Positions 1 through 64,000 of a DNA stretch of 64,000 nt are shown here, one piece after another. This DNA comes from Streptomyces sp. BA2 (GTDB lineage Bacteria; Actinomycetota; Actinomycetes; Streptomycetales; Streptomycetaceae): assembly GCF_009769735.1 (NCBI RefSeq), contig NZ_WSRO01000002.1, forward strand, positions 1,736,001 to 1,800,000. Direction: 5' to 3'. The notes below the pieces were generated by a model. The model did no database searches. It was given only the letters and a program-made list of their open reading frames with translations, and was not told the DNA's origin. The translations under genes and the position numbers were made by a program. Every line of letters begins with the position of its first letter. Positions within the stretch are counted from its first letter, which is position 1.

Positions 1-936
1 GCCTGGCAGCACATCGAGGAGGTCGAGGCGGCGGGCGGCATGGCGCAGGCCATCGACGCGGGCATCCCGAAGCTGCGCGTCGAGGAGGCCGCCGCGCGCA
101 CGCAGGCGCGCATCGACTCCGGCCGCCAGCCCGTGATCGGCGTCAACAAGTACCGCGTGGAGACCGACGAGCAGATCGACGTCCGTGCGGTCGACAACTC
201 CTCCGTGCGCAACCAGCAGATCGCCAAGCTGAAGCGCCTTCGCGAGGAGCGCGACGAGGCGGCCTGCCAGGACGCGCTGCGTGCGCTGACGGCGGCGGCC
301 GAGCGCGACCCGGGTCCGGGTCTCGAAGGCAACCTCCTCGCCCTGGCGGTCGACGCGGCCCGCGCGAAGGCGACGGTCGGTGAGATCTCCGACGCCCTGG
401 AGACCTCGTACGGGCGGCACGCGGGGCAGATCCGTACGATCTCCGGTGTGTACCGCACCGAAGCAGGCTCGTCCCCGTCCGTGGAGCGCACCCGCACGCT
501 CGTCGGGTCCTTCGAGGAGGCCGAGGGGCGCCGTCCGCGCATCCTGGTCGCCAAGATGGGCCAGGACGGCCACGACCGCGGCCAGAAGGTCATCGCCACC
601 GCCTTCGCCGACCTCGGCTTCGACGTGGACGTCGGCCCGCTCTTCCAGACCCCGGCGGAGGTCGCGCGCCAGGCCGTCGAGGCGGACGTGCACATCGTCG
701 GCGTCTCGTCCCTCGCCGCCGGGCACCTGACCCTCGTACCGGCGCTGCGTGCGGAGCTCGCCGCCGAGGGCCGCGAGGACATCATGATCGTCGTGGGCGG
801 TGTGATCCCGCCGCAGGACGTGCCGACCCTCCTGGAGATGGGTGCCGCGGCGGTCTTCCCGCCCGGCACGGTGATCCCGGACGCCGCGTACGACCTGGTG
901 AAGCGGCTGGCGGCCGACCTCGGCCACGAGCTGTGA
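1..936 (+). CDS. mutB: Methylmalonyl-CoA mutase large subunit, C-terminal part (5' truncated)
   Basis: The frame is open from base 1, so the N-terminal TIM-barrel part lies outside the window; 311 residues remain. The end of the catalytic domain is followed by an adenosylcobalamin-binding domain with the DGHDRG motif (the cobalt-ligating His), then GVSSLAAGH and VVGG, which line the nucleotide tail pocket. The enzyme interconverts succinyl-CoA and (R)-methylmalonyl-CoA, which streptomycetes use for propionate metabolism and polyketide extender supply. The stop overlaps the next gene (GTGA), and that gene encodes the mutase chaperone, which supports the call over isobutyryl-CoA mutase. Confidence 0.95.
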   Translation, partial: AWQHIEEVEAAGGMAQAIDAGIPKLRVEEAAARTQARIDSGRQPVIGVNKYRVETDEQIDVRAVDNSSVRNQQIAKLKRLREERDEAACQDALRALTAAAERDPGPGLEGNLLALAVDAARAKATVGEISDALETSYGRHAGQIRTISGVYRTEAGSSPSVERTRTLVGSFEEAEGRRPRILVAKMGQDGHDRGQKVIATAFADLGFDVDVGPLFQTPAEVARQAVEADVHIVGVSSLAAGHLTLVPALRAELAAEGREDIMIVVGGVIPPQDVPTLLEMGAAAVFPPGTVIPDAAYDLVKRLAADLGHEL

Positions 937-1943
937 GCATGGCGGCGCCGCGGATCGACATCGACGCGTACGTCAAGGGCGTACTCGACGGGAAGCGCGC
1001 GCAGATCGGGCGCGCCATCACCCTCGTCGAGTCGACCCGGCCTCAACACCGGGCCCTGGCACAGGAGTTGCTGACCCAGCTGCTCCCGCACAGCGGGCGG
1101 GCGCGGCGGATCGGCATCAGCGGGGTGCCCGGCGTGGGCAAGTCGACGTTCATCGACGCGCTGGGCACGATGCTGACCGGCCTCGGGCACCGGGTCGCGG
1201 TCCTCGCCGTGGACCCGTCGTCGACCCGGACGGGCGGCTCGATCCTCGGCGACAAGACGCGGATGGAACGCCTCGCGGTGGACCCGGCGGCGTTCGTGCG
1301 CCCCTCCCCGACCGCCGGGACGCTCGGCGGGGTGGCGAAGGCGACGCGCGAGTCGATCGTGGTGATGGAGGCGGCGGGCTACGACGTGGTGCTCGTGGAG
1401 ACGGTGGGCGTGGGCCAGTCGGAGACGGCGGTCGCGAACATGGTCGACTCGTTCCTGCTGCTCAGCCTGGCCCGCACCGGCGACCAGCTCCAGGGCATCA
1501 AGAAGGGCGTCCTCGAACTGGCCGACGTCCTCGCCATCAACAAGGCGGACGGCCCGCACGAACGCGACGCGCGCTCGGCTGCGCGTGAACTGGCGGGCGC
1601 CCTGCGGCTCATGCACCCGGCCGACGCTGCCTGGACTCCCCCGGTGCTCAGTTGCAGCGCACGGGAGTCGAGCGGCCTGGACGAGGTCTGGGACCGCCTG
1701 GAACAGCACCGCACGCTCCTGGACTCCACGGGCCGCCTCGCCGCCAAGCGGCGCGACCAGCAGGTCGACTGGACGTGGACGATGGTGCGGGACGAGATCC
1801 TGGACCGGCTGCGGGGGCACGAGGCGGTGCGGATTCTGGCACCTGACCTCGAACAGCGGGTGCGCGAAGGCACGTTGACGGCGACGATGGCGGCCGAGCG
1901 GATCCTGGAGGCGTTTCAGGGTGGCGGGGGCGGTTCTGACTGA
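933..1943 (+). CDS. meaB: Methylmalonyl-CoA mutase-associated GTPase MeaB
   Basis: A 336-residue G3E-type P-loop GTPase of normal family length. Walker A is GVPGVGKST near residue 68, followed by the VDPSS and ETVGVGQSE switch segments and the NKADG base-recognition motif. MeaB proteins gate cofactor loading and protect methylmalonyl-CoA mutase from inactivation. The GTG at 933 overlaps the mutB stop by four bases, so translation is coupled; an ATG two codons in (939) is an alternative start. A hairpin just after the stop suggests the mutB-meaB transcript ends here. Confidence 0.95.
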   Translation: MSMAAPRIDIDAYVKGVLDGKRAQIGRAITLVESTRPQHRALAQELLTQLLPHSGRARRIGISGVPGVGKSTFIDALGTMLTGLGHRVAVLAVDPSSTRTGGSILGDKTRMERLAVDPAAFVRPSPTAGTLGGVAKATRESIVVMEAAGYDVVLVETVGVGQSETAVANMVDSFLLLSLARTGDQLQGIKKGVLELADVLAINKADGPHERDARSAARELAGALRLMHPADAAWTPPVLSCSARESSGLDEVWDRLEQHRTLLDSTGRLAAKRRDQQVDWTWTMVRDEILDRLRGHEAVRILAPDLEQRVREGTLTATMAAERILEAFQGGGGGSD

Positions 1944-1950
1944 CGCCGGA

Positions 1951-1974
1951 AACCCCTTACGAAAGTAGGGGGTT
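1951..1974 (+). terminator. Hairpin after meaB
   Basis: Ten-base arms AACCCCTTAC and GTAGGGGGTT pair fully if one T-G wobble is allowed, and close on a GAAA tetraloop. There is no T-run. It lies 7 nt after the meaB stop and before a separate promoter, so it is a likely intrinsic-like terminator or 3'-end stabiliser. Confidence 0.6.
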
Positions 1975-2015
1975 GCTCGGCACCTTCGTCGATGCCGGTC
2001 AGCTCCCCCGGTTCA

Positions 2016-2021
2016 TACGCT
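2016..2021 (+). promoter_or_regulatory. Leaderless -10 element (TACGCT) for the lipoprotein hydrolase
   Basis: TACGCT ends 7 nt before the ATG at 2029 and no Shine-Dalgarno is present, so transcription should start at or next to the start codon. No convincing -35 is seen. Confidence 0.45.
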
Positions 2022-2028
2022 CCAGGGC

Positions 2029-3276
2029 ATGATCAGAACCCGCGCACAGCGCAACGCCGTCACCGCTCTGCTGACTCTCTCCCTCCTCACCCCTGCCGTC
2101 GCAGCCTGTGCCGAGGAGGGCAGCGGCTCGCCCTCGGCACGACACGCTTCTTCGTCGGCAACGGAAGCCGCGGCACTCTCCCTGCCACGCCCGTCCGGTC
2201 CCTACGAGACCGGACGGGACACCCTCCATCTCGTGGACGACAAGCGCCGTGACCCGTGGGTACCCTCGGCGGGGCCCCGGGAGCTGATGGTGTCGGTCTT
2301 CTACCCGGCTCGGCGCGGCGGCGATAACGGCGACCGCGCTCCGTACCTGGCCACCAAAGAGGCGGAGCTGCTCCTGAAGGGGCAGAAGCTGGACAAGCTG
2401 TACGAGGCCCAGCAGCTGACCTCCGTCCGTACCAACGCCCGCTCCGACGCCCGCCCCGCCAGGGGCAGGCACCCGCTGGTCGTCCTCTCCCCGGGCTTCA
2501 CCCTGCATCGCGCCACGCTCACCACCCTTGCGGAGACACTGGCGTCCCACGGCTACCTCGTCGCTCTCGTAGACCACGCGTACGAGTCCTTCGGAACGGA
2601 ATTCCCGGGCGGGAACGACTCCTCGCGCATACGCACCTGTGTCGCGTGCGAAAAGGTCGAGGAGGCACCGAACGGTGACGCCGGGGAGAAGCAGATGCTG
2701 GCCAAGGCGGCCCGGAACCGGGCAGCGGACATCTCCTTCGTCGTCGACGAGTTGACCGGGCGGTCCCGGCCCGGCGACGGGCGGCGCCATGACTACGCGG
2801 CGCTCATCGACACCCGGCGGATCGGGGCCGCGGGCCACTCGCTGGGCGGCAACGCGGCGGCCGTGGCCGTCGGCACGGACCACCGCATCCGTGCCGCGGC
2901 CAATCTGGACGGCACGTTCTTCGCACCGGTCCCGCCGGCCGGCACCGGCCGCCCCGTCCTCATGCTCGGCACCCGCAAGGGCCACAATCCCCGTGCCGAA
3001 GACGCCACTTGGCCCCGCCAGTGGCACCGCCTGCACGGCTGGAAGCGCTGGCTCACGGTGGCGGACTCCGGGCACCTCACCTTCACCGACCTGCCGATAC
3101 TCGGCGGCCAGCTCAACATGACCGACCCGTCGGCGCCGCTCTCCGGCAAGCGATCGGGAGAGATCACCACCGGTTACGTGACGGCCTTCTTCGACAAGCA
3201 TCTCCGCGACCGGCACAGCCCCCTCCTTGACGGCCCCTCGAAGGCCGACCCGGAGGTCGCCTTCCACTCGCCCTGA
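2029..3276 (+). CDS. Secreted lipoprotein alpha/beta hydrolase (PAF-acetylhydrolase / dienelactone hydrolase-like)
   Basis: A 415-residue protein with a positively charged N-terminus, a hydrophobic stretch and a lipobox-like TPAVAAC, so it is probably a membrane-anchored lipoprotein. The nucleophile elbow GHSLGG is near residue 270. A following DGTFF strand segment and a late DSGH supply the expected acid and His. A PHPLVVLSPGF-type oxyanion-hole segment lies before the nucleophile. The architecture fits plasma PAF-acetylhydrolase-like esterases of actinomycetes; the substrate is unknown. It stands alone, separated from meaB by a hairpin and preceded by a leaderless-type promoter. Confidence 0.8.
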   Translation: MIRTRAQRNAVTALLTLSLLTPAVAACAEEGSGSPSARHASSSATEAAALSLPRPSGPYETGRDTLHLVDDKRRDPWVPSAGPRELMVSVFYPARRGGDNGDRAPYLATKEAELLLKGQKLDKLYEAQQLTSVRTNARSDARPARGRHPLVVLSPGFTLHRATLTTLAETLASHGYLVALVDHAYESFGTEFPGGNDSSRIRTCVACEKVEEAPNGDAGEKQMLAKAARNRAADISFVVDELTGRSRPGDGRRHDYAALIDTRRIGAAGHSLGGNAAAVAVGTDHRIRAAANLDGTFFAPVPPAGTGRPVLMLGTRKGHNPRAEDATWPRQWHRLHGWKRWLTVADSGHLTFTDLPILGGQLNMTDPSAPLSGKRSGEITTGYVTAFFDKHLRDRHSPLLDGPSKADPEVAFHSP

Positions 3277-3419
3277 TGCCTGGGGCGGGGTCGGCTCCCG
3301 TCCTGGCCGTGCCCCCTCCGTCGGCCGGTGAAGCCACACCGTAGATTCGATCTGTGCGGGCGCAGAACCTCGTGTGCCGGCCGGCCGAATGATCCGTCGC
3401 CGAAGGAGCCACCCGCCCC

Positions 3420-4493
3420 ATGCCCACCGCTGACTCCGACGAAGCTCCCGTTCTCCTGCGCACCCACGGCCGCGCGGGGCACATCGTTCTCAACCGCCCC
3501 CGTGCCATCAACGCCCTCAACCACGCCATGGTCCGGCTGATGGACGATGCCCTCGCCGCGTGGGAGCGGGACGACGCCGTCGCCACCGTCGTCCTCACCG
3601 GTGCCGGTACGCGCGGGCTGTGTGCCGGCGGCGACATCCGGTCCATCCACGACGACATCCGTGCCGGCGGCGGCGCCGCGTCCGTGGCCTTCTGGCGTGA
3701 CGAGTACCGGCTCAACGCCCGCATCGCCCGCTATCCGAAGCCCTACGTGGCCGTCATGGACGGCATCGTGATGGGCGGCGGGGTCGGCGTCTCGGCGCAC
3801 GGCAGCGTGCGGATCGTCACCGAACGCTCCAAGATCGCCATGCCGGAGACCGGGATCGGCTTCGTGCCGGACGTCGGCGGTACGTATCTGCTGACGCGCA
3901 CGCCCGGCGAGCTCGGCACCCACCTCGCGCTGACCGGCTCGGCGGTGGGCGCGGGCGACGCGCTCCTGTGCGGCCTCGCCGACCACTACGTGCCGTCGGA
4001 GCGGCTGCCGGACTTCACCGCCGCGCTGGCCGACGCCGAGGTGAGCGAGGTGGTCGCGGAGTACGCCGCCGCCGCGCCCGATGGCGAACTCGCGGCCCAC
4101 CGCGAGTGGATCGACGCCTGCTACTCCGCCGACTCCGTGGAGGAGATCGTCGACCGGCTCTACAGCTCCGGCGACCGGGCGGCCAAGGAGACGGCCGAGA
4201 CCGTCCTCGGCAAGTCGCCGACCTCCCTGAAGGTCACCCTCGCCGCACTACGCCGGGCCCGCGCCCTCGCATCCCTGGAGCAGGTGCTCGACCAGGAGTA
4301 CCGCGTGTCCGCCACCGCGATCACCGCACCGGACATGGTCGAGGGCATCCGCGCACAGGTCGTCGACAAGGACCGCGATCCGCACTGGTCCCCCGCCGAA
4401 CTCCCCCAGGTGACCGACGCGGAGGTCGCCCGCCACTTCGCGCCGCGCGACGGCGACGAGCTCGGCCTCGCCCCCGCGGCGGATCCGCGGTAG
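3420..4493 (+). CDS. Enoyl-CoA hydratase/isomerase family protein, 3-hydroxyisobutyryl-CoA hydrolase-like
   Basis: A 357-residue crotonase-fold protein; the length and C-terminal extension fit the HIBCH (ECH_2) branch rather than 260-residue hydratases. GAGTRGLCAGGD forms the first oxyanion loop, MDGIVMGGGVG the second, and MPETGIGFVPDVGG carries Glu143 and Asp151, the positions used by hydrolases of this branch. The likely reaction is 3-hydroxyisobutyryl-CoA to 3-hydroxyisobutyrate in valine breakdown, though the propionyl side of metabolism is also close by (mutB-meaB). AAGGAG lies about 12 nt before the ATG. Confidence 0.85.
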   Translation: MPTADSDEAPVLLRTHGRAGHIVLNRPRAINALNHAMVRLMDDALAAWERDDAVATVVLTGAGTRGLCAGGDIRSIHDDIRAGGGAASVAFWRDEYRLNARIARYPKPYVAVMDGIVMGGGVGVSAHGSVRIVTERSKIAMPETGIGFVPDVGGTYLLTRTPGELGTHLALTGSAVGAGDALLCGLADHYVPSERLPDFTAALADAEVSEVVAEYAAAAPDGELAAHREWIDACYSADSVEEIVDRLYSSGDRAAKETAETVLGKSPTSLKVTLAALRRARALASLEQVLDQEYRVSATAITAPDMVEGIRAQVVDKDRDPHWSPAELPQVTDAEVARHFAPRDGDELGLAPAADPR

Positions 4494-4525
4494 CCCTGAT
4501 CCACACACTCCGCGCGGGCCGCCCC

Positions 4526-5014
4526 CTACGGTGGATCGATCTCCGTGACCACGGCGAGCAGTTGGAACGGCAGCTCCTTGTCCCACTGGGAGACGCCGAG
4601 AGCGATCCACCGCCCGTCGACCCGCCACAGATGAAGGTCCGGGACCGAGGAGCTCAGCGAGCCCCAGGGCTCCGGTATCTCCTCGGCCGCACCGGCCTCG
4701 CCGTCATCACCGGCCTCTCCCCCGTCGTCGTACACATCGCCCTGCGCCCGCTCGAAGGCACTCGCCAGGCTGAATATCTGCGGCGCTCCCCAGCGCTCGG
4801 TGAGCAGGACCGTCAGGCCGTCGCGCTCGGCGTCGTACTGAACCGAGGTCGCCTCCCACTGAGTGCCGTCGTCCTCCCAGAAGTCGCCGCTCGTCAGTAA
4901 CTCGGCTATGTGATACCCCGGACCGCCGACGCCGCACGGCGACCTGCCGTGCTCCGCGGGGAACTCCCGTGAGCGCAGCAGGTCGATCGCGGCGAGATGC
5001 TCTGCGGTACTCAT
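4526..5014 (-). CDS. Conserved hypothetical protein (162 aa)
   Basis: Not assigned to a named family. It is a soluble, acidic protein of 162 residues from the ATG at 5014; a TTG ten codons upstream (5044) is possible but less likely. Visible features are a glycine-rich segment CGVGGPGYH, an acidic Gly/Asp/Glu linker near residues 95-110, and a C-terminal half rich in Trp (LHLWRVDGRWIALG, SQWDKELPF). That half has the look of small streptomycete proteins of unknown role that carry a beta-strand ligand domain. It converges on the HIBCH-like gene and precedes the ABC exporter genes without obvious linkage. Confidence 0.7.
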   Translation of the reverse strand: MSTAEHLAAIDLLRSREFPAEHGRSPCGVGGPGYHIAELLTSGDFWEDDGTQWEATSVQYDAERDGLTVLLTERWGAPQIFSLASAFERAQGDVYDDGGEAGDDGEAGAAEEIPEPWGSLSSSVPDLHLWRVDGRWIALGVSQWDKELPFQLLAVVTEIDPP

Positions 5015-5131
5015 GACACCCAGTAAAGCGGCCGCCACTGACAACTGGCCCGCCGTCAGTCCCTGGGCGTCGTCATCCGGTCACGAGGCTCATGAAACAC
5101 GCCATATGACACCTCACGATGACACGTCACG

Positions 5132-5869
5132 TCACGCGTCGCGCCGCCGCACCGCCCACCAGCCCGCGAGCAGCGCGGCGCCCGCCCACGCCGCGCTGAC
5201 GGCAAGTCCCGCCCACGGCCCGAGAGTTCCGGACGGGTTCTCGTGGAGCACCTGCTGTCCCGCCCGGTCCGGCAGGAAGTCCGCGACGCCGCCCGCCACG
5301 TCCCCGACCACGAAGGACACGATCAGAGTGAACGGGATGAGGATGCTCAGTACGGCGACGCCGCTGCGCAGCAGCATGGTCAGGCCCGCGGCGAGCAGTG
5401 CCATGAGCGCGAGGTAGATGCCTCCGCCGACGCACGCCCGGACGGCACCGTCATGGCCCAGGCCGATGGCGTACTCCCCCAGGAACGCCTGGCCGGTCAG
5501 GAAGCCGACGAAGCTGGTGAGGACCCCCACGCCGAGGGCCAGCGCGCCCACCACCGCGACCTTGGCCCCGTAGAAGAGCCCTCTGCGCGGCACCGCGGAG
5601 AGCGAGATCCGCAGCGCGCCGTTCACGTACTCGGACGACATCGCGGTCGTACCGAAGCTGATGGCGGCGATCTGGCCGAAGTTGAGCGCGTAGAAGGCTC
5701 CGAAGAGCGGTTCGTAGCCGGCGTTGTCCGCCTCCGCCGTGCCGACCGCGGCGAACGCGAGCACGGTGATGGCGACGGTGGCCACGAACACGGCGATGAG
5801 TGAACCGAGGCTGGCACGCACCGACTTGATCTTGATCCACTCCGAGCGGAGCACGGCGGTCGTCGACAT
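5132..5869 (-). CDS. ABC-2 type transporter permease
   Basis: A 245-residue integral membrane protein with about six hydrophobic spans. The first span is an N-terminal LIAVFVATVAITVLAF segment, followed by the cytoplasmic MSSEYVNGALRISLSAVPRR motif. That motif is the signature of streptomycete ABC-2 permeases whose partners are separate ATPases. It begins 2 nt after the ATPase gene, so the two are one operon. The pair is transcribed away from a two-component system, a layout common for exporters induced by cell-envelope stress or antibiotics. The substrate is unknown. Confidence 0.85.
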   Translation of the reverse strand: MSTTAVLRSEWIKIKSVRASLGSLIAVFVATVAITVLAFAAVGTAEADNAGYEPLFGAFYALNFGQIAAISFGTTAMSSEYVNGALRISLSAVPRRGLFYGAKVAVVGALALGVGVLTSFVGFLTGQAFLGEYAIGLGHDGAVRACVGGGIYLALMALLAAGLTMLLRSGVAVLSILIPFTLIVSFVVGDVAGGVADFLPDRAGQQVLHENPSGTLGPWAGLAVSAAWAGAALLAGWWAVRRRDA

Positions 5870-5871
5870 GG

Positions 5872-6804
5872 TCAGGCCTCCTTGCGGGGCGTCGAAGGGG
5901 TGGCGGCGAACTCGGCGTCGTCGGCCGTGAGGGCGAGGTAGGCCTGCTCCAAGGAGGCCTGCTCGTCGGAGAGTTCGAGGAGGGGGATGCCGTGTCCCGC
6001 GGCGATGGAGCCGATCTCGTCGGCCTTCGCGCCGTCCACCGTCCAGCGGCCGTCATCGCCCTCCGTCATCGCGTACCCCTTGTCCCTCAGGAGGCCCCGC
6101 AGCCGGTCGCTCCGCGGAGTGCGCAGCCGCACTCGCGGGCTGCTGTGCGCCGCGATGAAGTCCGGCATCGAGGTGTCCGCGAGCAGCTGGCCGCGGCCGA
6201 GGACCACCAGGTGGTCGGCGAACGTGGCGGTCTCGTTCATGAGATGGCTGGAGACGAGGACCGTCCGGCCCTCGCGGGCGAGGCGCCGCAGCAGCTCGCG
6301 GATCCAGATGATGCCTTCGGGGTCGAGACCGTTGGACGGCTCGTCCAGCATGATGACGCGCGGGTCGCCGAGCAGTGCCGCCGCGATGCCGAGGCGCTGG
6401 CGCATGCCGAGGGAGAACGTCTTGATCCGGCGCCCCGCCACGGTGGCGAGCCCCGCCTCTTCGAGGACCTCGTCCACGCGACGCTCGGGGATGCGGTTGC
6501 TGACTGCGAGGGCGAGGAGGTGGTTGCGTGCGGTACGCGATCCGTGCGCGGCCTGGGCGTCGAGCAGGGCCCCTACGTGGCGCAGCGGTTCCTCGACGGC
6601 CGCATAGGGGCGGCCGCCCACCGTCGCCGTGCCCGAAGTGGGCCGGTCGAGGCCGAGAACGAGCCGCATGGTGGTGGACTTGCCGGCGCCGTTGGGGCCG
6701 AGGAACCCCGTGACCTTGCCCGGCCGGACGGTGAACGTCAGACCGTCCACCGCGCGGGTGGTGCCGTACTCCTTGGTGAGGTCTTGGACATCGATGCTGG
6801 TCAT
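5872..6804 (-). CDS. ABC transporter ATP-binding protein
   Basis: A 310-residue ATPase. Walker A GPNGAGKST is near residue 37, the signature SLGMRQRL near 142, Walker B VIMLDEP near 158, and the H-loop SSHLMNE near 194. A roughly 90-residue C-terminal extension follows, as in drug-efflux ATPases of the DrrA/CcmA type. The adjacent permease completes the exporter. The start is ATG 6804, which faces the histidine kinase across a 108-nt divergent region containing a GC-rich palindrome (6861-6878). Confidence 0.9.
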   Translation of the reverse strand: MTSIDVQDLTKEYGTTRAVDGLTFTVRPGKVTGFLGPNGAGKSTTMRLVLGLDRPTSGTATVGGRPYAAVEEPLRHVGALLDAQAAHGSRTARNHLLALAVSNRIPERRVDEVLEEAGLATVAGRRIKTFSLGMRQRLGIAAALLGDPRVIMLDEPSNGLDPEGIIWIRELLRRLAREGRTVLVSSHLMNETATFADHLVVLGRGQLLADTSMPDFIAAHSSPRVRLRTPRSDRLRGLLRDKGYAMTEGDDGRWTVDGAKADEIGSIAAGHGIPLLELSDEQASLEQAYLALTADDAEFAATPSTPRKEA

Positions 6805-6860
6805 GGGCCCAGACTCGCGCCCGGCGGTGCGGTGGGGCTTCCCCCGCCCGGGGATCGCGT

Positions 6861-6878
6861 CTCCCCCTCATGGGGGAG
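6861..6878. promoter_or_regulatory. Palindrome in the ABC / two-component divergent region
   Basis: Arms CTCCCCC and GGGGGAG flank TCAT, a perfect 7-4-7 inverted repeat centred between the divergent starts at 6804 and 6913. The position makes it a candidate binding site for the adjacent NarL-type response regulator. This is inferred from position only. Confidence 0.4.
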
Positions 6879-6912
6879 CCGTGCGGCCAGGGCCCACTGG
6901 CACGATGGCGAG

Positions 6913-8127
6913 ATGCCCCGCTTCCTCAAGCCGCTCACGCGCGCGGTGACCTACACGCGCTGGCTGCACCTGCTCATGGGTTCGGCCGTCTCGTTGATGA
7001 TCGCGTTCATCTATCCCGGGCTCAGTGACCCCGCGATCGCCGAGTGGGTACTGATCGCGGTCCAGCCGATCCCGCTGGTGGCGGCGGCCGCCCTGCTGCC
7101 GTCCATGCGCCGGGCTGAGGGGCTGCAGGCCCGGCTGATGCTGTTTCCGGGGCAGCACGCGCGCGTGCCGGGCGACGACGAGGGCCGGGGCGTCTCCGTC
7201 GCTCCTTCCGCGTCCTGGCGCGACCGGGGCAGGACGGCGGTGTGGCTCGTGCTGCGCCTTGAGGCCGGAGCCGTGGCGGCGTTCTGCACGGTGCAGTTGC
7301 TGGGGACCATGCTGGCCCTGCTGGGATCGGCGTCGGAGACTACCGAGGACCCCGGTGTGCTCCTCCCCCTTCCCGCCCCCAACTGGACCAACGCGCTGCT
7401 CGCGCCGCTCCCCGTCCTCGCCCTCCTCGCGCTGGCCGTGGTCGCGGGCCGGCTGATGGCCTCGGCCGCCCGGCGTCTGCTCGGCCCCTCCCCCAAGGAG
7501 CGCCTCGCCGCCCTGGAGGAGCGCACGGAGCAGCTCCTCGAACGCAACCGCATCGCCCGCGAACTGCACGATTCGATCGGGCACGCGCTGACCGTCGCGG
7601 TCGTCCAGGCGGGTGCCGCTCGGGCCGCGGCCGACCCGGAGTTCACCGACCGCGCCCTTGGCGCGATCGAGGAGACGGGCCGGGCCGCCCTGGAGGACCT
7701 GGAGCGCGTCCTGCGCGTGCTGCGGGAGGACGGGAAGACCGCGAGCCGCCGCCCCACGCTCGCCGACGCCGGCCAACTCCTGGACTCCGCGCGCGCTTCG
7801 GGGGCGAAGGTCGACACCGAAATGACGGGCCCCTTGGAGCAGGTGCCGGGTGCGGTGTCCCGCGAGGCCTATCGCATGCTCCAGGAGGCCCTCACGAACG
7901 TGCTGCGCCACTCGGGACCCGTCCCGGTACTGGTGCGGCTCGCGGTCGACGATGCGGCCCTGGAGATCGACGTACGCAACGCTCTGCCCACGGGAGGAGA
8001 GGCCACCGGGCGTGGTGGCAGCGGGCTGCGCGGCATCCGGGAGCGGGCCACACTCCTCGGCGGCCGGGCCACCACGGGACCGCGTGAGGGCGAGTGGCAG
8101 GTGCACGTCGAGTTGCCCCTCGGGTGA
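6913..8127 (+). CDS. Two-component sensor histidine kinase (NarX/DesK type)
   Basis: A 404-residue kinase from ATG 6913; the open frame extends far upstream but that part is antisense to the ATPase gene. Four hydrophobic segments in the first 190 residues form the sensor. The HisKA_3 dimerisation box reads RIARELHDSIGHAL with His near residue 219. The HATPase_c part has the N-box EALTNVLRHS and the G-box GGSGLRGIRER. Short membrane-embedded sensors of this sort usually sense envelope stress together with a linked ABC exporter, here divergent. The response regulator gene follows after 14 nt. Confidence 0.9.
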   Translation: MPRFLKPLTRAVTYTRWLHLLMGSAVSLMIAFIYPGLSDPAIAEWVLIAVQPIPLVAAAALLPSMRRAEGLQARLMLFPGQHARVPGDDEGRGVSVAPSASWRDRGRTAVWLVLRLEAGAVAAFCTVQLLGTMLALLGSASETTEDPGVLLPLPAPNWTNALLAPLPVLALLALAVVAGRLMASAARRLLGPSPKERLAALEERTEQLLERNRIARELHDSIGHALTVAVVQAGAARAAADPEFTDRALGAIEETGRAALEDLERVLRVLREDGKTASRRPTLADAGQLLDSARASGAKVDTEMTGPLEQVPGAVSREAYRMLQEALTNVLRHSGPVPVLVRLAVDDAALEIDVRNALPTGGEATGRGGSGLRGIRERATLLGGRATTGPREGEWQVHVELPLG

Positions 8128-8129
8128 TC

Positions 8130-8135
8130 TACGCT
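8130..8135 (+). promoter_or_regulatory. Possible internal leaderless -10 (TACGCT) before the response regulator
   Basis: TACGCT ends 6 nt before the ATG at 8142, straddling the kinase 3' end, and there is no good Shine-Dalgarno in the 14-nt gap. It may give independent leaderless expression of the regulator. Confidence 0.35.
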
Positions 8136-8141
8136 GACCGG

Positions 8142-8804
8142 ATGCCGGTCACAGTCCTCCTCGTCGACGACGAACCCCTCGTACGCGCGGGCCTGCGTGC
8201 CGTTCTGGAGGCGCAGCCCGACATCGAGGTGGTCGGCGAGGCGGCCGACGGCGCCGCGGTGATTCCGCTCGTGCGCCAACTGCGGCCGGATGTGGTCGCC
8301 ATGGACGTCCGGATGCCGCTCCTGGACGGCATCGAGGCCACGCGCGCGGTCCTGCGCACCGTGCAGGAGCCGCCGAAGATCCTGGTCGTGACGACCTTCG
8401 AGAACGACGAGTACGTGTACGAGGCGCTGCGCGCGGGTGCCGACGGCTTCCTGCTCAAGCGCGCCCGTCCCGCGGAGATCGTGAACGCCGTCCGTCTGGT
8501 CGCGGAGGGCGATTCGCTGCTGTTCCCCGCGGCGGTGCGGCAGCTCGCGGGCGAGTACGGGCGCAGACCCGGCAACGCGGCGGCCAGGGACGTTCTCGAC
8601 CGGGCCGCGCTCACCGAGCGCGAGGCGGATGTGCTGCGTCTCATGACGCGCGGCCTGTCGAACGCGGAGATCGCGACGGAGCTGATCGTCGGCGCCGAGA
8701 CGGTCAAGTCGCATGTGAGTTCCCTGCTGGCGAAGCTGGGCGCCCGCGACCGGACGCAGGCGGTCATCGCCGCGTACGAATCCGGTTTCGTGGCACCGGG
8801 CTGA
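8142..8804 (+). CDS. NarL/FixJ-family response regulator
   Basis: A 220-residue regulator. The receiver domain has the acidic pair in VDDEP, phospho-acceptor Asp in VAMDVRMP, switch Thr in VVTTFE and Lys in LLKRARP. The C-terminal LuxR HTH begins at LTEREADVLRLMTRGLSNAEIA and ends with VKSHVSSLLAKLGARDRTQAV. It is co-directional with the kinase and forms the output of the system. Its probable targets are the divergent ABC exporter operon and its own operon. Confidence 0.93.
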   Translation: MPVTVLLVDDEPLVRAGLRAVLEAQPDIEVVGEAADGAAVIPLVRQLRPDVVAMDVRMPLLDGIEATRAVLRTVQEPPKILVVTTFENDEYVYEALRAGADGFLLKRARPAEIVNAVRLVAEGDSLLFPAAVRQLAGEYGRRPGNAAARDVLDRAALTEREADVLRLMTRGLSNAEIATELIVGAETVKSHVSSLLAKLGARDRTQAVIAAYESGFVAPG

Positions 8805-8871
8805 GATGACCACTGATCGGCACTCTGTGTCACAGGTGGGCCCGGCACTCGCAGCGGTCGGCCCCGGCGAG

Positions 8872-8925
8872 TACGATCCGCCCATCATGCGCACGAGCTG
8901 GGAGGACGGACGTTGGGGCGGCTGA
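8872..8925 (+). promoter_or_regulatory. Putative promoter and 12-codon leader ORF before the ROK gene
   Basis: TACGAT (8872-8877) could be a -10. An ATG at 8887 opens a 12-codon frame that ends at TGA 8923-8925, overlapping the TTG start of the ROK gene in another frame. The ROK Shine-Dalgarno GGAGGA (8901-8906) lies inside it. This might couple or attenuate translation, but it could be chance. Confidence 0.3.
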
Positions 8926-10070
8926 CCGGCGGGGATCCCTCTCTGCTGCGGCGGATCAACTCCGCGGTGGTGCTGCACGCTCTGCGTGCGGCGGACTTCG
9001 CGACACTCACCGAGGTCACCCGGGTGACGGGGCTTTCGCGGCCGACCGTCGAGGGTGTGGTCGAGGGGCTCATCGAGGCCGGGCTCGTGGTGGAGACCGC
9101 CGCCGAGGAAGGCGCGGCCAGACGCCAGGGACGGCCCGCGCGGAGGTTCCGCTTCCGGGCCGAGGCGGGGCATCTGCTCGGCCTGGAGATCGGCCCGCAC
9201 CGGGTGGCCGCCGTCCTCTCGGACCTGGACGGCCGGGTGATGGGCACGGCCGCCAAGGACGTGGACGAGACGGCCCCGGCGGACGAACGCATCGAGCGGC
9301 TGCGCACTGCGGTGGCTGATCTGCTGCGCCGTGGCGGGATCGCCCGCAGCTCACTGCGCGCGGTGGGTGTCGGCAGCCCCGGCATCGTGGAGGCGGACGG
9401 CACGGTCCGCCTTGGCACCGCGCTGCCGGAGTGGACGGGGCTCCAGCTGGGGGAGCGTCTTCGCAGGTCCTTCAAGTGCCCGGTCCTGGTGGAGAACGAC
9501 GCGAACGCGGCGGCGGTGGCCGAGCACTGGAAGGGCGCGGCGACCGAGTCCGACGACGTGGTGTTCGTCCTCGCGGGGCTCAGCCCGGGGGCCGGGGCGC
9601 TGATCGGCGGGCGGTTGCACCGCGGCTACGGCGGCGCCGCCGGGGAGATCGGGGCCCTGCATCTGCTGGGCCGTGACGTGACTCCGGAGACGCTCCTCTC
9701 GACCACGGACGAGCCACTGCACCCGCTCGACGAGCAGGCCGTGGCGGAGGTCTTCGCCCACGCGCGCGAGGGGGACGAGCGGGCGCGGCAGGCTGTCGAG
9801 CGGTTCATCCAGCGCCTGGTGCACGACGTGGCGGCGCTGGTGCTCGCCCTCGATCCCGAGCTGGTCGTCGTGGGCGGCTGGGCGGCCGGTCTGGACGGTG
9901 TACTGGAGCCGTTGCGCCGGGAGTTGGCCCGCTACTGCCTGCGGCCGCCGCGGGTGGCCCTGTCGATGCTCGGCGAGGCCGCTGTCGCTACGGGCGCGCT
10001 GCGCCTCGCCCTCGACCATGTCGAGGAGCAGCTGTTCGCGGTCGAGGGGACGGTCACCGCGCGGCGCTGA
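8913..10070 (+). CDS. ROK-family transcriptional regulator / sugar-binding protein
   Basis: A 385-residue protein with an N-terminal winged helix (about residues 12-70; SRPTVEGVVEGLIEAGLV recognition part) and a ROK sugar-kinase-like domain containing VGVGSPGIVEADG and VLVENDANAAAVAEHW. The DNA-binding N-terminus marks it as a NagC/XylR/Mlc-type regulator rather than a glucokinase. The start is TTG 8913 with GGAGGA 6 nt upstream; there is no ATG/GTG choice with a better site. It converges on a GntR regulator whose promoter carries a DasR-like operator, so the pair may handle sugar or amino-sugar control. Confidence 0.88.
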   Translation: MGRLTGGDPSLLRRINSAVVLHALRAADFATLTEVTRVTGLSRPTVEGVVEGLIEAGLVVETAAEEGAARRQGRPARRFRFRAEAGHLLGLEIGPHRVAAVLSDLDGRVMGTAAKDVDETAPADERIERLRTAVADLLRRGGIARSSLRAVGVGSPGIVEADGTVRLGTALPEWTGLQLGERLRRSFKCPVLVENDANAAAVAEHWKGAATESDDVVFVLAGLSPGAGALIGGRLHRGYGGAAGEIGALHLLGRDVTPETLLSTTDEPLHPLDEQAVAEVFAHAREGDERARQAVERFIQRLVHDVAALVLALDPELVVVGGWAAGLDGVLEPLRRELARYCLRPPRVALSMLGEAAVATGALRLALDHVEEQLFAVEGTVTARR

Positions 10071-10104
10071 GGCGCCACGCGGTGCACGAGAGAGAAGAGC
10101 GGCG

Positions 10105-10866
10105 TCAGGAAGCCTGGCGCTCCGGGCCGTGGTGGATCTCGACGCCGCCCGCGTCGCCGAACGTGAGGCGGCAGGTGTCCGCGCGGTACGTCGCCACGGA
10201 TACCGCCGCTGTGCGTCCCTCGGCGAGGAATCGGGTCGTCACGACGAGGACCGGGGCTCCGGGGAGCCGGTCGAGCGCCTTGGCGTCGTCCGCGCGGGCC
10301 GAGCCGAGCTCGACGGCGCGGTCCTGTCCTTCGAGGCCGAGCCGGTGCAGCTCGCGCAGCACGGCACGCGCGCGCGTCGGTCCGGACGGGGCGTCGACTG
10401 CGGAGAGCTCCGCGACGGACGACATCGGCACGTACAGCAGCTCGGCGGCGACGGGCTGGCCGTGCGAGACGCGCGTGCGCCGCACGACGTGCACCTGGTC
10501 GTCGGGGCGGGCCGCGAGCATGCGGGCCACCTCGGCGGGCGGGACCGCCGGTGCGCAGTCGGCGGGCTGCCAGGCGTCGCCGACCTCGCCCGGCCAGGTG
10601 CCTTGTGCGGATCCGACGGCCACACCCATCCGCGGCGGGGCGACGGTCGTGCCGACCCCGCGGCGGCGCTGCAGCCTGCCTTCCAGCTCCAGCTGCTCGA
10701 GTGCCTGACGGAGCGTGGCGCGGGCCACGCCGAAGCGGGCCGCGAGATCACGTTCGTTGGGCAGGATCTCGCCGACGGCGAACTCGGAGTCGAGTGCCTC
10801 GCTGAGCACGGTCTTGAGGTGCCAGTACTTCGGCTCCGGCGCCGTTTCCAGCTGCGTGGTCCCCAC
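10105..10866 (-). CDS. GntR-family regulator, HutC/UTRA subfamily
   Basis: A 253-residue protein from GTG 10866, chosen because GGAGGA sits 5-6 nt upstream; the longer frame to 11082 has no such site. The N-terminal winged helix ends with FGVARATLRQALEQLELEGRLQRR (split here as two helices). A UTRA effector domain fills residues 90-245. HutC-type regulators such as DasR bind TGGTCTAGACCA-like sites and respond to small phosphorylated sugars or amino acids. A perfect palindrome of this class overlaps its own -35 box (10963-10976), so negative autoregulation is likely. The effector is unknown. Confidence 0.88.
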   Translation of the reverse strand: MGTTQLETAPEPKYWHLKTVLSEALDSEFAVGEILPNERDLAARFGVARATLRQALEQLELEGRLQRRRGVGTTVAPPRMGVAVGSAQGTWPGEVGDAWQPADCAPAVPPAEVARMLAARPDDQVHVVRRTRVSHGQPVAAELLYVPMSSVAELSAVDAPSGPTRARAVLRELHRLGLEGQDRAVELGSARADDAKALDRLPGAPVLVVTTRFLAEGRTAAVSVATYRADTCRLTFGDAGGVEIHHGPERQAS

Positions 10867-10941
10867 CCTGTCCTCCGCAATCGCCGTGTGCCGGCGGCTT
10901 TTTAGCCCTTGTTTATTAAAGGTTCCTGCACTATCTCTGCG

Positions 10942-10976
10942 ACGATAGAGCGGCACCCACCCTTGGTCAAGACCAA
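10942..10976 (-). promoter_or_regulatory. gntR promoter with overlapping dre-like operator
   Basis: On the minus strand, -35 TTGACC (10970-10965), a 17-nt spacer and -10 TATCGT (10947-10942) form a good vegetative promoter about 75 nt before the GTG. The -35 lies inside the perfect 14-bp palindrome TTGGTCAAGACCAA (10963-10976), which matches the core of DasR/HutC-type operators (TGGTC..GACCA). Repressor binding would block RNA polymerase. Confidence 0.75.
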
Positions 10977-11070
10977 TCCTCGATCCGTTACAGCGCGCAC
11001 AGGGACGATGCCACAGAGCATTCACGCGATGTTGGCGTCGGGTCACGCACGCGTAGGGAACAAGACAAAA

Positions 11071-11095
11071 ACCCCCGCCCATACAGGGCGGGGGT
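11071..11095 (-). terminator. Intrinsic terminator of the ECF sigma gene
   Basis: A perfect 10-bp stem (ACCCCCGCCC and its complement) surrounds a 5-nt loop. On the minus strand it is followed by GTTTTTGT, a U-tract. It lies 14 nt after the sigma gene stop. Confidence 0.85.
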
Positions 11096-11109
11096 CTGTC
11101 GTGGCCGGT

Positions 11110-12000
11110 CTAGGAGACGAGCCCGACCAGCTTGTCCGGGTTGCGGATGATGTAGACGTTCGTGATCTGGCCGTCGGCGACGTCCAGTTGGAAGAGGGAG
11201 TGCGGTTTGCCGTCGACCAGGAACAGCAGGGAGACCGCGCCGTTGATCTCCATGAACCGGGCTTCCAGCTCCGCCCCCTCCGGCACGCCCCTGCGGGCCG
11301 CGCCGCCGAGGAAGCGGCACACCTTGTCGGCCGTCTCGATGACACGCAGCGGGGCCTTGGCCTTGCCGCCGCTGTCGCCGACGAGGCGGACATCCGGAGC
11401 CAGCAGGGACATGAGGCCGTCCAGGTCGCCGCCGGCCGCCGCGGCGAGGAACCGCTCGGTCAGGTCCCTGCGCTCGTCCGGATCCACGTCGTAGCGCGGC
11501 CTTCCCTCGTCGACGTGCTTGCGGGCCCGCGCCGCGAGCTGCCGCACGGCGGGCTCGCCGCGGTCCAGCGTGAGGGCGATCTCCGAGAACGGGAACCCGA
11601 AGGCCTCCCGCAGCACGAACACCGCGCGCTCCAGGGGCGACAGGGACTCCAGGACGACCAGGACGGCGATGGACACGGAGTCGGCGAGCACCGCCTGCTC
11701 GGCGGTGTCGGGGACCCTCGGCCCGTAGTCCGTGACGAGGGGTTCGGGCAGCCATTGCCCCACGTAGGACTCGCGTCGTGACTGCACGTGGCGCAGCCTG
11801 TCGATGGCGAGCCGTGTCGTGATGCGCACCAAGTAGGCGCGCGGTTCGCGCACTTGCGACGGGTCTGCAGCCGACCAGCGCAGCCAGGACTCCTGCACGA
11901 CGTCCTCGGCGTCGGCCACGCGGCCGAGCATGCGGTAGGCCACGCCCATCAGAACGGGCCGGTGCTCTTCGAAGACGTCGGTCACGGTGTCGGTCGCCAC
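11110..12000 (-). CDS. ECF41-type RNA polymerase sigma factor with SnoaL-like C-terminal domain (SigJ-like)
   Basis: A 296-residue protein from GTG 12000. Region 2 has VAYRMLGRVADAEDVVQESWLRW, written here as one helix pair, and region 4 ends in the RQLAARARKHV helix. Hallmarks of the ECF41 group are the linker motif WLPEP near residue 83 and an NTF2/SnoaL-like C-terminal domain ending in NPDKL, which regulates sigma activity in cis in place of an anti-sigma factor. ECF41 genes normally neighbour a carboxymuconolactone decarboxylase, oxidoreductase or epimerase gene (COE); none is visible here. The divergent neighbour is an alpha/beta hydrolase. Confidence 0.9.
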   Translation of the reverse strand: MATDTVTDVFEEHRPVLMGVAYRMLGRVADAEDVVQESWLRWSAADPSQVREPRAYLVRITTRLAIDRLRHVQSRRESYVGQWLPEPLVTDYGPRVPDTAEQAVLADSVSIAVLVVLESLSPLERAVFVLREAFGFPFSEIALTLDRGEPAVRQLAARARKHVDEGRPRYDVDPDERRDLTERFLAAAAGGDLDGLMSLLAPDVRLVGDSGGKAKAPLRVIETADKVCRFLGGAARRGVPEGAELEARFMEINGAVSLLFLVDGKPHSLFQLDVADGQITNVYIIRNPDKLVGLVS

Positions 12001-12129
12001 CTCTCCATCCCAGCCGACGGAACACCTGGTGTCCAGGCGAATTCGGTGCGTCGCGGACCACACCGGCCCGGAGGCCGCCCCGCCCTCCCTCTTGAACTGG
12101 AGGCTACTGAGCGGTAATTGTTGCTGACA

Positions 12130-12147
12130 AGGTGTCTAAGGTGTCTG
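12130..12147. repeat. Tandem 9-bp repeat in the sigma / hydrolase divergent region
   Basis: AAGGTGTCT occurs twice head to tail just before the hydrolase gene. It may be a regulator half-site pair for the divergent genes; no ECF41-type promoter consensus was recognised beside it. Confidence 0.4.
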
Positions 12148-12182
12148 AGGACCGTCGCCGGGCGGCGGGGACTGGAGCAGCA

Positions 12183-13028
12183 ATGGCCGCAGAGGTGTCC
12201 TTCAGCGTCGAATCTCCCGGCGGCCCGCGGACGCTGTCCGTCGTGTACGAACGCGCGGGCGAGGGCGAGCCGCTGCTCCTGCTGCACGGCATCGGGCACC
12301 ACCGCCAGGCGTGGGACCCGGTGTTCGGCATTCTGGCCGCCGAGTACGACGTGATAGCCGTGGACCTGCCGGGCTTCGGGGAGTCCGCCGCCCTGCCCGA
12401 CGGGCTTCCGTACGACATCTCGACGGTGGTGTCCGTGCTCGGCGCGCTGTGCGAGGCCCTGGAGATCGAGCGTCCGCACGTGGCGGGCAACTCGCTGGGC
12501 GGCCTGCTCGCCCTGGAACTCGGCCGGGAGAAGCTCGTGCGCTCGGTCACCGCGCTGTCCCCCGCGGGCTTCTGGACGCCCGGCGAGCGGCGGTACGCGT
12601 TCAACACCCTGCTCGCCATGCGGCACGGGGCGCGGCTCCTTCCCCTGCCGCTGATCGAACGGCTCTCGCGGAGCGCGGCCGGGCGTGCGGCGCTGACCAG
12701 CACCATCTACGCCCACCCCGGGCGCCGTTCACCCGAGGCCGTCGTCGCCGAGACGCTCGCGCTGCGCGGCGCCAAGGGGTTCGAGCAGACCCTCGCCGCC
12801 GGGCGTGACGTGCTCTTCAGCGACGACGTGCCCGGTCTCGCGGTCACCGTCGCGTGGGGCTCGCGCGACCGGATCCTGCTGCGCCGCCAGGGTGTCCGCG
12901 CGAAGCACGCCGTCCCCGGGGCGCGTCTGGTGCGCCTTCCCGGCTGCGGACACGTCCCGATGAACGACGACCCGGCCCTCGTCTCGCGCGTCGTCCTCGA
13001 CACCTGCCGCCGCCTGCCGGCCGCGTAG
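12183..13028 (+). CDS. Alpha/beta hydrolase
   Basis: A 281-residue protein from ATG 12183 with GGAG 5-7 nt upstream; an in-frame ATG at 12132 would add 17 residues without support. It carries the LLLLHGIGHHRQAW oxyanion segment, the DLPGFGES motif typical of epoxide-hydrolase/haloperoxidase-like enzymes, the nucleophile elbow AGNSLGG near residue 103, a late acid in WGSRD and the catalytic His in GCGHVPM. It is cytoplasmic, with no signal peptide. It is divergent from the ECF41 sigma gene and could be a target of that sigma. Its last 300 nt are overlapped by the antisense end of the DMT transporter frame. Confidence 0.88.
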   Translation: MAAEVSFSVESPGGPRTLSVVYERAGEGEPLLLLHGIGHHRQAWDPVFGILAAEYDVIAVDLPGFGESAALPDGLPYDISTVVSVLGALCEALEIERPHVAGNSLGGLLALELGREKLVRSVTALSPAGFWTPGERRYAFNTLLAMRHGARLLPLPLIERLSRSAAGRAALTSTIYAHPGRRSPEAVVAETLALRGAKGFEQTLAAGRDVLFSDDVPGLAVTVAWGSRDRILLRRQGVRAKHAVPGARLVRLPGCGHVPMNDDPALVSRVVLDTCRRLPAA

Positions 13029-13889
13029 CACGCCGGATCCCAGGGCCACCCCGGCGCCGACGAGCGCGCTGCCCACGGCCTGCGGGACGCCGTAGGTGCC
13101 GGTGCCGACCAAGGGCGCGGTGAAGGCCGCCGCGACAGGAATGAGTCCGGAGAAGAGGGTGGCGCGCTCCGCGCCGATGCGCTGGATGCCCGCGTACCAG
13201 CAGACGAACCCGATGACGGTGACGATCGCCGCCTGCCACAGCAGGGCCGCCGCCTCGGTGGTGCCGGGCATCCGCAGCCAGTCCCCTCCCTCGGCCACGA
13301 CACCGATGACGGCGGACTCGACGGCGGCGATCCCGCAGACCGTCGCGGAGAGCAGCTTCGGGCCGAGCGGCCGCAGTACGGGAACGGCGAGAACCGCGAA
13401 GCCGACCTCACCCGCGAGCGCGCACACGGAGAAGAGGATGCCGACCGTGTCCGTACGGCCCCACCCCTGCACGGTGAAGGCTCCCGCGGCCACGATCAGC
13501 GCCCCGTACACGACCGCCCGTTGAGTCTTCCGCCCCTCCAGGAGCGGGACGATGACCGCCACGACGACGGGGGCGCAGCCTACGAAGACACCCGGTACGG
13601 CAGGTTCCGCCGTGCGTTCGGCGGCCAGGATCGCCAGGTTGAAGCCGACCATGCCGACGGCGGCGAGGACCGCGAGCCGCCCCCACTGCCGTCGCGTCAG
13701 GCGGCGCAGCGGCGCCGTGCCGCCCCGTCCGAGCAGCGGCAGGAGCAGCAGGAAGGCCAGGCCGTAGCGCAGGAACTGGCCGCCCGCGTACGGGTAGTAG
13801 CCGAGGAGGCTGTTGGCGGTGAAGGAGCCGCCTACGAGGAGGCAGGCGAGGGCGGCGAGGAGGGACCCGCGCGTGAGGTTCGCGTTCAT
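12729..13889 (-). CDS. EamA/DMT-family transporter with long C-terminal extension overlapping the hydrolase gene
   Basis: A 386-residue frame from ATG 13889. Residues 1-285 are a normal ten-helix EamA exporter of two repeats (for example GSFTANSLLGYYPYAGGQFL and the second-repeat GFVCWYAGIQRIGAERATL). The fold ends near ALVGAGVALGSGVL, but no stop follows until TGA at 12729-12731. That adds about 100 charged residues that are simply the antisense reading of the hydrolase gene. Either the protein truly has this tail or a sequence error hides an earlier stop near 13030. It is divergent from a MocR regulator with shared operator repeats; such transporters often export amino acids or vitamers. 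Confidence 0.8.
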   Translation of the reverse strand: MNANLTRGSLLAALACLLVGGSFTANSLLGYYPYAGGQFLRYGLAFLLLLPLLGRGGTAPLRRLTRRQWGRLAVLAAVGMVGFNLAILAAERTAEPAVPGVFVGCAPVVVAVIVPLLEGRKTQRAVVYGALIVAAGAFTVQGWGRTDTVGILFSVCALAGEVGFAVLAVPVLRPLGPKLLSATVCGIAAVESAVIGVVAEGGDWLRMPGTTEAAALLWQAAIVTVIGFVCWYAGIQRIGAERATLFSGLIPVAAAFTAPLVGTGTYGVPQAVGSALVGAGVALGSGVLRGRQAAAGVEDDARDEGRVVVHRDVSAAGKAHQTRPGDGVLRADTLAAQQDPVARAPRDGDRETGHVVAEEHVTPGGEGLLEPLGAAQRERLGDDGLG

Positions 13890-13896
13890 GTCCCTG

Positions 13897-13902
13897 ACGC
13901 TA
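13897..13902 (-). promoter_or_regulatory. Leaderless -10 (TAGCGT) of the DMT transporter
   Basis: On the minus strand, TAGCGT ends 7 nt before the ATG. A TTAAAC 17 nt further upstream is a plausible -35, and it touches the first MocR repeat. Confidence 0.5.
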
Positions 13903-13925
13903 GGAACGGACGCGGCCCGGTTTAA

Positions 13926-13986
13926 GGTCCACTTCCGGGGCCTGTTCGGGGACCACTTTCCGGGTCCGGTTCGGGGACCACTTTCC
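13926..13986. promoter_or_regulatory. Three direct repeats, probable MocR operator
   Basis: GTCCACTTCC (13927-13936), GACCACTTTCC (13951-13961) and GACCACTTTCC (13976-13986) are spaced 24 and 25 bp apart. The last two are embedded in a longer near-identical unit of about 25 bp. MocR/GabR/PdxR regulators typically bind direct repeats upstream of a divergent transporter gene, which matches this layout exactly. Confidence 0.65.
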
Positions 13987-14025
13987 GGGTCCCGGCCGTC
14001 CGTCACTCTCAGGAGGCGCATCCCG

Positions 14026-15471
14026 GTGGCATCAAGTTCGGGCGAGGTACCTGGCACGGCCGCCTGGGAGCTGCTGCTCCCCGCCGCGGCCGCCCCGGCC
14101 CGCAGCCGTGGCCGCAGTCTCCAGTCGGCGCTGCGCGATGCGGTCAGGTCCGGTCGGCTCGCGCCGGGGACGCGGCTGCCGTCGAGCCGTGAGCTAGCCG
14201 CCGATCTGGGCGTCTCACGGGGGCTTGTCACAGAGGCGTACGAGCAGTTGACGGCCGAGGGCTATCTGCGCAGCGACCGCGGCGCGGGCACCTGGGTGGG
14301 CGGCGCGGCGCGGAAGGCCGCACGAGGCGCACGCGATCTGGCGCCGCGTCCCGTCCACGCGCGCGTGGACTTCATCGCGGGCACCCCCGACCTGTCCCTG
14401 TTCCCGCGCGCCGCGTGGGCGGCCGCGCACCGCGGCGTCCTTGCCGAACTCCCCCACCACGCACTCGGCTACCCGGACCCGCGGGGCCTGCCCCGGCTGC
14501 GTACGGCCATCGCCGAACTGCTCGTACGCCGCCGGGGCGTGGTCGCGGACCCGGAGGCGATCGTCGTCTGCTCCGGCGTGGCGCAGGCCATGGCGCTGGT
14601 CGGTTTCGTGCTGCACGCGCGCGGGGTGCGCGTCGTCGGCGTCGAGGACCCCGGAAGCCCGCAGCACGGCGATCTGTTCGCATCGGCGGACGTCGCCACG
14701 GTGCCGGTGCCCCTCGACGACGAGGGTGTCGTCACCGGCGTACTGAGGGAGCGGGGCCTGCGCGCGGTCGTCACCACGCCCGCCCATCAGTTCCCCCTGG
14801 GCATCGGCTACTCGGCGCGGCGGCGCACCGAACTCCTGGACTGGGCACGGGCCGTGGACGGTCTGGTCATCGAGGACGACTACGACGGTGACTTCCGCTA
14901 CGACCGCGCCCCGGTCGGCGCGCTGCAAGGACTCGACCCCGAACACGTCGCGTACACGGGCTCGGTCAGCAAGTCGCTCGCTCCGGGTCTTCGACTCGGC
15001 TGGCTGCTCGTGCCGGAGTCGATGACCGATGAGGTCGTCGCCCGCAAGCGCATGATGGACCTAGGCAATCCGGCGCTCGACCAGGCGGTGCTCGCGCGCT
15101 TCGTGGAACGCGGCGACTACGACCGCCAGTTGCGCCGCTGTCAGCGTGCTTACCGGGAGCGCAGGGACGCACTCGTCGCGGCGCTCGACGAGCACTTTCC
15201 GGGTACGGAGGTGACCGGCATCGCCGCCGGACTGCACGTCATCGCCCGGCTGCCCGAACGCCGGGGTCCGCAGGACGACTTCCTGCGGCGGGCCTCCGCG
15301 GCCGGGGTCGCGGTCCGCCCGCTGAGCGACTACGGCTCGGCGGACGGCTCGGGGGTGTGCCTCGTGCTCGGCTACGCCCATCTCGCACCCGCCCGGATCG
15401 CCGAGGGGGTGCGGCTCCTCGCCGAGGCGGCTCAGGGGCGTGGTGACGCTCCGGTGACAGCACCTCATTAG
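14026..15471 (+). CDS. MocR-family (PdxR-like) GntR/aminotransferase transcriptional regulator
   Basis: A 481-residue protein from GTG 14026 with AGGAGG 9 nt upstream; the open frame continues upstream but has no site. The N-terminal GntR winged helix contains LPSSRELAADLGVSRGLVTEAYEQL. A type-I aminotransferase-fold domain follows, with the PLP lysine in TGSVSKSLAPGLRLGW and the Asp of IEDDYDGDFRY. This family senses PLP, GABA or amino acids and controls a neighbouring gene; here the obvious target is the divergent DMT transporter. The S8 peptidase cassette follows 67 nt downstream. Confidence 0.92.
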   Translation: MASSSGEVPGTAAWELLLPAAAAPARSRGRSLQSALRDAVRSGRLAPGTRLPSSRELAADLGVSRGLVTEAYEQLTAEGYLRSDRGAGTWVGGAARKAARGARDLAPRPVHARVDFIAGTPDLSLFPRAAWAAAHRGVLAELPHHALGYPDPRGLPRLRTAIAELLVRRRGVVADPEAIVVCSGVAQAMALVGFVLHARGVRVVGVEDPGSPQHGDLFASADVATVPVPLDDEGVVTGVLRERGLRAVVTTPAHQFPLGIGYSARRRTELLDWARAVDGLVIEDDYDGDFRYDRAPVGALQGLDPEHVAYTGSVSKSLAPGLRLGWLLVPESMTDEVVARKRMMDLGNPALDQAVLARFVERGDYDRQLRRCQRAYRERRDALVAALDEHFPGTEVTGIAAGLHVIARLPERRGPQDDFLRRASAAGVAVRPLSDYGSADGSGVCLVLGYAHLAPARIAEGVRLLAEAAQGRGDAPVTAPH

Positions 15472-15538
15472 GGTCGGCCGGGCCCGGTGACCGCGAGCGA
15501 GACGCACGCGGTACCGGGGGTGTCCGGGGGGCAGAACC

Positions 15539-15829
15539 GTGGCCGAGGCCGAAGTCATCGTCCAGCTCCGAACCCCGCCGCGTCTTGCGACGACGGGCAC
15601 CGCGGATGTCTGTGACGCCTGTGATGTCAGAGACGTCCGAAGCCTTCTGGAGCGGCGGTTCGGCGTCACGCCGGAGCCGTTGCACCCCGGCGCCGACGAC
15701 CCGGCCCTCATCGGCTGGCAACGGGTCGCCGTCCCCGCCGGCATGGACGCCGAGGCCGTCGCCACGGCCCTGCGCGGCCACCCGGCAGTCGAGGCCGCCT
15801 ATGTGAAACCACCGGCGGACCTTCCGTAA
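15539..15829 (+). CDS. Small protein matching the N-terminal domain of the adjacent S8 peptidase
   Basis: A 96-residue protein from GTG 15539, with a purine-rich GGGGGG stretch before it and no signal peptide. It can be aligned along its whole length with residues 28-145 of the next gene: EVIVQLR matches ELVCVTR, a middle RPLF/PEPL segment follows, and the end HPAVEAAYVKP matches SDAVEGAYVKP. The fold resembles an inhibitor-I9-like prodomain (beta-alpha-beta with a terminal strand). It is the first gene of the cassette, 19 nt before the peptidase. Two unusual Cys (DVCDACDV) lie near residue 25. I infer a stand-alone inhibitor, chaperone or targeting partner for the peptidase; this is untested. 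Confidence 0.75.
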   Translation: MAEAEVIVQLRTPPRLATTGTADVCDACDVRDVRSLLERRFGVTPEPLHPGADDPALIGWQRVAVPAGMDAEAVATALRGHPAVEAAYVKPPADLP

Positions 15830-15848
15830 CGTGGTGAAGGAGTCAGCT

Positions 15849-17642
15849 GTGCCACAGCGATCAGGTGCGGGGAACAGCCGGGGGAACGACCGCCCGGCTC
15901 CAGGATTCGAGCCACCTTTCGGACGCCCTGAGCTGGTGTGCGTCACGCGCGCCGACGCCGGGGTACGCATCACCCCGACCGGCGCGACCGCCACGGCGGA
16001 CGTCTCCGTGAGCGGTCTCGACGCGGTGGCGGCCCAGGAGGACGTCACCATCAGGCCGCTGTTCGGCGCGGACCAGGAGAGGCTGCGCGCCCAGACGGGG
16101 GCTACCGCTGACGGCCCCGGCGCCGGGGCCGACGAGGCCACCCTTGAGATCCTCGACCGGATGGGGCTCTTCTTCCATGTAGACGCTCCGGCCGACCAGT
16201 TGGAGGCGCTGGCCGAGCGGCTCCGCGCGTCGGACGCCGTGGAGGGCGCCTACGTCAAGCCCGGCGCCGCCCTCGCCGTCACCGACCAGAAGAAGAAGAG
16301 CGGGGAGACCGAGCTCCCACCGCTCAACGACATGCAGCCGACGGGCGCCGACGCGCCGCCCGTGACCCCCGACTTCACCGCCCGCCAGGGCTATCTCGAC
16401 GCGGCTCCAGGCGGCGTCGACGCCCGCTACGCGTGGACCCTGCCGGGCGGGCGTGGCGCCGGTGTCCGGGTGATCGACTGCGAGTGGGGCTGGCGCTTCA
16501 CCCACGAGGACCTGCGGCTGAACCAGGGCGGCATCGTCTCGGGCACCGGAAGCACGGACACCGATCACGGCACCGCGGTGCTCGGCGAGATCGGCGGGGA
16601 CGTCAACGCGTTCGGGATCACCGGGATCGCGCCGGACACCATCACCAGCGCGTCCGCCTTCTCCATCCCCACGGCCACGGCGATCAGGAACGCCGCCGAC
16701 CGCCTCGGCCCCGGCGACATCATCCTCCTTGAGATCCACCGCGCGGGGCCGCACGCGACCGGCGTCGGGCAGGTGGGGTACATCGCCGTCGAGTGGTGGC
16801 CGGACGACTATCTGGCGATCCGCTACGCCGTCAACAAGGGCATCACCGTCGTCGAGGCGGCGGGCAACGGCGCGGAGGACCTGGACCACGCCGACTACGA
16901 CACCCCGAGGGCGGGCTTCCCCTCCTGGTGGCGCAACCCCTTCCGGCGCACCACCCTCGACGCCGGCGCCGTGATCGTCGGTGCCGGGGCGCCGCCGCCC
17001 GGCACCCACGGCCGCCAGCACGGCCCCGACCGCTCCCGCCTCGACTTCTCCAACTACGGCGCCTGCGTGGACGCCCAGGGCTGGGGACGCGAGGTGACCA
17101 CCACCGGCTACGGCGACCTCCAGGCGGGCGACAACCAGGACTTCTGGTACACGGACCGGTTCAGCGGTACGTCCAGTGCCTCGCCGATCGTGGTGGGCGC
17201 CCTGGCCGGCACCCAGGGCATCCTGCGCGCGAACCGCCGTATCCCGCTGTCGCCATCGCGGGCCAGGCAGCTGCTGCGCGCCACCGGCTCACCGCAGCAG
17301 GACGCGCCCGGCCGCCCGGCGACCCAGCGCATCGGCAGGCGGCCCGATCTGCGGCAGCTCGTCCCCGCGGCGCTCCAGACCAGCAGCTGGGTCGGCGTCC
17401 AGTTCCGGGGCACCCTCGCCGGGAACCGAACCGGCCGCTGGTTCACCTTCAACTGGCCCGCCCACTGGCATGTGGTGTGGACGGTCGTCCCGACGAGTCC
17501 CCGCCCCGGCGCCCCGCAGATCCGCTGGAGGGTCAGGGTCGAGCGGGCCAACGACACCTACGCGACGTACTGGATCGACGTGACGAACCTCGTGGCCGAC
17601 TCGGTCGACTTCGAGGCCCGGTTCGCGGTTCTCGGATGGTGA
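15849..17642 (+). CDS. S8 (subtilisin-like) serine peptidase with flanking accessory domains, no signal peptide
   Basis: A 597-residue protein. GTG 15849 is preferred because AAGGAG lies 6 nt upstream; GTGs at 15831 and 15834 lack a site. Residues 28-145 form an I9-like domain. Residues 190-505 form the subtilase domain, with catalytic Asp210 (RVIDCEWGW), His240 (TDHGTAV), oxyanion Asn340 (EAAGNG) and Ser442 (SGTSSASP), so it should be active. Residues 513-597 form a beta-rich C-terminal domain that is nearly duplicated by the next gene. No signal or Tat sequence is visible, which is unusual for subtilases and suggests a cytoplasmic enzyme or non-classical release. A 21-bp tandem duplication covers its stop codon. 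Confidence 0.9.
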   Translation: MPQRSGAGNSRGNDRPAPGFEPPFGRPELVCVTRADAGVRITPTGATATADVSVSGLDAVAAQEDVTIRPLFGADQERLRAQTGATADGPGAGADEATLEILDRMGLFFHVDAPADQLEALAERLRASDAVEGAYVKPGAALAVTDQKKKSGETELPPLNDMQPTGADAPPVTPDFTARQGYLDAAPGGVDARYAWTLPGGRGAGVRVIDCEWGWRFTHEDLRLNQGGIVSGTGSTDTDHGTAVLGEIGGDVNAFGITGIAPDTITSASAFSIPTATAIRNAADRLGPGDIILLEIHRAGPHATGVGQVGYIAVEWWPDDYLAIRYAVNKGITVVEAAGNGAEDLDHADYDTPRAGFPSWWRNPFRRTTLDAGAVIVGAGAPPPGTHGRQHGPDRSRLDFSNYGACVDAQGWGREVTTTGYGDLQAGDNQDFWYTDRFSGTSSASPIVVGALAGTQGILRANRRIPLSPSRARQLLRATGSPQQDAPGRPATQRIGRRPDLRQLVPAALQTSSWVGVQFRGTLAGNRTGRWFTFNWPAHWHVVWTVVPTSPRPGAPQIRWRVRVERANDTYATYWIDVTNLVADSVDFEARFAVLGW

Positions 17643-17663
17643 TTCGCGGTTCTCGGATGGTGA
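17622..17663 (+). repeat. Exact 21-bp tandem duplication at the peptidase stop codon
   Basis: Bases 17622-17642 and 17643-17663 are identical and in the same frame. Each encodes the last codons of the peptidase and ends in TGA, so the second copy is untranslated. It looks like a recent slippage event. It forms the spacer before the next gene and includes part of its Shine-Dalgarno region. Confidence 0.95.
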
Positions 17664-17676
17664 GAGGAAAACAACG

Positions 17677-17931
17677 ATGCGAGTAGGCACACAGTTCACC
17701 GGAACACTCAACCCCGGGCAGACCGGGCGCTGGTTCACCTTCGGCTGGCCGCAGGACTGGCACGTCGTCTGGTACTTCATGCCGACGACACCCCAGACGG
17801 GCAGCCCCCAGATCGAGTGGGAAACCGAGGTCGAGCGGGCATCGGCCACGGCGGTCACGTACTGGCTGACGGTGAAGAACATCGGCAGCACCCAGATGAA
17901 CTTCGAAGGCCGGTACGCGGTTCTCAACTAG
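17677..17931 (+). CDS. Small protein equal to the peptidase C-terminal domain
   Basis: An 84-residue protein from ATG 17677. It aligns without gaps to peptidase residues 514-597, with roughly half of the positions identical: TGRWFTF, HVVW, PQIEW/PQIRW, VERA, TYW and the closing F-x-x-R-(F/Y)-AVL. It has many aromatic and alternating residues, no Cys, and is predicted all-beta. I do not recognise a named family; lectin-like or Ig-like sandwiches are possible. A free copy beside the fused one suggests a shared ligand, oligomerisation surface or competition for the same partner. It sits 34 nt after the peptidase stop and 15 nt before the next gene. Confidence 0.85.
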   Translation: MRVGTQFTGTLNPGQTGRWFTFGWPQDWHVVWYFMPTTPQTGSPQIEWETEVERASATAVTYWLTVKNIGSTQMNFEGRYAVLN

Positions 17932-17946
17932 GCGGGGGGAACGGCC

Positions 17947-18267
17947 ATGAAGGTGCACATCACGATCGCGGAGGACGCGGGCGCGGCCCCGGCCCCGGCC
18001 GCCGGGGCGGAGCGACAGCTCGACGTGACACGGGCCGCGGACATCACGGCCGCCGTCGACGCCGGGCCCGCCGCTCCTGGCACGGATTCGGCGCGTCCGG
18101 AAGGGTCCGTCACGGACGGCGGCGAGGCTCCGGCCTGGCTCGCCGAACTCGTCCGGCTCGCCGATGCCGGAGAGGTGGCCCGCCCGGGCGAGGAGCCGCA
18201 GGAGACCCGACGGCCCTCGGATGGCCTGTCCATGGATGCCGGGAGCGCGGGAGGGGCTCCGCGCTGA
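17947..18267 (+). CDS. Small acidic hypothetical protein closing the peptidase cassette
   Basis: A 106-residue Ala/Gly/Pro/Asp-rich protein from ATG 17947. It begins with a short strand-like MKVHITIAEDAG, has a low-complexity middle, and contains one predicted helix APAWLAELVRLADAG-like near residues 60-75; the rest looks disordered. No family is recognised. The short spacing (15 nt) and the terminator just downstream place it as the last gene of the cassette. Small disordered proteins ending peptidase operons can be substrates, adaptors or pro-peptides. The codon use is strongly GC3, so it is probably real. Confidence 0.6.
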   Translation: MKVHITIAEDAGAAPAPAAGAERQLDVTRAADITAAVDAGPAAPGTDSARPEGSVTDGGEAPAWLAELVRLADAGEVARPGEEPQETRRPSDGLSMDAGSAGGAPR

Positions 18268-18278
18268 GCAGTCATCGA

Positions 18279-18317
18279 CGAACGGGGCCGCCACGCGTTG
18301 CGTGACGGCCCCGTTCG
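18279..18317. terminator. Bidirectional terminator between the peptidase cassette and the VOC gene
   Basis: A perfect 12-bp stem starting CGAACGGGGCCG, one mismatch, then 5 bp more (CACGC/GCGTG) around a GTT loop. It lies between convergent stops at 18267 and 18334. There is no T-run on either side. Confidence 0.8.
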
Positions 18318-18333
18318 GGTACCCGCACCTGGC

Positions 18334-18744
18334 TCAGGAGTTGGCCCACGCGCGCGTGCAGAGCACCAGGCGGTAGCCGTCCGGGTCCTCGATGGTGACG
18401 CCCCACTCGTTCCAGTACGGGTTGGGCGACTTCACGCGCGTGCCGCCGTGCGCCTCCAGGCGGGCCACCAGGTCCTCGGGGACGGGCTCGTCGAGGTAGA
18501 TGACGAGGAGGTCCTCCTCCGTGGGGCGGGGCAGGACCGGCTTCCCGGCCTCGTGGACGAGTTCGAGGTGCCAGGGGGCGTCCGGCCAGCCGACCATGAG
18601 CAGGTCGTGCTCTCCGGGAGCACCGCCGCCCTCCGAACGCCATACGACGTCCAGGCCGAGGCCCGTCACCCAGAACCGCTCGGCCACCGCGAGGTCGCGG
18701 GACGGGCGGGCGATACGGATGTGGCTCTGACCGTTGACAGGCAT
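18334..18744 (-). CDS. VOC (glyoxalase/bleomycin-resistance) family protein
   Basis: A 136-residue single VOC module pair from ATG 18744 with AAGGGGGAG upstream. It starts with SHIRIARPSRDLAVAERFW, has a WHLELVH strand in the first half, and ends with the metal-site-type EDPDGYRLVLC. Members are dioxygenases, isomerases or drug-binding proteins; the residue pattern alone does not tell which. It is a single gene facing the peptidase cassette. Confidence 0.88.
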   Translation of the reverse strand: MPVNGQSHIRIARPSRDLAVAERFWVTGLGLDVVWRSEGGGAPGEHDLLMVGWPDAPWHLELVHEAGKPVLPRPTEEDLLVIYLDEPVPEDLVARLEAHGGTRVKSPNPYWNEWGVTIEDPDGYRLVLCTRAWANS

Positions 18745-18910
18745 GGGACTCCCCCTTCGGGCGGGCGCGCTCGGCCGCGCGCCTCTGCCGCCGAGCGTAG
18801 ACAGCGAACGATCTTCCGGCATCGGGCTCAAGACCTGCGACCGGGGATGTAGGCGACGATGTGGCCGACATGGTTTTCGCACACCGGTTCCCTTGCCCCC
18901 ATGGGCAGTT

Positions 18911-18954
18911 GTTCACTTGTGGTTTGTGTGTGCGCCGCCGCGCACCGCTAGTTG
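18911..18954 (+). promoter_or_regulatory. PHO box and promoter of phoD
   Basis: Two adjacent 11-nt repeats, GTTCACTTGTG (18911-18921) and GTTTGTGTGTG (18922-18932), fit the Streptomyces PhoP direct-repeat unit; the first matches ten of eleven positions. A TAGTTG (18949-18954) is placed as a -10, with the second repeat covering the -35. This predicts PhoP-activated expression under phosphate starvation. Confidence 0.75.
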
Positions 18955-18996
18955 TGGCCCTGCACACTGGTCGGACCTGTCACTGGAGGCGCATTC

Positions 18997-20580
18997 ATGT
19001 CACACCCTCAGCCGAGCCCGTCCCCTCGCCGCCGCAGTGTGCTGCGCGGCTCGCTCGCCGTACCGGCGGCGCTGGCCGTGCCGTCACTCGCCGGGGCCGC
19101 TCCGGCGTTCGCCCGGTCGGGTCGCCCGCGGGCCGAGTGGGGTGTGCAGGCCGGTGACGTGACGGCGCACGCGGGCCTGGTGTGGGTACGTTCCGACCGT
19201 CCGGCCCGCATGATCGTGGAGACGTCCGCCACGGAGTCGTTCCGCAACCCCACCCGCTGGAAGGGCCCGGTGCTCGGCCCGGACACCGACTTCACCGGGA
19301 CGACACGGCTGCGCGGGCTGCCCGCGGGCGAGCAGATCCACTACCGCGTGGTCCTGGCCGACCCCGACGACCCCAGACGCACCGGCGAGCCGGTCACCGG
19401 CACGTTCCGTACGACACCGAAGGGGCGCAAGGAGGGGGTGCGCCTCCTGTGGTCGGGTGACATCGCGGGCCAGGGGTGGGGCATCAACCCGGACCGCGGC
19501 GGCTGGCGCGTCTTCGACGAGATGCGCCGCAGGGACCCGGACTTCTTCCTGTGCAGCGGCGACAACATCTACGCCGACGGGCCCATCCTGCCGAGCGTCA
19601 CCCTCCCCGACGGCAGCGTGTGGCGGAACGTGACCACGGAGGAGAAGTCGAAGGTCGCCGAGTCGCTCGCGGAGTTCCGTGGCGCCTTCCGCTACAACCT
19701 CCTCGACGAGAACGTGCGGCGCTTCAACGCGCAGGTGCCCTCCATCGTCCAGTGGGACGACCACGAGGTGCGCAACAACTGGTACCCGGGACAGATCCTG
19801 ACCGACCCCCGCTACACGGAGAAGAACGTGGACGTACTCGCCGAGCGCTCCCTGCGGGCGTTCAGCGAGTACTACCCGATCTCGACGCTCCCGCCGGGCG
19901 ACGAGGACGGGCGGGTCTACCGCGTGCAGCGGCACGGCCCCCTTCTCGACGTGTTCGTCCTGGACATGCGCTCGTACCGCAACGCCAACTCGCCCGGCCG
20001 GCAGCCCGACGACACCACCGGCATCCTGGGTGCCCGGCAACTGCAGTGGCTGAAGCGTGAGTTGTCGCGCTCGCGCGCCACCTGGAAGGTCATCGCCTCC
20101 GACATGCCGCTGGGCCTCGTCGTACCGGACGGGTCGGCGAACTTCGAGGCGGTCGCGCAGGGCGACCCGGGCGCGCCGCTGGGCCGCGAGCTGCAGATCG
20201 CCGAGCTGCTTCGGCACATCAAGCACCGTAAGATCACCGGAACCCTGTGGCTGACGGCCGACGTGCACTACACGTCGGCGCAGCACTACGACCCCTCGCG
20301 TGCGGCTTTCAAGGACTTCGCGCCGTTCTGGGAGTTCGTGTCGGGGCCGCTGGCGGCGGGCGGCTTCCAGGCCCTCAAGCTCGACGGGACGTTCGGCGCC
20401 GAGCAGCGCTTCGTCAAGGCGCCGAACCGCGCCAACACCTCTCCGGCCGAGACCCCGCAGTACTTCGGCGAGGTCGACATCGACGGCGGCAGCGGGGAGC
20501 TGACCGTGCGGCTGCGCCAGGAGGACGGCGCGGTGCTGTTCACGAAGGTGCTGTCGCCGGGTCGGGTGGGGCAGCAGTGA
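18997..20580 (+). CDS. phoD: Tat-exported alkaline phosphatase / phosphodiesterase PhoD
   Basis: A 527-residue protein from ATG 18997 with GGAGG 7 nt upstream. The N-terminus carries a twin-arginine signal (RRRSVLRGS then a hydrophobic stretch to AGAAPAFA). A fibronectin-like PhoD_N domain follows. The metallophosphatase part has the motifs LWSGDIAGQG, CSGDNIYADG, QWDDHEVRNNW and LTADVHYTSA, which carry the Fe/Ca ligands of PhoD enzymes. Exported PhoD releases phosphate from phospho-mono/diesters such as teichoic acids. The upstream PHO box supports Pho-regulon membership. Confidence 0.94.
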   Translation: MSHPQPSPSPRRRSVLRGSLAVPAALAVPSLAGAAPAFARSGRPRAEWGVQAGDVTAHAGLVWVRSDRPARMIVETSATESFRNPTRWKGPVLGPDTDFTGTTRLRGLPAGEQIHYRVVLADPDDPRRTGEPVTGTFRTTPKGRKEGVRLLWSGDIAGQGWGINPDRGGWRVFDEMRRRDPDFFLCSGDNIYADGPILPSVTLPDGSVWRNVTTEEKSKVAESLAEFRGAFRYNLLDENVRRFNAQVPSIVQWDDHEVRNNWYPGQILTDPRYTEKNVDVLAERSLRAFSEYYPISTLPPGDEDGRVYRVQRHGPLLDVFVLDMRSYRNANSPGRQPDDTTGILGARQLQWLKRELSRSRATWKVIASDMPLGLVVPDGSANFEAVAQGDPGAPLGRELQIAELLRHIKHRKITGTLWLTADVHYTSAQHYDPSRAAFKDFAPFWEFVSGPLAAGGFQALKLDGTFGAEQRFVKAPNRANTSPAETPQYFGEVDIDGGSGELTVRLRQEDGAVLFTKVLSPGRVGQQ

Positions 20581-20689
20581 TGACGCGCCTGAACACGCAA
20601 CGAGAGGTCACGTCCGGCCACCACGAAAGGCCAAAGATGAACTAAACGGGCAGAAGGTGTCTTAACTCATCAGTCACAAAACGTTCGTG

Positions 20690-20699
20690 ATCACGCAAC
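20690..20699. promoter_or_regulatory. CGTGATCACG palindrome in the phoD / GNAT gap
   Basis: A 10-bp perfect palindrome in an AT-richer stretch (about 20660-20700) between phoD and the fusion acetyltransferase. Its regulator is unknown and chance is possible. Nothing else was recognised in this gap. Confidence 0.3.
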
Positions 20700-20721
20700 A
20701 CCCTTCCTCCACAGTGGCTGT

Positions 20722-22203
20722 ATGAGTGCTGACATGCCTGATGTGACACGAACCAAACACGGCCGTCCCGTTCACCACTGGCGGCGGGATCTGGTGGAGC
20801 TCGCCGCCCTCTTCACGGCCGTGGCCGTGGCGGACGCGGTGGCGAACATGATCGGGCACGGCCCCGACGGCCCCGCCCTGCTCGTGATCTCGGCCGTGGC
20901 GCTGCTCGCCACGGTCGGGTTCCACACATGGTGGGCACGCCGCCACAACCATGCGCCCCCGACGGGGGACGATACCGGCGCCCGGCCGCTCACCGCCGGG
21001 CAGCAGACCGGGGCCGTGGAGCAGGCCGGGCCCATGGAGCGCGCCGGGGCCATCGCCACGGAGTCGTCCGCAGGGGCGACGGCCCTGTGGCGGATGCGCA
21101 CCACGGTGCGGGACGAGCCGGGCTCGCTCGCTTCCCTGTGCACCGCCCTCGCCCACGGCAAGGTCGACATCCTGAGCCTCCAGGCGCACCCGCTGGCCGA
21201 AGGCACCGTCGACGAGTTCCTGCTGCGCGCCCCCGCCGACCTGCCCGCGGCCGAGATCACCCGGGGCGTCGCGCACGCGGGCGGCTCGGGCACCTGGATC
21301 GAGCGTGCGGACGCCCACGACCTGGTGGACGCCCCCACCCGCATCCTCGGACTCGCCACCCGCACCGCCCTGGACGCCGCCGAACTCCCCCTCGCACTGC
21401 GGCAGTTGCTGGGCCGCTGCACCATCCGATCGCTGCCCGCGAAGGCGCAGGGCGCGTCCGGGCCGCCGGTGGACAAGCCCGCCGACGGCGCACCCGTCGA
21501 GGGCGCCCTGGAAGGCGAAGGGACGGTGCTGCGGCTCCAGGCGCCGGACGGCGAAGTGATCACCGTGGAGCGGCCCTACCTGCCGTTCACGCCCACCGAG
21601 TTCGCCCGCGCGCGTGCCCTGGTCGAGCTCGACACCCGGCTCGGCCCGCGCATCCCGCGCAGCCAGGACGTACTGACCCTCGCCGAGGGCAGTTCCATCA
21701 CCGTACGCCGGGCCGACACCGCCGACGTCGCCGCGGCCAAGGCCATGCACGAACGCTGCTCGCAGCGCACCCTCGGCATGCGCTACCACGGCCCCGTGCG
21801 GGACGCCGACCGCTACCTCAACCACCTGCTCAGCCCGCGGTTCGGCCGCACCCTGGCGGTGCGGACCGCGTCCGGTCGCATCGTCGGCCTCGGCCATCTG
21901 CTCTGGGACGGCGACGAGACCGAGATCGCGCTGCTCGTGGAGGACGACTGGCAGCGCCGCGGCATCGGCAGCGAGCTGCTCGGCCGCCTGGTGACGATGG
22001 CGGTCGAGGCGGGCTGCGAGAGCGTGTACGCGGTGACGCAGGCGTCCAACACGGGCATGGTCGCCGCGATGCGCGGCCTCGGGCTCCCCCTCGACTACCA
22101 GATCGAGGAGGGCACGCTGGTCATCACCGCGCGCCTCGAAGTCACGCCGGTGAGTTCGCGACTGCCGTACGACCAGCCGCAGGGGCGGGCGGAGCAGCAC
22201 TGA
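20722..22203 (+). CDS. Membrane-anchored ACT-GNAT fusion acetyltransferase
   Basis: A 493-residue protein with three parts. Two predicted membrane helices lie in residues 24-70 (ELAALFTAVAVADAVANMIG and ALLVISAVALLATVGFH). An ACT-like domain lies about residues 125-185, with MRTTVRDEPGSLASLC, the usual start of amino-acid-sensing ACT domains. A C-terminal GNAT domain has the acetyl-CoA loop DDWQRRGIGSELL near residue 410. The combination suggests an acetyltransferase under amino-acid control at the membrane; the substrate is unknown. The stop overlaps the convergent PLP-lyase gene by 62 bp. The 141-nt leader before it holds a CGTGATCACG palindrome. Confidence 0.85.
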   Translation: MSADMPDVTRTKHGRPVHHWRRDLVELAALFTAVAVADAVANMIGHGPDGPALLVISAVALLATVGFHTWWARRHNHAPPTGDDTGARPLTAGQQTGAVEQAGPMERAGAIATESSAGATALWRMRTTVRDEPGSLASLCTALAHGKVDILSLQAHPLAEGTVDEFLLRAPADLPAAEITRGVAHAGGSGTWIERADAHDLVDAPTRILGLATRTALDAAELPLALRQLLGRCTIRSLPAKAQGASGPPVDKPADGAPVEGALEGEGTVLRLQAPDGEVITVERPYLPFTPTEFARARALVELDTRLGPRIPRSQDVLTLAEGSSITVRRADTADVAAAKAMHERCSQRTLGMRYHGPVRDADRYLNHLLSPRFGRTLAVRTASGRIVGLGHLLWDGDETEIALLVEDDWQRRGIGSELLGRLVTMAVEAGCESVYAVTQASNTGMVAAMRGLGLPLDYQIEEGTLVITARLEVTPVSSRLPYDQPQGRAEQH

Positions 22204-23422
22204 CCCGGGGAGCCGTGGTTGCCGCACGGGTGCCCGAAGGCTGAGGGCCGAGGGCGCGGTCGAGGTCCTGCCACAGGTCATCGATGTCCTCGAGCCCGGC
22301 CGAGAGGCGCAGCAGTTTGTCGCTCACGCCCGACGACCGCCGGTCCGCCGGGTCGACGACGCGGTGGCTGATGGACGCCGGATGCTGGATAAGCGTGTCG
22401 ACGCTGCCGAGGCTGACCGCCGGGGTGATCAACCGCACCCCGGCGGTCACCGCGTGCGGGTCGCCTTCGACCTCGAAGGCGACCATGGCGCCGCCGAGCC
22501 GCGGATAGTGCACGCGGCTCACGCGCGGATCGGCGGCCAGGCGCCGCGCCAGCTCCGCCGCGTTCGCGGAGGCGGCACGCACCCGCACCGGCAGCGTGGA
22601 AAGGCCCCGCAGCAACAGATAACCGGCGAGCGGATGCAGCACCCCGCCGGTGGCGAACCGGACCTGCCGCAGCTGCCGCGCGAACTCCTCGTCGCACGCG
22701 ACCACTCCCCCAAGGACGTCGCCGTGGCCGCCCAGGTACTTGGTGGCGCTGTGCAGCACGAGCCGCGCCCCGCTCTCGGCCGGCCGTTGCAGGACGGGCG
22801 TGGCGAAGGTGTTGTCGGCAAGGAGTGGCACCGTGCCGCAGGCGTGGGCCACCGCGCGCAGATCGAGTTCGGCGAGGGTCGGGTTGGCGGGCGACTCGAC
22901 AAGGACCAGACCCGTGTCGGGCCGGATGGCGTCCGCGATCCCCGCGGGGTCGACCCAGGTCACCTCGGAGCCGAGGAGCCCCGCCGTGAGGAGGTGGTCG
23001 CTGCAGCCGTACAGCGGCCGGACCGCGACGACATGGCGCAGGCCTGCCGCCCCCCGGACGAGAAGGACCGCGGTCAGCGCCGCCATGCCGCTCGCGAACG
23101 CGACCGCGCTCTCCGTCCCTTCGAGCCGGGCCAGAGCCGTCTCGAAACGGGCGACGGTCGGGTTCGCGAGCCGGGCGTAGACGGGCGGTCCATCGTCCAG
23201 GGCGCCGTCGGCGGCGAAGGCGTCGATGCGCGCCGCCTCGCCACGGGTGTCGTACGACGGGTAGGTGGTGGACAGATCGATCGGCGCGGCGTGCAGGCCG
23301 AGTCCGGCGAGGTCGTCGCGTCCGGCGTGCACGGCCTCGGTAGCGAGGGCGCGCGGAGCGGGCGATGCCTGCCTGGCGGCCGGGTGGCCGGATCCGGTGC
23401 GGGGTTCCGTGTTCGTGTCCAT
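22142..23422 (-). CDS. Cys/Met-metabolism PLP lyase (cystathionine gamma-lyase / methionine gamma-lyase family)
   Basis: A 426-residue protein from ATG 23422; the longer open frame is antisense to the Lrp gene. It has the fold-type-I motifs of the MetB/MdeA group: the Tyr-containing RLANPTVARFE, SGMAALTAVLL phosphate loop, DNTFATPVLQRP and the PLP lysine in HSATKYLGGHGDVLGG. Methionine or cysteine desulphurisation is likely; cystathionine beta-type chemistry cannot be excluded. The divergent Lrp regulator is the natural controller. Its last 62 bp overlap the convergent GNAT gene. Confidence 0.9.
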   Translation of the reverse strand: MDTNTEPRTGSGHPAARQASPAPRALATEAVHAGRDDLAGLGLHAAPIDLSTTYPSYDTRGEAARIDAFAADGALDDGPPVYARLANPTVARFETALARLEGTESAVAFASGMAALTAVLLVRGAAGLRHVVAVRPLYGCSDHLLTAGLLGSEVTWVDPAGIADAIRPDTGLVLVESPANPTLAELDLRAVAHACGTVPLLADNTFATPVLQRPAESGARLVLHSATKYLGGHGDVLGGVVACDEEFARQLRQVRFATGGVLHPLAGYLLLRGLSTLPVRVRAASANAAELARRLAADPRVSRVHYPRLGGAMVAFEVEGDPHAVTAGVRLITPAVSLGSVDTLIQHPASISHRVVDPADRRSSGVSDKLLRLSAGLEDIDDLWQDLDRALGPQPSGTRAATTAPRVSAAPPAPAAGRTAVANSPA

Positions 23423-23470
23423 GCCCGACAGCCTGAACAAAGGCCGGTGGCTGGTAGTTGAACCCCGTGC

Positions 23471-23476
23471 TACGTT
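23471..23476 (+). promoter_or_regulatory. Leaderless -10 (TACGTT) of the Lrp gene
   Basis: TACGTT ends 6 nt before GTG 23483, with no Shine-Dalgarno between. The divergent lyase gene starts 60 nt away, so the Lrp dimer could bridge both promoters. Confidence 0.55.
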
Positions 23477-23482
23477 CGGCAA

Positions 23483-23995
23483 GTGGCTGATTCTGTCGTA
23501 CTGGACCCGGTGGATCTCCGCATACTGCGGCTGCTGCAGAACGATGCCCGGATCACCTACCGCGATCTCGCGGCCCAGGTCGGCGTCGCGCCGTCGACCT
23601 GCCTCGACCGTATCTCCCGGCTGCGCCGCTCCGGCGTGATCCTCGGACACCAGCTGCGCCTCGATCCGGGGAAGCTCGGGCGCGGCCTGGAGGCGCTGCT
23701 CTCCGTGCAGGTCAGGCCGCACCGGCGGGAGCTTGTCGGGCCGTTCGTGGAGCGGATCAGGGCGCTGCCGGAGTCCCGCTCCGTGTTTCATCTCGCGGGC
23801 CCCGACGACTATCTGGTGCACGTGGCGGTGGCCGATACGGCGGACCTCCAGCGGCTCGTCCTCGACGAGTTCACCGCGCGGCGTGAAGTGGCACGCGTGG
23901 AGACGCGGTTGATCTTCCAGCAGTGGGAGTGCGGTCCGCTCCTGCCGCCGGGGCCGGGAGCCGATGACCAAGGAGAGGCCTCCGGCCAATCGTGA
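23483..23995 (+). CDS. Lrp/AsnC-family transcriptional regulator
   Basis: A 170-residue regulator from GTG 23483. The N-terminal HTH reads DLRILRLLQNDARITYRDLAA through APSTCLDRISRLRRSGVI (two pieces of one motif). A RAM amino-acid-binding domain follows (LLSVQVRPH, FHLAGPDDYLVHVA). It is divergent from the sulfur-amino-acid lyase, which it probably controls in response to methionine, cysteine or a branched-chain amino acid. The stop overlaps a possible GTG of the next gene. Confidence 0.93.
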   Translation: MADSVVLDPVDLRILRLLQNDARITYRDLAAQVGVAPSTCLDRISRLRRSGVILGHQLRLDPGKLGRGLEALLSVQVRPHRRELVGPFVERIRALPESRSVFHLAGPDDYLVHVAVADTADLQRLVLDEFTARREVARVETRLIFQQWECGPLLPPGPGADDQGEASGQS

Positions 23996-24030
23996 TGACG
24001 GGGACGCGCCTCGCGTATGAGGATGTCCGC

Positions 24031-25755
24031 ATGTCAGCCACGAAGATCCCGAGCCCGAACACGAGCGAGAGCGGGAGCCCGCTGCCTCGCCAGGTCGCCG
24101 ACGCCTACGTCGACGAGCTCATCGCCCTCGACCCCATCAACGGCACGTTTCTCGGCGTCAAGGCCAGCCACAGCAAGCTCCCGGACACCTCCCCTGCGGG
24201 CCAGGACGCCGTCGCGGAACTTGCCCGCTCGACGCTCGCCCGCCTCGACGAGGCAGAGCGCGCGCCCGGCGCCGACAGCGACGCCGAACGCCGGTGCGCG
24301 CGGCTCCTGCGGGAGCGGCTCACCGCCGAACTCGCCGTGCACGACGCGGATGAGGGACTGCGCGCGGTCGGCAATCTGCATACGATTCCGCACGCGGTGC
24401 GCGAGATCTTCACCGTGACCCCGATGGAGACGGACGAGGACTGGGCGGCGATCGCCGAACGGCTGCGTGCCGTGCCGGCCGCGTACGAGGGATATCGCGC
24501 CTCTCTCGAACTCGGCCTGGAGCGCGAGCTGTTCGCGGCGCCGCGTCCCACGGCCGTGTTCATCGAGCAACTCGGCGAGTGGGCGGGACCTGGCGGCGAC
24601 GAGGGCCGCGGCTGGTTCGAGGAGTTCGCCGCGCAGGGCCCGGACGCGCTCCGCTCCGAGCTCGACGCCGCGGCCCGCGCCGCCACCGCGTCGGTCGTGG
24701 CGCTGCGCGACTGGATGCGGGACGTGTACGCGCCCGCGATCGAGGGTGCCCCCGACACGGTGGGCCGCGAGCGCTACGCCCGCTGGTCGCGCTACTTCAA
24801 CGGCACCGATCTGGACCTGGACGAGGCGTACGCGTACGGCTGGTCCGAATTCCACCGGCTGCTCGGCGAGATGCGCGCCGAGGCCGAGAAGATCGTGCCC
24901 GGCGCGGCCACCCCGTGGGTGGCGCTCGCCCACCTCGACGAGCACGGCACGCACATCGAGGGCGTGGAGGAGGTGCGGGTCTGGCTCCAGGAGCTGATGG
25001 ACGAGGCGATCGAGGCGCTTGACGGTACGCACTTCGAACTCGCCGAGCGGGTACGGAAGGTGGAGTCCCGCATCGCCCCGCCGGGCGGCGCCGCGGCGCC
25101 GTACTACACGGGTCCGTCGGAGGACTTCTCGCGCCCCGGGCGGACGTGGCTGCCGACGATGGGCGAGACCCGCTTCCCCGTGTACGACCTGGTCTCCACC
25201 TGGTACCACGAGGGCGTGCCCGGCCATCACCTCCAGCTGGCGCAGTGGGCGCACGTCGCGGAGAGCCTCTCCCGCTACCAGGCGACCATCGGCATCGTCA
25301 GCGCCAACGCGGAAGGCTGGGCGCTGTACGCGGAGCGGCTCATGGACGAGCTCGGCTTCCTCAAGGACGCCGAGCGCAGGCTCGGTTATCTGGACGCCCA
25401 GATGATGCGGGCGCTGCGTGTCATCGTCGACATCGGCATGCACCTGGAGCTGGAGATCCCGGCGGACTCGCCCTTCCACCCGGGCGAGCGCTGGACACCT
25501 GACCTCGCGCAGGAGTTCTACGACGCGCACTGCAGCCGTCCCACGGATTACGTGGCGAGCGAGATGACCCGCTACCTCTCCATCCCGGGCCAGGCCATCG
25601 GCTACAAGCTGGGCGAGCGGGCCTGGCTCCTCGGCCGCGAGAACGCGCAGCGCCGGCTCGGGGACGCCTTCGACGCGAAGGCCTGGCACATGGCGGCGCT
25701 GTCGCAAGGGTCTCTGGGGCTCGACGATCTGGTGGACGAGTTGTCGGCCCTTTAA
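24031..25755 (+). CDS. DUF885 family protein, predicted zinc-dependent peptidase-like
   Basis: A 574-residue helical protein from ATG 24031 (GAGGA 7 nt upstream). A GTG at 23992 overlapping the Lrp stop would add 13 residues. The DUF885 signature WYHEGVPGHHLQL near residue 391 gives a thermolysin-like HExxx-(G)HH metal site, and a second conserved region reads NAEGWALYAERLMDELG. Characterised relatives are metallo-carboxypeptidase-like or unknown. There is no signal peptide, so it is cytoplasmic. It is probably expressed with the Lrp gene. Confidence 0.85.
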   Translation: MSATKIPSPNTSESGSPLPRQVADAYVDELIALDPINGTFLGVKASHSKLPDTSPAGQDAVAELARSTLARLDEAERAPGADSDAERRCARLLRERLTAELAVHDADEGLRAVGNLHTIPHAVREIFTVTPMETDEDWAAIAERLRAVPAAYEGYRASLELGLERELFAAPRPTAVFIEQLGEWAGPGGDEGRGWFEEFAAQGPDALRSELDAAARAATASVVALRDWMRDVYAPAIEGAPDTVGRERYARWSRYFNGTDLDLDEAYAYGWSEFHRLLGEMRAEAEKIVPGAATPWVALAHLDEHGTHIEGVEEVRVWLQELMDEAIEALDGTHFELAERVRKVESRIAPPGGAAAPYYTGPSEDFSRPGRTWLPTMGETRFPVYDLVSTWYHEGVPGHHLQLAQWAHVAESLSRYQATIGIVSANAEGWALYAERLMDELGFLKDAERRLGYLDAQMMRALRVIVDIGMHLELEIPADSPFHPGERWTPDLAQEFYDAHCSRPTDYVASEMTRYLSIPGQAIGYKLGERAWLLGRENAQRRLGDAFDAKAWHMAALSQGSLGLDDLVDELSAL

Positions 25756-25761
25756 GGGGCC

Positions 25762-26289
25762 TCAGCAGCCGCAGTCGTCCGCGTCCAGCGGGGCCGTCAG
25801 GGCATCGGGTGTGCGGCGCGCGCTGCCCTCCCAGGTTTCGAACTCGAAGCCCTCTCGGGCCCAGTACTCGAAACCGCCCAGCATTTCCTTCACCTGGAAG
25901 CCGAGTTGGGCGAGGGCGAGGGCCGCGCGGGTCGCGCCGTTGCAGCCGGGGCCCCAGCAGTACGTGACGACCGGGACCGACTTGTCGAGGAGTTGCTCCG
26001 CCTGCTCGGGGATGAGGGCGGTGGGGAGGTGGATCGCGCCGGGAATGTGGCCCTGGTCCCAGGACGCCGTCGAGCGGGAGTCGATCACGACGAAGCCGGG
26101 GTCGCCGTCGGCGGACAGCGCCGCGGCGACGTCGGACACGTCGGCGTGGAAGGCAAGGCTCGCGCCGAAGTACGCGGCGGCGGCTGCCGGGGCGGCGGGG
26201 ACCACCCGCAGGACGGCGTTCCGGGCGCCCGCGGCCGCTGCCTGGGGGCTCGTGGCGGTCGTCGGCTCTGTGTTCGTCACTGTGCTCAT
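25762..26289 (-). CDS. Rhodanese-like domain protein
   Basis: A 175-residue protein from ATG 26289. One rhodanese domain spans about residues 50-160: VVIDSRSTASWDQGHIPGAIHLP and the active-site loop TYCWGPGCNGAT. That loop has two Cys, and the second (GPGC) sits at the usual persulfide position. The last residues DDCGC form a CxC-type tail that might bind metal or relay sulfur. Its function is probably sulfur transfer or cyanide/sulfide handling. The divergent Lrp regulator across 94 nt is the likely controller, and both starts look leaderless. Confidence 0.88.
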   Translation of the reverse strand: MSTVTNTEPTTATSPQAAAAGARNAVLRVVPAAPAAAAAYFGASLAFHADVSDVAAALSADGDPGFVVIDSRSTASWDQGHIPGAIHLPTALIPEQAEQLLDKSVPVVTYCWGPGCNGATRAALALAQLGFQVKEMLGGFEYWAREGFEFETWEGSARRTPDALTAPLDADDCGC

Positions 26290-26296
26290 GGCCAAA

Positions 26297-26302
26297 AATC
26301 TA
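26297..26302 (-). promoter_or_regulatory. Leaderless -10 (TAGATT) of the rhodanese gene
   Basis: On the minus strand TAGATT ends 7 nt before the ATG. A TTCTGG lies 17 nt upstream as a weak -35. The GGGCG-GATT-CGCCC dyad (26304-26317) inside the spacer is a possible Lrp site. Confidence 0.5.
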
Positions 26303-26347
26303 CGGGCGAATCCGCCCACCCAGAAGAGCCGATCACCGGCGTACCTC

Positions 26348-26376
26348 TTGATCGGCCGGGGATTCCCCTGTTACCT
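26348..26376 (+). promoter_or_regulatory. Promoter of the second Lrp gene
   Basis: -35 TTGATC (26348-26353), a 17-nt spacer and -10 TTACCT (26371-26376), then 7 nt to the ATG. The transcript would be leaderless. Confidence 0.6.
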
Positions 26377-26383
26377 CTCAGGC

Positions 26384-26830
26384 ATGACCGGTTATTCCAC
26401 GGACGCCACCGACTGGCGCATCCTCGACGTCCTCCAGCGTGAGGGCCGCGCCAGCTACGCCGAGCTGGCACGCGCCGTCTCCATGTCCGCAAGCGCCGTC
26501 ACCGAACGGGTCCGCCGCCTGGAGGAGGCGGGCGTGATCCAGGGGTACGCGGCCGTGGTCGACCCGGAGCGTCTTGGTCTGCCCATCCTGGCGTTCGTGC
26601 GCCTGCGCTACCCGAACGGCAATTACAAGCCGTTCCACGACCTGGTCGAAGTGACCCCGGAGATCCTGGAGGCGCACCACGTCACCGGCGACGACTGCTT
26701 CGTGATCAAGGTCGCGGCGAGCTCGATGGGTCACCTCGAGGAGGTCGCGGGGAAGATCGGCGCGCTGGGGTCGGTGACCACCAGCATCGTCTACTCCTCT
26801 CCCCTGCCGAGGCGCCCTCTGGGCCGCTGA
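26384..26830 (+). CDS. Lrp/AsnC-family transcriptional regulator
   Basis: A 148-residue protein from ATG 26384 with HTH (DWRILDVLQREGRASYAELA, then SASAVTERVRRLEEAGVI) and a RAM effector domain (FVRLRYPNGNY; HVTGDDCFVIKVAA). It is divergent from the rhodanese gene, which it likely regulates, probably with cysteine or another amino acid as effector. The long frame starting at 25811 is antisense to the rhodanese gene and was not used. It converges on sbcC with a 10-nt gap. Confidence 0.92.
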   Translation: MTGYSTDATDWRILDVLQREGRASYAELARAVSMSASAVTERVRRLEEAGVIQGYAAVVDPERLGLPILAFVRLRYPNGNYKPFHDLVEVTPEILEAHHVTGDDCFVIKVAASSMGHLEEVAGKIGALGSVTTSIVYSSPLPRRPLGR

Positions 26831-26840
26831 CCCCGGCGGC

Positions 26841-29800
26841 TCAGACCCCGCCGCCCCGCTGCCGTACGACCGACCCCGCGCGTCCCTTCTCGACCTCCAG
26901 CTGAGCGTGGACGCGGCGTCGCAGGTCCGCGACGTGGCTCACGATGCCGACGCTGCGGTCCCGCTCCCGAAGGGAGTCGAGGACGTCGAGGACCTCGTCG
27001 AGGGTCTGGTCGTCGAGGCTGCCGAAGCCCTCGTCGATGAAGAGCGTGTCGAGCCGTACGCCGCCCGCCTCGTCGGTGACGACGTCCGCGAGACCGAGCG
27101 CGAGGGCGAGCGAGGCGAAGAAGGTCTCGCCGCCCGAGAGCGTGGACGTGTCGCGCTCGCGCCCCGTCCACGCGTCGACCACGTGCAGCCCGAGGCCCGA
27201 ACGGCCGCGCCCCGTACGGTCGTCGGAGTGGACGAGGGTGTAGCGGCCCGACGACATGCGCCGCAGCCGTGCGGTCGCCGCGGCCGCGACCTGTTCGAGG
27301 CGGGCCGCGAGGACGTAGGACTCCAGGCGCATCTTGCGTTCGTTGTCCGCCGACGTGCCCGCGGCGAGTCCCGCGAGGCGCGCCACGCGGTCGTACTCGG
27401 CGCGCAGCGGCGCGAGCCGCCGGGCTCCTGCGGCCGACCGGTCGGAGAGGCGGTCGAGTTCGGCGCAGCGCCGCGTGGCCGCGTCGAGTGCGGAAGCGGC
27501 CGCGCGGGCCCGCCGGTCAGCTTGCTCGGCGGCTTCCTGGGCGGCCCTGAGGTCGGCGGGCGGCTGCTGTGCCGCGGCGACCGCGTCGGGCTCGGCGAGG
27601 AGGGAACGCACCGCCGCCTCTTCGTTCCGCCACGCGTCGATGCGCTGCTGGAGCTCGCGGTGGCGCGCGTCGTCGAGCAGGGCGTCGGCGGCGTCCCCCG
27701 GCGTGTCGAACCCGGCGCGGAAGGCCGCGTCGGCGAGTCGCGCGTCGGCGTCCTTGAGCCGCTGGGCGGTGTCGTCGGCGACGCGCGCGGCTTCTGACGC
27801 CTCGGTCAGGAGCGCGGCCTGCCGCTCCAGTTGTGCGGCTCGGGCGGCGACGCTGCCGCTGGCTCCCCGCGCACGGGTCAACTCGACGCTCAGGCCTGCC
27901 TGTTCGCGCTCCAGGGCGTCCCGCAGAGTGGCGCGGGACGCGGCCCGCACAGCGGCTTCCTGCTGCACGGAGACCCTGCGGTCGTGCTCGCGCTCGGCCT
28001 GAGCGAGGGCTTCCCGTGCGGCGTGCAGCCCGGAGGCGCGGCTGCGCGCCCCGGCGTGTTCACCTCGCAACTCCTCGACGAGTACGGCGAGTTGCTCGAC
28101 CGAGGGCCCCTGCGGGGCAGCCTTCGACTCTTCGGCACCCGACTCCCCGGCGGACGACCCCGACGCCGCCGCCCCGGCCGCCGCCAACGACTCGCGCAAC
28201 TCGCCGAGTTGCCGCTCCTCCCGCGCGCGCAACTCCTCCGCCTGCCGGTAGGCGGCAAGCGCGGACTCCTCCGTGGCGCGGTCGACGTGACCGGCCGACT
28301 TCGGCGCGGGCGCGGGATGTTCGGTGGCTCCGCAGACCGCGCAGGGGTTGCCGTCGGTCAGGCCCGCGGCCAGTTCCGCCGCGATGCCGGTGAGACGCTG
28401 CTCCTTCAGGGTGAGCCAGTGTTCGTGGGCCGCGGTGGCACGCTCGCGGGCCGCGAGGGTGCGTTCGTACGCGACGGCAGCCTCCTGCGTGAGGCGGTCA
28501 CGGCGGCGGGCCGCGTCCAACCTGCCCTGTGTGGGCTCCAGTTGGCCCGCGATGTGCTCCGCGCGCGTCGCCGCCTCCTGGGCGGAATCGATGCGCTCCT
28601 GGAGCGCGGCCCGGTTCGCTTCCCAGCCGTCGAGCCAGCCTGCCGCCTCGCGCAGCAGCTCGTCGTCGGCCCGCTCCTCGCGTTCCAGGGACGCGCGCTC
28701 CGTGCCGAGTTCGGCGAGGCGCCGCTCGGCGCGCCGGGCCGATTCGAGGCCGCCGAGTTCTTCGGCGACCTTGCGCGCGGCGGCGGCGAGCCCCGACGCG
28801 CCGGAGTCCGCGAACGTGGCGGGCAGCTGCCCACGCGCGCGTGCCTCGTCGGCGCTCGCGCGGCGGTGTTCCTCCTCGGTGGCCCGGCGAAGGCCGAGCG
28901 CGGGGGCGACCGTCTCGGCCTTGCGGCCCCGCTCCATCCGGGTCTGCCGCTGCCGGTGCTCGTCCGCGCGCTCCTGAAGGCGCCCCGCCCGCTCCTGCGC
29001 CTGGGCGAACCGCGTCTGCAGCCGGTCGAGTTCGCGTACGTCGTCCAGGCGGCGCCCCGCGGCGGCCTGCGCGGACTCGGCGGCCGTGAGGGCGCACGCG
29101 GCGATCGTGCGCCGTTCGCGGGCGCTGGTGCGGGCGACGGCGGCCCAGGCCAGGACGGACTCGGCGAGCCCCGGGTCGCCGGGCGACAGGTCGGGCAGCG
29201 GCGACTCCGCATGCTCCAGGGCCTCCAGGTCGCCCCCGGCGGCCTGCTGCATCCGGTGCGCGTCGGCGAGGAGCTCCCCGTCGCCCTCCCGCACCGCGCC
29301 CTCGGCGTCGCGCCGCTGCTCGGCGAGGCGCTGCTCGACCGCGGCGAACCTGCGCGTGTCGAAGAGCCGCCCGAGCAGTTTGCCGCGGGCCTCGGCGTCG
29401 GCCCGCAGGAAACGCGCGAAGTCGCCCTGGGGCAGCAGCACCACCTGGCAGAACTGTTCCTTGCTCATGCCGAGCAGCTGCGTGATCTCCTCGCCGATCT
29501 CCTGGTGGGAGCGGCTGAGGTCCTTCCACTCACCGCCACCCTCGCCGCCACCCCCACCGGCGGCCTCGTACTCGTACTCGCGGAGCCAGCTCTGCGCCTT
29601 CTCCATGGTCGTGCCGGTGCCGCGCTTCTTCGGGCGCTCCCACGGCGGCTGCCGGGTGACCTCCAACCGGCGTCCGGCGACGGTGAGTTCGAGGCACACC
29701 TCCGTCCGCGCTTCGGGCCGCGCGTGGTCGCTGCGCAGCGTCACTCCCTGGCCGCTGCCCTGCCGGGGGCCCGGCACCGAGCCGTACAGGCCGTAGCAGA

Positions 29801-29942
29801 CGGCGTCCAGGACGGACGTCTTCCCGGCGCCGGTCGGTCCGTGCAGCAGGAAGAGCCCGGCGGCCGAGAGGTCGTCGAAGTCGATGTCCTGGGTGGTGCC
29901 GAAGGGGCCGAACGCGGTGATCCTCAGCCGGTGCAGCCTCAT
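26841..29942 (-). CDS. sbcC: DNA double-strand-break nuclease ATPase subunit SbcC
   Basis: A 1033-residue SMC-like ATPase from ATG 29942, overlapping the sbcD stop (ATGA). Walker A GPTGAGKTS is near residue 36. The coiled-coil arms are long and Ala/Arg/Glu-rich. A zinc hook with CAVCG lies near residue 535. The C-terminal signature LSGGETFFASLALALG and Walker B LDTLFIDEGFG complete the ATPase. With SbcD it removes hairpins and blocked DNA ends (Mre11-Rad50 homologue). The length and order are normal for streptomycetes. Confidence 0.95.
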   Translation of the reverse strand: MRLHRLRITAFGPFGTTQDIDFDDLSAAGLFLLHGPTGAGKTSVLDAVCYGLYGSVPGPRQGSGQGVTLRSDHARPEARTEVCLELTVAGRRLEVTRQPPWERPKKRGTGTTMEKAQSWLREYEYEAAGGGGGEGGGEWKDLSRSHQEIGEEITQLLGMSKEQFCQVVLLPQGDFARFLRADAEARGKLLGRLFDTRRFAAVEQRLAEQRRDAEGAVREGDGELLADAHRMQQAAGGDLEALEHAESPLPDLSPGDPGLAESVLAWAAVARTSARERRTIAACALTAAESAQAAAGRRLDDVRELDRLQTRFAQAQERAGRLQERADEHRQRQTRMERGRKAETVAPALGLRRATEEEHRRASADEARARGQLPATFADSGASGLAAAARKVAEELGGLESARRAERRLAELGTERASLEREERADDELLREAAGWLDGWEANRAALQERIDSAQEAATRAEHIAGQLEPTQGRLDAARRRDRLTQEAAVAYERTLAARERATAAHEHWLTLKEQRLTGIAAELAAGLTDGNPCAVCGATEHPAPAPKSAGHVDRATEESALAAYRQAEELRAREERQLGELRESLAAAGAAASGSSAGESGAEESKAAPQGPSVEQLAVLVEELRGEHAGARSRASGLHAAREALAQAEREHDRRVSVQQEAAVRAASRATLRDALEREQAGLSVELTRARGASGSVAARAAQLERQAALLTEASEAARVADDTAQRLKDADARLADAAFRAGFDTPGDAADALLDDARHRELQQRIDAWRNEEAAVRSLLAEPDAVAAAQQPPADLRAAQEAAEQADRRARAAASALDAATRRCAELDRLSDRSAAGARRLAPLRAEYDRVARLAGLAAGTSADNERKMRLESYVLAARLEQVAAAATARLRRMSSGRYTLVHSDDRTGRGRSGLGLHVVDAWTGRERDTSTLSGGETFFASLALALGLADVVTDEAGGVRLDTLFIDEGFGSLDDQTLDEVLDVLDSLRERDRSVGIVSHVADLRRRVHAQLEVEKGRAGSVVRQRGGGV

Positions 29943-31102
29943 CGGGCCACCTCGCGCAGCGTGTCGTCGGTACGGACGGTGTCGAACGCCGCCCGCAGCA
30001 CCGCCTGTTCGCGTACGTCGGGTCCCGCTCCCCGCACATGGGACACGAAGTCCTCCGCGATCTGCTCGTCGCTGCGCCCCTTCAGACGCTGGGCGTACGA
30101 GACGTCCGGGTCCTCGGGGGCGCGTTCCGGGTCGAAGACGAGGCTGAGGGTGTGCGGGAAGCGCTCGCAGAGGCGGGCCATGGGGTCGTCGGGCCGCACC
30201 GCGTCGGTGAGTGTCGCCTCGACCCAGGCCTCCTCGTGGCGGGCGAGCTCCGGGTCGGCGAGCAGCGTCTCGATGTCGCCGCGAATGCGGGCGAGGGGCC
30301 GCGGCACCGGGCAGTCGATCCGCTCGGCCGCGATCTCCCCGGCGGCGCCGATGTCGACGAGCCACATGCTCTTGCGGTGCGCGGACTCGGAGAACGAGTA
30401 CGGCAGCGGGGAGCCCGAGTAGCGCACGCGCTCGCTGATGGCCTGGCTGCCGTGCAGGTGGCCGAGCGCCACATAGTCGACGCCGTCGAAGACCCCCGAC
30501 GGCACGGCGGCCACCCCGCCGATGGTGATGTCGCGCTCGCTGTCGCTCGCCTCGCCGCCGGTGACGAAGGCGTGGGCGAGGACGACGGAACGGGTGCCCG
30601 GCGTGCGGTCGGCGAGGTCGGCGCGCACCCGGTCCATGGCGGCCCCGAGCACCGCCTCGTGTCCGGCCCGCTCCACCCCGAATTCGTCCTTGACCAGTGC
30701 CGGTTCGAGATAGGGCAGGCCGTAGAACGCCACGTCCCCGTGGCCGTCGGCCAGGACCACCGGGTCCGCGCAGGCGGCGGGCGCGGTGCGCAGATGGATG
30801 CCCGCGCGGCCGATGAGTCCGGCGCCGACGCCGAGGCGGCGTGCCGAGTCGTGGTTGCCGGAGATCATCACCGTCGGGACGCCGAGGTCCGCGAGGCGGT
30901 GCAGCGCGTCGTCGAAGAGTTCCACGGCGGCGAGCGGCGGCACCGCCCTGTCGTAGACGTCCCCGGACACGACGACGGCGTCCACCTCGCGCTCACGCGC
31001 GGTGGCGACCAGGTGGCCGATGAACTCGGCCTGGGCGCCGAGCATGTTCACGCGGTGGAACGCCCGGCCCAGATGCCAGTCGGACGTGTGCAGAATTCTC
31101 AA
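29939..31102 (-). CDS. sbcD: Exonuclease subunit SbcD
   Basis: A 387-residue metallophosphoesterase. It starts at TTG 31102, giving LRILHTSDWHLGR, the canonical family start, with GGAG 7 nt upstream; the frame extends to 31186 without a better site. The metal motifs are DWHLG, SGDVYD, SGNHDSA and LGHLHG. It is the nuclease subunit of SbcCD and is co-transcribed with sbcC through a 4-nt overlap. Confidence 0.94.
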   Translation of the reverse strand: MRILHTSDWHLGRAFHRVNMLGAQAEFIGHLVATAREREVDAVVVSGDVYDRAVPPLAAVELFDDALHRLADLGVPTVMISGNHDSARRLGVGAGLIGRAGIHLRTAPAACADPVVLADGHGDVAFYGLPYLEPALVKDEFGVERAGHEAVLGAAMDRVRADLADRTPGTRSVVLAHAFVTGGEASDSERDITIGGVAAVPSGVFDGVDYVALGHLHGSQAISERVRYSGSPLPYSFSESAHRKSMWLVDIGAAGEIAAERIDCPVPRPLARIRGDIETLLADPELARHEEAWVEATLTDAVRPDDPMARLCERFPHTLSLVFDPERAPEDPDVSYAQRLKGRSDEQIAEDFVSHVRGAGPDVREQAVLRAAFDTVRTDDTLREVAR

Positions 31103-31219
31103 GACGCCGCTCCGGCCCACATGCTCGCTCTCCCCTCCCACGCCCCGGATCGAGGACCGCCCCAGCACGGGCCTCGCCGACAGCACCCACCACGCTAGCG
31201 CCTGTGGGCACCTGCTCGA

Positions 31220-32407
31220 TCACGAACCTCCATCTGTCACCGGTGCGGACGGCGGCTGCGCGGGCTGCGAGGAGGGCGGCTGTTCCTGCTCCGATGAGGG
31301 TGTCTGCGGCGCCGACGAGGCGGGCGGCGAGGAGGGCTCGCCTGAGGACGGGGAGGCGGAAGGTGACGACGGGGACGCCGAGGACGGGGCCTCGGACGGC
31401 GAGGGGGACGGCTGGTTCACCGGCGGCTCGGTCTTCGTGTCACCGGCGCCCGTGTCGCCCTTGTCACGTTCGAACCAGTCGCCGCTCTCTGGGTCGTACA
31501 TGACGAAGACGTTCACGACCTGGGTGGCCGGTGCCACGACCACGACGTTCGACGACTTGTAGCCGGGCCACGCGTCGCCCGTCGGCTTCGGGGCGCTCTT
31601 CTGCGCGACGGGCGGCAGCAGCGGATTGCCGCAGGCACAGCGCACGCGCGGCACGCCCCGGTCGTCGACGAGCACGGCGGTCCCGGCCTGGAGGACGGCC
31701 TGATAGGCGGTGGGGGCGCCGTCGCGGTAGCCGTGGTTGGTGACGCGGGTGTCCATGCGCAGCTGTACGGGTGTGAGCGCACGCAGGTACGCGGGGACGG
31801 CGGAGGCCTCGATGTCGAGGACCGAGGCGAACGCCTTGTTCTTCGCCGGGTCCGCCTTCAGGGCGCTGACCTGCTTCTCCACGTCGCAGCTTCCGACCTT
31901 GCGCGTCCCGCCGTAGAGGCCGGGAGCGGCGCCGTCGACGCCACGTGTGACGTTGGCCGAGGCGGTCGAGCTCGGCAGGGCGCTGGGGGACGGCGGCGTG
32001 GCGTCGTCCCGGGCCGTCGACTCGGTGAAGGGGTCGGGGCCCTGCTTCCCGGCGGGCTGGAGGGCGACGTCGCCGCCGGACTTCGAGGTGCCGTCGGGCC
32101 GTGTGAGGACGACGGTCAGCACCACCGCGGCCACGAGCACGAGCGAAATCGCCGCCACGCGCGGCGCCGACTTCCACCAGGGGCGCTCCGGCTCAGGACC
32201 GCCGCCGGGGCCCGGCTCGGGGCTCGCACCGCTCGGCGGACCGGGTCGGTCGGGTGGGCCGGGTGGGCCACTCGGCGGGCCCGACGACCGGTCCCCGCCG
32301 GGCGGCGGCGTCGAACCGGCCTGGGTCGCCCCAGGCTGCGAAGGGCCCGAGAGCGGGCCGGACGGGGGTCCTGTGGGGCGTCCTGACGACGGCGGTTCGG
32401 CGCTCAC
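31220..32407 (-). CDS. Single-pass membrane protein with proline-rich N-terminus (DUF6777-like)
   Basis: A 395-residue protein from GTG 32407. Residues 1-78 are cytoplasmic and Pro/Gly/Ser-rich. One membrane helix (VAAISLVLVAAVVLTVVL) lies near 84-101. An exported domain of about 200 residues follows, with paired Cys (VGSCDVEK, VRCACGNPL) and a sequence that fits the streptomycete domain I recall as DUF6777. A Ser/Pro/Glu-rich tail closes it. Its role is unknown. It lies beside a streptophobe-like gene and a kinase/FHA-ABC operon, with which similar proteins often co-occur. It is divergent from the streptophobe-like gene across 180 nt. Confidence 0.7.
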   Translation of the reverse strand: MSAEPPSSGRPTGPPSGPLSGPSQPGATQAGSTPPPGGDRSSGPPSGPPGPPDRPGPPSGASPEPGPGGGPEPERPWWKSAPRVAAISLVLVAAVVLTVVLTRPDGTSKSGGDVALQPAGKQGPDPFTESTARDDATPPSPSALPSSTASANVTRGVDGAAPGLYGGTRKVGSCDVEKQVSALKADPAKNKAFASVLDIEASAVPAYLRALTPVQLRMDTRVTNHGYRDGAPTAYQAVLQAGTAVLVDDRGVPRVRCACGNPLLPPVAQKSAPKPTGDAWPGYKSSNVVVVAPATQVVNVFVMYDPESGDWFERDKGDTGAGDTKTEPPVNQPSPSPSEAPSSASPSSPSASPSSGEPSSPPASSAPQTPSSEQEQPPSSQPAQPPSAPVTDGGS

Positions 32408-32575
32408 GAACACTTCTTCCCTGCGTAGGGGACGTAGGAGACCGCTACGTACGGTTTCTTCCGTTACGCGCCTATTGTGTGTCCCGCTTCCCGGGAGCCC
32501 GCAAGCCGACGCGGTCGGCCCCGTGGTCGGCCGCGCGGTCGGCCCTCCCGAGGGGCGGACCGCCGCCGCGCTGCT

Positions 32576-32581
32576 TAGCGT
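32576..32581 (+). promoter_or_regulatory. Leaderless -10 (TAGCGT) of the streptophobe-like gene
   Basis: TAGCGT ends 6 nt before GTG 32588, with no Shine-Dalgarno. It is the same hexamer as before the DMT gene and the 56959 response regulator. Confidence 0.5.
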
Positions 32582-32587
32582 GACAAC

Positions 32588-33898
32588 GTGAGCGACCAGA
32601 AACCGCCCGGGCGGGCAGCCGCGCAGCGGGCGCCGCAGAACCGGCGGGCACCCCACGGCTGGATCCACGCCCTGCTCGCCGTGCTCGCCGCGCTGGTGGC
32701 CATGGCCGTCGTCGCCGCGCTCGGCCTGTGGGCCGCAGGGGCGGCGGACCTGCCGGGCGGCGCGTTTCCCAGCGTCGTCGCGGCCGTCGTCGTGATGGCG
32801 GTCGGCGGCTCCGTGGGGCTCTCCGGCGACGCCGGGGCGATCGCCGAGACGAACGCCGGGCTCTCCGTGCTGCCCCTCTCGGTCACCCTTGCCGGAGCTC
32901 TGGTGATCGCCGCCGGGTTCCTCAGGCCGCTGCGGCACCGCGCCGTCGCCGACACCAGGGAACTGGCCGGCTGGGCGGGACGGTTCGCGGCGCTGTGGGT
33001 ACTGCTGCTCATCGGCCTCGGCCTGCTGGCCCGCCACCGGTTCACGATCTCGCTCGGCGAGGGGACCGCGTCCGACATCGGTGACGCGCTGGGGGCAACG
33101 CCCAAGGTCGGCTTCGAGACCGACGTACCCCTGACCATCCTCTTCGGACTGCTGTGGCTGGCGGGTGTCCTCGCCGTGGCGCTGCTGGTCTCGCGCGGGG
33201 CCCCGCTCCCGGCCCGCCTCGTGCGCTTCCAGGAGTCGGTGCGTCCCGCGGCGTACGCCATGGTGGTCCTGCTGCTCTCGTACGTCGCCCTGGGGCTGGT
33301 CATCGGCGTGGTCGTGGCGGTGACCAAGGGGCATGCCGCCGAGACGCTCGCGGTGCTGCTGCTCGGGCTTCCCAACCTCGTCTGGCTCGCCTTCACCATC
33401 GGGCTCGGCGCGTCCTGGGAGGGCCGCGTGGACGGGCCGTTCGGACTGCCCATGCCGAAGGTCCTCGACGACGTACTGCGCACCCCGGAGGACTCCACGC
33501 TCAGTCTGCGGACGCTCTCCGACCACGACGGCCGGGTGTGGTGGCTGCTTGTCGTCGCGGCGGTCCTGGTCATGGGGGCCGCGTTCCTGATGGCGGCGCG
33601 CTCACCTGCCCGGATGCGGGCCTGGCAGCACGCCGTGCACATGGCGGTGGCGCTGACCCTCACCGTGCTCGCCGTCTGTCTGCTGGCCCGCCTCTCCGCC
33701 CATTACGGTCTGTCGCTCCTGGGCATCGGGGATCTGGGCGGCGGCCTGTCCGGCCTGGTGAAACTCCACCCGAACCTGGGGACCGCGCTGATCCTCGCCG
33801 TGGCGTGGGGTCTTGTCACCGGTTTCATCGGCGGGCTGCTCGCGCGTCCCGTCCACCGGCGCGGTGAGGTGGGGCAGGACGGTTCCTCACCGTCCTAG
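32588..33898 (+). CDS. Streptophobe-family multi-pass membrane protein
   Basis: A 436-residue hydrophobic protein from GTG 32588 with roughly ten membrane segments and a short basic N-terminus. The pattern (GGSVGLSGDAG, PLSVTLAGALVIAAGFLRPLRHR, HPNLGTALILAVAWGLVTGFI-type end) matches the large membrane proteins of Streptomyces that I recall under the name streptophobe. No transport or enzyme motif is visible. Its last 12 bp overlap the convergent kinase gene. The conserved neighbourhood with kinase and FHA-ABC genes suggests a role in the same signalling unit. Confidence 0.75.
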   Translation: MSDQKPPGRAAAQRAPQNRRAPHGWIHALLAVLAALVAMAVVAALGLWAAGAADLPGGAFPSVVAAVVVMAVGGSVGLSGDAGAIAETNAGLSVLPLSVTLAGALVIAAGFLRPLRHRAVADTRELAGWAGRFAALWVLLLIGLGLLARHRFTISLGEGTASDIGDALGATPKVGFETDVPLTILFGLLWLAGVLAVALLVSRGAPLPARLVRFQESVRPAAYAMVVLLLSYVALGLVIGVVVAVTKGHAAETLAVLLLGLPNLVWLAFTIGLGASWEGRVDGPFGLPMPKVLDDVLRTPEDSTLSLRTLSDHDGRVWWLLVVAAVLVMGAAFLMAARSPARMRAWQHAVHMAVALTLTVLAVCLLARLSAHYGLSLLGIGDLGGGLSGLVKLHPNLGTALILAVAWGLVTGFIGGLLARPVHRRGEVGQDGSSPS

Positions 33899-34909
33899 CC
33901 GCCGGAAGACCGGCCGCGCCCAGCTCGGCGGCTCCGGAGGCCCTCCCGGGTCAGCCGGGGCTTCCACGACCCCCAGATCCACCTGCGTGGGGGCGTGCCC
34001 CTCCGCGCTTCCGGTGGCCGCGGCGCGCAGGGCGGCCGCGAATTCGAGGCAGGAGCCGTACCGGTCCTCGGGGCGCTTGGCCAGCGCCTTCGCGAGGACG
34101 CCGTCGAGGGCCGCGGGAACCCCGGGGCGCTTCTCCGTCAGCCGGGGCGGCTGGTCGTACTGATGGGCCCAGAGCAGCGCCATGTCGTCGTCGCGCTGGA
34201 AGGGCGGCCCGCCTGCCATGGTCTCGTGGACGACGCAGGCGAGGCTGTAGACGTCGCACCGGCCGTCCACGGGGCGGCCCGAGATCTGCTCGGGCGCCAC
34301 GTAGTCGAGGGTTCCGACGAACTGGCCCACGGTCGTGAAGCCGGTCAGCGACAGCGACTTCTTCGTCAGGCCGAAGTCCGTGAGGTAGACGTGCTCCGGG
34401 TGGTCGCTGTCCGTGCCCTTGGCCACGAGGATGTTGCCCGGTTTGACGTCACGGTGGACCAGGCCGTGATCGTGGGCCGCGTCGAGCGCGGAGGCGACTT
34501 GGGCGGCGATGCGGAGGGCAGCCCCTACGGGGAGCGGCCCCGATCCGTCGAGTAGATGCCGCAGGTCGAGCCCGGGAACGTACCGCATGGCGATGTAGAG
34601 CACGCCGTCGGTCTCGCCCGCCTCGAAGACGGGCACGATGTGCGGATGCTCGATCGCGGCGGCCACGCGTGACTCGTGCGTGAAGCGCTGCCGGAAGGTG
34701 TCGTTGCGCGCGAGCTCGGGGGCGAGCAGCTTCAAGGCAACGGTCCGGTCAAGCCTCAGGTCCTTGGCGCGATAGACGACAGCCATCCCGCCGCGCCCGA
34801 TCTCGCCCTCGACGCGGTAGCCCGCGATCTGCTTCCCGATCAGCTCGGACGGCCGCCCGGAATGGAGACTCGGGCTCGACGACACGTCGTCGCGCGGCGC
34901 GGTTCCCAT
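33887..34909 (-). CDS. Soluble PknB-type serine/threonine protein kinase
   Basis: A 340-residue kinase from ATG 34909. The glycine loop is IGRGGMAVVY, the catalytic Lys is K60, HRDVKPGN carries Asp154, DFG is at 178-180, the activation loop has Thr/Ser (SLTGFTTVGQFVGT), and APE is at 205-207, so it should be active. There is no transmembrane helix or PASTA domain. The C-terminal tail contains APTQVD with Thr308, a Thr-x-x-Asp motif of FHA-ligand type. The start overlaps the stop of the preceding repeat protein (TGATG). It likely phosphorylates that protein and/or the FHA-ABC transporter encoded upstream. Confidence 0.93.
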   Translation of the reverse strand: MGTAPRDDVSSSPSLHSGRPSELIGKQIAGYRVEGEIGRGGMAVVYRAKDLRLDRTVALKLLAPELARNDTFRQRFTHESRVAAAIEHPHIVPVFEAGETDGVLYIAMRYVPGLDLRHLLDGSGPLPVGAALRIAAQVASALDAAHDHGLVHRDVKPGNILVAKGTDSDHPEHVYLTDFGLTKKSLSLTGFTTVGQFVGTLDYVAPEQISGRPVDGRCDVYSLACVVHETMAGGPPFQRDDDMALLWAHQYDQPPRLTEKRPGVPAALDGVLAKALAKRPEDRYGSCLEFAAALRAAATGSAEGHAPTQVDLGVVEAPADPGGPPEPPSWARPVFRRLGR

Positions 34910-35823
34910 CAGGCGTCACCGGACCGAACCGCCGGATCAGGATCGCCGGTGAAGGGCGGGATACGACGGGTGACTCCTTCACCGTACGGAGCACGCCCCT
35001 CCCCCGGATCAGCCACGGCTTCAACGACCTGCGTCGGCTCCGGACCCCCCGCGCCTCCGCCCACGGGCGGCACTCGTCGGGTGCCGTCCTCGCCGTACGG
35101 AGCATCGCCCTGACCCGGATCGCGGGCAGCCTCAACCACTTGAGTCGGCTCCGGATCTCCCACGCCTCCAGAACCCGTCCCGCCGCCGCTCACCGGCGCC
35201 ACCCGACGGGTGCCGTCCTCGCCGTACGGAGCATGCCCCCGGCCCGCGTCCGCCTCGGCCACCACCTGCGTCGGGTCCGGAGTCCCGGTCTCACCGCCGC
35301 TCACCGGGGCCCCGCCCGCGCCGTCATCGTGGGCGCCCGGATCCTTTGCCGCCGCGTACGTGCTGAGGCGGGTTCCGTCGCAGTACACCCATCGCTCGTG
35401 TTCGGCGTCGTAGAGCCACATCGACTCGCCGTCCACGACCACGCCCACCCGCAGTCCGCGCGTCCTGCTGCGGAACGTCTCGCCGTCGGTTCCGCCGGAC
35501 GCCAGTTCCTCCGTCGCCCGGCGGTAGCGGCCCAGTGCCTCCTCGGCTCGCGTCAGGAGCGGGGCCGGGTCCGCCGTGCGGGTCAGGGGGTGGCCCGCGG
35601 CCGGCGGGTCGCTCGGTACCGCGATCAGGAGGCGGCCGTCCACCCAGGCCGACCAGTCGTTCGCGCAGACGATGCGGGCCCAGTCGCCTAGCCTGTCGAC
35701 CAGTTGTACCGGCAGCAGCGCGTCCAGTGGCGCCGTCGGGCGGTTCACGTCCGGTGCCTCCCAGGCGAGCAGCCCGTCCTGGGGGACGACATGGGTGGGA
35801 CGGAAGTCCGCCGCAGTAGTCAT
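34909..35823 (-). CDS. SH3-like protein with C-terminal TQVV/TRRV repeats (candidate phospho-docking protein)
   Basis: A 304-residue protein from ATG 35823 (AGGAGCGG upstream). Residues 13-68 look like a small SH3-type barrel (VQLVDRLGDWARIV, WSAWVDGRLL). A helix lies at 88-108. MWLYDAEHERWVYCDG at 135-150 resembles a recurring streptomycete motif. Residues 181-290 are three tandem repeats of 34-42 residues, each with T-Q-V-V (185, 227, 264) and later T-R-R-V/I (205, 248, 285). All six have Thr-x-x-aliphatic spacing, as in pThr ligands of some FHA domains. It lies between the kinase and the double-FHA transporter genes in one operon. Confidence 0.85.
   Translation of the reverse strand: MTTAADFRPTHVVPQDGLLAWEAPDVNRPTAPLDALLPVQLVDRLGDWARIVCANDWSAWVDGRLLIAVPSDPPAAGHPLTRTADPAPLLTRAEEALGRYRRATEELASGGTDGETFRSRTRGLRVGVVVDGESMWLYDAEHERWVYCDGTRLSTYAAAKDPGAHDDGAGGAPVSGGETGTPDPTQVVAEADAGRGHAPYGEDGTRRVAPVSGGGTGSGGVGDPEPTQVVEAARDPGQGDAPYGEDGTRRVPPVGGGAGGPEPTQVVEAVADPGEGRAPYGEGVTRRIPPFTGDPDPAVRSGDA
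34950..35283 (-). repeat. Three in-frame coding repeats (TQVV...APYGE...TRRV)
   Basis: Units of about 102-126 nt, conserved at the DNA level around the APYGEDGTRRV part, encode residues 181-291 of the repeat protein. The spacer lengths differ, so the unit count may vary between strains. Confidence 0.85.
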
Positions 35824-35858
35824 CTCGTCCGCTCCTGATCTCCCGTGCTCCCCGCTTG

Positions 35859-38216
35859 CTATTTCCGCATGACCGCCGGTTCGTGCCGTCTCAGCAGCCT
35901 GGCGACCACGTAACCGAACACGACCGAAAGGGCCAGCAGCATGCCCATGTTGAGCAGCCAGATCCCCGCGGAGTGGCGGAACAGCGGATCGGCGGTCAGC
36001 TCTCCCGGCACGATCCTGCCGAGGCCGATCGTCCCCGCCATCGCGCCCAGCGCCCACCGGGAAGGGACCAGCCACGCCAGCTGCTCCACCCCGGGCACCC
36101 CGTGGAGTTTCAGGAGCGCGCCGCAGAACACCACCTGGACGATGGCCAGCAGCACGAGCAGCGGCATCGTCACCTCTTCCTTGCGCACCATGGCGGATAC
36201 GAGGAGCCCCAGCATCATCGCCGTGAACGCCAGCATCGCCACCGCCAGCGTGATCTCGACCAGCGGCGGGAGCAGCACTCCCTTGCCGCCCGGCGCGTTC
36301 AGGTCCACGCCCAGGAGCGCCACCAGGGTCAGCACGACGGCCTGAAGGATGGTGATCGTTCCCAGTACGACGACCTTGGACATCAGATACGCCGATCTGG
36401 AGAGCCCGACGGCCCGTTCGCGCCGGTAGATGACGCGCTCCTTGACCAGTTCCCGCACGGCATTGGCCGCGCCGGTCAGGACGCCGCCCACGCAGAGGAT
36501 GAGCAGCGCGTTCATCGCCGTCTCCTGCGTCAGCTTGCTCCCGGCCAGCGCGCGGGCCATGGCTCCCATCACGAAGGGCAACGCGATCATGATCGCCAGG
36601 AAGGTCCGGTCGGCGCCGAGCGCGGCCGCGTAACGCCGCACCAGCGTCCGCAGCTGGGACCCCCAGCTCTGCGCCTTCGGCGGGGGCGCGAACGCGGCGA
36701 CCGGGCCCGCGTCCACCTGCGGCAGATAAGCCTGCGTGGAGGAGTTCACGATGTACTGCTGGTGGAAGGGCGAGCGCCGGTACTCCCTCGCCCAGTCCCG
36801 GTCGTGATCCCCCTCGAAGGCCTCGAACGCCTCCGGCCACTCCTCGAAGCCGAAGAACGGGAGCGCGTCCCGCGGCGGCCCGTAGTAGGCGATCCTGCCG
36901 CCCGCGGCGAGCACGAGGAGCCGGTCGCAGCCGTCGAGGCTGAGCACACTGTGCGTGACGACGATGACCGTCCTGCCGTCGTCGGCGAGCCCGCGCAGCA
37001 TGTGCATCACCGAGCGGTCCATGCCGGGGTCGAGCCCGGACGTCGGCTCGTCGAGGAAGAGCAGGGACGGCTTGGTGAGGAGTTCGAGGGCGACGCTCAC
37101 GCGCTTGCGCTGGCCGCCGGAGAGGCTGTGGATGGGCTGGTCGACGCGCTGTTCGAGGCCGAGCTCGCGGATGACCTCGTCGACCCTGGCCCGGCGTTCG
37201 GCCTTCTCGGTGTCCTGGGGAAAGCGCAGTTCGGCGGCGTATCCGAGGGCCCGGCGCACGGTGAGCTGCGCGTGCAGGATGTCGTCCTGCGGCACGAGGC
37301 CGATGCGCTGACGGAGCTCGGCGTAGTCGCGGTAGAGGTCGCGGCCGTCGTAGAGGACCGTGCCGTCGTCGGCGGGCCGCAGGCCGGTGAGGGCGTTCAG
37401 GAGGGTGGACTTTCCGGCGCCGCTGGGACCGACCACGGCGAGCAGGCACTTCTCGCCGACGGGGAAGGAGATCCGGTCGAGGAGCGTCTTGCGGCCCTTG
37501 TCGACGGCGACCGTCAGCTCCTGGACGTCGAGCGACACCTCGCCGGTGTCGACGTACTCCTGGAGCTCGTCGCCGACCAGGCAGTACGCACGGTGGCCGA
37601 CGCCGACGATGTCCCCGGGCGATACGGGGGCGCGGCCGACCGGCTGGCCGTTGAGGTAGGTGCCGTTGTGGCTGCCGAGGTCGACGATCTCGTACGTACC
37701 GTCGTCGAGGACCCGCAGCTCGGCGTGGCGGCGTGAGACGACCAGATCGTCGATGACCAGGTCGTTGTCGGCGGCGCGGCCGATGCGGACGGTACGGGCG
37801 GGCAGCGGGCGCACGCTCGTCGGCTGCCGGAAGGTGCCGGTGGCCGAGGGGGTGCGGACGGCGGAGGGGCGCTCGGGGGCGGCGGGCGGGGGCGGCTCAC
37901 GGCCGACGAGTACCGCGCGCGGGCCGTCCGTGACGCTGCCGAAGCGCAGGACGCTGCCCGGTCCGACGCCCCACTCCTGGACGCGCTGCCCGTCGGCGTA
38001 CGTGCCGTTCGTGCTGTGCTCGTCCTCGATCGTCCAGTGGTCGAGGTCGGCGTGCAGGACGGCGTGGTGCCAGGAGACGCGCGCGTCGTCGATGACGATG
38101 TCGCTCAGTGGGTCGCGCCCGACGTGATAGTCCCGGCTCGGACTCATCACCGTGGAGCCGTTGTCGGTCTCGAGGACGAGTTCGGGCGCAGTCGGCGCCA
38201 CAGGCCGCTCTCCCAT
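35859..38216 (-). CDS. Double-FHA ABC transporter (ATPase-permease fusion, Rv1747-like)
   Basis: A 785-residue protein. FHA1 spans about 20-100 (VGRDPLSDIVI, SWHHA, STNGTY) and FHA2 about 142-215 (IGRAADNDLVI, SRRHA, SHNGTYLNG); both keep the Arg, Ser and Asn that hold phosphothreonine. A Thr-rich linker lies at 118-140. The ATPase has Walker A GPSGAGKS at 263, LSGGQRKR at 365 and LLFLDEP at 385. A six-helix ABC-2 (ABCG-like) permease follows. The mycobacterial relative Rv1747 is controlled by kinase PknF through its FHA domains. It is the first gene of an operon with the repeat protein and kinase. The substrate is unknown. Confidence 0.93.
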   Translation of the reverse strand: MGERPVAPTAPELVLETDNGSTVMSPSRDYHVGRDPLSDIVIDDARVSWHHAVLHADLDHWTIEDEHSTNGTYADGQRVQEWGVGPGSVLRFGSVTDGPRAVLVGREPPPPAAPERPSAVRTPSATGTFRQPTSVRPLPARTVRIGRAADNDLVIDDLVVSRRHAELRVLDDGTYEIVDLGSHNGTYLNGQPVGRAPVSPGDIVGVGHRAYCLVGDELQEYVDTGEVSLDVQELTVAVDKGRKTLLDRISFPVGEKCLLAVVGPSGAGKSTLLNALTGLRPADDGTVLYDGRDLYRDYAELRQRIGLVPQDDILHAQLTVRRALGYAAELRFPQDTEKAERRARVDEVIRELGLEQRVDQPIHSLSGGQRKRVSVALELLTKPSLLFLDEPTSGLDPGMDRSVMHMLRGLADDGRTVIVVTHSVLSLDGCDRLLVLAAGGRIAYYGPPRDALPFFGFEEWPEAFEAFEGDHDRDWAREYRRSPFHQQYIVNSSTQAYLPQVDAGPVAAFAPPPKAQSWGSQLRTLVRRYAAALGADRTFLAIMIALPFVMGAMARALAGSKLTQETAMNALLILCVGGVLTGAANAVRELVKERVIYRRERAVGLSRSAYLMSKVVVLGTITILQAVVLTLVALLGVDLNAPGGKGVLLPPLVEITLAVAMLAFTAMMLGLLVSAMVRKEEVTMPLLVLLAIVQVVFCGALLKLHGVPGVEQLAWLVPSRWALGAMAGTIGLGRIVPGELTADPLFRHSAGIWLLNMGMLLALSVVFGYVVARLLRRHEPAVMRK

Positions 38217-38222
38217 GCCCGA

Positions 38223-38228
38223 ATTCTA
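38223..38228 (-). promoter_or_regulatory. Leaderless -10 (TAGAAT) of the FHA-ABC operon
   Basis: On the minus strand TAGAAT ends 6 nt before ATG 38216; it is the best -10 match among the leaderless-type starts in this window. No clear -35. Confidence 0.6.
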
Positions 38229-38293
38229 CCCATTCGCACGCATCCACGCCTGGGCTCGGGCGCCCGCCCGGCGTCGCGAGCGCTCCGCCGGGG

Positions 38294-38920
38294 TCAGAGG
38301 TCCCCGTACGCCTCTCCCCCGAGCTCGAAGACCGCGCTGCCCGCGGTCGCGTCCGCGAGCCAGGCCGTGAAGGCCTCGACATCGGCGTCGGGCAGGCCGA
38401 TCTCGATGGTCACCGCGTCCCCGTACCGCACGTCGCGCACCTCGCGCCCCGCCGAGCGCAGATCGTTCTGGATCTTGCCCGCGCGCTGGTGGTCGACCGT
38501 GACGGTGGCGAGCCTGAAGCGTCTGCGGGTCAGCGTGCCGACCGCGTCGAGCGCCTCGCCGACCGCTCCTCCGTAGGCCCTGATCAGCCCGCCGGCGCCG
38601 AGCTTGACCCCGCCGTAGTAGCGGGTCACGACGGCCACGACGTACCGCATGTCGCGGCGCAGCAGCATCTGGAGCATCGGCACACCGGCGGTCCCGCCGG
38701 GCTCCCCGTCGTCGCTCGCCTTCTGCACCCCCGCGTCGGCCCCGATGACGTACGCGAAGCAGTTGTGCGAGGCGGACGGGTGTTCCTTGCGGATGCGCGC
38801 GACGAAGTCCTGCGCCTCCTCCTCGGTGGCGGCGGGCGCGAGGGCGCACAGGAAGCGCGAGCGGTTGATCTCGGTCTCGTGCACGGCCTCGCGGGCCACT
38901 GTGCGGTACTCGTCGTGCAT
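38294..38920 (-). CDS. YigZ/IMPACT family protein
   Basis: A 208-residue protein with the family core SRFLCALAPAATEEEAQDFV, HNCFAYVIG, DDGEPGGTAGVPML and VTRYYGGVKLGAGGLIRAYGG in order, followed by a small ferredoxin-like C-terminal domain (DUF1949-type). Family members bind nucleic acid or the translation apparatus; the exact role in bacteria is unsettled. The length is typical. It is transcribed away from the phosphopantetheinyl transferase gene. Confidence 0.93.
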   Translation of the reverse strand: MHDEYRTVAREAVHETEINRSRFLCALAPAATEEEAQDFVARIRKEHPSASHNCFAYVIGADAGVQKASDDGEPGGTAGVPMLQMLLRRDMRYVVAVVTRYYGGVKLGAGGLIRAYGGAVGEALDAVGTLTRRRFRLATVTVDHQRAGKIQNDLRSAGREVRDVRYGDAVTIEIGLPDADVEAFTAWLADATAGSAVFELGGEAYGDL

Positions 38921-38958
38921 CCCGCCAGGGTAGGCCCCCGCTCACACCGAGGCCCCGG

Positions 38959-38964
38959 TACGGT
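38959..38964 (+). promoter_or_regulatory. Possible leaderless -10 (TACGGT) of the phosphopantetheinyl transferase
   Basis: TACGGT ends 8 nt before GTG 38973, with no Shine-Dalgarno. Confidence 0.35.
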
Positions 38965-38972
38965 GATCCGTT

Positions 38973-39701
38973 GTGACGTCACCTTCGAATCACGTGCGCC
39001 AAGTCCCCAGCCGTACTGACGTGTTGCAGTCGCTGCTCGCCGCTGCGCCCGTCACCGTCGTGGAGACCCGCGAGGACCCGGCCGAGCTGTTCCTCTTTCC
39101 CGAGGAGGCGGAGGTCGTGGCGCGGGCCGTGGACAAGCGGCGCAGCGAGTTCGCCACGGTCCGGCAGTGCGCCCGCACCGCCCTGGCCGGGCTCGGCGTG
39201 CCGGCCGGGCCGATCCTGCCGGGGCCGAAGGGCGCGCCGCGCTGGCCCGAGGGCATCGTCGGCAGCATGACGCACTGCGCGGGCTACCGCGCCGCCGTCG
39301 TGGCCCGCGCCTCGGCGGTCGCCTCCGTCGGCATCGACGCGGAGCCGGCCGCTCCGCTCGGCGACGCCGACGTCCTGAGGCTGGTCTCGGACGAGACGGA
39401 GCGCGCGGCCCTCGCCGACCTTGGCAGCCGGCATCCGCACGTCCCCTGGGACCGGCTGCTCTTCAGCGCCAAGGAGGCCGTCTACAAGACGTGGTTCCCG
39501 CTCACGGGCCGCTGGCTCGGCTTCGAGGAGGCGCGGGTGGACCTGGCCCCGGACGGCACGTTCACCGCGGCGCTCCTCGTCCCCGGGCCGACGGTGGCGG
39601 GGCGCGAGCTGACAGGTTTCCGGGGCGACTGGCTGATACGTGACGGCATAGCGGTCACCGCCATCGTCCTGCCCCTCACGCCTGCCCCGCCCGGTACGTA
39701 G
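38973..39701 (+). CDS. 4'-phosphopantetheinyl transferase (EntD/Sfp type)
   Basis: A 242-residue protein from GTG 38973. It has the motifs of EntD-like transferases: KRRSEFATVRQCAR near residue 50, GPKGAPRWPEGIVGSMTHC, the magnesium-binding VGIDAEPA, and FSAKEAVYKTWFPLTGRWLGF, with Glu and Lys of the Ppant transfer site. It converts apo carrier proteins of PKS/NRPS to holo form using CoA. No PKS or NRPS lies in the window, so it is probably a general housekeeping transferase for remote clusters. The last 26 bp overlap the convergent amidohydrolase gene. Confidence 0.93.
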   Translation: MTSPSNHVRQVPSRTDVLQSLLAAAPVTVVETREDPAELFLFPEEAEVVARAVDKRRSEFATVRQCARTALAGLGVPAGPILPGPKGAPRWPEGIVGSMTHCAGYRAAVVARASAVASVGIDAEPAAPLGDADVLRLVSDETERAALADLGSRHPHVPWDRLLFSAKEAVYKTWFPLTGRWLGFEEARVDLAPDGTFTAALLVPGPTVAGRELTGFRGDWLIRDGIAVTAIVLPLTPAPPGT

Positions 39702-41322
39702 GGTCCCCGCCGAGCCACGTGCCGAGCACCCGCACATGCCGGATGGCCATCGGGTCCACGGTGCGCGGATCGGCGGAGAGCCTGACCAGGTCCGCGGGCG
39801 CGCCGGGCACGAGCGCGAGGCGGTCGTCCGCGCCGGCCTGGTGGGCGACACCGCTGGTGGCCGCGGCGAGCGCCTGCTCCACGGTGAGCCGCTGGTGCGG
39901 GGTCCAGCCGCCCTCCGGATCACCGTCGAACGTGCGCCTGGTGACGGCGACTTGGATGCCCTCAAGCGGCTCGTACGAGCTGACGGGCCAGTCGCTGCCG
40001 AAGGAGAGTCGCGCCCCGTCGCGCGCCAACTCCCCCATCGGGTACTGCCGTTCGGACCGCTCCGCGCCGATCCGCGGCATCGAAAGGTCGGTCTGGAGCG
40101 GGTCGGGCTGTGCCCACAGGGGCTCGAAGTTGGCGATGACGCCGAGTGCGGCGAACCGCGGCAGGTCGGCGGGGGCGACGAGCTGGACATGGGTGATCAC
40201 CGGCCGCCGGTCCCAGGCCGGATTGGCGCGGACCGCGGACTCCACCGCGTCGAGTGCGGCCCGTACGCCCGCGTCGCCGATGGCGTGGATGTGCGTCTGG
40301 AAGCCGTCGGCGTCGAAGGCGCACACCGCTTCGGCGAGCGCGCGCGGCTCCCACACGGGCATGCCGCAGCTGTGCGGCGCGTCCAGATAGGGGTCGAGCA
40401 GGGCGGCCGTACCGCCCTCGATCACGCCGTCGCTGAAGTACTTCACCGTGCGCGCGGACAGCAGCGGGCCGCCCTCGGCAGTCACGCGCGCACGTGCCGC
40501 GTCGAACTGCTTGCGCTGCTCGCGCCAGCGATCGGGGTCGGCGCGCTGGGCCAGGTCGACGCGGACACTCAGCGCGTCCTGCCTGGCCGCCGCGAGATAG
40601 GCCTCCACCATCTCCGGCTCGACCCAGGCGTCCTGCACCCAGGTGATGCCCGCTCGCGCGTACGCCAGGCCCGCGCGACGCACGGCTTCGACCAGTTCGG
40701 CCTCCTCGCGTGCGGGCACCTGGTCGAGCACCAGGTCGCAGGCGTGCCACTCGCGCAGGGTGCCCATCGGGGAGCCGTCGGGGCGCCGGACGATCCAGCC
40801 GAGGCGCGGGTCCGGCGTCGAGTCCCGCACACCGGCCCTGCGCAGCGCCTCCGAGTTGCACCACACCGTGTGGTAGTCGCAGGCCCGCAGCACGACGGGC
40901 CGCCCGGCGACCGCGGCGTCCAGCCACCGGGCGTCGAACTCGCCGTCGGGAGCGAGCGCGGGGTCGTAGGACGCGCCGACGATCCACTCCGCGTCCGGGT
41001 GTGCTTCGGCCCACCGCCCGACCTCCGCGACGATCGCGTCGACCGAGGTGAGGTCCTTGATCTGCGGGCCGAAGCTCTCCAACCCTCCGAAGAGGGGGTG
41101 GGCGTGGCCGTCGCCGAAGGCGGAAAGGAGCAGCCCGTCCCCCAACTCGACCACCTCGTCCGCGACTTCCCCGAGCGCGCGGGCCTCGTCCCCGAGCGCG
41201 AGGACACGTCCGCCGCGTACGGCGAGTGCCGTGCTGTCCGCGTGGACATCGCTTCCGGTGCGCACCCGCCCCAGGAAGACCCGCGTCACCGTCTCGTCCG
41301 CCATGCTTGCCTGCCCCTCCAT
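39676..41322 (-). CDS. Metal-dependent amidohydrolase (amidohydrolase_3 / YtcJ-like)
   Basis: A 548-residue protein from ATG 41322 (GGAGGA 10 nt upstream); ATG 41304 is an alternative start with GGAGGGG. The metal motif is FGDGHAHPLFGG, a lysine and WVQDAW segment lie mid-domain, and HIHAIGDAGVRAALDAVE, ITHVQLV and FGSDWPVSSYEP follow, in YtcJ order. Substrates in this family include N-acyl or formamide-type compounds. It is in an operon with an APC permease 17 nt upstream, so it probably hydrolyses a compound imported by that permease, under the divergent TetR regulator. Confidence 0.9.
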   Translation of the reverse strand: MEGQASMADETVTRVFLGRVRTGSDVHADSTALAVRGGRVLALGDEARALGEVADEVVELGDGLLLSAFGDGHAHPLFGGLESFGPQIKDLTSVDAIVAEVGRWAEAHPDAEWIVGASYDPALAPDGEFDARWLDAAVAGRPVVLRACDYHTVWCNSEALRRAGVRDSTPDPRLGWIVRRPDGSPMGTLREWHACDLVLDQVPAREEAELVEAVRRAGLAYARAGITWVQDAWVEPEMVEAYLAAARQDALSVRVDLAQRADPDRWREQRKQFDAARARVTAEGGPLLSARTVKYFSDGVIEGGTAALLDPYLDAPHSCGMPVWEPRALAEAVCAFDADGFQTHIHAIGDAGVRAALDAVESAVRANPAWDRRPVITHVQLVAPADLPRFAALGVIANFEPLWAQPDPLQTDLSMPRIGAERSERQYPMGELARDGARLSFGSDWPVSSYEPLEGIQVAVTRRTFDGDPEGGWTPHQRLTVEQALAAATSGVAHQAGADDRLALVPGAPADLVRLSADPRTVDPMAIRHVRVLGTWLGGDPTYRAGQA

Positions 41323-41339
41323 GGTGTTCCGTTCCTCCG

Positions 41340-42788
41340 TCACACGCTCTCCGCGTCCACTGTCGTCAGCCGTTCGTACGCCCGCGGTTCGCGTTGTCGG
41401 ATCCTCAGGGCCAGGGCCACTCCCGCCACGAACAGCACGGGCAGCGGCGCGATGAGCGCGGCGTTGACGCTGCCCGAAGCCCCCGTCAGGAGATCGAGGT
41501 TGGCGCACACCAGCGCGATCAGCACCGCGAGGCCCGCACAGGCGATCAGCGGTGCCGCTACCACCCGCCAGGCGGGCATGCCCCTGCGGTCGCGCCGGAA
41601 GAAGCCGTACACCGCGAGCGCGGCGAACGCCTGCATCAGCATCACGCCGAGGATGCCGGAGCCGTTGCTCCACAGGAAGGTGACGGTGTACGGATCGGCG
41701 CCGCTCACGAGGGTCACTGCGACCACGGCCAGTGCGAGGGCCGACTGCGTCACGACCGCCGTGGCGGGCGCCCGCGTCTTCGGGGACACGGCGGCGAGAC
41801 GGCGCGGTAACAGCCCCTCGCGGCCCAGGGCGTAGAAGTAGCGGGCGGCGCCGTTGTGGAAGGCCAGGGTCGCGGCGAAGGCGCTGGTGATGATCAGTAC
41901 GTGCATGGAGTCGGCGGCCCAGGCGCCCGCGAACCGCTCGGTCGCCGTGAAGACCATGTCGGCGCCGCCCTCCCCGTCGGCGACGGCCTGGGCGCGGTCT
42001 GATCCGTACGCGTTGATGATCGTCCACACCGTGAAGGTGTAGAAGAGCGCGAGGAACGCCACGGCGATGTAGGTGGCCCGCGGCACCGTGCGCTCCGGCT
42101 CCCGCGCCTCCTCCGCGTAGATGGCCGTCGCCTCGAACCCGACGAAGGCGCCGACGGCGAGCACGAACATGCCGCCCACCCCCGAACCGCCCAGGTGTTC
42201 CGGCGAGAGCGTGCCGAGGTCGAGTCCCTGGGGCCCGCCGCCGTGCGCGAGGACTCCGGCCTCCAGGAATAGGAGCACGAGGACTTCGAGGACCAGGGCG
42301 ACGCCGAGGACCTTGGCGCTGAGCGTGACCTTCAGATAGCCGAGCACACCGATCGCGACGAGCCCGGCGAGCGCCCAGATCCACCAGGCCACGCGGACCC
42401 CGGTCAGATCCTCGAACCCTGACTCGGTGAACCAGCCGAAGGCGACAAGGAGTCCGACCTCGATGGCGTTGTACGAGAAGAGCGCGACGTACGCGGACCC
42501 GGCTCCCGCGGGGCGTCCGAGCCCGCGGCCGATGTAGGCGTAGAAGGCGCCGGCGTTGCGGACGAAGCGGCTCATCGCGGTGAATCCGGCCGCGAAGACG
42601 ATGAGCAGCAGCCCTGACATCAAGTAGCCGAGGGGCGCCGCCCGACCCGCCATGCCGATCGCCAGCGGGGCCACTCCGGCCATCACGGTCAGCGGCGCGG
42701 CGGCGGCCACGACGAAGAAGACGAGGTCGCCGGTGCCGACGGCACCGCCGCTCAGGCCCTTGGCGGAGCCGGAGGTGGGTGCGGTCAC
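41340..42788 (-). CDS. APC-superfamily amino acid/amine permease
   Basis: A 482-residue protein with twelve predicted helices from GTG 42788. The first helix contains GDLVFFVVAAAAPLTVMAG. FVGFEATAIYAEEAREPERTVPRA is the conserved APC cytoplasmic loop, and AFHNGAARYFYALGREGLLP is the later motif. It imports an amino acid, amine or related compound for the downstream amidohydrolase. A perfect 17-bp palindrome in the divergent region implies TetR control. Confidence 0.93.
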   Translation of the reverse strand: MTAPTSGSAKGLSGGAVGTGDLVFFVVAAAAPLTVMAGVAPLAIGMAGRAAPLGYLMSGLLLIVFAAGFTAMSRFVRNAGAFYAYIGRGLGRPAGAGSAYVALFSYNAIEVGLLVAFGWFTESGFEDLTGVRVAWWIWALAGLVAIGVLGYLKVTLSAKVLGVALVLEVLVLLFLEAGVLAHGGGPQGLDLGTLSPEHLGGSGVGGMFVLAVGAFVGFEATAIYAEEAREPERTVPRATYIAVAFLALFYTFTVWTIINAYGSDRAQAVADGEGGADMVFTATERFAGAWAADSMHVLIITSAFAATLAFHNGAARYFYALGREGLLPRRLAAVSPKTRAPATAVVTQSALALAVVAVTLVSGADPYTVTFLWSNGSGILGVMLMQAFAALAVYGFFRRDRRGMPAWRVVAAPLIACAGLAVLIALVCANLDLLTGASGSVNAALIAPLPVLFVAGVALALRIRQREPRAYERLTTVDAESV

Positions 42789-42823
42789 GCGGGCGCTCCA
42801 AGGGGTCAGACAGCAGGTCCGAA

Positions 42824-42840
42824 AACTAAAGCCTTTAGTT
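42824..42840. promoter_or_regulatory. 17-bp palindromic TetR operator
   Basis: AACTAAAG and its complement CTTTAGTT surround a single C. It is perfect, AT-rich in a GC-rich setting, and lies midway between the permease (start 42788) and the TetR gene (42914). Confidence 0.75.
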
Positions 42841-42913
42841 CAGGCTCGGCAGGACCGTACTCTGCACACGGGCGGCTGTGAAGCCCTCGTCCGAAGAGGG
42901 GAGTTGCCAGGCC

Positions 42914-43558
42914 ATGGGCAGAGGGAGACCGCACATACCGGTGCTCAGCGCGGACCTGATAGCGCGGGAGGCCCTCGCGCTGATCGACGCCGAGGGATCC
43001 GACGCGTTCAGCCTGCCCCGCCTGGCCGCGCGGCTCGGCGTGAAGACCGCATCGCTCTACAACCATCTGGACGGCCGCGCCGAGGTCATCGAGGGCGTAC
43101 GGCGTCTGATCGTCGAGGAGATGGACGTCTCCGCCTTCGACACGCTGCCGTGGCCCGACGCCCTTGCCGCGTGGGCCCGTTCGTACCGCGACGCCTTCGC
43201 CAGGCATCCGCACTCCATCGACCTGCTGGCCACCACGACCATCAGCTCACCGGCCACACTCAGCATGTACGAGGCGGTCGTGGCGGCGCTGGCCCGTGGC
43301 GGCTGGCCGCGGGAGCGGCTGATCGCGGCCATGACCAGCGTCGAGTCGTTCCTCCTGGGTTCGGCGCTCGACCTCGTGGCGCCGCCGCTGATGATCGACC
43401 CGGCAGGGCACGCGCCACAGGTGCCCGTCCTGGCGGCGGCGCTGGAGAGCGCCGTCGGCGGTGACAAGGCGGGGCGGGCCGAGGACGCGTTCGCTTCGGG
43501 GCTCGACGCGCTGGTCCGCGGGCTCGTTGCCCAACTTGCCGAGCTGCGCGGGGAGTAG
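42914..43558 (+). CDS. TetR/AcrR-family transcriptional regulator
   Basis: A 214-residue protein from ATG 42914 (AGGGGAG 11 nt upstream; GTG 42878 is an alternative adding 12 residues). The N-terminal HTH reads IAREALALIDAEGSDAFSLP with LGVKTASLYNHLDGRAEVIEG (helix 2-4). The C-terminal ligand domain resembles the TetR_C_11/WHG types. It is divergent from the permease-amidohydrolase operon and the operator palindrome lies between them, so it is the likely repressor, released by the transported compound. Confidence 0.93.
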   Translation: MGRGRPHIPVLSADLIAREALALIDAEGSDAFSLPRLAARLGVKTASLYNHLDGRAEVIEGVRRLIVEEMDVSAFDTLPWPDALAAWARSYRDAFARHPHSIDLLATTTISSPATLSMYEAVVAALARGGWPRERLIAAMTSVESFLLGSALDLVAPPLMIDPAGHAPQVPVLAAALESAVGGDKAGRAEDAFASGLDALVRGLVAQLAELRGE

Positions 43559-43622
43559 GGCGAGCCGGGGGGGCGGAGACTGAGGCGGGGGGGGGCAGAT
43601 GCGGTCAGAGGCCGCGCGCCGG

Positions 43623-44282
43623 CTAGGCGAGCGTCTCCCAGAACATCGCCTCGTACCGCTGGAGGAGCTTCCCGTAGCGCAGAGCGGACCCGCTCGCGTC
43701 GAGGCCCCGGTCCATGCCCGCGCGCACCGCGGCGAGTGCCTGCCGCTCCAGGTCGGGCGCGGGCTCGGCGAAGAAGACGAAGAAGCCGCAGGCCTCCTCG
43801 CTGAAGCCGTAGCGCGTCGGCAGCGCACGGGCGAGCGTCGCGCAATAGGCGCCCCAGGACGCGAAGTTGGCGGTCAGGGCGAGGACCACGTCGACGGGAT
43901 CGCCGTTCAGGGCGAGCCAGGCCACGTACGCCGGATAGGCCTGGCAGCCCGCGCGCGGTTCGTACGCGTCGGCGTCGGTCTTGTCCACGCCGCAGGCCTC
44001 GATCAGGGCGCCGAGCCGGTCGAAGGCGAGCGTCTCGCCTTCGGCGAGGGTGCGGAAGAAGGCCGCGCACGCCTCTTCTCCGGTGGCGGCCGAGCGTTCG
44101 GCCAGGTGCAGGAAGGAGAGGCGGTCCGCGGGGATCACGGAGCGCTGCTCCAGAGCGAGAGCGGTGATCGCGGAACGGTTCGCGGTGCCGTCCGCGAGGC
44201 GCGGGACGAGCGGATTGGCCGCCGGGTCCGGCGCGAGCTGCGCCACCACGTCGTCGAGCAGATGCTGTGGGGTCCGTGTCAT
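43623..44282 (-). CDS. TenA/thiaminase-II-like helical protein
   Basis: A 219-residue all-helical protein from ATG 44282 with GGGAG upstream. The pattern (TPQHLLDDVV, NRSAITALALEQRSVIPAD, AFFRTLAEGETLAFDRL, YPAYVAWLALNGDP, WGAYCATLARAL) fits the TenA/PQQC/heme-oxygenase-like fold. The thiaminase Cys is not clearly at its usual place, although AYCATL is near, so its enzymatic role is uncertain. It is divergent from terB, and the shared palindrome lies between the two starts. Confidence 0.75.
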   Translation of the reverse strand: MTRTPQHLLDDVVAQLAPDPAANPLVPRLADGTANRSAITALALEQRSVIPADRLSFLHLAERSAATGEEACAAFFRTLAEGETLAFDRLGALIEACGVDKTDADAYEPRAGCQAYPAYVAWLALNGDPVDVVLALTANFASWGAYCATLARALPTRYGFSEEACGFFVFFAEPAPDLERQALAAVRAGMDRGLDASGSALRYGKLLQRYEAMFWETLA

Positions 44283-44325
44283 CGCCGGTCTCCCTGCCTT
44301 CCGTGGAACTTCTCGGCACTCCTGT

Positions 44326-44351
44326 TAGTTTCTACAGTGCTGTAGAAACTA
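44326..44351. promoter_or_regulatory. 26-bp palindrome upstream of terB (shared with terD)
   Basis: A 12-base arm TAGTTTCTACAG and its exact reverse complement flank TG. Its core CTACAG-TG-CTGTAG recurs at 45004-45017 before terD. It lies between the TenA-like gene and terB, 22 nt before the terB ATG. Confidence 0.85.
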
Positions 44352-44373
44352 GCTATCAACGTACGGAGCTCTC

Positions 44374-44829
44374 ATGGCCCTGTGGGACCGCGTCAAGGAA
44401 TCCGCATCGACGATGCAGACCCAGCTCATGGCGAAGAAGAACGACCTCAAGAGCGGCGCCTTCCGCGACTCCAGTATGGCGATGTGCGCCCTCGTGGCGG
44501 CCGCGGACGGCTCCATCGACCCGTCCGAACGGCAGCGCGTGGCCCAGCTCATCGCCACGAACGAGGTGCTGCAGAACTTCCCCGCCGACGAGTTGCGGCG
44601 CCGTTTCGACGACTACCTCGACAAGCTGACCGCGGACTTCGCGTTCGGCAAGGTCAGCGTGTTGCAGGAGGTCGCCAAGGCGAAGAAGAAGCCCGCCGAA
44701 GCGCGTGCCGTGGTGCAGATCGGCATCGTCATCGGCGGCGCGGACGGCGACTTCGACCCGACGGAGCGGGCGGTCGTGCGGGAGGCGTGCTTCGCCCTCG
44801 ACCTGCCGCCGCACGAGTTCGACCTCTGA
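44374..44829 (+). CDS. terB: TerB-family tellurite-resistance/stress protein
   Basis: A 151-residue helical protein from ATG 44374 (GGAG 6 nt upstream). It has the TerB metal-binding motifs AAADGSIDPSERQRV and GGADGDFDPTERAVV in the two half-domains. TerB proteins work with TerC/TerD in calcium-dependent envelope stress and tellurite tolerance. Only terD is found nearby, not terC, terZ or terA, so this is a partial ter set. The promoter has the palindrome also found before terD, which predicts co-regulation. Confidence 0.93.
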   Translation: MALWDRVKESASTMQTQLMAKKNDLKSGAFRDSSMAMCALVAAADGSIDPSERQRVAQLIATNEVLQNFPADELRRRFDDYLDKLTADFAFGKVSVLQEVAKAKKKPAEARAVVQIGIVIGGADGDFDPTERAVVREACFALDLPPHEFDL

Positions 44830-45002
44830 TCGACCCCGGTCAACTCCGGCCGCACCGACGGTCGGTCCGCCGGTCGATCCGGTGAACCAACCAGGTCGAC
44901 CGGCTCCGACCGTTCCTGACGGCTCTCTTGACGCCCCCTCGGGAAGCGCCACATCGTAACGGGACGCGGTATCGGGGACGCGGCACCCCCAATGTCGAAA
45001 CT

Positions 45003-45018
45003 TCTACAGTGCTGTAGA
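45003..45018. promoter_or_regulatory. Second copy of the ter palindrome, upstream of terD
   Basis: TCTACAG-TG-CTGTAGA, 16 bp, with the same core and same TG centre as the terB element. It lies 64 nt before the terD GTG. The 250-nt terB-terD gap holds nothing else recognised. Confidence 0.8.
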
Positions 45019-45081
45019 TTTAACCTTCCGGCCCTGACCACGGCCGGTACGCACTTCACCTCAGGATTTCAGGAGGACATC

Positions 45082-45657
45082 GTGGGAGTTTCCCTGGCCA
45101 AGGGCGGCAATGTCTCGCTCAGCAAGGAGGCCCCCGGCCTCACCGCCGTCCTGGTCGGCCTGGGCTGGGACGTCCGCACGACCACCGGCACGGACTACGA
45201 CCTCGACGCCAGCGCACTGCTCTGCGACGACTCGGGGAAGGTCGTGTCCGACCAGCACTTCATCTTCTACAACCAGCTCAAGAGCCCCGACGGTTCGGTC
45301 GAGCACACCGGCGACAACCTCACCGGTGAGGGCGAGGGCGACGACGAGGCCGTGAAGGTGAACCTCGCGCAGGTGCCCGCCGAGATCACGAAGATCGTCT
45401 TCCCGGTGTCCATCCACGACGCCGAGAACCGCGGCCAGAGCTTCGGCCAGGTCCGAGGCGCCTTCATCCGCGTGGTCAACCAGGCGGACAACGTGGAGAT
45501 CGCCCGCTACGACCTGACCGAGGACGCGTCGACCGAGACCGCCATGGTCTTCGGCGAGCTCTACCGCCACGGCACGGAGTGGAAATTCCGCGCGGTCGGC
45601 CAGGGTTATGCCAGTGGGCTGCGCGGCATCGCGTCGGACTTCGGCGTGAATGTCTGA
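45082..45657 (+). CDS. terD: TerD-family calcium-binding stress protein
   Basis: A 191-residue protein from GTG 45082 with AGGAGG 5 nt upstream; the longer frame from 44992 includes the operator and is rejected. It has the TerD core: [37 protein letters not shown] (the DxD calcium site), [38 protein letters not shown] and [20 protein letters not shown]. It binds Ca2+ and is linked to stress and differentiation in Streptomyces. Its promoter carries the same palindrome as terB. Confidence 0.95.
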
Positions 45658-45736
45658 CGTACGCGTCTGACGTACGGCGTCTGACGTACGTCTCATCGCG
45701 CGGTTAAGCGACCAACGGCGGCAGAAGGAGCGGGAC

Positions 45737-46141
45737 GTGTACGGCGATCCGGCAACAGTGCGCAAGATCCTGACGGAGCTCGGAGACACCTGGGCGGTCG
45801 TGGGCCTGTCCACGAACGAGGAGCGAGCGGCGTACGGGGTCGCGGGCGTCCTGCAGCGGTACGGCAAGCGCATCGTCCCGATCCACCCGAAGGCCGAGGC
45901 GGTACACGGCGAGCAGGGCTACCCGTCCCTCTCCGCGGTGCCGTTCAAGATCGACGTCGTCGACGTCTTCCTCAACAGCGCCCTCGCGGGCCAGGCCGCC
46001 GAGGAAGCCGTCGCGATCGGCGCACAGGCGGTCTGGTTCCAGCTGGGCGTCGTAGACGAAGCGGCGTACGAACGGACGCGGGCGGCGGGCCTTGAGATGG
46101 TGATGGACCGTTGCCCGGCGATCGAACTCCCCATGCTGTAA
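45737..46141 (+). CDS. CoA-binding (Rossmann) domain protein
   Basis: A 134-residue single-domain protein from GTG 45737 (AAGGAG 6 nt upstream). It has the CoA_binding_2 pattern: WAVVGLSTNEERAAYGVAGVLQRYGKRIVPIHPKA (in pieces), YPSLSAVP, DVVDVFLNS and VWFQLGVVDEAAYERTRAAGLEMVMDRCPAIE. Members bind CoA or NAD(P) and are of unknown physiological role. It is 79 nt after terD and is probably transcribed with it or from its own promoter. Confidence 0.9.
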   Translation: MYGDPATVRKILTELGDTWAVVGLSTNEERAAYGVAGVLQRYGKRIVPIHPKAEAVHGEQGYPSLSAVPFKIDVVDVFLNSALAGQAAEEAVAIGAQAVWFQLGVVDEAAYERTRAAGLEMVMDRCPAIELPML

Positions 46142-46159
46142 CGCTCCGCTGGGGGGGCG

Positions 46160-46279
46160 GTGTTGATTCGCGGGCCCGGTGTTGGGCCCGCGGGCCCCGT
46201 GTTGATGACCTGCGGTTCCGGTGATGACCCGCGGGCCCAGTCATGAACCCGCGAGCGCCGTCATGAACCCGCGGGTCCG
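46160..46279. repeat. Six degenerate tandem repeats of 19-22 bp
   Basis: Units begin GTGTTGAT/GTGATGAC/GTCATGAA and end GCGGGCCC/GCGGGTCC; boundaries are 46160, 46179, 46199, 46221, 46240, 46260 and 46280. No coding potential. It fills most of the 186-nt gap between the convergent CoA-binding and ABC permease genes. Confidence 0.8.
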
Positions 46280-46291
46280 GTGGGGGTCGGG

Positions 46292-46323
46292 CGCGCAGTT
46301 CCCCGCGCCCCTTACGGGGCGCG
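46292..46323. repeat. Dispersed element and convergent terminator hairpin
   Basis: Minus-strand bases 46312-46292 are a 21-mer identical to plus-strand 62687-62707 (GCGCGGGGAACTGCGCG core). On this copy an 8-bp stem CGCGCCCC/GGGGCGCG (46304-46323, TTAC loop) abuts the permease stop. It looks like a recurrent streptomycete 3'-end element acting as terminator. Confidence 0.65.
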
Positions 46324-46327
46324 CCCC

Positions 46328-47176
46328 TCACCCCACCCGCCGCAGCGCCCTCTCCCGGCGTTTCGCCACGTTGGAGCCCGACTCCCTGCGTGCCATCCGG
46401 CGCAGTACGGCGGGGGCCACCAGCAGGCCGAGCGCTGCCCAGGCGCCCAGCGCCCCGGCCGTCTCCCAGTGCCGCCAGGAGTCGGCGATCTCGATGCCGG
46501 CCGCGCTGTCCGGCAGCAGGGCCGAGCGCATGCCCAGGCCGAGCCAGTAGACGGGGAACGCCTGGGCGACCCATTGCAGCCAGTCCGGCAGGGCGGTGAT
46601 CGGGTAGAAGATGCCGGAGATCGCGATCATGCCCATGACCGGCAGCTGGATCAGGCCCTGGCTGCGCGCGCTGGTGAACACCGAGCCGAGGATCGCGCCG
46701 ATGGGAAGCGTCGCGACCATGCCGAGGACCAGCACCCAGGCCAGCGTCAGCCAGGAGCCGGGGCCTCCGATCGCGAGGCCCTCGACGATCAGGACCCCGG
46801 GGATCACCAGGATCGCGAGGTCGGCGAGCAGGCCGCCGGCCACGGAGACGACCTTGCCGATGAGGTAGCCCGGCATCCCGTTCGGCGTGGCCTTGGCGCG
46901 CAGTAGGGTGCCGTCCTCGCGTTCGGCCGTGAGCGCCTGGCTCATGCTGACCATGCCCATCGCCGCGTTCATGCCGAGAATGCTCGGCAGGGCGAGGGTG
47001 CCGAGCAGCAGTCCGCTCGTGCCGAACGCCGTGTCCCGCATGAAGAACAGGACGGTCAGCATCAGCACCGGCCAGAGCAGGTGGGAGACCACGTCGCCGC
47101 CGTTGGTGAACGACTGCCGCAGTTCGATCAGGCCCCGGGCCAAGCCCGCCCGGACCGCCACGCTCGTCGCGTTCAC
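46328..47176 (-). CDS. ABC-2 type transporter permease (drug-efflux type)
   Basis: A 282-residue protein with six predicted helices from ATG 47176. It has the ABC-2 motifs ALTAEREDGTLLRAKATPNGMP (cytoplasmic loop after helix 2) and GIFYPITALPDWLQWVAQAFPVYW (the permease signature near residue 195). Its start overlaps the ATPase stop by 4 nt. It probably exports a hydrophobic drug or lipid. Regulation is probably by the fusion regulator encoded divergently at 48289. Confidence 0.9.
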   Translation of the reverse strand: MNATSVAVRAGLARGLIELRQSFTNGGDVVSHLLWPVLMLTVLFFMRDTAFGTSGLLLGTLALPSILGMNAAMGMVSMSQALTAEREDGTLLRAKATPNGMPGYLIGKVVSVAGGLLADLAILVIPGVLIVEGLAIGGPGSWLTLAWVLVLGMVATLPIGAILGSVFTSARSQGLIQLPVMGMIAISGIFYPITALPDWLQWVAQAFPVYWLGLGMRSALLPDSAAGIEIADSWRHWETAGALGAWAALGLLVAPAVLRRMARRESGSNVAKRRERALRRVG

Positions 47177-48102
47177 AGGGCCACGGCCTTCGCGCTCGCG
47201 GTCGCGCGCGTCTCGGCCTTGCCCTGGCGCCGTACCAGCGCCAGGTAGGTGTCCTCCAAAGAGGCCCTGCGGACCTCCAGTTCACCCACGGCGTCCCCGT
47301 ACTCACGGAACAACTCGCGGACGAACGAGGTCGATTCGGGTGTGGACTTCACGAAGCGCCGTCCGCCGCGCGTCCAGCGCACCTCGTCATCGCCCGCGAT
47401 CCGCCGCGCCAGCTCGCCCGGCGAACCGTCCGCGATGATCCGCCCCCCGACGAGGATCATCATGCGGTCGGCGAGTCTGGCCGCCTCGTGCAGGTCGTGC
47501 GTGGTGAGCAGGATCGTGGTCGCATGATCGTCGGCGAGGCGGCGGACGAGTGCGTGGAACTCCCGCCGGGCCTCCGGGTCGAAGCCCGCGGTGGGCTCGT
47601 CCAGGAACAGCAGTTCGGGGCGGCCGACGATGCCGATCGCGACGTCCAGCCTGCGCCGCTGCCCGCCGGACAGCGTCTTGATCTTCTTGCCCGCGTGCGC
47701 GGTCAGGCCTACCGCCGCCATGAGTTCATCGGTGTCCCACGGCCGACTGATCGCGCCGGTGGAGTAGGGCGCGTAGTACGTCCCGAGGTGCGCGAGCAGC
47801 TCACGCACCCGCCACTTGCCATGGTCGCGCCAGGACTGCAGGACGACCCCGATGCGCGCACGCCATGCCTCGGTGCCGAGCGCCGGGTCCGTTCCGAGCA
47901 CCTGGACCCGGCCCGCCGAGCGCATGCGGAAACCTTCCATGATCTCGATGGTGGTGGTCTTGCCGGCCCCGTTCGGCCCGAGCAGGGCGAGTACTTCACC
48001 GTGCCGCGCCCGGAACGTCACATCGCGCAGCACGTCGGCCGTGCCGTAGCGCATGCGCAGTCCCTCGACATCGAGCACGACGTCCTCGCTCGTCGCCGTC
48101 AC
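47173..48102 (-). CDS. ABC transporter ATP-binding protein
   Basis: A 309-residue ATPase from GTG 48102 with GGGAGGAG upstream. It has Walker A GPNGAGKTT, signature LSGGQRRRLDVA, Walker B LLFLDEP, the H-loop TTHDLHE, and a C-terminal DrrA-like extension ending in the VRRASLEDTYLALVRR motif. It forms an exporter with the downstream permease. The 186-nt gap to the divergent regulator contains inverted and tandem repeats. Confidence 0.92.
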   Translation of the reverse strand: MTATSEDVVLDVEGLRMRYGTADVLRDVTFRARHGEVLALLGPNGAGKTTTIEIMEGFRMRSAGRVQVLGTDPALGTEAWRARIGVVLQSWRDHGKWRVRELLAHLGTYYAPYSTGAISRPWDTDELMAAVGLTAHAGKKIKTLSGGQRRRLDVAIGIVGRPELLFLDEPTAGFDPEARREFHALVRRLADDHATTILLTTHDLHEAARLADRMMILVGGRIIADGSPGELARRIAGDDEVRWTRGGRRFVKSTPESTSFVRELFREYGDAVGELEVRRASLEDTYLALVRRQGKAETRATASAKAVAL

Positions 48103-48148
48103 GTCAACTCCTCCCCGTATCCGTTCAGATACCGGCGAAGCTACGTTG

Positions 48149-48276
48149 CGTTCAATACGTCTTCAATGAATAACTGGACGAATATGCAGACCTCGTAGGG
48201 GATTACGAGGGTTCATTGCAATGGACTTGCCGATGAACGCAAGCACGCAAGCACGCGAGAACGCGAGAACGCGAGG
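48149..48276. promoter_or_regulatory. Regulatory gap between ABC exporter and fusion regulator
   Basis: AT-richer stretch with TTCAATACG and TTCAATGAA half-sites (about 48152-48172), a CCTCGTA...TACGAGG inverted repeat (48191-48210), and five 8-bp tandem units ACGC(AAGC/GAGA/GAGG) at 48237-48276 running into the Shine-Dalgarno of the regulator. Confidence 0.55.
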
Positions 48277-48288
48277 AGGTCGACGCTC

Positions 48289-49152
48289 ATGCCGGGAGGC
48301 AGGCTGACCCACCAGGACCGCCGGCACATCGGCGCGGGCCTCGCGGAGGGGCTCGGGTACGCCGAGATCGCCCGGCGCATCGACAGGCCGACATCGACCG
48401 TCAGCCGCGAGGTGGCCCGCAACGGCGGGCCGGAGAGGTACCGCGTCGACCACGCCCACCTCGCCACGGAACGACGCGCCCGCCGGCGCGGACGGATCCC
48501 GCGCCTCGATCCGGCCACGCCCTTCGACGCGTACGGACGCGACCCCGATGCCGTACGCGACTTCACCGAGCAGCTCGCGGCGCTCATGGTCAGGACCGGG
48601 GTTCCCCGCATGGCCGCGCGGGTGCTCGCCCGTCTGATCACCGACGACTCCGGCAGTCTGACCTCCGCGGACCTCGTCGAGCGGCTGCGGGTCAGCCCCG
48701 CGTCGGTGTCCCTGGCCGTCGCATATCTGGAGGGCCTCGAAGTGATCCGCCGCGAGCGGCGGCCGGGTCACCGTCGCGAGCAGTACGTCATCGACGACGG
48801 CGTCTGGCTCCGGGCTTGGATGACGAGCGCGCAGGCGCACGCGAGGTGGGCGGAGACCGCGCAGCAGGGCGTCGACGTCCTCGACGCGGCGACGCCCGCG
48901 GGGGCCCGGCTCTCCCACATGAGCGAGTTCTTCGCGACCCTCAGCGACGACATGAGCGGCGGCTCCGGAGCCGTCGACGACGCGCTGACCGTACTGGCCG
49001 CGCTGCGGCACGCGGGCGCCCCTCTCCCGGCGGGCCAGCTGGCCAACGCGCTGGGCTGGCCCCTGGACCGCGTGACCGAAGCCCTGCGCTGTGCCGCACC
49101 GGACCGCCTTACTCCGGCGCAGCTCAGGGCCTTGGAGCACCCAGCCACGTAG
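48289..49152 (+). CDS. Fusion regulator: IS30-type HTH plus MarR/GbsR-like winged helix
   Basis: A 287-residue protein from ATG 48289 (GAGGAGG upstream). Residues 1-60 match the IS30-transposase/HTH_38 helix-turn-helix: LTHQDRRHIGAGLAEGLGYAEIA with IDRPTSTVSREVARNGG. There is no DDE domain. Residues 85-165 form a MarR/GbsR-type winged helix (VPRMAARVLARLIT, LTSADLVERLRVSPASVSLAV, RRERRPGHRREQYVI). The C-terminal 120 residues are helical, with a third possible winged helix near the end. It is divergent from the ABC exporter, so it probably controls efflux. Two DNA-binding modules in one chain is unusual. Confidence 0.85.
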   Translation: MPGGRLTHQDRRHIGAGLAEGLGYAEIARRIDRPTSTVSREVARNGGPERYRVDHAHLATERRARRRGRIPRLDPATPFDAYGRDPDAVRDFTEQLAALMVRTGVPRMAARVLARLITDDSGSLTSADLVERLRVSPASVSLAVAYLEGLEVIRRERRPGHRREQYVIDDGVWLRAWMTSAQAHARWAETAQQGVDVLDAATPAGARLSHMSEFFATLSDDMSGGSGAVDDALTVLAALRHAGAPLPAGQLANALGWPLDRVTEALRCAAPDRLTPAQLRALEHPAT

Positions 49153-49223
49153 ACGTGCGGGCGGCGCGCGCGGAGCGGGCCGCCCTGGCTGATGGCGGCT
49201 CTGGCTCACGAGCGCTCTGGCTG

Positions 49224-49255
49224 ACGGCCGCCCGGCATCAAGGCCGGGCGGCCGT
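49224..49255. terminator. Bidirectional terminator between fusion regulator and ECF sigma gene
   Basis: A perfect 13-bp stem (ACGGCCGCCCGGC and complement) with a 6-nt ATCAAG loop lies between convergent stops 49152 and 49264. Confidence 0.85.
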
Positions 49256-49263
49256 AGGGCGCG

Positions 49264-49857
49264 TCAGGCCGCGGCGCCCGCCAGCGCGGGGCGCTCGGCT
49301 TCCCGCAGGCGCTCCATCAGCGAGACGCGGGCCCGCGCCACGCGCGAGCGCACCGTGCCCACCGGACAGCCGGTGAGCAGCGCGGCTTCCGCGTAGGGCA
49401 GCCCGAGGAGCTGGGTGAGGACGAAGGCCTCACGCCGTTCGTCGGGCAGCGTCGCCAGGAGGTCGGCGAGGACCACGCCGTCGTCGAAGCCCGGCAGGCC
49501 CCTCGGCTGGGCCCGCTCCGCGGCCGACTGCCAGTCGTCCGTGTCGCAGAGGCGGGGCCGGGCCGCGGCGTGCCGCAGGCTGTCGATCACCGCGCGCCGG
49601 GCGATGGACAGCAGCCACGTACGGGCGGACGAGCGCCCTTCGAAACGGTGCAGGCTGCCGAGGGCCCGCAGGAACGTGTCCTGCGTCAGGTCCTCGGCGG
49701 CCTGCGGATCGCCGCCGAGGTACGTCACGTACCGGCGGACGTCCCGGTGCAGGGCGCGTACGAAGTGCTCGACCGCTTCGGGGTCTCCGGCGCGGGCGGC
49801 GAGCGCCCAGGCCGTTATCGACTCGTCGGGTGAGCTGGGCAGGGCAGGAATGATCAC
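49264..49857 (-). CDS. ECF RNA polymerase sigma factor (SigC-like)
   Basis: A 197-residue sigma factor from GTG 49857 (AAGGA 8 nt upstream); the longer frame to 50250 is not supported. Region 2 has AEDLTQDTFLRAL and SSARTWLLSIARRAVIDSLRH. Region 4 has LPDERREAFVLTQLLGLPYAEAA and GTVRSRVARARVSLMERL. There is no adjacent anti-sigma gene. It is the last gene of a co-oriented copper-type cluster, and mycobacterial SigC controls copper genes including a CtpB ATPase, so a copper-responsive role is inferred here. Confidence 0.88.
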   Translation of the reverse strand: MIIPALPSSPDESITAWALAARAGDPEAVEHFVRALHRDVRRYVTYLGGDPQAAEDLTQDTFLRALGSLHRFEGRSSARTWLLSIARRAVIDSLRHAAARPRLCDTDDWQSAAERAQPRGLPGFDDGVVLADLLATLPDERREAFVLTQLLGLPYAEAALLTGCPVGTVRSRVARARVSLMERLREAERPALAGAAA

Positions 49858-49908
49858 CTGGTGTCCTTCTCGGGAGTCCGGGACCCGGGACGCGCCGTAC
49901 GTACCTGA

Positions 49909-49934
49909 GCACCTGAGCACCTGAGCACGTGCGT
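49909..49934. repeat. 8-bp microrepeat upstream of the ECF sigma gene
   Basis: ACCTGAGC-type units occur three times in tandem, followed by alternating GTGCGTACC/GCGTACG units to about 49965. The 208-nt gap holds no gene. Confidence 0.6.
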
Positions 49935-50065
49935 ACCTGCGTACCCGCGTACGTGCGTCCGGCGGGTCCGGTGAGGGGGTACGGCCGCGCGCGAGTGCGT
50001 ACGACCGATGCCCGAGCCGCCCGGCCGCGCGATGTGGCGCGGGAACGGCGTCGGGGAGCCGGCTG

Positions 50066-50764
50066 TCAGGCGACAGCGGTCCCCGCGGGCGGACCCCGAG
50101 AAGTGATGGCGTGGACCAGAAGCAACTGCCGCGGCCGGCCCGCCGAACGGTGGCGATGGGGCCGGATGCGGGGCCGGTGTGCGGGCGTGGGCAGCGCCAG
50201 AGGCACCCGCAGCGGGGCGACGAGCCACCCGGCGAAGGCGCGGGCGACACGGAAGGCCGCGCGTTCGCCGTGCGCGAGCCAGAGGCCGCAGAAGAGCGCG
50301 GCGAGAAGGTGGGCGGCGAGCATGCCGGTCGGCGACATGCCGCTCATGTCGTGGCCGCCGCCCATGTGATCCATGTGCTCCATGGAGGAGCCCATCGAAG
50401 ACGCGGGCATGGCCGGCATGGGTGTCGCGCCCGCTTCGGGCATCGGCGCGGCGCAGAGCATGTGCTGCACCCACCGCCGCACGAGCGGCTCTCCGCCCGA
50501 GGGCTGAGCCGCGGCCTGGGCCAGGGAGAACCCCGAGTGCAGCGCGGCCTGCGCAGCCACCGCCAGGGAGACGACCAGGGGCAGCCCCCGCTCGCGCCCG
50601 GCCAGCAGCCACGCGGTGCCGCCGACTCCGACGGCTCCGGCACCCAGCGTCCACCAGGGCACCGAGGTCCCCGACATCATGACGTGCCCCAGGGCAGCGA
50701 GCAGCACACAGGCGGCCGCGAACACCGCAGCCCGTACCGCGCGAGAACACCACCCAGCAGTCAT
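50066..50764 (-). CDS. Membrane protein with Met/His-rich metal-binding-type loop
   Basis: A 232-residue protein with about four or five hydrophobic segments. Between residues 108 and 145 there is a loop rich in Met and His (MPAMPASSMGSSMEHMDHMG, then GHDMSGMSPTGM), typical of Cu(I)-binding segments. The C-terminus is basic and His/Arg-rich (PRIRPHRHRS). No family assignment is made; related streptomycete proteins are annotated only as hypothetical. It sits between the DJ-1 protein and the ECF sigma gene in the copper-type cluster. Confidence 0.75.
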   Translation of the reverse strand: MTAGWCSRAVRAAVFAAACVLLAALGHVMMSGTSVPWWTLGAGAVGVGGTAWLLAGRERGLPLVVSLAVAAQAALHSGFSLAQAAAQPSGGEPLVRRWVQHMLCAAPMPEAGATPMPAMPASSMGSSMEHMDHMGGGHDMSGMSPTGMLAAHLLAALFCGLWLAHGERAAFRVARAFAGWLVAPLRVPLALPTPAHRPRIRPHRHRSAGRPRQLLLVHAITSRGPPAGTAVA

Positions 50765-50914
50765 GGCGGGGACATCTTTGCATTCGCGCCACTCCTTTCA
50801 CGGACGGGTACGCGAAATGAACCCGGCCCGCTCACTCGCCCCGCACGTGTGAGCCACGGCACACCAACCCGCGGGAACTGAACGGCACTCCGCCCCGACT
50901 GCTGGGGGGGGGAG

Positions 50915-51712
50915 TCAGCGCGCCGAGTCCTCCAGGAGCTTCAGGGCCAGCGCCTCCGTCTCCGCGTCGGCCTTCTCGGGACTGCCCGTGTCGTACGGCG
51001 GGTCCGGGTCGTACTCGACGGCCAGCTGCATCGCCATGGCGACCTTCTCGCCGGAGAGGCGGGAGGCGAGGTGCAGGCCCATGTCGATGCCGGCGGATAC
51101 GCCCGCCGCCGTAATGATCTTCCCGGTCTCGACGAAGCGGCCGGGGGTGTAGACGGCGCCGACCTCCTTCAAGTAGGGGCGTGACGCCCAGTAGGTGGTG
51201 GCCGGGAGTCCCCGGAGCAGGCCCGCCGAGCCGAGGATCAGGGAGCCGGTGCAGACCGAAGTGGTCCACGTGGAGCGGCGGTGGATGCGGCGGATCCACC
51301 GGTGGGCGTCGGCGTCCTCCATCATCGCGACGGTCCCGCGGTTGCCGCCGCCGGGCACCAGCAGCACATCGGCCCGGGTGACGTCGCTCATGGCCCGCTC
51401 GGCCACCAGCGTCAGCTCGCCGGTGTCGGTGCGGACCGGGCCCGCCTGCCGGGCGACCATCGTCACGCGGACGCCCGGTACGCGGCACAGCATTTCGTAC
51501 GGACCGACGGCGTCCAGGGCGGTGAAGCCGTCGTAGAGCAGCACGGCGACACTCAGCTCCCTCGCGTCGTCCTGCACGGGGGCGTCGCGCTCCGCCGCGT
51601 GCGCGGGGCAGCCCGACGCGGCGGCGAGTCCGGCCGCACCCAGCGTCCCTGCCACCGCGCCCCGCAGCAGCCGACGACGGCCCGTACCGATCCTGGGTTC
51701 CTCAGCGCTCAT
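50915..51712 (-). CDS. Tat-exported DJ-1/PfpI family protein
   Basis: A 265-residue protein from ATG 51712. The N-terminus carries a twin-arginine signal (GRRRLLRGAVAG and a hydrophobic stretch with AASGCPAHA, where a lipid anchor at the Cys is possible). The DJ-1/PfpI domain follows, with Glu in VGPYEML and nucleophile Cys in TTSVCTGSLILG near residue 151, as in isonitrile hydratase/AraC-associated types. Export is unusual for the fold. It is 6 nt after the PCu(A)C gene, so an envelope role tied to copper or oxidised thiols is plausible. Confidence 0.85.
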   Translation of the reverse strand: MSAEEPRIGTGRRRLLRGAVAGTLGAAGLAAASGCPAHAAERDAPVQDDARELSVAVLLYDGFTALDAVGPYEMLCRVPGVRVTMVARQAGPVRTDTGELTLVAERAMSDVTRADVLLVPGGGNRGTVAMMEDADAHRWIRRIHRRSTWTTSVCTGSLILGSAGLLRGLPATTYWASRPYLKEVGAVYTPGRFVETGKIITAAGVSAGIDMGLHLASRLSGEKVAMAMQLAVEYDPDPPYDTGSPEKADAETEALALKLLEDSAR

Positions 51713-51718
51713 CTCTTC

Positions 51719-52261
51719 TCAACTCCCTGTGTTGTAAAGGCTGTTGAATCCTCCAGCGGACGGCCGGACCACGACCGCGTCGGCCCGGATGCTGCCGCCG
51801 TCCCGGAAGTGCAGGGTGAACGGCACCGTGTCGCCCAGCCGCCACCGGCCGCGGGCCCGCAGCATCACGTCCACACCGAGCGGCGACATCGCGAGGGTCC
51901 CGTGCGCCGGGACCTCCACCGAGTCCGCGCCGCTCATGTACGCCGCCCGGCCGCCCGTGGTCCGGTGGCGGCCCAGCATGGCCTCGTCGGCGGCCGCGGA
52001 TTCGGACGTGACGCCGGTCAACCGGTCGGCCGAGCCTCCCCTGTTGGTGATGCGGAAGTAGGCCGAGGTGTCCTCCGTGTCCCCGAACGGCAGGAACACC
52101 CGTCCCGCCCCGACCTCGATCCGTGCGGGCCTGCCCGCGCCGCCCGAGCCCACCCACGTGGTCAGTCCGCCGAGGGCGACAGCGCACGCCGTGACGGGTG
52201 CGAGTGCGGCGAGCAGGGGGCGGCGGAGGCGGCCGACTGCCGACCGGAAGGCCTCGCTCAT
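51719..52261 (-). CDS. PCu(A)C copper chaperone-like protein with a substituted ligand
   Basis: A 180-residue protein with an N-terminal signal-anchor (residues 15-36) and a PCu(A)C cupredoxin-like domain (TSAYFRITNRGGSADRL, then VEVPAHGTLAMSPLGVDVML). The usual ligand motif is H(M)x10Mx21HxM. Here Met109, 21 residues, Asp131-x-Met133 are present, so the His of HxM is replaced by Asp; upstream Met95 and His99 may compensate. PCu(A)C proteins carry Cu(I) to cytochrome oxidase. It overlaps the P-type ATPase gene by 4 nt. Confidence 0.85.
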   Translation of the reverse strand: MSEAFRSAVGRLRRPLLAALAPVTACAVALGGLTTWVGSGGAGRPARIEVGAGRVFLPFGDTEDTSAYFRITNRGGSADRLTGVTSESAAADEAMLGRHRTTGGRAAYMSGADSVEVPAHGTLAMSPLGVDVMLRARGRWRLGDTVPFTLHFRDGGSIRADAVVVRPSAGGFNSLYNTGS

Positions 52262-54561
52262 CGCGTTCCGCCCTTCCGTGCCCGTGCGGCACCGCCCCGC
52301 ACCGGACTCGGCCGCCAGCTGCGCAGCCGCAGGCTGTTGCCCACCACCAGGAGCGAGCTGACCGACATCGCGGCGGCCGCGACCATGGGGTCGAGCAGGC
52401 CGACCGCCGCCAAAGGCACGGTGACCGCGTTGTAGCCGAACGCCCAGACGAGGTTCGTCCGGATCGTGCGCAGGGTGCGGCGGGCCAGGAGGACCGCGTC
52501 CGCGACGGTCTCGATGTCGCCGCGTACGAGCGTGACGTCGGCGGCTCCGGCGGCCGCGTCGGTGCCGCCGCCCATGGCGATGCCGAGGTCCGCGCCCGCG
52601 AGGGCGGCCGCGTCGTTCACACCGTCCCCGATGACGGCGACACGGTGGCCCGCCTCCCTCAACTCCCTTACGAGGTCGGCCTTTCCTTCGGGTGTGCAGC
52701 GCGCGTGGATCTCTGTGATGCCGAGGTCCGCGGCGACCGCGCGGGCCGTCGCCTCGCGGTCCCCGGTGGCGAGCACCGGACGCACGCCGAGGCGGCGGAG
52801 CCGGTCGACGGCTCGGTAGCTCCCCGGGCGTACGACGTCACCGATCGCGATCAGGGCCTGGGCCGCGCCGTCCACGCGGACCACGACCGCGGTGTGCGCG
52901 GCGGCTTCGGCAGCGGTCAGCGCCTGGGCCAGCTCGTCGGGCAACTCACCCTCGGGGGCTCCGACTTCGACGGCGAAGCCCTCGACGCGGCCGCTCACCC
53001 CGCTGCCAGGCGTGGCACGGAACCCGGTCACCCGGGGCAGGTCACGCCCCGCGTACGCCACGACCGCCCGGCCCAGCGGATGTTCCGCACCCCGCTCCAC
53101 CGCACCGGCGAGCCGCAGTACGTCGTCCCGTCCGATACCGTCCGCCGTCACGGTGACCCGGGCGACGCTCATCCGCCCGGAGGTGAGCGTGCCGGTCTTG
53201 TCCAGGACCACGGCATCGACGTGCCGCAAGGTCTCCAGGGCCCGCGGTCCGCGCACCAGGACGCCGAGTTGGGCGCCACGCCCGGTGGCGGCGAGCAGGG
53301 CGGTGGGGGTCGCGAGGCCGAGCGCGCAGGGGCAGGCCACGACCAGGATCGCCACGCACGCCGTCACGGCGGACTGCGGGGCGGCTCCAGCGCCGAGCCA
53401 GAAGCCGAGCACCGTGACGGCAAGCGCGAGCACCACCGGCACGAACCCACCCGCCACCGTGTCCGCGAGCCGCTGCGCCCGCGCCTTGCCCGCCTGGGCC
53501 TCGGTGACCAGGCGGGTGATGCGGGCGAGCCGCGTATCGGCGCCGACCGCCGTGGCACGCACCAGGAGCAGCCCTCCGACGTTGACGGCGCCACCGGTCA
53601 CCGGGGCGTCGGGGCCGACCTCGACGGGCTCGCTCTCCCCCGTGACCAGGGAGAGGTCCAGGGCCGAGCTGCCCTCTCGTACCACGCCATCGGTGGCGAC
53701 CCGCTCCCCCGGCCGCACGACGAAGTTCTGGCCGACGCGCAGCCGGGCGAGGGGGATGGTCCGTTCCGCGTCGTCGTCGAGGACCTCGACGTCCTTGACG
53801 GTCAGGCTCGCCAGGGAGCGCAGCGCCGCGCCCGTCCCGTGCCGGGCGCGCGCCTCCAGGTACCGGCCCGTCAGGACGAACAGCGGTACGCCCACCACCG
53901 CTTCCAGATAGATGTGCGCGGCCCCGTCCGGCGCGGTCGGCAGCAGGCTGAACGGCATCCGCATGCCGGGGTGGCCCGCACCGCCGATGAAGAGGGCGTA
54001 CGAGGACCAGGCGAACGAGGCGGCGACGCCGAGGGAGACGAGCGTGTCCATGGTCGCCGCGGAGTACCGCAGGCCACGCAGCGCGCGGGCGTGGAACGGC
54101 CAGGCGCCCCAGACGGCGACCGGCGCGGTCAGCACGAAGCACAGCCACTGCCAGTTGCGGAACTGCAGGGCGGGCACCATCGAGAGGAGGAGCACGGGGG
54201 CCGCCAGCAGGGCGACGGTCAGGAGGCGGTCGCGTTCACCTCGTACGTGCTCGTCGCGCTCCGGCCCGGAATCCGATGCGGGTGGGCGCTCCTGGGCCCG
54301 CTCCGGCTGCCGGACGGGTTCCGCCGTGCAGCCCGCTCGCTCGACCGCCGCGACGAGTTCACCGAGGGAGACGGCCGTCGGATGGGTCACCCTGGCCCGC
54401 CCGGTGGCCAGGTTCACCACCGCGTTCACGCCGTCCAGCCTGCCGAGCCGCTTCTCGACGCGTGCCACGCAGGCGCCGCAGGTCATCCCGCCGACCGCCA
54501 GGTCGGTGACCACGTCGGCGGCGGCACCGGGCGCGGCTCCGGGCGCCACGGATCCGCTCAT
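52258..54561 (-). CDS. Copper-type P1B ATPase (CopA/CtpB-like)
   Basis: A 767-residue ATPase. The N-terminal heavy-metal domain has GMTCGACVARVEK near residue 24. Six to eight membrane helices follow, with the transport motif CPCALG near 410. The actuator has VTGESEPV, phosphorylation Asp in DKTGT near 455, EHPLGRAVV and GDGVNDAAAL. NAVTVPLAAVG in helix 7 and MSVSSLLVV in helix 8 are the Cu(I)-type membrane motifs. It exports or loads copper. It is coupled by overlaps to both neighbours (the small membrane protein before it and PCu(A)C after it). Confidence 0.94.
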   Translation of the reverse strand: MSGSVAPGAAPGAAADVVTDLAVGGMTCGACVARVEKRLGRLDGVNAVVNLATGRARVTHPTAVSLGELVAAVERAGCTAEPVRQPERAQERPPASDSGPERDEHVRGERDRLLTVALLAAPVLLLSMVPALQFRNWQWLCFVLTAPVAVWGAWPFHARALRGLRYSAATMDTLVSLGVAASFAWSSYALFIGGAGHPGMRMPFSLLPTAPDGAAHIYLEAVVGVPLFVLTGRYLEARARHGTGAALRSLASLTVKDVEVLDDDAERTIPLARLRVGQNFVVRPGERVATDGVVREGSSALDLSLVTGESEPVEVGPDAPVTGGAVNVGGLLLVRATAVGADTRLARITRLVTEAQAGKARAQRLADTVAGGFVPVVLALAVTVLGFWLGAGAAPQSAVTACVAILVVACPCALGLATPTALLAATGRGAQLGVLVRGPRALETLRHVDAVVLDKTGTLTSGRMSVARVTVTADGIGRDDVLRLAGAVERGAEHPLGRAVVAYAGRDLPRVTGFRATPGSGVSGRVEGFAVEVGAPEGELPDELAQALTAAEAAAHTAVVVRVDGAAQALIAIGDVVRPGSYRAVDRLRRLGVRPVLATGDREATARAVAADLGITEIHARCTPEGKADLVRELREAGHRVAVIGDGVNDAAALAGADLGIAMGGGTDAAAGAADVTLVRGDIETVADAVLLARRTLRTIRTNLVWAFGYNAVTVPLAAVGLLDPMVAAAAMSVSSLLVVGNSLRLRSWRPSPVRGGAARARKGGTR

Positions 54562-54773
54562 CGGCCGCCGCCGGAGTGCATGTCCCCCATGCCTCCGCCC
54601 CCATGAGACCCGCCGCCGCCATCGCCGGGCTCCTTGTCCGTCTCGGTCTCGGTCCGCTGCATCCCGGGTGCGACCGGCCCGACGGCATCCCCCACGGCGT
54701 ACGACACCGCGAAGATCACCGCGAGCAGCGCGAGGAACCCGCAGAGCAGGGGCAGTTGGGGGCGATCGCTCAT
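54558..54773 (-). CDS. Small Met/His-rich single-pass membrane protein
   Basis: A 71-residue protein from ATG 54773 (AGGAG upstream). One membrane helix (LPLLCGFLALLAVIFAVSY) is followed by an exported tail ending SHGGGGMGDMHSGGGR, with a GMGDMH metal-binding look. It is the first gene of the copper-type operon, overlapping the ATPase start (ATGA). It may bind copper outside the membrane for the ATPase/PCu(A)C system. The frame extension to 54890 has no start support. Confidence 0.75.
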   Translation of the reverse strand: MSDRPQLPLLCGFLALLAVIFAVSYAVGDAVGPVAPGMQRTETETDKEPGDGGGGSHGGGGMGDMHSGGGR

Positions 54774-54880
54774 CGCCGCTCTCCTGACACTCGTGAACGC
54801 GACAGCGCGGAACCGTCGCGCCCGCGCCTGTTCAGGAGTCGGCCGCGGAGGGGCCCGAGTTCCCGTGAGGCACGCCCCAC

Positions 54881-54903
54881 TTGACCTCAATCAAGCTTCA
54901 GGT
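54881..54903 (+). promoter_or_regulatory. MerR-type operator-like sequence
   Basis: TTGACC followed by an ACCTCAAT...CTTCAGGT imperfect dyad resembles MerR/CueR/SoxR promoters, which have a dyad between -35 and -10. It lies about 110 nt upstream of the copper operon but reads toward plsC, and overlaps its stop codon. No MerR gene is present. Confidence 0.3.
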
Positions 54904-55689
54904 ATGAGCGGGCAACTCATGTGCCCCGATGGCCGCTTGGGCCTCCGCGGCCATCGTTCGCCGGTCGGAGCCGCGCAGCGAGGCGTGCGCGGTGACCCGC
55001 ACGGTCAGTCCCCGGGCGCGGGCCACGCGGTGCAGCGAGGCCCCGAAGGTCTCGTCGCCGAGGAAGGCGGCGGTGGTGCTGCGCGTGCCGTGCTGGTAGT
55101 AGCGGATGGTCACCGGCCGTACGGGCGCGCCGGCGTCGGCCGCCGCCTGGAAGGTGGCCCGCCTGAAGCGGCCACCCGCGACGGAACACCAGGTCGTGGC
55201 CTGCGGGAAGACGAGGACTGAGCGGCCTGAGCTCAGGGTCGACGCCAGCTCCGCGACCACATGGGGCAGTTGCCGCAGTCCGTCGCGGTCGATGAACTGG
55301 GACCCGGCCCGCCGGGCGAGCGCGCCGATGACCGGCCACTGGCCCACCTCGCGCTTGGCGAGGACGGTCACCGGCTCGACGGCGAGCAGGCTGACGACGT
55401 CGAGCCAGGAGATGTGATTGGCGACGATCAGAGTGCCGGGGCGGGAACCGGTCACCGTCAGCAGCCCGGGCCCCGCCTCGAGGCGTATGCCGAGCGCGCC
55501 CAGGATCCCCCGGGCCCGTGCCCGCAGCGCGCGCGGCCCGGCGAGCCGCTCGCCCTGAGCCACGCCGATGCCGATCTCGTACGCCAACGCCGCGTACCGG
55601 CGGGCCAGTTCGGCCGGCGGAACCTGCGGCGCCGAGGGTGTGACGCAGGCCGGGGTGCACAGCGCCGCCGGGGCTCCCGTGGGGCTCAT
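54898..55689 (-). CDS. Lysophospholipid (1-acylglycerol/ lyso-ornithine lipid) acyltransferase, PlsC/OlsA-like
   Basis: A 263-residue protein with the acyltransferase motif NHISWLD (HX4D) near residue 91, a GSQFIDRDG block, and VLVFPQATTWCS in place of the common FPEGT, followed by PVRPVTIRYY. One hydrophobic stretch anchors it. It overlaps the preceding OlsB-like gene by 4 nt, so the pair likely makes ornithine lipids (OlsB N-acylates ornithine, OlsA O-acylates the product). Phosphatidic acid synthesis is an alternative. Confidence 0.87.
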   Translation of the reverse strand: MSPTGAPAALCTPACVTPSAPQVPPAELARRYAALAYEIGIGVAQGERLAGPRALRARARGILGALGIRLEAGPGLLTVTGSRPGTLIVANHISWLDVVSLLAVEPVTVLAKREVGQWPVIGALARRAGSQFIDRDGLRQLPHVVAELASTLSSGRSVLVFPQATTWCSVAGGRFRRATFQAAADAGAPVRPVTIRYYQHGTRSTTAAFLGDETFGASLHRVARARGLTVRVTAHASLRGSDRRTMAAEAQAAIGAHELPAHT

Positions 55690-56450
55690 GGCGTCTCCCC
55701 CAGGAAGTAGCGGCGGTAGCGGTCACCGAGCCGGTCCATGTCGAGGAGGACGAAGAAGTCGGCGACATCGAACTCGGGGTCGTGCGTGGGCGCCCCGCAG
55801 ATCCACGCACCGAGGCGGAGGTACCCCCTCAGCAGCGGCGGCAGGTCGGCGTATACCGGCTGTTCCACCGTCGGCGCGGTGGGCACCCAGGGGCGCCGGG
55901 GATACACCCGCAGCTCGGGCGGGGACGCGTGCTTGGACGTGCCGAGCAGCCAGGCGCTGGAAGCCGCCTTGCCGCCGTCGGCCAGCGGCACCGAGGCGCA
56001 GCCCGCCAGATAGCGGTGGCCGGAGAGCAGGACGTAGCGGGCGAGCGCCGACCACATCAGGTTGATCACCGCGCCCGAGCGGTGGTCGGGGTGCACGCAG
56101 GAGCGGCCCGCCTCGATCGTGGAGGACCGCAGTCCGTCAAGGGCGCGCAGATCGAACTCGCTGTCCGAGTAGGACCGCTCGGCCCGCCCCGGCGGCAGCA
56201 GGCGGTAGGTGCCGACGACCTCGCCGGTGGCGGTGTCGGTGACGATCAGGTGGTCCACGAGGTCGTCGTAGGGGTCCACGTCGTGGCCGGGCAGGGAGGT
56301 GTGGAGAGCGGCGCCCATCTCCTCGCCGAAGACGCGGTACCGCAGCCGCTGGGCGGCCCGGATCTGCTCCTCGGAGTCGGCGATGGAGGTGACGTACGAG
56401 CTGGGGACGGGGGGAGCGGAGGGCGTCAAGGGGGCGGATGTCGAGGGCAT
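55686..56450 (-). CDS. OlsB-like GNAT acyl-ACP-dependent N-acyltransferase (ornithine lipid type)
   Basis: A 254-residue protein with the Acetyltransf_5 pattern: AAQRLRYRVFGEEMGA near residue 32, DEYDDL-like DPYDDLVDHLIV, GTYRLLPP, SEFDLRAL, IEAGRSCVHPDHR, INLMWSALARYVLLSG and YLAGCASVP, then LPPLLRGYLRLGAWICGAP. These are the hallmarks of OlsB and hemolysin-like acyltransferases that use acyl-ACP. It precedes and overlaps the PlsC-like gene. Ornithine lipids are phosphate-free membrane lipids of actinomycetes, often raised at low phosphate; no PHO box was seen here. Confidence 0.88.
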   Translation of the reverse strand: MPSTSAPLTPSAPPVPSSYVTSIADSEEQIRAAQRLRYRVFGEEMGAALHTSLPGHDVDPYDDLVDHLIVTDTATGEVVGTYRLLPPGRAERSYSDSEFDLRALDGLRSSTIEAGRSCVHPDHRSGAVINLMWSALARYVLLSGHRYLAGCASVPLADGGKAASSAWLLGTSKHASPPELRVYPRRPWVPTAPTVEQPVYADLPPLLRGYLRLGAWICGAPTHDPEFDVADFFVLLDMDRLGDRYRRYFLGETP

Positions 56451-56492
56451 GACAGATCCGGTCTCCGTTCGGGGAGTTCGGTGATGAAGGGC

Positions 56493-56804
56493 TCAGGCGT
56501 CGCGGCGCCCGAGGATCGCCGTGGCCAGGGTCAGGGACGCGGCCGTCCAGGCCGCGAGGAGCAGCAGCCCGGTGGCGGGACCGCAGAGGTCCGCCTGGCC
56601 GGTGAGGAACTGCGTGCCCGCCGCCTGGGGCAGGATCTGCGCCAGGTTCGTGAGGAAGTCGAGGGGAATCGATTGGAGGATCGTCGGCACGATGAGCAGC
56701 AGCACGAACAGCACGGTGATGGCCCCGGCTGAACTGCGCACGATGGCCGCGAGGCCGACGGTCAGGACACTCATGAGCATCAGGTGAACGGCGATCGCAA
56801 ACAC
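56493..56804 (-). pseudogene. C-terminal remnant of an ABC-2 permease
   Basis: About 103 codons with three or four hydrophobic segments (AVHLMLMSVLTVGLAAIV, TVLFVLLLIVPTIL, PATGLLLLAAWTAASLTLA), matching only the last part of streptomycete ABC-2 permeases such as those linked to NarL-type systems. The frame is open upstream but antisense to the response regulator and has no homologous character or start site. The ATPase partner and N-terminal half are missing. It is most likely a deletion remnant of the exporter once controlled by the next two genes. Confidence 0.7.
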
Positions 56805-56826
56805 CCGCCCCCAAGTCCCTCTCGGT

Positions 56827-56850
56827 GCCCGCGCCTTCGGTGGCGCGGGC
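56827..56850. terminator. Hairpin before the permease remnant / TCS promoter
   Basis: A perfect 9-bp stem GCCCGCGCC/GGCGCGGGC with TTCGGT loop in the gap between the permease remnant and the response regulator. It is either a terminator or a scar near the deletion junction. Confidence 0.5.
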
Positions 56851-56892
56851 GGTGATGACAGGGACGCTACGAAGCGGCGCGGCCTGGGGCAG

Positions 56893-56934
56893 GGGACCTT
56901 GGTCAGCACCTGCCCTGCACTTTCGTAAGGTCCC
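56893..56934. promoter_or_regulatory. Wide inverted repeat upstream of the response regulator
   Basis: GGGACCTT (56893-56900) and AAGGTCCC (56927-56934) are exact complements 26 nt apart, just upstream of the leaderless -10. A possible autoregulatory site. Confidence 0.35.
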
Positions 56935-56946
56935 GAACGGCCGGGG

Positions 56947-56952
56947 TAGCGT
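56947..56952 (+). promoter_or_regulatory. Leaderless -10 (TAGCGT) of the response regulator
   Basis: TAGCGT ends 6 nt before ATG 56959, with no Shine-Dalgarno. Confidence 0.55.
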
Positions 56953-56958
56953 GCTCGC

Positions 56959-57615
56959 ATGATCCGAGTGCTGCTTGCCGACGACGAGGCGATGATCAGG
57001 GCCGGGGTGCGGGCGATCCTCGGCACGGCCGATGGCATCGAGGTCGTCGCCGAGGCCGCCGACGGGCGCGAGGCGGTCGACCTCACGCTCAGGCACCGCC
57101 CGGACGTCTGTCTCCTCGACATCCGGATGCCCCGGCTCGACGGTCTCCAGGCGGCGGCCGAGCTGCGCAAGGTCGCGCCCGATGCGGCCGTGGCGATGCT
57201 CACCACGTTCTCCGAGGACGAGTACATCGCGAGCGCTCTCGGCTCGGGAGCCGCCGGTTTCCTCCTCAAGTCCGGCAATCCACGCGAGCTGATCGCCGGG
57301 GTCCAGGCCGTCGCCGATGGCGGCGCGTATCTCTCCCCGTCGATCGCGCGGCGGGTCATCTCCCACCTCGGGGCGGGGCAGCTCGGCAAGCAGGCCACCG
57401 CGCGGGCCCGCGTCGAGGAGCTGACGGCCCGCGAGCGCGAGGTGCTCGCGCTGGTCGGGGCCGGGCTGTCGAACGCGGAGATCGCCGGGCGGCTGCACGT
57501 CGTCGAGGGCACGGTGAAGGCGTACGTCAGCCAGGTCCTGGCCCGCCTCGGCTTCAAGAACCGGGTACAGGCCGCGATCCTCGCGTACGAGGCGGGGCTC
57601 GTCGGCGGGGAGTGA
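56959..57615 (+). CDS. NarL/FixJ-family response regulator
   Basis: A 218-residue regulator with receiver motifs LLADDEAMIRAG, Asp in CLLDIRMPRLDG, AMLTTFSEDEY and LLKSGNP, and a LuxR HTH from LTAREREVLALVGAGLSNAEIAG to VKAYVSQVLARLGFKNRVQA. It forms a two-component system with the kinase 78 nt downstream. Its apparent target exporter is reduced to a permease remnant, so it may act elsewhere now. Confidence 0.93.
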   Translation: MIRVLLADDEAMIRAGVRAILGTADGIEVVAEAADGREAVDLTLRHRPDVCLLDIRMPRLDGLQAAAELRKVAPDAAVAMLTTFSEDEYIASALGSGAAGFLLKSGNPRELIAGVQAVADGGAYLSPSIARRVISHLGAGQLGKQATARARVEELTAREREVLALVGAGLSNAEIAGRLHVVEGTVKAYVSQVLARLGFKNRVQAAILAYEAGLVGGE

Positions 57616-57693
57616 GCGCCCCCAGGGCCGGGAGTGGCGAGCCCCTACTTTCGTCAGGGGCGCGGGCCGGGGGTGATCGGCGATGCTTGGCGG

Positions 57694-59232
57694 ATGCGCG
57701 GCGCAAACGGCTGGCTCACCCGGCTCTTCGACATCGGGCTGTGGCTCGTGGTGTGCGCGCCACCGGTCTCGGCCGCCCTCGGTCTCGACGGACGCGACGC
57801 GGTCGTGGCGGCCGTGGGTGTCCCGCTGCTCGGAGGCGCCGTCGCGTTCAGCAGGCGGTGGCCGCTCGCCGCGCTCGCCGTGCCGGTCGCGCTGAGTCTG
57901 ATGACGGACCCGGAGATGCTCACGCCCGCCTACTGGGCGGCCCTGGCCGTCTTCGGGTATCTCGCCGGCAGCCGAACGGTCGCGGTGCGTCCCGCGCTGT
58001 GGTTCTTCGGGGCGGTCGCCGTGGCCGGGCTCGTGCTGTGCGCGATCGTGGCGAGCGATCTGTGGGACTGGCCCACGATGCTCCTGACACTCCTGATCGG
58101 CGTGGTGCTGCCCTGGCTGCTCGGCCGCTACCGCCGTCAGTACGCCGACCTGATGGCCACCGGCTGGCGGCTCGCCGAGCGCATGGAACACGAGCAGCAG
58201 GCCGTCGCCGACCGCACCCGTATCCGCGAACGGGCCAGGATCGCGGGCGACATGCACGACTCGCTCGGCCACGACCTGACGCTCATCGCGGTCCAGGCGG
58301 GCGCCCTCGAAGTCGACCCCACCCTCGACGCCCGCCAGCAGGCTGCCGTCGGCGAACTGCGGGAGGCGGCGGGGGCGGCGACCGAACGGCTGCGGGAGAT
58401 CATCGGCGTGCTGCGGGCCGACGACGAAGTGCCGCCGAGAGCGCCGTCGGAGGAGAGCGCGGACACCGTGGTCGAGCGTGCGCGGGCCTCCGGGGTCGAG
58501 GTCACCCTCGAACGGTCGGGGGCCACGGATGACTTGCCGCCGATGGTCGCCCTCGCCGTCCACCGCGTGGTCCAGGAGTCCCTGACGAACGCCGCCAAGC
58601 ACGCGCCCGGCGCCGCGGTCCGGGTCCGCGTCGCGCGGGACGGCGACACGCTGCGCCTGACCGTGGTGAACGGCCCTGCCCCGGCCGGACGCCTGCCCGG
58701 GGTGGCGTCGGGCGGCAGCGGACTCGTCGGCCTCGACGAGCGGGTGCGCCTGGCCGGCGGCACGCTGCGCGCGGGCCCCACGGACGACGGCGGCTTCGAT
58801 GTGACCGCCGAGCTGCCCGCGGCGGGAGCCGCCCCTCGCGCCGTCGAACCGCCCCGGCCGACCGCCTCGGCACGCGAACTGGACCTGGCCAGGCGGCAGA
58901 TCAGAAGACGGCTCATCCAGGCGGTCCTCGCCCCGCCGGCGGTCCTCGCCGGAATCCTGTTCCTCATGATCCCCCTCAGCCTGATCAGCTCCGTCTTCTC
59001 GGTCCTCGACCGTGAGGTGTACGACGGCCTGACGGCCGGGGAGCCGCGCGACGAAGTGGAGTCCCGGCTGCCGAGGTTCACCAGGGACGGCGCGCCGGAC
59101 GGCGCGCCCGCGACGCCGCGCGGCCAGGACTGCGCGTACTACAGCACCCGCTTCATGTCCGGCGACGGCTACCGCCTCTGCTTCGCCGACGGACGGCTCG
59201 TGTCCAAGTCGGTCGTGGGCGAGGACGACTGA
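57694..59232 (+). CDS. Two-component sensor histidine kinase (NarX/DesK type)
   Basis: A 512-residue kinase from ATG 57694; the ATG at 57634 is only a frame extension. Five or six hydrophobic segments occupy the first 150 residues. The HisKA_3 box is RIAGDMHDSLGHDLTL near residue 185. HATPase_c has QESLTNAAKHAPG and GGSGLVGLDER. After the kinase there is an extra C-terminal membrane helix (AVLAPPAVLAGILFLMIPL) and a small domain with one Cys pair (GQDCAYYS, YRLCFADG), probably exported, which is unusual for this group. Confidence 0.9.
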   Translation: MRGANGWLTRLFDIGLWLVVCAPPVSAALGLDGRDAVVAAVGVPLLGGAVAFSRRWPLAALAVPVALSLMTDPEMLTPAYWAALAVFGYLAGSRTVAVRPALWFFGAVAVAGLVLCAIVASDLWDWPTMLLTLLIGVVLPWLLGRYRRQYADLMATGWRLAERMEHEQQAVADRTRIRERARIAGDMHDSLGHDLTLIAVQAGALEVDPTLDARQQAAVGELREAAGAATERLREIIGVLRADDEVPPRAPSEESADTVVERARASGVEVTLERSGATDDLPPMVALAVHRVVQESLTNAAKHAPGAAVRVRVARDGDTLRLTVVNGPAPAGRLPGVASGGSGLVGLDERVRLAGGTLRAGPTDDGGFDVTAELPAAGAAPRAVEPPRPTASARELDLARRQIRRRLIQAVLAPPAVLAGILFLMIPLSLISSVFSVLDREVYDGLTAGEPRDEVESRLPRFTRDGAPDGAPATPRGQDCAYYSTRFMSGDGYRLCFADGRLVSKSVVGEDD

Positions 59233-59289
59233 GGAGGCGTCCTGTGTGACCGTACAGACTCAGGCAGCACCCGCGAACGAAAGGCAGTC

Positions 59290-60507
59290 ATGGCGACGAC
59301 GCACCACGAACCAACCGGGCACCTCCCCCTGGAGGGCATCACCGTCGTCAGCCTGGAGCAGGCCGTCGCCGCTCCCTTCGCCACCCGCCAGCTGGCCGAC
59401 CTCGGCGCCCGCGTGATCAAGGTCGAGCGCCCCGGCGGCGGCGACTTCGCCCGCCGCTACGACACCACGGTGCACGGCCAGGCCAGCTACTTCGTCTGGC
59501 TCAACCGCTCCAAGGAGTCCCTCACCCTGGATCTCAAGTCAGATGAGGGCAAGGAGATCCTGCACGAACTCCTCGCGGGCGCCGACGTGTTCGTGCAGAA
59601 CCTGGCTCCCGGTGCCGCCGACCGTCTCGGCCTCGGGGCGGGCGAACTCCAGGCCCGCTACCCCTCGTTGATCCCCTGCACCGTCAGCGGGTACGGCACC
59701 AGCGGCTCCTGGTCCGAGCGGAAGGCGTACGACCTGCTCGTGCAGTGCCAGACCGGGCTGCTCTCGCTGACCGGCACGCCCGACGAGGCGGTGCGGGCGG
59801 GGATCTCGGTCGCGGACATCGCGGGCGGGATGTACGCCTACAGCGGCATCCTCTCCGCGCTCTTCACCCGGGCGACCAAGGGGCGCGCCCCAGCGGTCGA
59901 GGTCTCCCTCTTCGACGCGCTCGCCGAGTGGATGAGCCAGCCCGCGTACTACACGCGCTACGGCGGCACGCAGCCGCCGCGCGTCGGCGCACGGCACGCG
60001 ACGGTCGCGCCCTACGGCCCGTTCACCGCGTCCGACGGCAAGGACGTCCTGCTGTCCGTGCAGAACGAGCGTGAGTGGGCCGCTCTGTGCGAACAGGTCG
60101 TCGGGCGGCCCGAGTTGACCGACGACCCGCGGTTCGCCACCGGCTCCGACCGCGTCGCGCACCGCGACGAACTCGACGCGATCATCTCCGCGCGCTTCGC
60201 CGAACTCGGCAGCGAGGAGGCGATGGAGCTGCTCGACCGCGCCAACATCGCCAACGCGGGCGTCAATTCGGTCACCGAGTTCCTCGACCACCCCGCGCTC
60301 ACCGAGCGCGACCGCTGGCGGGAGGTGGCAATTCCGGGCAGCCAGGACCCCGTTCAGGCGCTGGTGCCGCCCGCGGACCTGAGCGGCGTCGCCCCGCGCA
60401 TGGATCCGGTGCCGGCCGCGGGCGAGCACACCGAGCGGATCCTCGGGGAGCTGGGGCGCGACCGACAGGCCATCGCCCGGCTGCGTGAATCGGGCGTCTG
60501 CGGGTGA
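59290..60507 (+). CDS. CaiB/BaiF family (class III) CoA-transferase
   Basis: A 405-residue protein from ATG 59290. It has the family N-terminus LPLEGITVVSLEQAVAAPFATRQLADLGARVIKVERPGGGDFAR (in pieces), the catalytic Asp in the VEVSLFDALAEWM segment near residue 205, and a C-terminal LLDRANIANAGVNSV block. These enzymes move CoA between organic acids (formate/oxalate, carnitine, mesaconate types). The substrate cannot be read from the sequence. It is not in an operon: the next gene is convergent. Confidence 0.92.
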   Translation: MATTHHEPTGHLPLEGITVVSLEQAVAAPFATRQLADLGARVIKVERPGGGDFARRYDTTVHGQASYFVWLNRSKESLTLDLKSDEGKEILHELLAGADVFVQNLAPGAADRLGLGAGELQARYPSLIPCTVSGYGTSGSWSERKAYDLLVQCQTGLLSLTGTPDEAVRAGISVADIAGGMYAYSGILSALFTRATKGRAPAVEVSLFDALAEWMSQPAYYTRYGGTQPPRVGARHATVAPYGPFTASDGKDVLLSVQNEREWAALCEQVVGRPELTDDPRFATGSDRVAHRDELDAIISARFAELGSEEAMELLDRANIANAGVNSVTEFLDHPALTERDRWREVAIPGSQDPVQALVPPADLSGVAPRMDPVPAAGEHTERILGELGRDRQAIARLRESGVCG

Positions 60508-60542
60508 GTCTGCCGGTGAACGGCGCGTGAGCCCTGCCCGCG

Positions 60543-61103
60543 TCAGGCGGCGACGCCGAGCCCTTCGAGTACGACCGCGTTCGACAGCTCGGCGAACGCC
60601 TTGCCGGGCACGATGAGCTTGCCCCGGCGGCTGCCGCTGCCGATCAGGACGTGCGGCAGGTCGACGACGGCGGCGTCCACGAGCAGCGGCCACCCGGCGG
60701 GCAGGCCGATCGGGGTGACGCCGCCGTACTCCATGCCGGTCTCGCCGGTCGCCGTGTCCATCGGCGCGAACGATGCCTTGCGGGCGCCGAGTTGGCGGCG
60801 CACGACGCCGTTCACGTCGACGCGGGTCGTGGACAGGACCAGGCACGCGGCGAGCGAGGTCTCGCCGCCGCGCTTGCCCGCGACGACGACGCAGTTCGCG
60901 GAACGCTCCAGGATGTCCTGGCCGTAGTGCTCCACGAAGGTGGCGGTGTCGGCCCACCGCGGGTCGGTGTCGACGTGGAGGATCTGCTCGGCGGGGACGG
61001 TCCCGCTCCAGCCGCGCACGGCGTCGGCGACGGGCGCGACCAGGAGATCGAGGGCCTCGGGCGCGGGACGGACGTCGTCGAAATTCCCCATGGGTGCACG
61101 CAT
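60543..61103 (-). CDS. YbaK/EbsC-family aminoacyl-tRNA deacylase-like protein
   Basis: A 186-residue protein (ATG 61103, or ATG 61091 four codons in). It has the YbaK core: QILHVDTDPRWADTATFVEHYG, CVVVAGKRGG, Lys in ARKASFAP, and the MEYGGVTPIGLP substrate loop. Members clear misacylated Cys/Pro/Ala-tRNA. It is a single gene. Confidence 0.92.
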   Translation of the reverse strand: MRAPMGNFDDVRPAPEALDLLVAPVADAVRGWSGTVPAEQILHVDTDPRWADTATFVEHYGQDILERSANCVVVAGKRGGETSLAACLVLSTTRVDVNGVVRRQLGARKASFAPMDTATGETGMEYGGVTPIGLPAGWPLLVDAAVVDLPHVLIGSGSRRGKLIVPGKAFAELSNAVVLEGLGVAA

Positions 61104-61131
61104 GACGGCACGCTAACAGGCGCGGCGGGAG

Positions 61132-61716
61132 TCAGTACGACGAGGCGTGCGCCGGGGGCACCGACACCGACATGGTCATCTCGACCGGCACGGCACCCTT
61201 GTTGTGATAGCCGTGAGGCACGTTCGCCTCGAAGGAAGCGGACGACCCGGCGGGCACGAGATGCTCCACGCCGTCCACGAGGAGCGTCAGTTCGCCCGCG
61301 GCCACGTGCAGCAACTCCATGGTCCCCGGCGGGTGCGCGTCCGAGTCGCTTCCTTCGCCGGGCATCAGCTTCCACGCCCACAGCTCGAAGGGCCCGCGCG
61401 CCTCGGTCCCGACAAGAAGCGTCGTACTGCTGCCCGCCTCCGTGGACCACATCCGCACCGCCTGCTCAGGCGGTACGAGCCGGACGTGGGAGCCCTGTTC
61501 GTAGTCGAGGAGCGTGGTGATGCTGACGCCGAGGGCGTCGGCCAGCTTGACCGTTATGCCGACGCTGGGGTTGGTCCTTGCCTGCTCGATCTGGATGATC
61601 ATGCCGCGGCTGACGCCCGCGCGGGCAGCGAGCGCGTCGAGCGTGAAGCCCCGTTCCGAGCGCCAGCGCTTGAGGTTGCGGGCGAGGGACTGGGTGAGCT
61701 GATCGAGGTCCGACAC
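61132..61716 (-). CDS. XRE-family regulator with cupin domain
   Basis: A 194-residue protein from ATG 61716. HTH_3 lies in residues 8-63 (LARNLKRWRSERGFTLDALA, RAGVSRGMIIQIEQARTNPS). A cupin_2 domain lies in 110-190 (MELLHVAAGELTLLVDGVEH, VPAGSSASFEANVPHGYHNKG). This architecture is common for regulators of sulfonate, polyamine or amino-acid export genes. It is divergent from an EamA transporter, and two related AT-rich dyads lie in the 94-nt gap, so it likely represses both. Confidence 0.93.
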   Translation of the reverse strand: MSDLDQLTQSLARNLKRWRSERGFTLDALAARAGVSRGMIIQIEQARTNPSVGITVKLADALGVSITTLLDYEQGSHVRLVPPEQAVRMWSTEAGSSTTLLVGTEARGPFELWAWKLMPGEGSDSDAHPPGTMELLHVAAGELTLLVDGVEHLVPAGSSASFEANVPHGYHNKGAVPVEMTMSVSVPPAHASSY

Positions 61717-61722
61717 ATTCCG

Positions 61723-61759
61723 TCCAATATTTTGGATGACAGAGTTCAGGATATTGAAC
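61723..61759. promoter_or_regulatory. Paired operators for the XRE-cupin regulator
   Basis: TCCAATATTTTGGA (61723-61736) and GTTCAGGATATTGAAC (61744-61759) are dyads with a shared TYCAATAT core, in opposite orientation, 8 nt apart. Confidence 0.6.
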
Positions 61760-61763
61760 TACG

Positions 61764-61791
61764 GTGTGGTGCACCTAAGGGTTCACCACAC
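61764..61791 (+). promoter_or_regulatory. 5'-UTR stem-loop before the EamA transporter gene
   Basis: GTGTGGTG (61764-61771) and CACCACAC (61784-61791) pair perfectly around a 12-nt loop, 20 nt before the ATG. It could influence translation or be a further protein site. Confidence 0.4.
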
Positions 61792-61810
61792 TGTACTGCG
61801 AGGATCTTCG

Positions 61811-62674
61811 ATGACAGCACTGTTCGCTCTGGCCACCAGCCTGATGTACGGGTTGGCCGACTTCGGCGGTGGACTGCTGACGCGACGCATCCCCGCGCTC
61901 ACCGTCGTCGTCGCCTCGCAGACCATCGCCGTGATCGTCCTCGGCGTGATCGTGGTCGCCACGGGCGGCTGGACGGAATGGGGGCCGCAGCTGTGGTTCG
62001 CGGTGGCGGCCGGCCTGCTCGGCCCGGTGGCGATGCTCGCCTTCTACAAGGCCCTGGCGATCGGCCCGATGAGCGTCGTCTCCCCGCTCGCCTCCGTGGG
62101 CGTCGTCGTGCCGGTGGGCGTTGGGCTCTTCCTCGGCGAGCGGCCGGGGGTCCCGCAGTTCGCCGGGCTCACCGTCGCCATCGTGGGGATCGTGCTCGCG
62201 GGCGGCCCCGAGCTGCGCGGCGCCCCCGTGCAGCGACAGGCGGTACTGCTCACTCTCCTCGCGGCCTTCGGCTTCGGCGCGGTCCTCGCCCTGATCTCCG
62301 AGGCGTCGAGCAACCTGACCGGGCTGTTCCTCGCCCTGTTCGTGCAGCGCGTGACGAACGTGGCCGCCGGCGGGGCCGCGCTGTTCGTCTCCGTGAAGCG
62401 GGGCGGCATCGCGCTCCCCGAGGGCACGGGCATGAGGGTGATCTGGGCGGCGCTCCCGGCGCTCGCCTTCGTCGGCCTTGCCGATGTCGCGGCCAACGGC
62501 ACGTACTCGATCGCCGCCCAGAACGGCCCGGTCACGCTGGCCGCGGTGCTGTCCTCGACGTACCCGGTGATCACGGCGCTCGCGGCACGGGCGGTACTGA
62601 AGGAAAGGCTGCGCGGGGTGCAGGCGGCGGGGGCGGGCCTGGCCTTGGTGGGCACGGTACTGCTGGCCAGCTGA
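61811..62674 (+). CDS. EamA/DMT-family transporter
   Basis: A 287-residue protein with ten predicted helices in two EamA repeats (MTALFALATSLMYGLADFGGG at the start; VTLAAVLSSTYPVITALAARAVLKERL in the second repeat). It starts at ATG 61811 with GAGGA 6 nt upstream. It probably exports a metabolite and is controlled by the divergent XRE-cupin regulator. A copy of the dispersed element follows its stop. Confidence 0.9.
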   Translation: MTALFALATSLMYGLADFGGGLLTRRIPALTVVVASQTIAVIVLGVIVVATGGWTEWGPQLWFAVAAGLLGPVAMLAFYKALAIGPMSVVSPLASVGVVVPVGVGLFLGERPGVPQFAGLTVAIVGIVLAGGPELRGAPVQRQAVLLTLLAAFGFGAVLALISEASSNLTGLFLALFVQRVTNVAAGGAALFVSVKRGGIALPEGTGMRVIWAALPALAFVGLADVAANGTYSIAAQNGPVTLAAVLSSTYPVITALAARAVLKERLRGVQAAGAGLALVGTVLLAS

Positions 62675-62686
62675 GCAACGCCTCGC

Positions 62687-62730
62687 AGGGGCGCGGGGAA
62701 CTGCGCGACAAGCCCCCACAGACCCGCAGC
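62687..62730. repeat. Dispersed 3'-end element (second copy)
   Basis: The first 21 nt match minus-strand 46312-46292 exactly; similarity continues as CCCCCAC...GACCCGC. It lies between the convergent EamA and acyltransferase genes. Confidence 0.65.
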
Positions 62731-62746
62731 CGAGGGAAAACGGCGC

Positions 62747-63484
62747 CTACCCCTCCAACTCCCCCAGGGCAAGAAGTTGTTCCGGCGTGACCCCGTCAGG
62801 AATAGGCACAGGCGCGGGCGTCCGCAAAGGCGGCTGCCACCCCGCCTCCGGGTCCCAGGTCCGCACCACGCGGGCAGGCGCTCCGGCCACCACGGAGTGG
62901 TCGGGCACGGAGCCCCGCACGACCGCGCCCGCGGCGACCACGACATTGCGGCCGAGCCTCGCCCCCGGCAGGATCACCGCGTTCGTGCCGATCCAGCAGC
63001 CGGGTCCGATCTCGACGGGCTCCATCCGCGGCCACTGCTTGCCGATGGGCGTGTGCGGATCGTCGTACGAGTGGTTCGTGGACGTCACGTACACCGTTGG
63101 TCCGAAGTAGCAGTCGTCGCCGATCGTCACCGTGGTGTCGGCGATGACATGGCTGCCACGGCCGAGCACGACGCCGTTGCCGATGCGCAGGATCGGGTCG
63201 GGCCCGAGGTCCAGGTCGGGCATCATCCCGGCGGTGAGGGTGACCTGCTCGCCGATGATGCAGTGGTCGCCGATGCGGATCCACGGCTCACCGAAGACGG
63301 TCCCCTGCGGGAAGGACAGCTTCGTGCCCTGTCCTATCGCGCCGAACCGCAGCCTCCCCGGCCGCTGCGCGGTGACGGCTCCCGTCCGCTGCACCCAGGC
63401 CCAGCCCGCGTGGACGGCGCGCTGGGTCGCGCGGCGCCGCCAGTCGGCGACCCCGGATGAGAACGTGTTCCTGTTCTTCGGCAC
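62747..63484 (-). CDS. Hexapeptide-repeat (LbH) acyltransferase
   Basis: A 245-residue protein with left-handed beta-helix hexapeptides (IGDHCIIGEQVTL, IGNGVVLGRGSHVIADTTVTIGD, IGPGCWIGTNAVILPGARLG, VVVAAGAVVRGSVPDHSVVAGAPA, split by turns) and the catalytic His in TSTNHSYDD, as in NodL/maltose/galactoside acetyltransferases. A DWRRRATQRAVHAGW helix precedes the helix barrel. It probably O-acetylates a sugar or cell-wall glycan. It is a single gene, divergent from the gamma-CA gene. Confidence 0.9.
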   Translation of the reverse strand: MPKNRNTFSSGVADWRRRATQRAVHAGWAWVQRTGAVTAQRPGRLRFGAIGQGTKLSFPQGTVFGEPWIRIGDHCIIGEQVTLTAGMMPDLDLGPDPILRIGNGVVLGRGSHVIADTTVTIGDDCYFGPTVYVTSTNHSYDDPHTPIGKQWPRMEPVEIGPGCWIGTNAVILPGARLGRNVVVAAGAVVRGSVPDHSVVAGAPARVVRTWDPEAGWQPPLRTPAPVPIPDGVTPEQLLALGELEG

Positions 63485-63617
63485 GCGCTCACGTTACTCA
63501 GCCCCGCGCGCCCCGGTGAGCCCGGACCCCTGTGATCTTCACCCCACAGGGCGGCGGGCCCGCCCCCGTCCCGTACGGTTCCGCCAGGCGCGAGACACGT
63601 ACGAATGGAGAAATCCG

Positions 63618-64000
63618 ATGAGCCACGAGGCACTCATCACCGGGATCGGCGGCAAGGACCCGAAGATCGATCAGGACGCCTTCACCGCGCCCACCTCCGT
63701 ACTCATCGGCGAGGTGACGCTGAACGCCGGTGCGAGCGCCTGGTACGGGGCGGTCATCCGCGCGGACGGCGGGCCGATCGTCGTCGGCGCCGACAGCAAC
63801 ATCCAGGACAACTGCAGCCTCCACGTCGACCTGGGCTTCCCGATGTCCATCGGCGAGCGGGTCTCGGTCGGCCACAACGCCGTCCTGCACGGCTGCACCG
63901 TCGAGGACGACTGCCTCATCGGCATGGGCGCTACGGTCCTCAACGGCGCGGTGATCGGCGCCGGTTCGCTGGTCGCGGCGCAGGCCCTTGTGCCGCAGGG
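63618..64000 (+). CDS. Gamma-carbonic anhydrase family protein (3' truncated by window end)
   Basis: The frame from ATG 63618 (GGAGAA 7 nt upstream) is open to the last base, giving 127 residues of an expected ~175. Hexapeptide left-handed helix; metal-site His in CSLHVD, VGHNAVLHGC and the NIQDN loop match CamH/YrdA-type proteins. It may hydrate CO2 or act in a complex; the activity of these short homologues is often unproven. The short lead from 63485 to 63617 holds no other feature. Confidence 0.92.
   Translation, partial: MSHEALITGIGGKDPKIDQDAFTAPTSVLIGEVTLNAGASAWYGAVIRADGGPIVVGADSNIQDNCSLHVDLGFPMSIGERVSVGHNAVLHGCTVEDDCLIGMGATVLNGAVIGAGSLVAAQALVPQ

Follow-up and report, generated by a model that had tools for sequence, protein, structure and literature searches.

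The window, a 64,000-nucleotide stretch of Streptomyces DNA, carries a compact cassette of four genes on the forward strand. The second gene codes for a putative S8 peptidase, P2, and the first and third code for small proteins, P1 and P3, which are free copies of the two end domains of that peptidase. An earlier sequence-only reading had reported copied end domains beside the peptidase; the observation is confirmed, and is larger than first reported. The features are as follows.

15539-15829, + strand: P1, 96 aa, GTG start; free copy of the peptidase N-terminal, I9-propeptide-like domain
15831-17642, + strand: P2, S8 peptidase, 603 aa, GTG start, without evident signal peptide
15927-16271, + strand: P2 N-domain, residues ~33-147; superposes with the subtilisin propeptides of zymogen structures
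16371-17366, + strand: P2 S8 catalytic domain, residues ~181-512
17391-17639, + strand: P2 C-domain, type A, residues ~521-603
17677-17931, + strand: P3, 84 aa; stand-alone copy of the type-A C-domain; modelled as all beta with six strands (mean pLDDT 91)
17947-18267, + strand: P4, 106 aa; N-terminal strand-like MKVHITI, then 3 matches to [DN][AGS]Gx(0-2)P
18279-18317, + strand: strong hairpin 3' of P4, a possible terminator without U-run

The tight spacing described earlier was found for all four open reading frames, with gaps of 1 nt (P1/P2), 34 nt (P2/P3) and 15 nt (P3/P4). The strong terminator said to close the cassette stands in part: a 69-nt stretch after P4 folds at -38.8 kcal/mol (z -4.19), which is a strong hairpin, but the terminator scan did not include it among its calls and no U-run lies 3' of it.

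P2 and its propeptide-like domain

P2 matches PF00082 at 35.4 bits, against a curated cut-off of 21.8. Asp216, His246, Asn346 and Ser448, corresponding to the triad and the oxyanion Asn, are invariant in 26/26 aligned peptidases, so that the Asp-His-Ser triad is kept, as had been claimed, and P2 can be assigned from its sequence to peptidase family S8. The absence of a signal peptide also agrees with what we see in the window: over the first 45 residues of P2, 12-residue hydropathy peaks at 0.83, whereas two signal peptides reach 2.24 and 2.52, and a hydrophobic leader is not evident, this being a simple check that is not decisive for the family, in which the relative L027 reaches 2.29. In the predicted model of P2 (mean pLDDT 77.6, with low-confidence stretches), the N-domain sits at the position occupied by the propeptide in pro-Tk-subtilisin (2e1p) and pro-subtilisin E (3whi), and would have a propeptide fold in inhibitory position. 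The N-domain profile matches P2 relatives in 38/40 core loci, the exceptions being L023, which was aligned separately, and L058, where the N-domain lies in another frame.

P1 had been thought to align end to end with this domain. A pairwise comparison of P1 with P2 covers 64 aa only (39% identity, E 2e-5) and does not bear out that extent, but the homology itself holds when family profiles are compared, over 87 columns (hhalign, probability 98, E 1.4e-13). P1 ends just past AYVKP, a motif that also closes P2's own prodomain; both closing motifs read as previously quoted, and their Tyr, Lys and Pro are invariant in 16/16 aligned P1 proteins. Judged by these comparisons, P1 is homologous to the S8 propeptide domain. 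The sole Pfam prodomain match was PF22148, Fervidolysin_NPro-like (17.9 bits, below the cut-off of 21; E 0.0042), and a profile search of solved structures with P1 found nothing (best E 0.092). The best reading of P1, as proposed before and in keeping with its homology to the N-domain, is that it would act in trans as an I9-type inhibitor of a latent peptidase.

C-terminal domains and two copy rules

P3 and the P2 C-domain are identical at 45/81 positions (56%, E 4e-31) without a gap, in agreement with the description of a gap-free, about half identical pair. P3 and the C-domain may have a PPC- or jelly-roll-like fold; a profile search of solved structures with P3 found nothing (best E 0.44). 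Among related loci the C-domain falls into three mutually unrelated types: hhalign pairs fused with free domains at probability 100 (A), 99.5 (B) and 97.4 (C), and gives less than 1 between types. A stand-alone copy of the C-domain is nevertheless the next gene in 26/29 core loci (A 19/21, B 2/3, C 5/5), where the C-domain of L019 was likened to type B by eye. In this and the other locus counts, many loci are metagenome bins, and the near-identical pairs L015/L016, L003/L005 and window/L001 inflate the figures. That each of three unrelated types has a free copy beside it argues strongly, in evolutionary terms, for the copy being needed.

The type-A domain and its free copy are also found on members of another S8 subfamily (L031, PF00082 2.9e-29; L032), on the astacin of L094 (PF01400 7.6e-49) and, in L096, on a Vps10/BNR protein; partners of the last kind need not be enzymes. 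P3 is missing from 2/21 type-A core loci (L004 and L010) and from 3/7 type-A loci on other proteins. P1, by contrast, adjoins 21/40 core loci and none of the seven loci with the type-A domain on other proteins (p 0.012); within type-A loci the figures are 14/20 and 0/7 (p 0.0019). Two copy rules emerge: P1 tracks the peptidase core, and the free C-domain copy tracks the C-domain. With three other kinds of partner for the fused-plus-free pair (the second S8 subfamily, the astacin and the Vps10/BNR protein), there is no support for the proposal that P3 acts as an inhibitor of, or immunity partner to, this S8 peptidase specifically, and we have set it aside.

In a tree of 85 columns only, whose bootstrap has not settled, the free C-domain copies of L055, L094 and L096 are sister to their own fused partners, and haloarchaeal composition may help to group L055. 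A single ancestral split between free and fused C-domains is unsupported, since the tree requires the label to switch 5 times, 4 of these forced by well-supported branches, against a shuffled mean of 16.6.

These distributions bear on another role for the small proteins, in which P1 and P3, as external chaperones, would help to fold peptidases whose built-in domains do not suffice for it. I9 domains are catalysts of folding as well as inhibitors, and Aeromonas ASP, which we take to be the subtilase of PDB entries 3hjr and 3wqb in our structure matches, has an external chaperone. We nevertheless consider the role improbable: P2 relatives retain their own N-domain in nearly all core loci, 19/40 core loci do without P1, and P3 also stands beside the astacin and the propeller protein.

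P4 and the type-A domain

P4 is a conserved, repeat-bearing component of the cassette as well, and was missed by the sequence-only reading. It is the last cassette gene, of low complexity, with a repeated D-(A/G)-G-x-(A/P)-P motif in conserved surroundings (xWLxxhh). With a motif pattern drawn from type-A loci, at least two motifs were found downstream of type A in 19/28 loci, and at 0/21 other loci (p 5e-7) and 0/1,769 random sites; 9/28 type-A loci have fewer than two. P4 is tied to the type-A C-domain, and the random-site control sets aside mere low complexity as its explanation.

A repeated motif with conserved surroundings, in a low-complexity protein at the end of the cassette, is what might be expected if P4 were the substrate of P2, cut near D-A/G-G-x-A/P-P into small signal or antimicrobial peptides, with the C-domain and P3 as an exosite. 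P4-like genes, however, also follow C-domains on proteins outside S8, namely the Vps10/BNR protein of L096 and the NAL1_N-like proteins of L095 and L097, and the motif count is 0 in L095 and L096; we would be surprised if P4 were the substrate. The best reading of the C-domain, P3 and P4 is that they may form a targeting or assembly kit independent of catalysis.

Distribution and tests for delivery or defence

Related cassettes are rare but widespread, being present in several phyla of bacteria and, among archaea, on a plasmid of Haloferax; within Streptomyces the type-A C-domain is present in at least 4/295 genomes. The sequence-only reading had staked itself beforehand on linkage in other genomes, and the genes are indeed linked at other loci, with small proteins homologous to the peptidase domains. 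A phage origin was set aside: P3 is absent from all 50,697 phage records (E <= 0.01), an A1 scan of viral contigs confirmed 0/26 pattern stretches, and P2 alone has PHROG matches (e.g. phrog_3677 'protease', 4.9e-19), with none for P1, P3 or P4. Among 72,556 plasmid records, P3 was found in one and P2 in five at E <= 1e-30.

The spread over lineages prompted us to consider cargo of extracellular contractile injection systems (eCIS), taking PF14065 (Pvc16_N) as their marker. Within the genus it is no commoner in carriers (9/13) than in genomes without the domain (17/27, of which 18 were searched for P3 only, not the peptidase; p 1.0), so this link, looked for by PF14065 within the genus, was not found and eCIS cargo was set aside. 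Outside the genus there is a weak excess, 7/24 carriers against 1/16 controls from other phyla, unmatched by taxon (p 0.11); overall the marker occurs in 16/37 carrier genomes and 18/43 others, some genomes being incomplete. The window's genome has one match, on another contig than the cassette. PADLOC returned 0 families for the four proteins at E <= 1, and a known anti-phage defence system was likewise set aside.

The cassette may, as had been suggested, be a switch for stress, conflict or differentiation; a few neighbourhoods have a conflict flavour, with trypsin-like or Endonuclease_NS genes adjoining the cassette. Furthermore, L043 carries PF03984 repeats and a RicinB_lectin_2 protein follows L011, both presumably ligand-binding modules. 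Together with the sparse and scattered distribution, these features would suit an effector with its immunity, in which P2, freed at lysis, attacks neighbours or predators, the C-domain recognizes a target, P3 as a decoy occupies that target on the producer and P1 is an active-site antidote. We hold this to be unlikely, since the marker comparisons tie no delivery system to the cassette, PADLOC gave no match, and the fused and free sister pairs suggest pairing more than decoying.

A proposed model of two exchangeable kits

The explanation we favour, at about an even chance, is that the cassette combines two exchangeable kits, one for control of the protease and one for its placement. In the first, P2, which has no evident export signal, would be made as an I9-S8 zymogen and stored in the cytoplasm, and P1 would dock in trans on the same active-site face as the prodomain, holding P2 inactive (or aiding its folding) until the biological occasion on which it is needed. 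In the second, the P2 C-domain and P3 would be small beta-sandwich modules working in concert with P4, a flexible chain whose conserved N-terminal strand is followed by several copies of the short motif D-(A/G)-G-x-(A/P)-P. In the simplest arrangement P4 would contact C-domain-bearing proteins as a multivalent tether or scaffold, and P3 would be a co-subunit or cap. None of the 5 type-C loci has P1, and P1 is somewhat more frequent with type A (14/20) than without (7/20; p 0.056), so that independence of the two kits is incomplete. Separate exchange of the modules means that the role of P1 can be tested apart from that of P3/P4, and the small parts could serve as tools for protease control or enzyme tethering.

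More tentatively, and with rather less confidence, the cassette may exemplify a general prokaryotic copy-in-trans architecture, in which unrelated C-terminal modules on one zymogen core each have a free self-copy, and type A, its copy and a multivalent motif protein form a transferable, catalysis-independent scaffold recruiting subtilases, astacins and propeller proteins in bacteria and archaea, accompanied by a propeptide-derived antidote acting in trans.

Relation to known systems

Among the matches listed in open-licence PubMed Central literature, as far as their available text goes, no account of this cassette was apparent. Pro-subtilisins (pro-Tk-subtilisin, pro-subtilisin E) and Tk-SP are mostly secreted, and their end domains are not, to our knowledge, found as free copies, whereas P2 lacks an evident export signal and has such copies. 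In Tannerella, the genes for potempin C and mirolase are paired, and potempin C is not known to be a copy of mirolase's own domain; our cassette resembles this pair (PDB 8ehe) in uniting a subtilase with a cognate inhibitor, if P1 is one, and differs in that P1 copies the peptidase's own domain.

That free propeptide-like proteins can inhibit subtilases is documented for eukaryotes; P1 and its relatives would add a prokaryotic family. P1 is a small free propeptide-like protein, like the Pleurotus inhibitor, yeast proteinase B inhibitor 2, TgMIC5 and Plasmodium SUB1-ProM (PMC6993865). According to the available part of that source, SUB1-ProM inhibits SUB1 and its gene lies beside subtilase genes, a precedent for a free propeptide-like inhibitor so encoded; the inhibitors it names are eukaryotic, and the well-characterised ones have no significant sequence similarity to propeptides (PMC6993865). 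P1, in contrast, is prokaryotic, shares homology with the N-domain of the peptidase encoded next to it, and belongs to a larger cassette. In this family the kinship of the free domain with that of its neighbour is plain, and their linkage holds across phyla.

In System 3 of Kaur et al. (2020), trypsin and sometimes S8 domains are found together with a NucA nuclease, and domains common to several proteins serve as adaptors; the available text of its account describes no free end-domain copies of the peptidase (PMC7159879). PF01223, the NucA-type endonuclease, and with it the nuclease partner expected of System 3, has no match in the window's genome. At L018, a Trypsin_2-Endonuclease_NS protein is encoded directly upstream of P1, in a manner reminiscent of System 3 as described there (PMC7159879).

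The cassette in Streptomyces sp. BA2

The following four genes form a cassette that is real, conserved and unusual. Its layout was found in none of the open-licence PubMed Central papers that the searches listed, and its protease-inhibitor half is a variation on something already known.

15539-18267, all on one strand, intergenic gaps of 1, 34 and 15 nt: P1 (96-aa free copy of the P2 N-domain), P2 (603-aa S8 peptidase), P3 (84-aa free copy of the P2 C-domain) and P4 (106-aa repeat-motif protein)

A strong hairpin lies 3' of the cassette; the genome measures 10.04 Mb, with a GC content of about 72% in the window. P2 is an S8 peptidase (PF00082, 35.4 bits), and 26 of 26 aligned relatives keep its catalytic Asp, His and Ser and its oxyanion Asn. 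Its C-terminus is 56% identical to P3 without gaps, and its N-domain resembles P1 weakly by pairwise comparison and firmly by family profile (E 1.4e-13). P4 matched nothing in Pfam, NCBIfam, PADLOC or PHROG within the thresholds applied, and a hydropathy check of the window's proteins revealed no evident secretion signal. At the nearest named locus, L001 (Streptomyces sp. NBC_01016), the peptidase is 90% identical to P2 in the best segment, and the flanking genes are unlike even between these two. The window's own genome encodes a second P2-type peptidase (L034, G000:C2:2218817-2220352, 53% identical), carrying an unrelated C-domain with its own free copy adjoining.

Occurrence of the family

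We gathered 49 loci, 42 with a P2-type core (peptidase profile, E < 1e-60) and 7 in which other proteins carry the P2 C-domain, here called type A. One scan of genome contigs supplied 32 loci and genome draws gave further ones; plasmid loci were added from Haloferax mediterranei, Nostoc, Mycetohabitans, Paenibacillus and Bradyrhizobium. The type-A domain is present in named isolates of, among others, Streptomyces, Nocardioides, Catellatospora, Nonomuraea, Caballeronia, Spirosoma, Siphonobacter and Poritiphilus. Metagenome bins, which may contain binning errors, are the source of the cyanobacterial, armatimonadote, thermomicrobial and several other loci.

In the genome draws, whose counts are lower bounds because many genomes had only some first-look candidates scored, the family is rare. 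Counting the window's own genome, the peptidase (E 1e-40 or better) occurs in at least 8 of 396 genomes of the phylum, three of the eight being remote, the type-A profile in at least 4 of 396, and the type-A domain in at least 4 of 295 genomes of the genus, one of which (G486) has the fused domain only. Draws around genomes G686, G689 and G691 gave the type-A profile in at least 1 of 214, 2 of 201 and 1 of 238 genomes, centre genome included. This patchy occurrence over phyla points to horizontal transfer.

P1 and the peptidase core

P1 was scored as a separate gene with E < 1e-4 at the 40 core loci with an available 5' side (L026 and L030, cut there, were left out). It adjoins 21 of them: 14/20 with type A, 3/3 with type B, 0/5 with type C and 4/12 with another or no C-domain. 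The weakest matches were those of L020 (1.4e-8) and L023 (8.4e-6), and at L019 P1 lies downstream of the peptidase, not upstream. None of the seven loci with type A on other proteins has P1. At L008 (7385-7921, Scytonematopsis) the P1 frame, of uncertain start, opens with a signal-peptide-like stretch 5' of the P1 domain; the peptidase frame is interrupted in L028 and L058.

Three C-domain types with free copies

Of the 42 cores, 21 carry a fused type-A domain, and in 19 of these the next gene is its free copy, the exceptions being L004 and L010. Type B is a different domain, found in Blastococcus (L020, L021; fused and free forms 56-57% identical) and assigned by eye at L019, which has no free copy. 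Type C, a third domain, occurs in Streptomyces L024 and L025, in L102 and L103 of the same genus, and in L034; fused and free forms share 28-40% identity over 49-69 aa (hhalign probability 97.4), the free copy bearing a glutamine-rich N-terminal stretch. Compared with each other, the three types gave hhalign probabilities under 1%. It follows from the per-type counts that the free copy is kept in 26 of the 29 loci with types A-C; none was seen at the 13 remaining core loci, which have another or no C-domain.

The type-A pair of fused and free domains also accompanies another S8 subfamily (L031, PF00082 2.9e-29; L032, which looks similar by eye), an astacin (L094/L054, PF01400 7.6e-49) and a Vps10/BNR protein (L096, PF15902 1.8e-18). 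Only the fused domain occurs at L095, L097 and L098, with sub-threshold matches to NAL1_N at L097 (L095 similar by eye) and to Vps10 at L098. In a tree of 50 type-A domains the two forms stand largely apart, and the pairs of L055 (79% identical), L094 and L096 are strongly supported sisters, which suggests, from a tree of 85 columns only, that copying or gene conversion has recurred.

P4 was sought as a short ORF after the last type-A domain, with a start strand such as MRIxIE and the motif [DN][AGS]Gx(0-2)P. Two or more motifs were present in 19 of 28 type-A loci and at least one in 22. The same scan gave 0/21 after cores with other C-domains, and 30 single and no double motifs at 1,769 random flank sites (Fisher p 5e-7 for the tie to type A); the pattern was itself defined on type-A loci, and of several start codons the best one was retained, controls being handled identically. 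The Haloferax P4 has 213 aa and five motifs. Type-B loci have instead, by eye only, proteins with repeated IPPPP (L020, L021) or PDLPxEML-like stretches (L019).

Two separable functions

P1 tracks the peptidase core, not the type-A C-domain as such, and P3 and P4 track the C-domain, not the catalytic type; the two functions are therefore separable, within the limits that type-C loci lack P1 and type-A loci have it slightly more often (p 0.056). I9 propeptides, stand-alone ones included, are established inhibitors, and for this reason the leading reading is that P1 probably inhibits in trans. SUB1-ProM, a stand-alone propeptide-type inhibitor (PMC6993865), provides a precedent. For the C-domain with P3 and P4, assembly or targeting seems likelier than protease inhibition, at roughly even chances, its rivals being service as decoy, substrate or folding parts. 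No injection system was tied to the cassette within the window's genus.

Neighbouring genes

Among neighbours picked by eye within a few kb, trypsin-like matches occur at L012 (below cut-off), L018, L021, L058 and L059; L006 has a weak match to Nal1_C near its S8 gene. At L018 (5823-7676) a Trypsin_2 domain fused to Endonuclease_NS lies directly 5' of P1 and the peptidase, recalling the multi-peptidase/NucA System 3 of Kaur et al. 2020 (PMC7159879). Endonuclease_NS had no match in the window's own genome. A BTAD regulator (PF03704) lies near the cassette at L001 (10992-11729) and L096 (6980-7726, minus strand), its group covering L001, L002, L003 and L029; gene calls up to 3 kb from the window's cassette showed none. 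Beside its peptidase, which has no C-domain, L011 (9643-10110) encodes a RicinB_lectin_2-type protein (1.2e-5) that also matches peptidase inhibitor I66 below threshold (0.038). Small related proteins, which we take to be DUF1036-like, lie near L009, L011 and L012.
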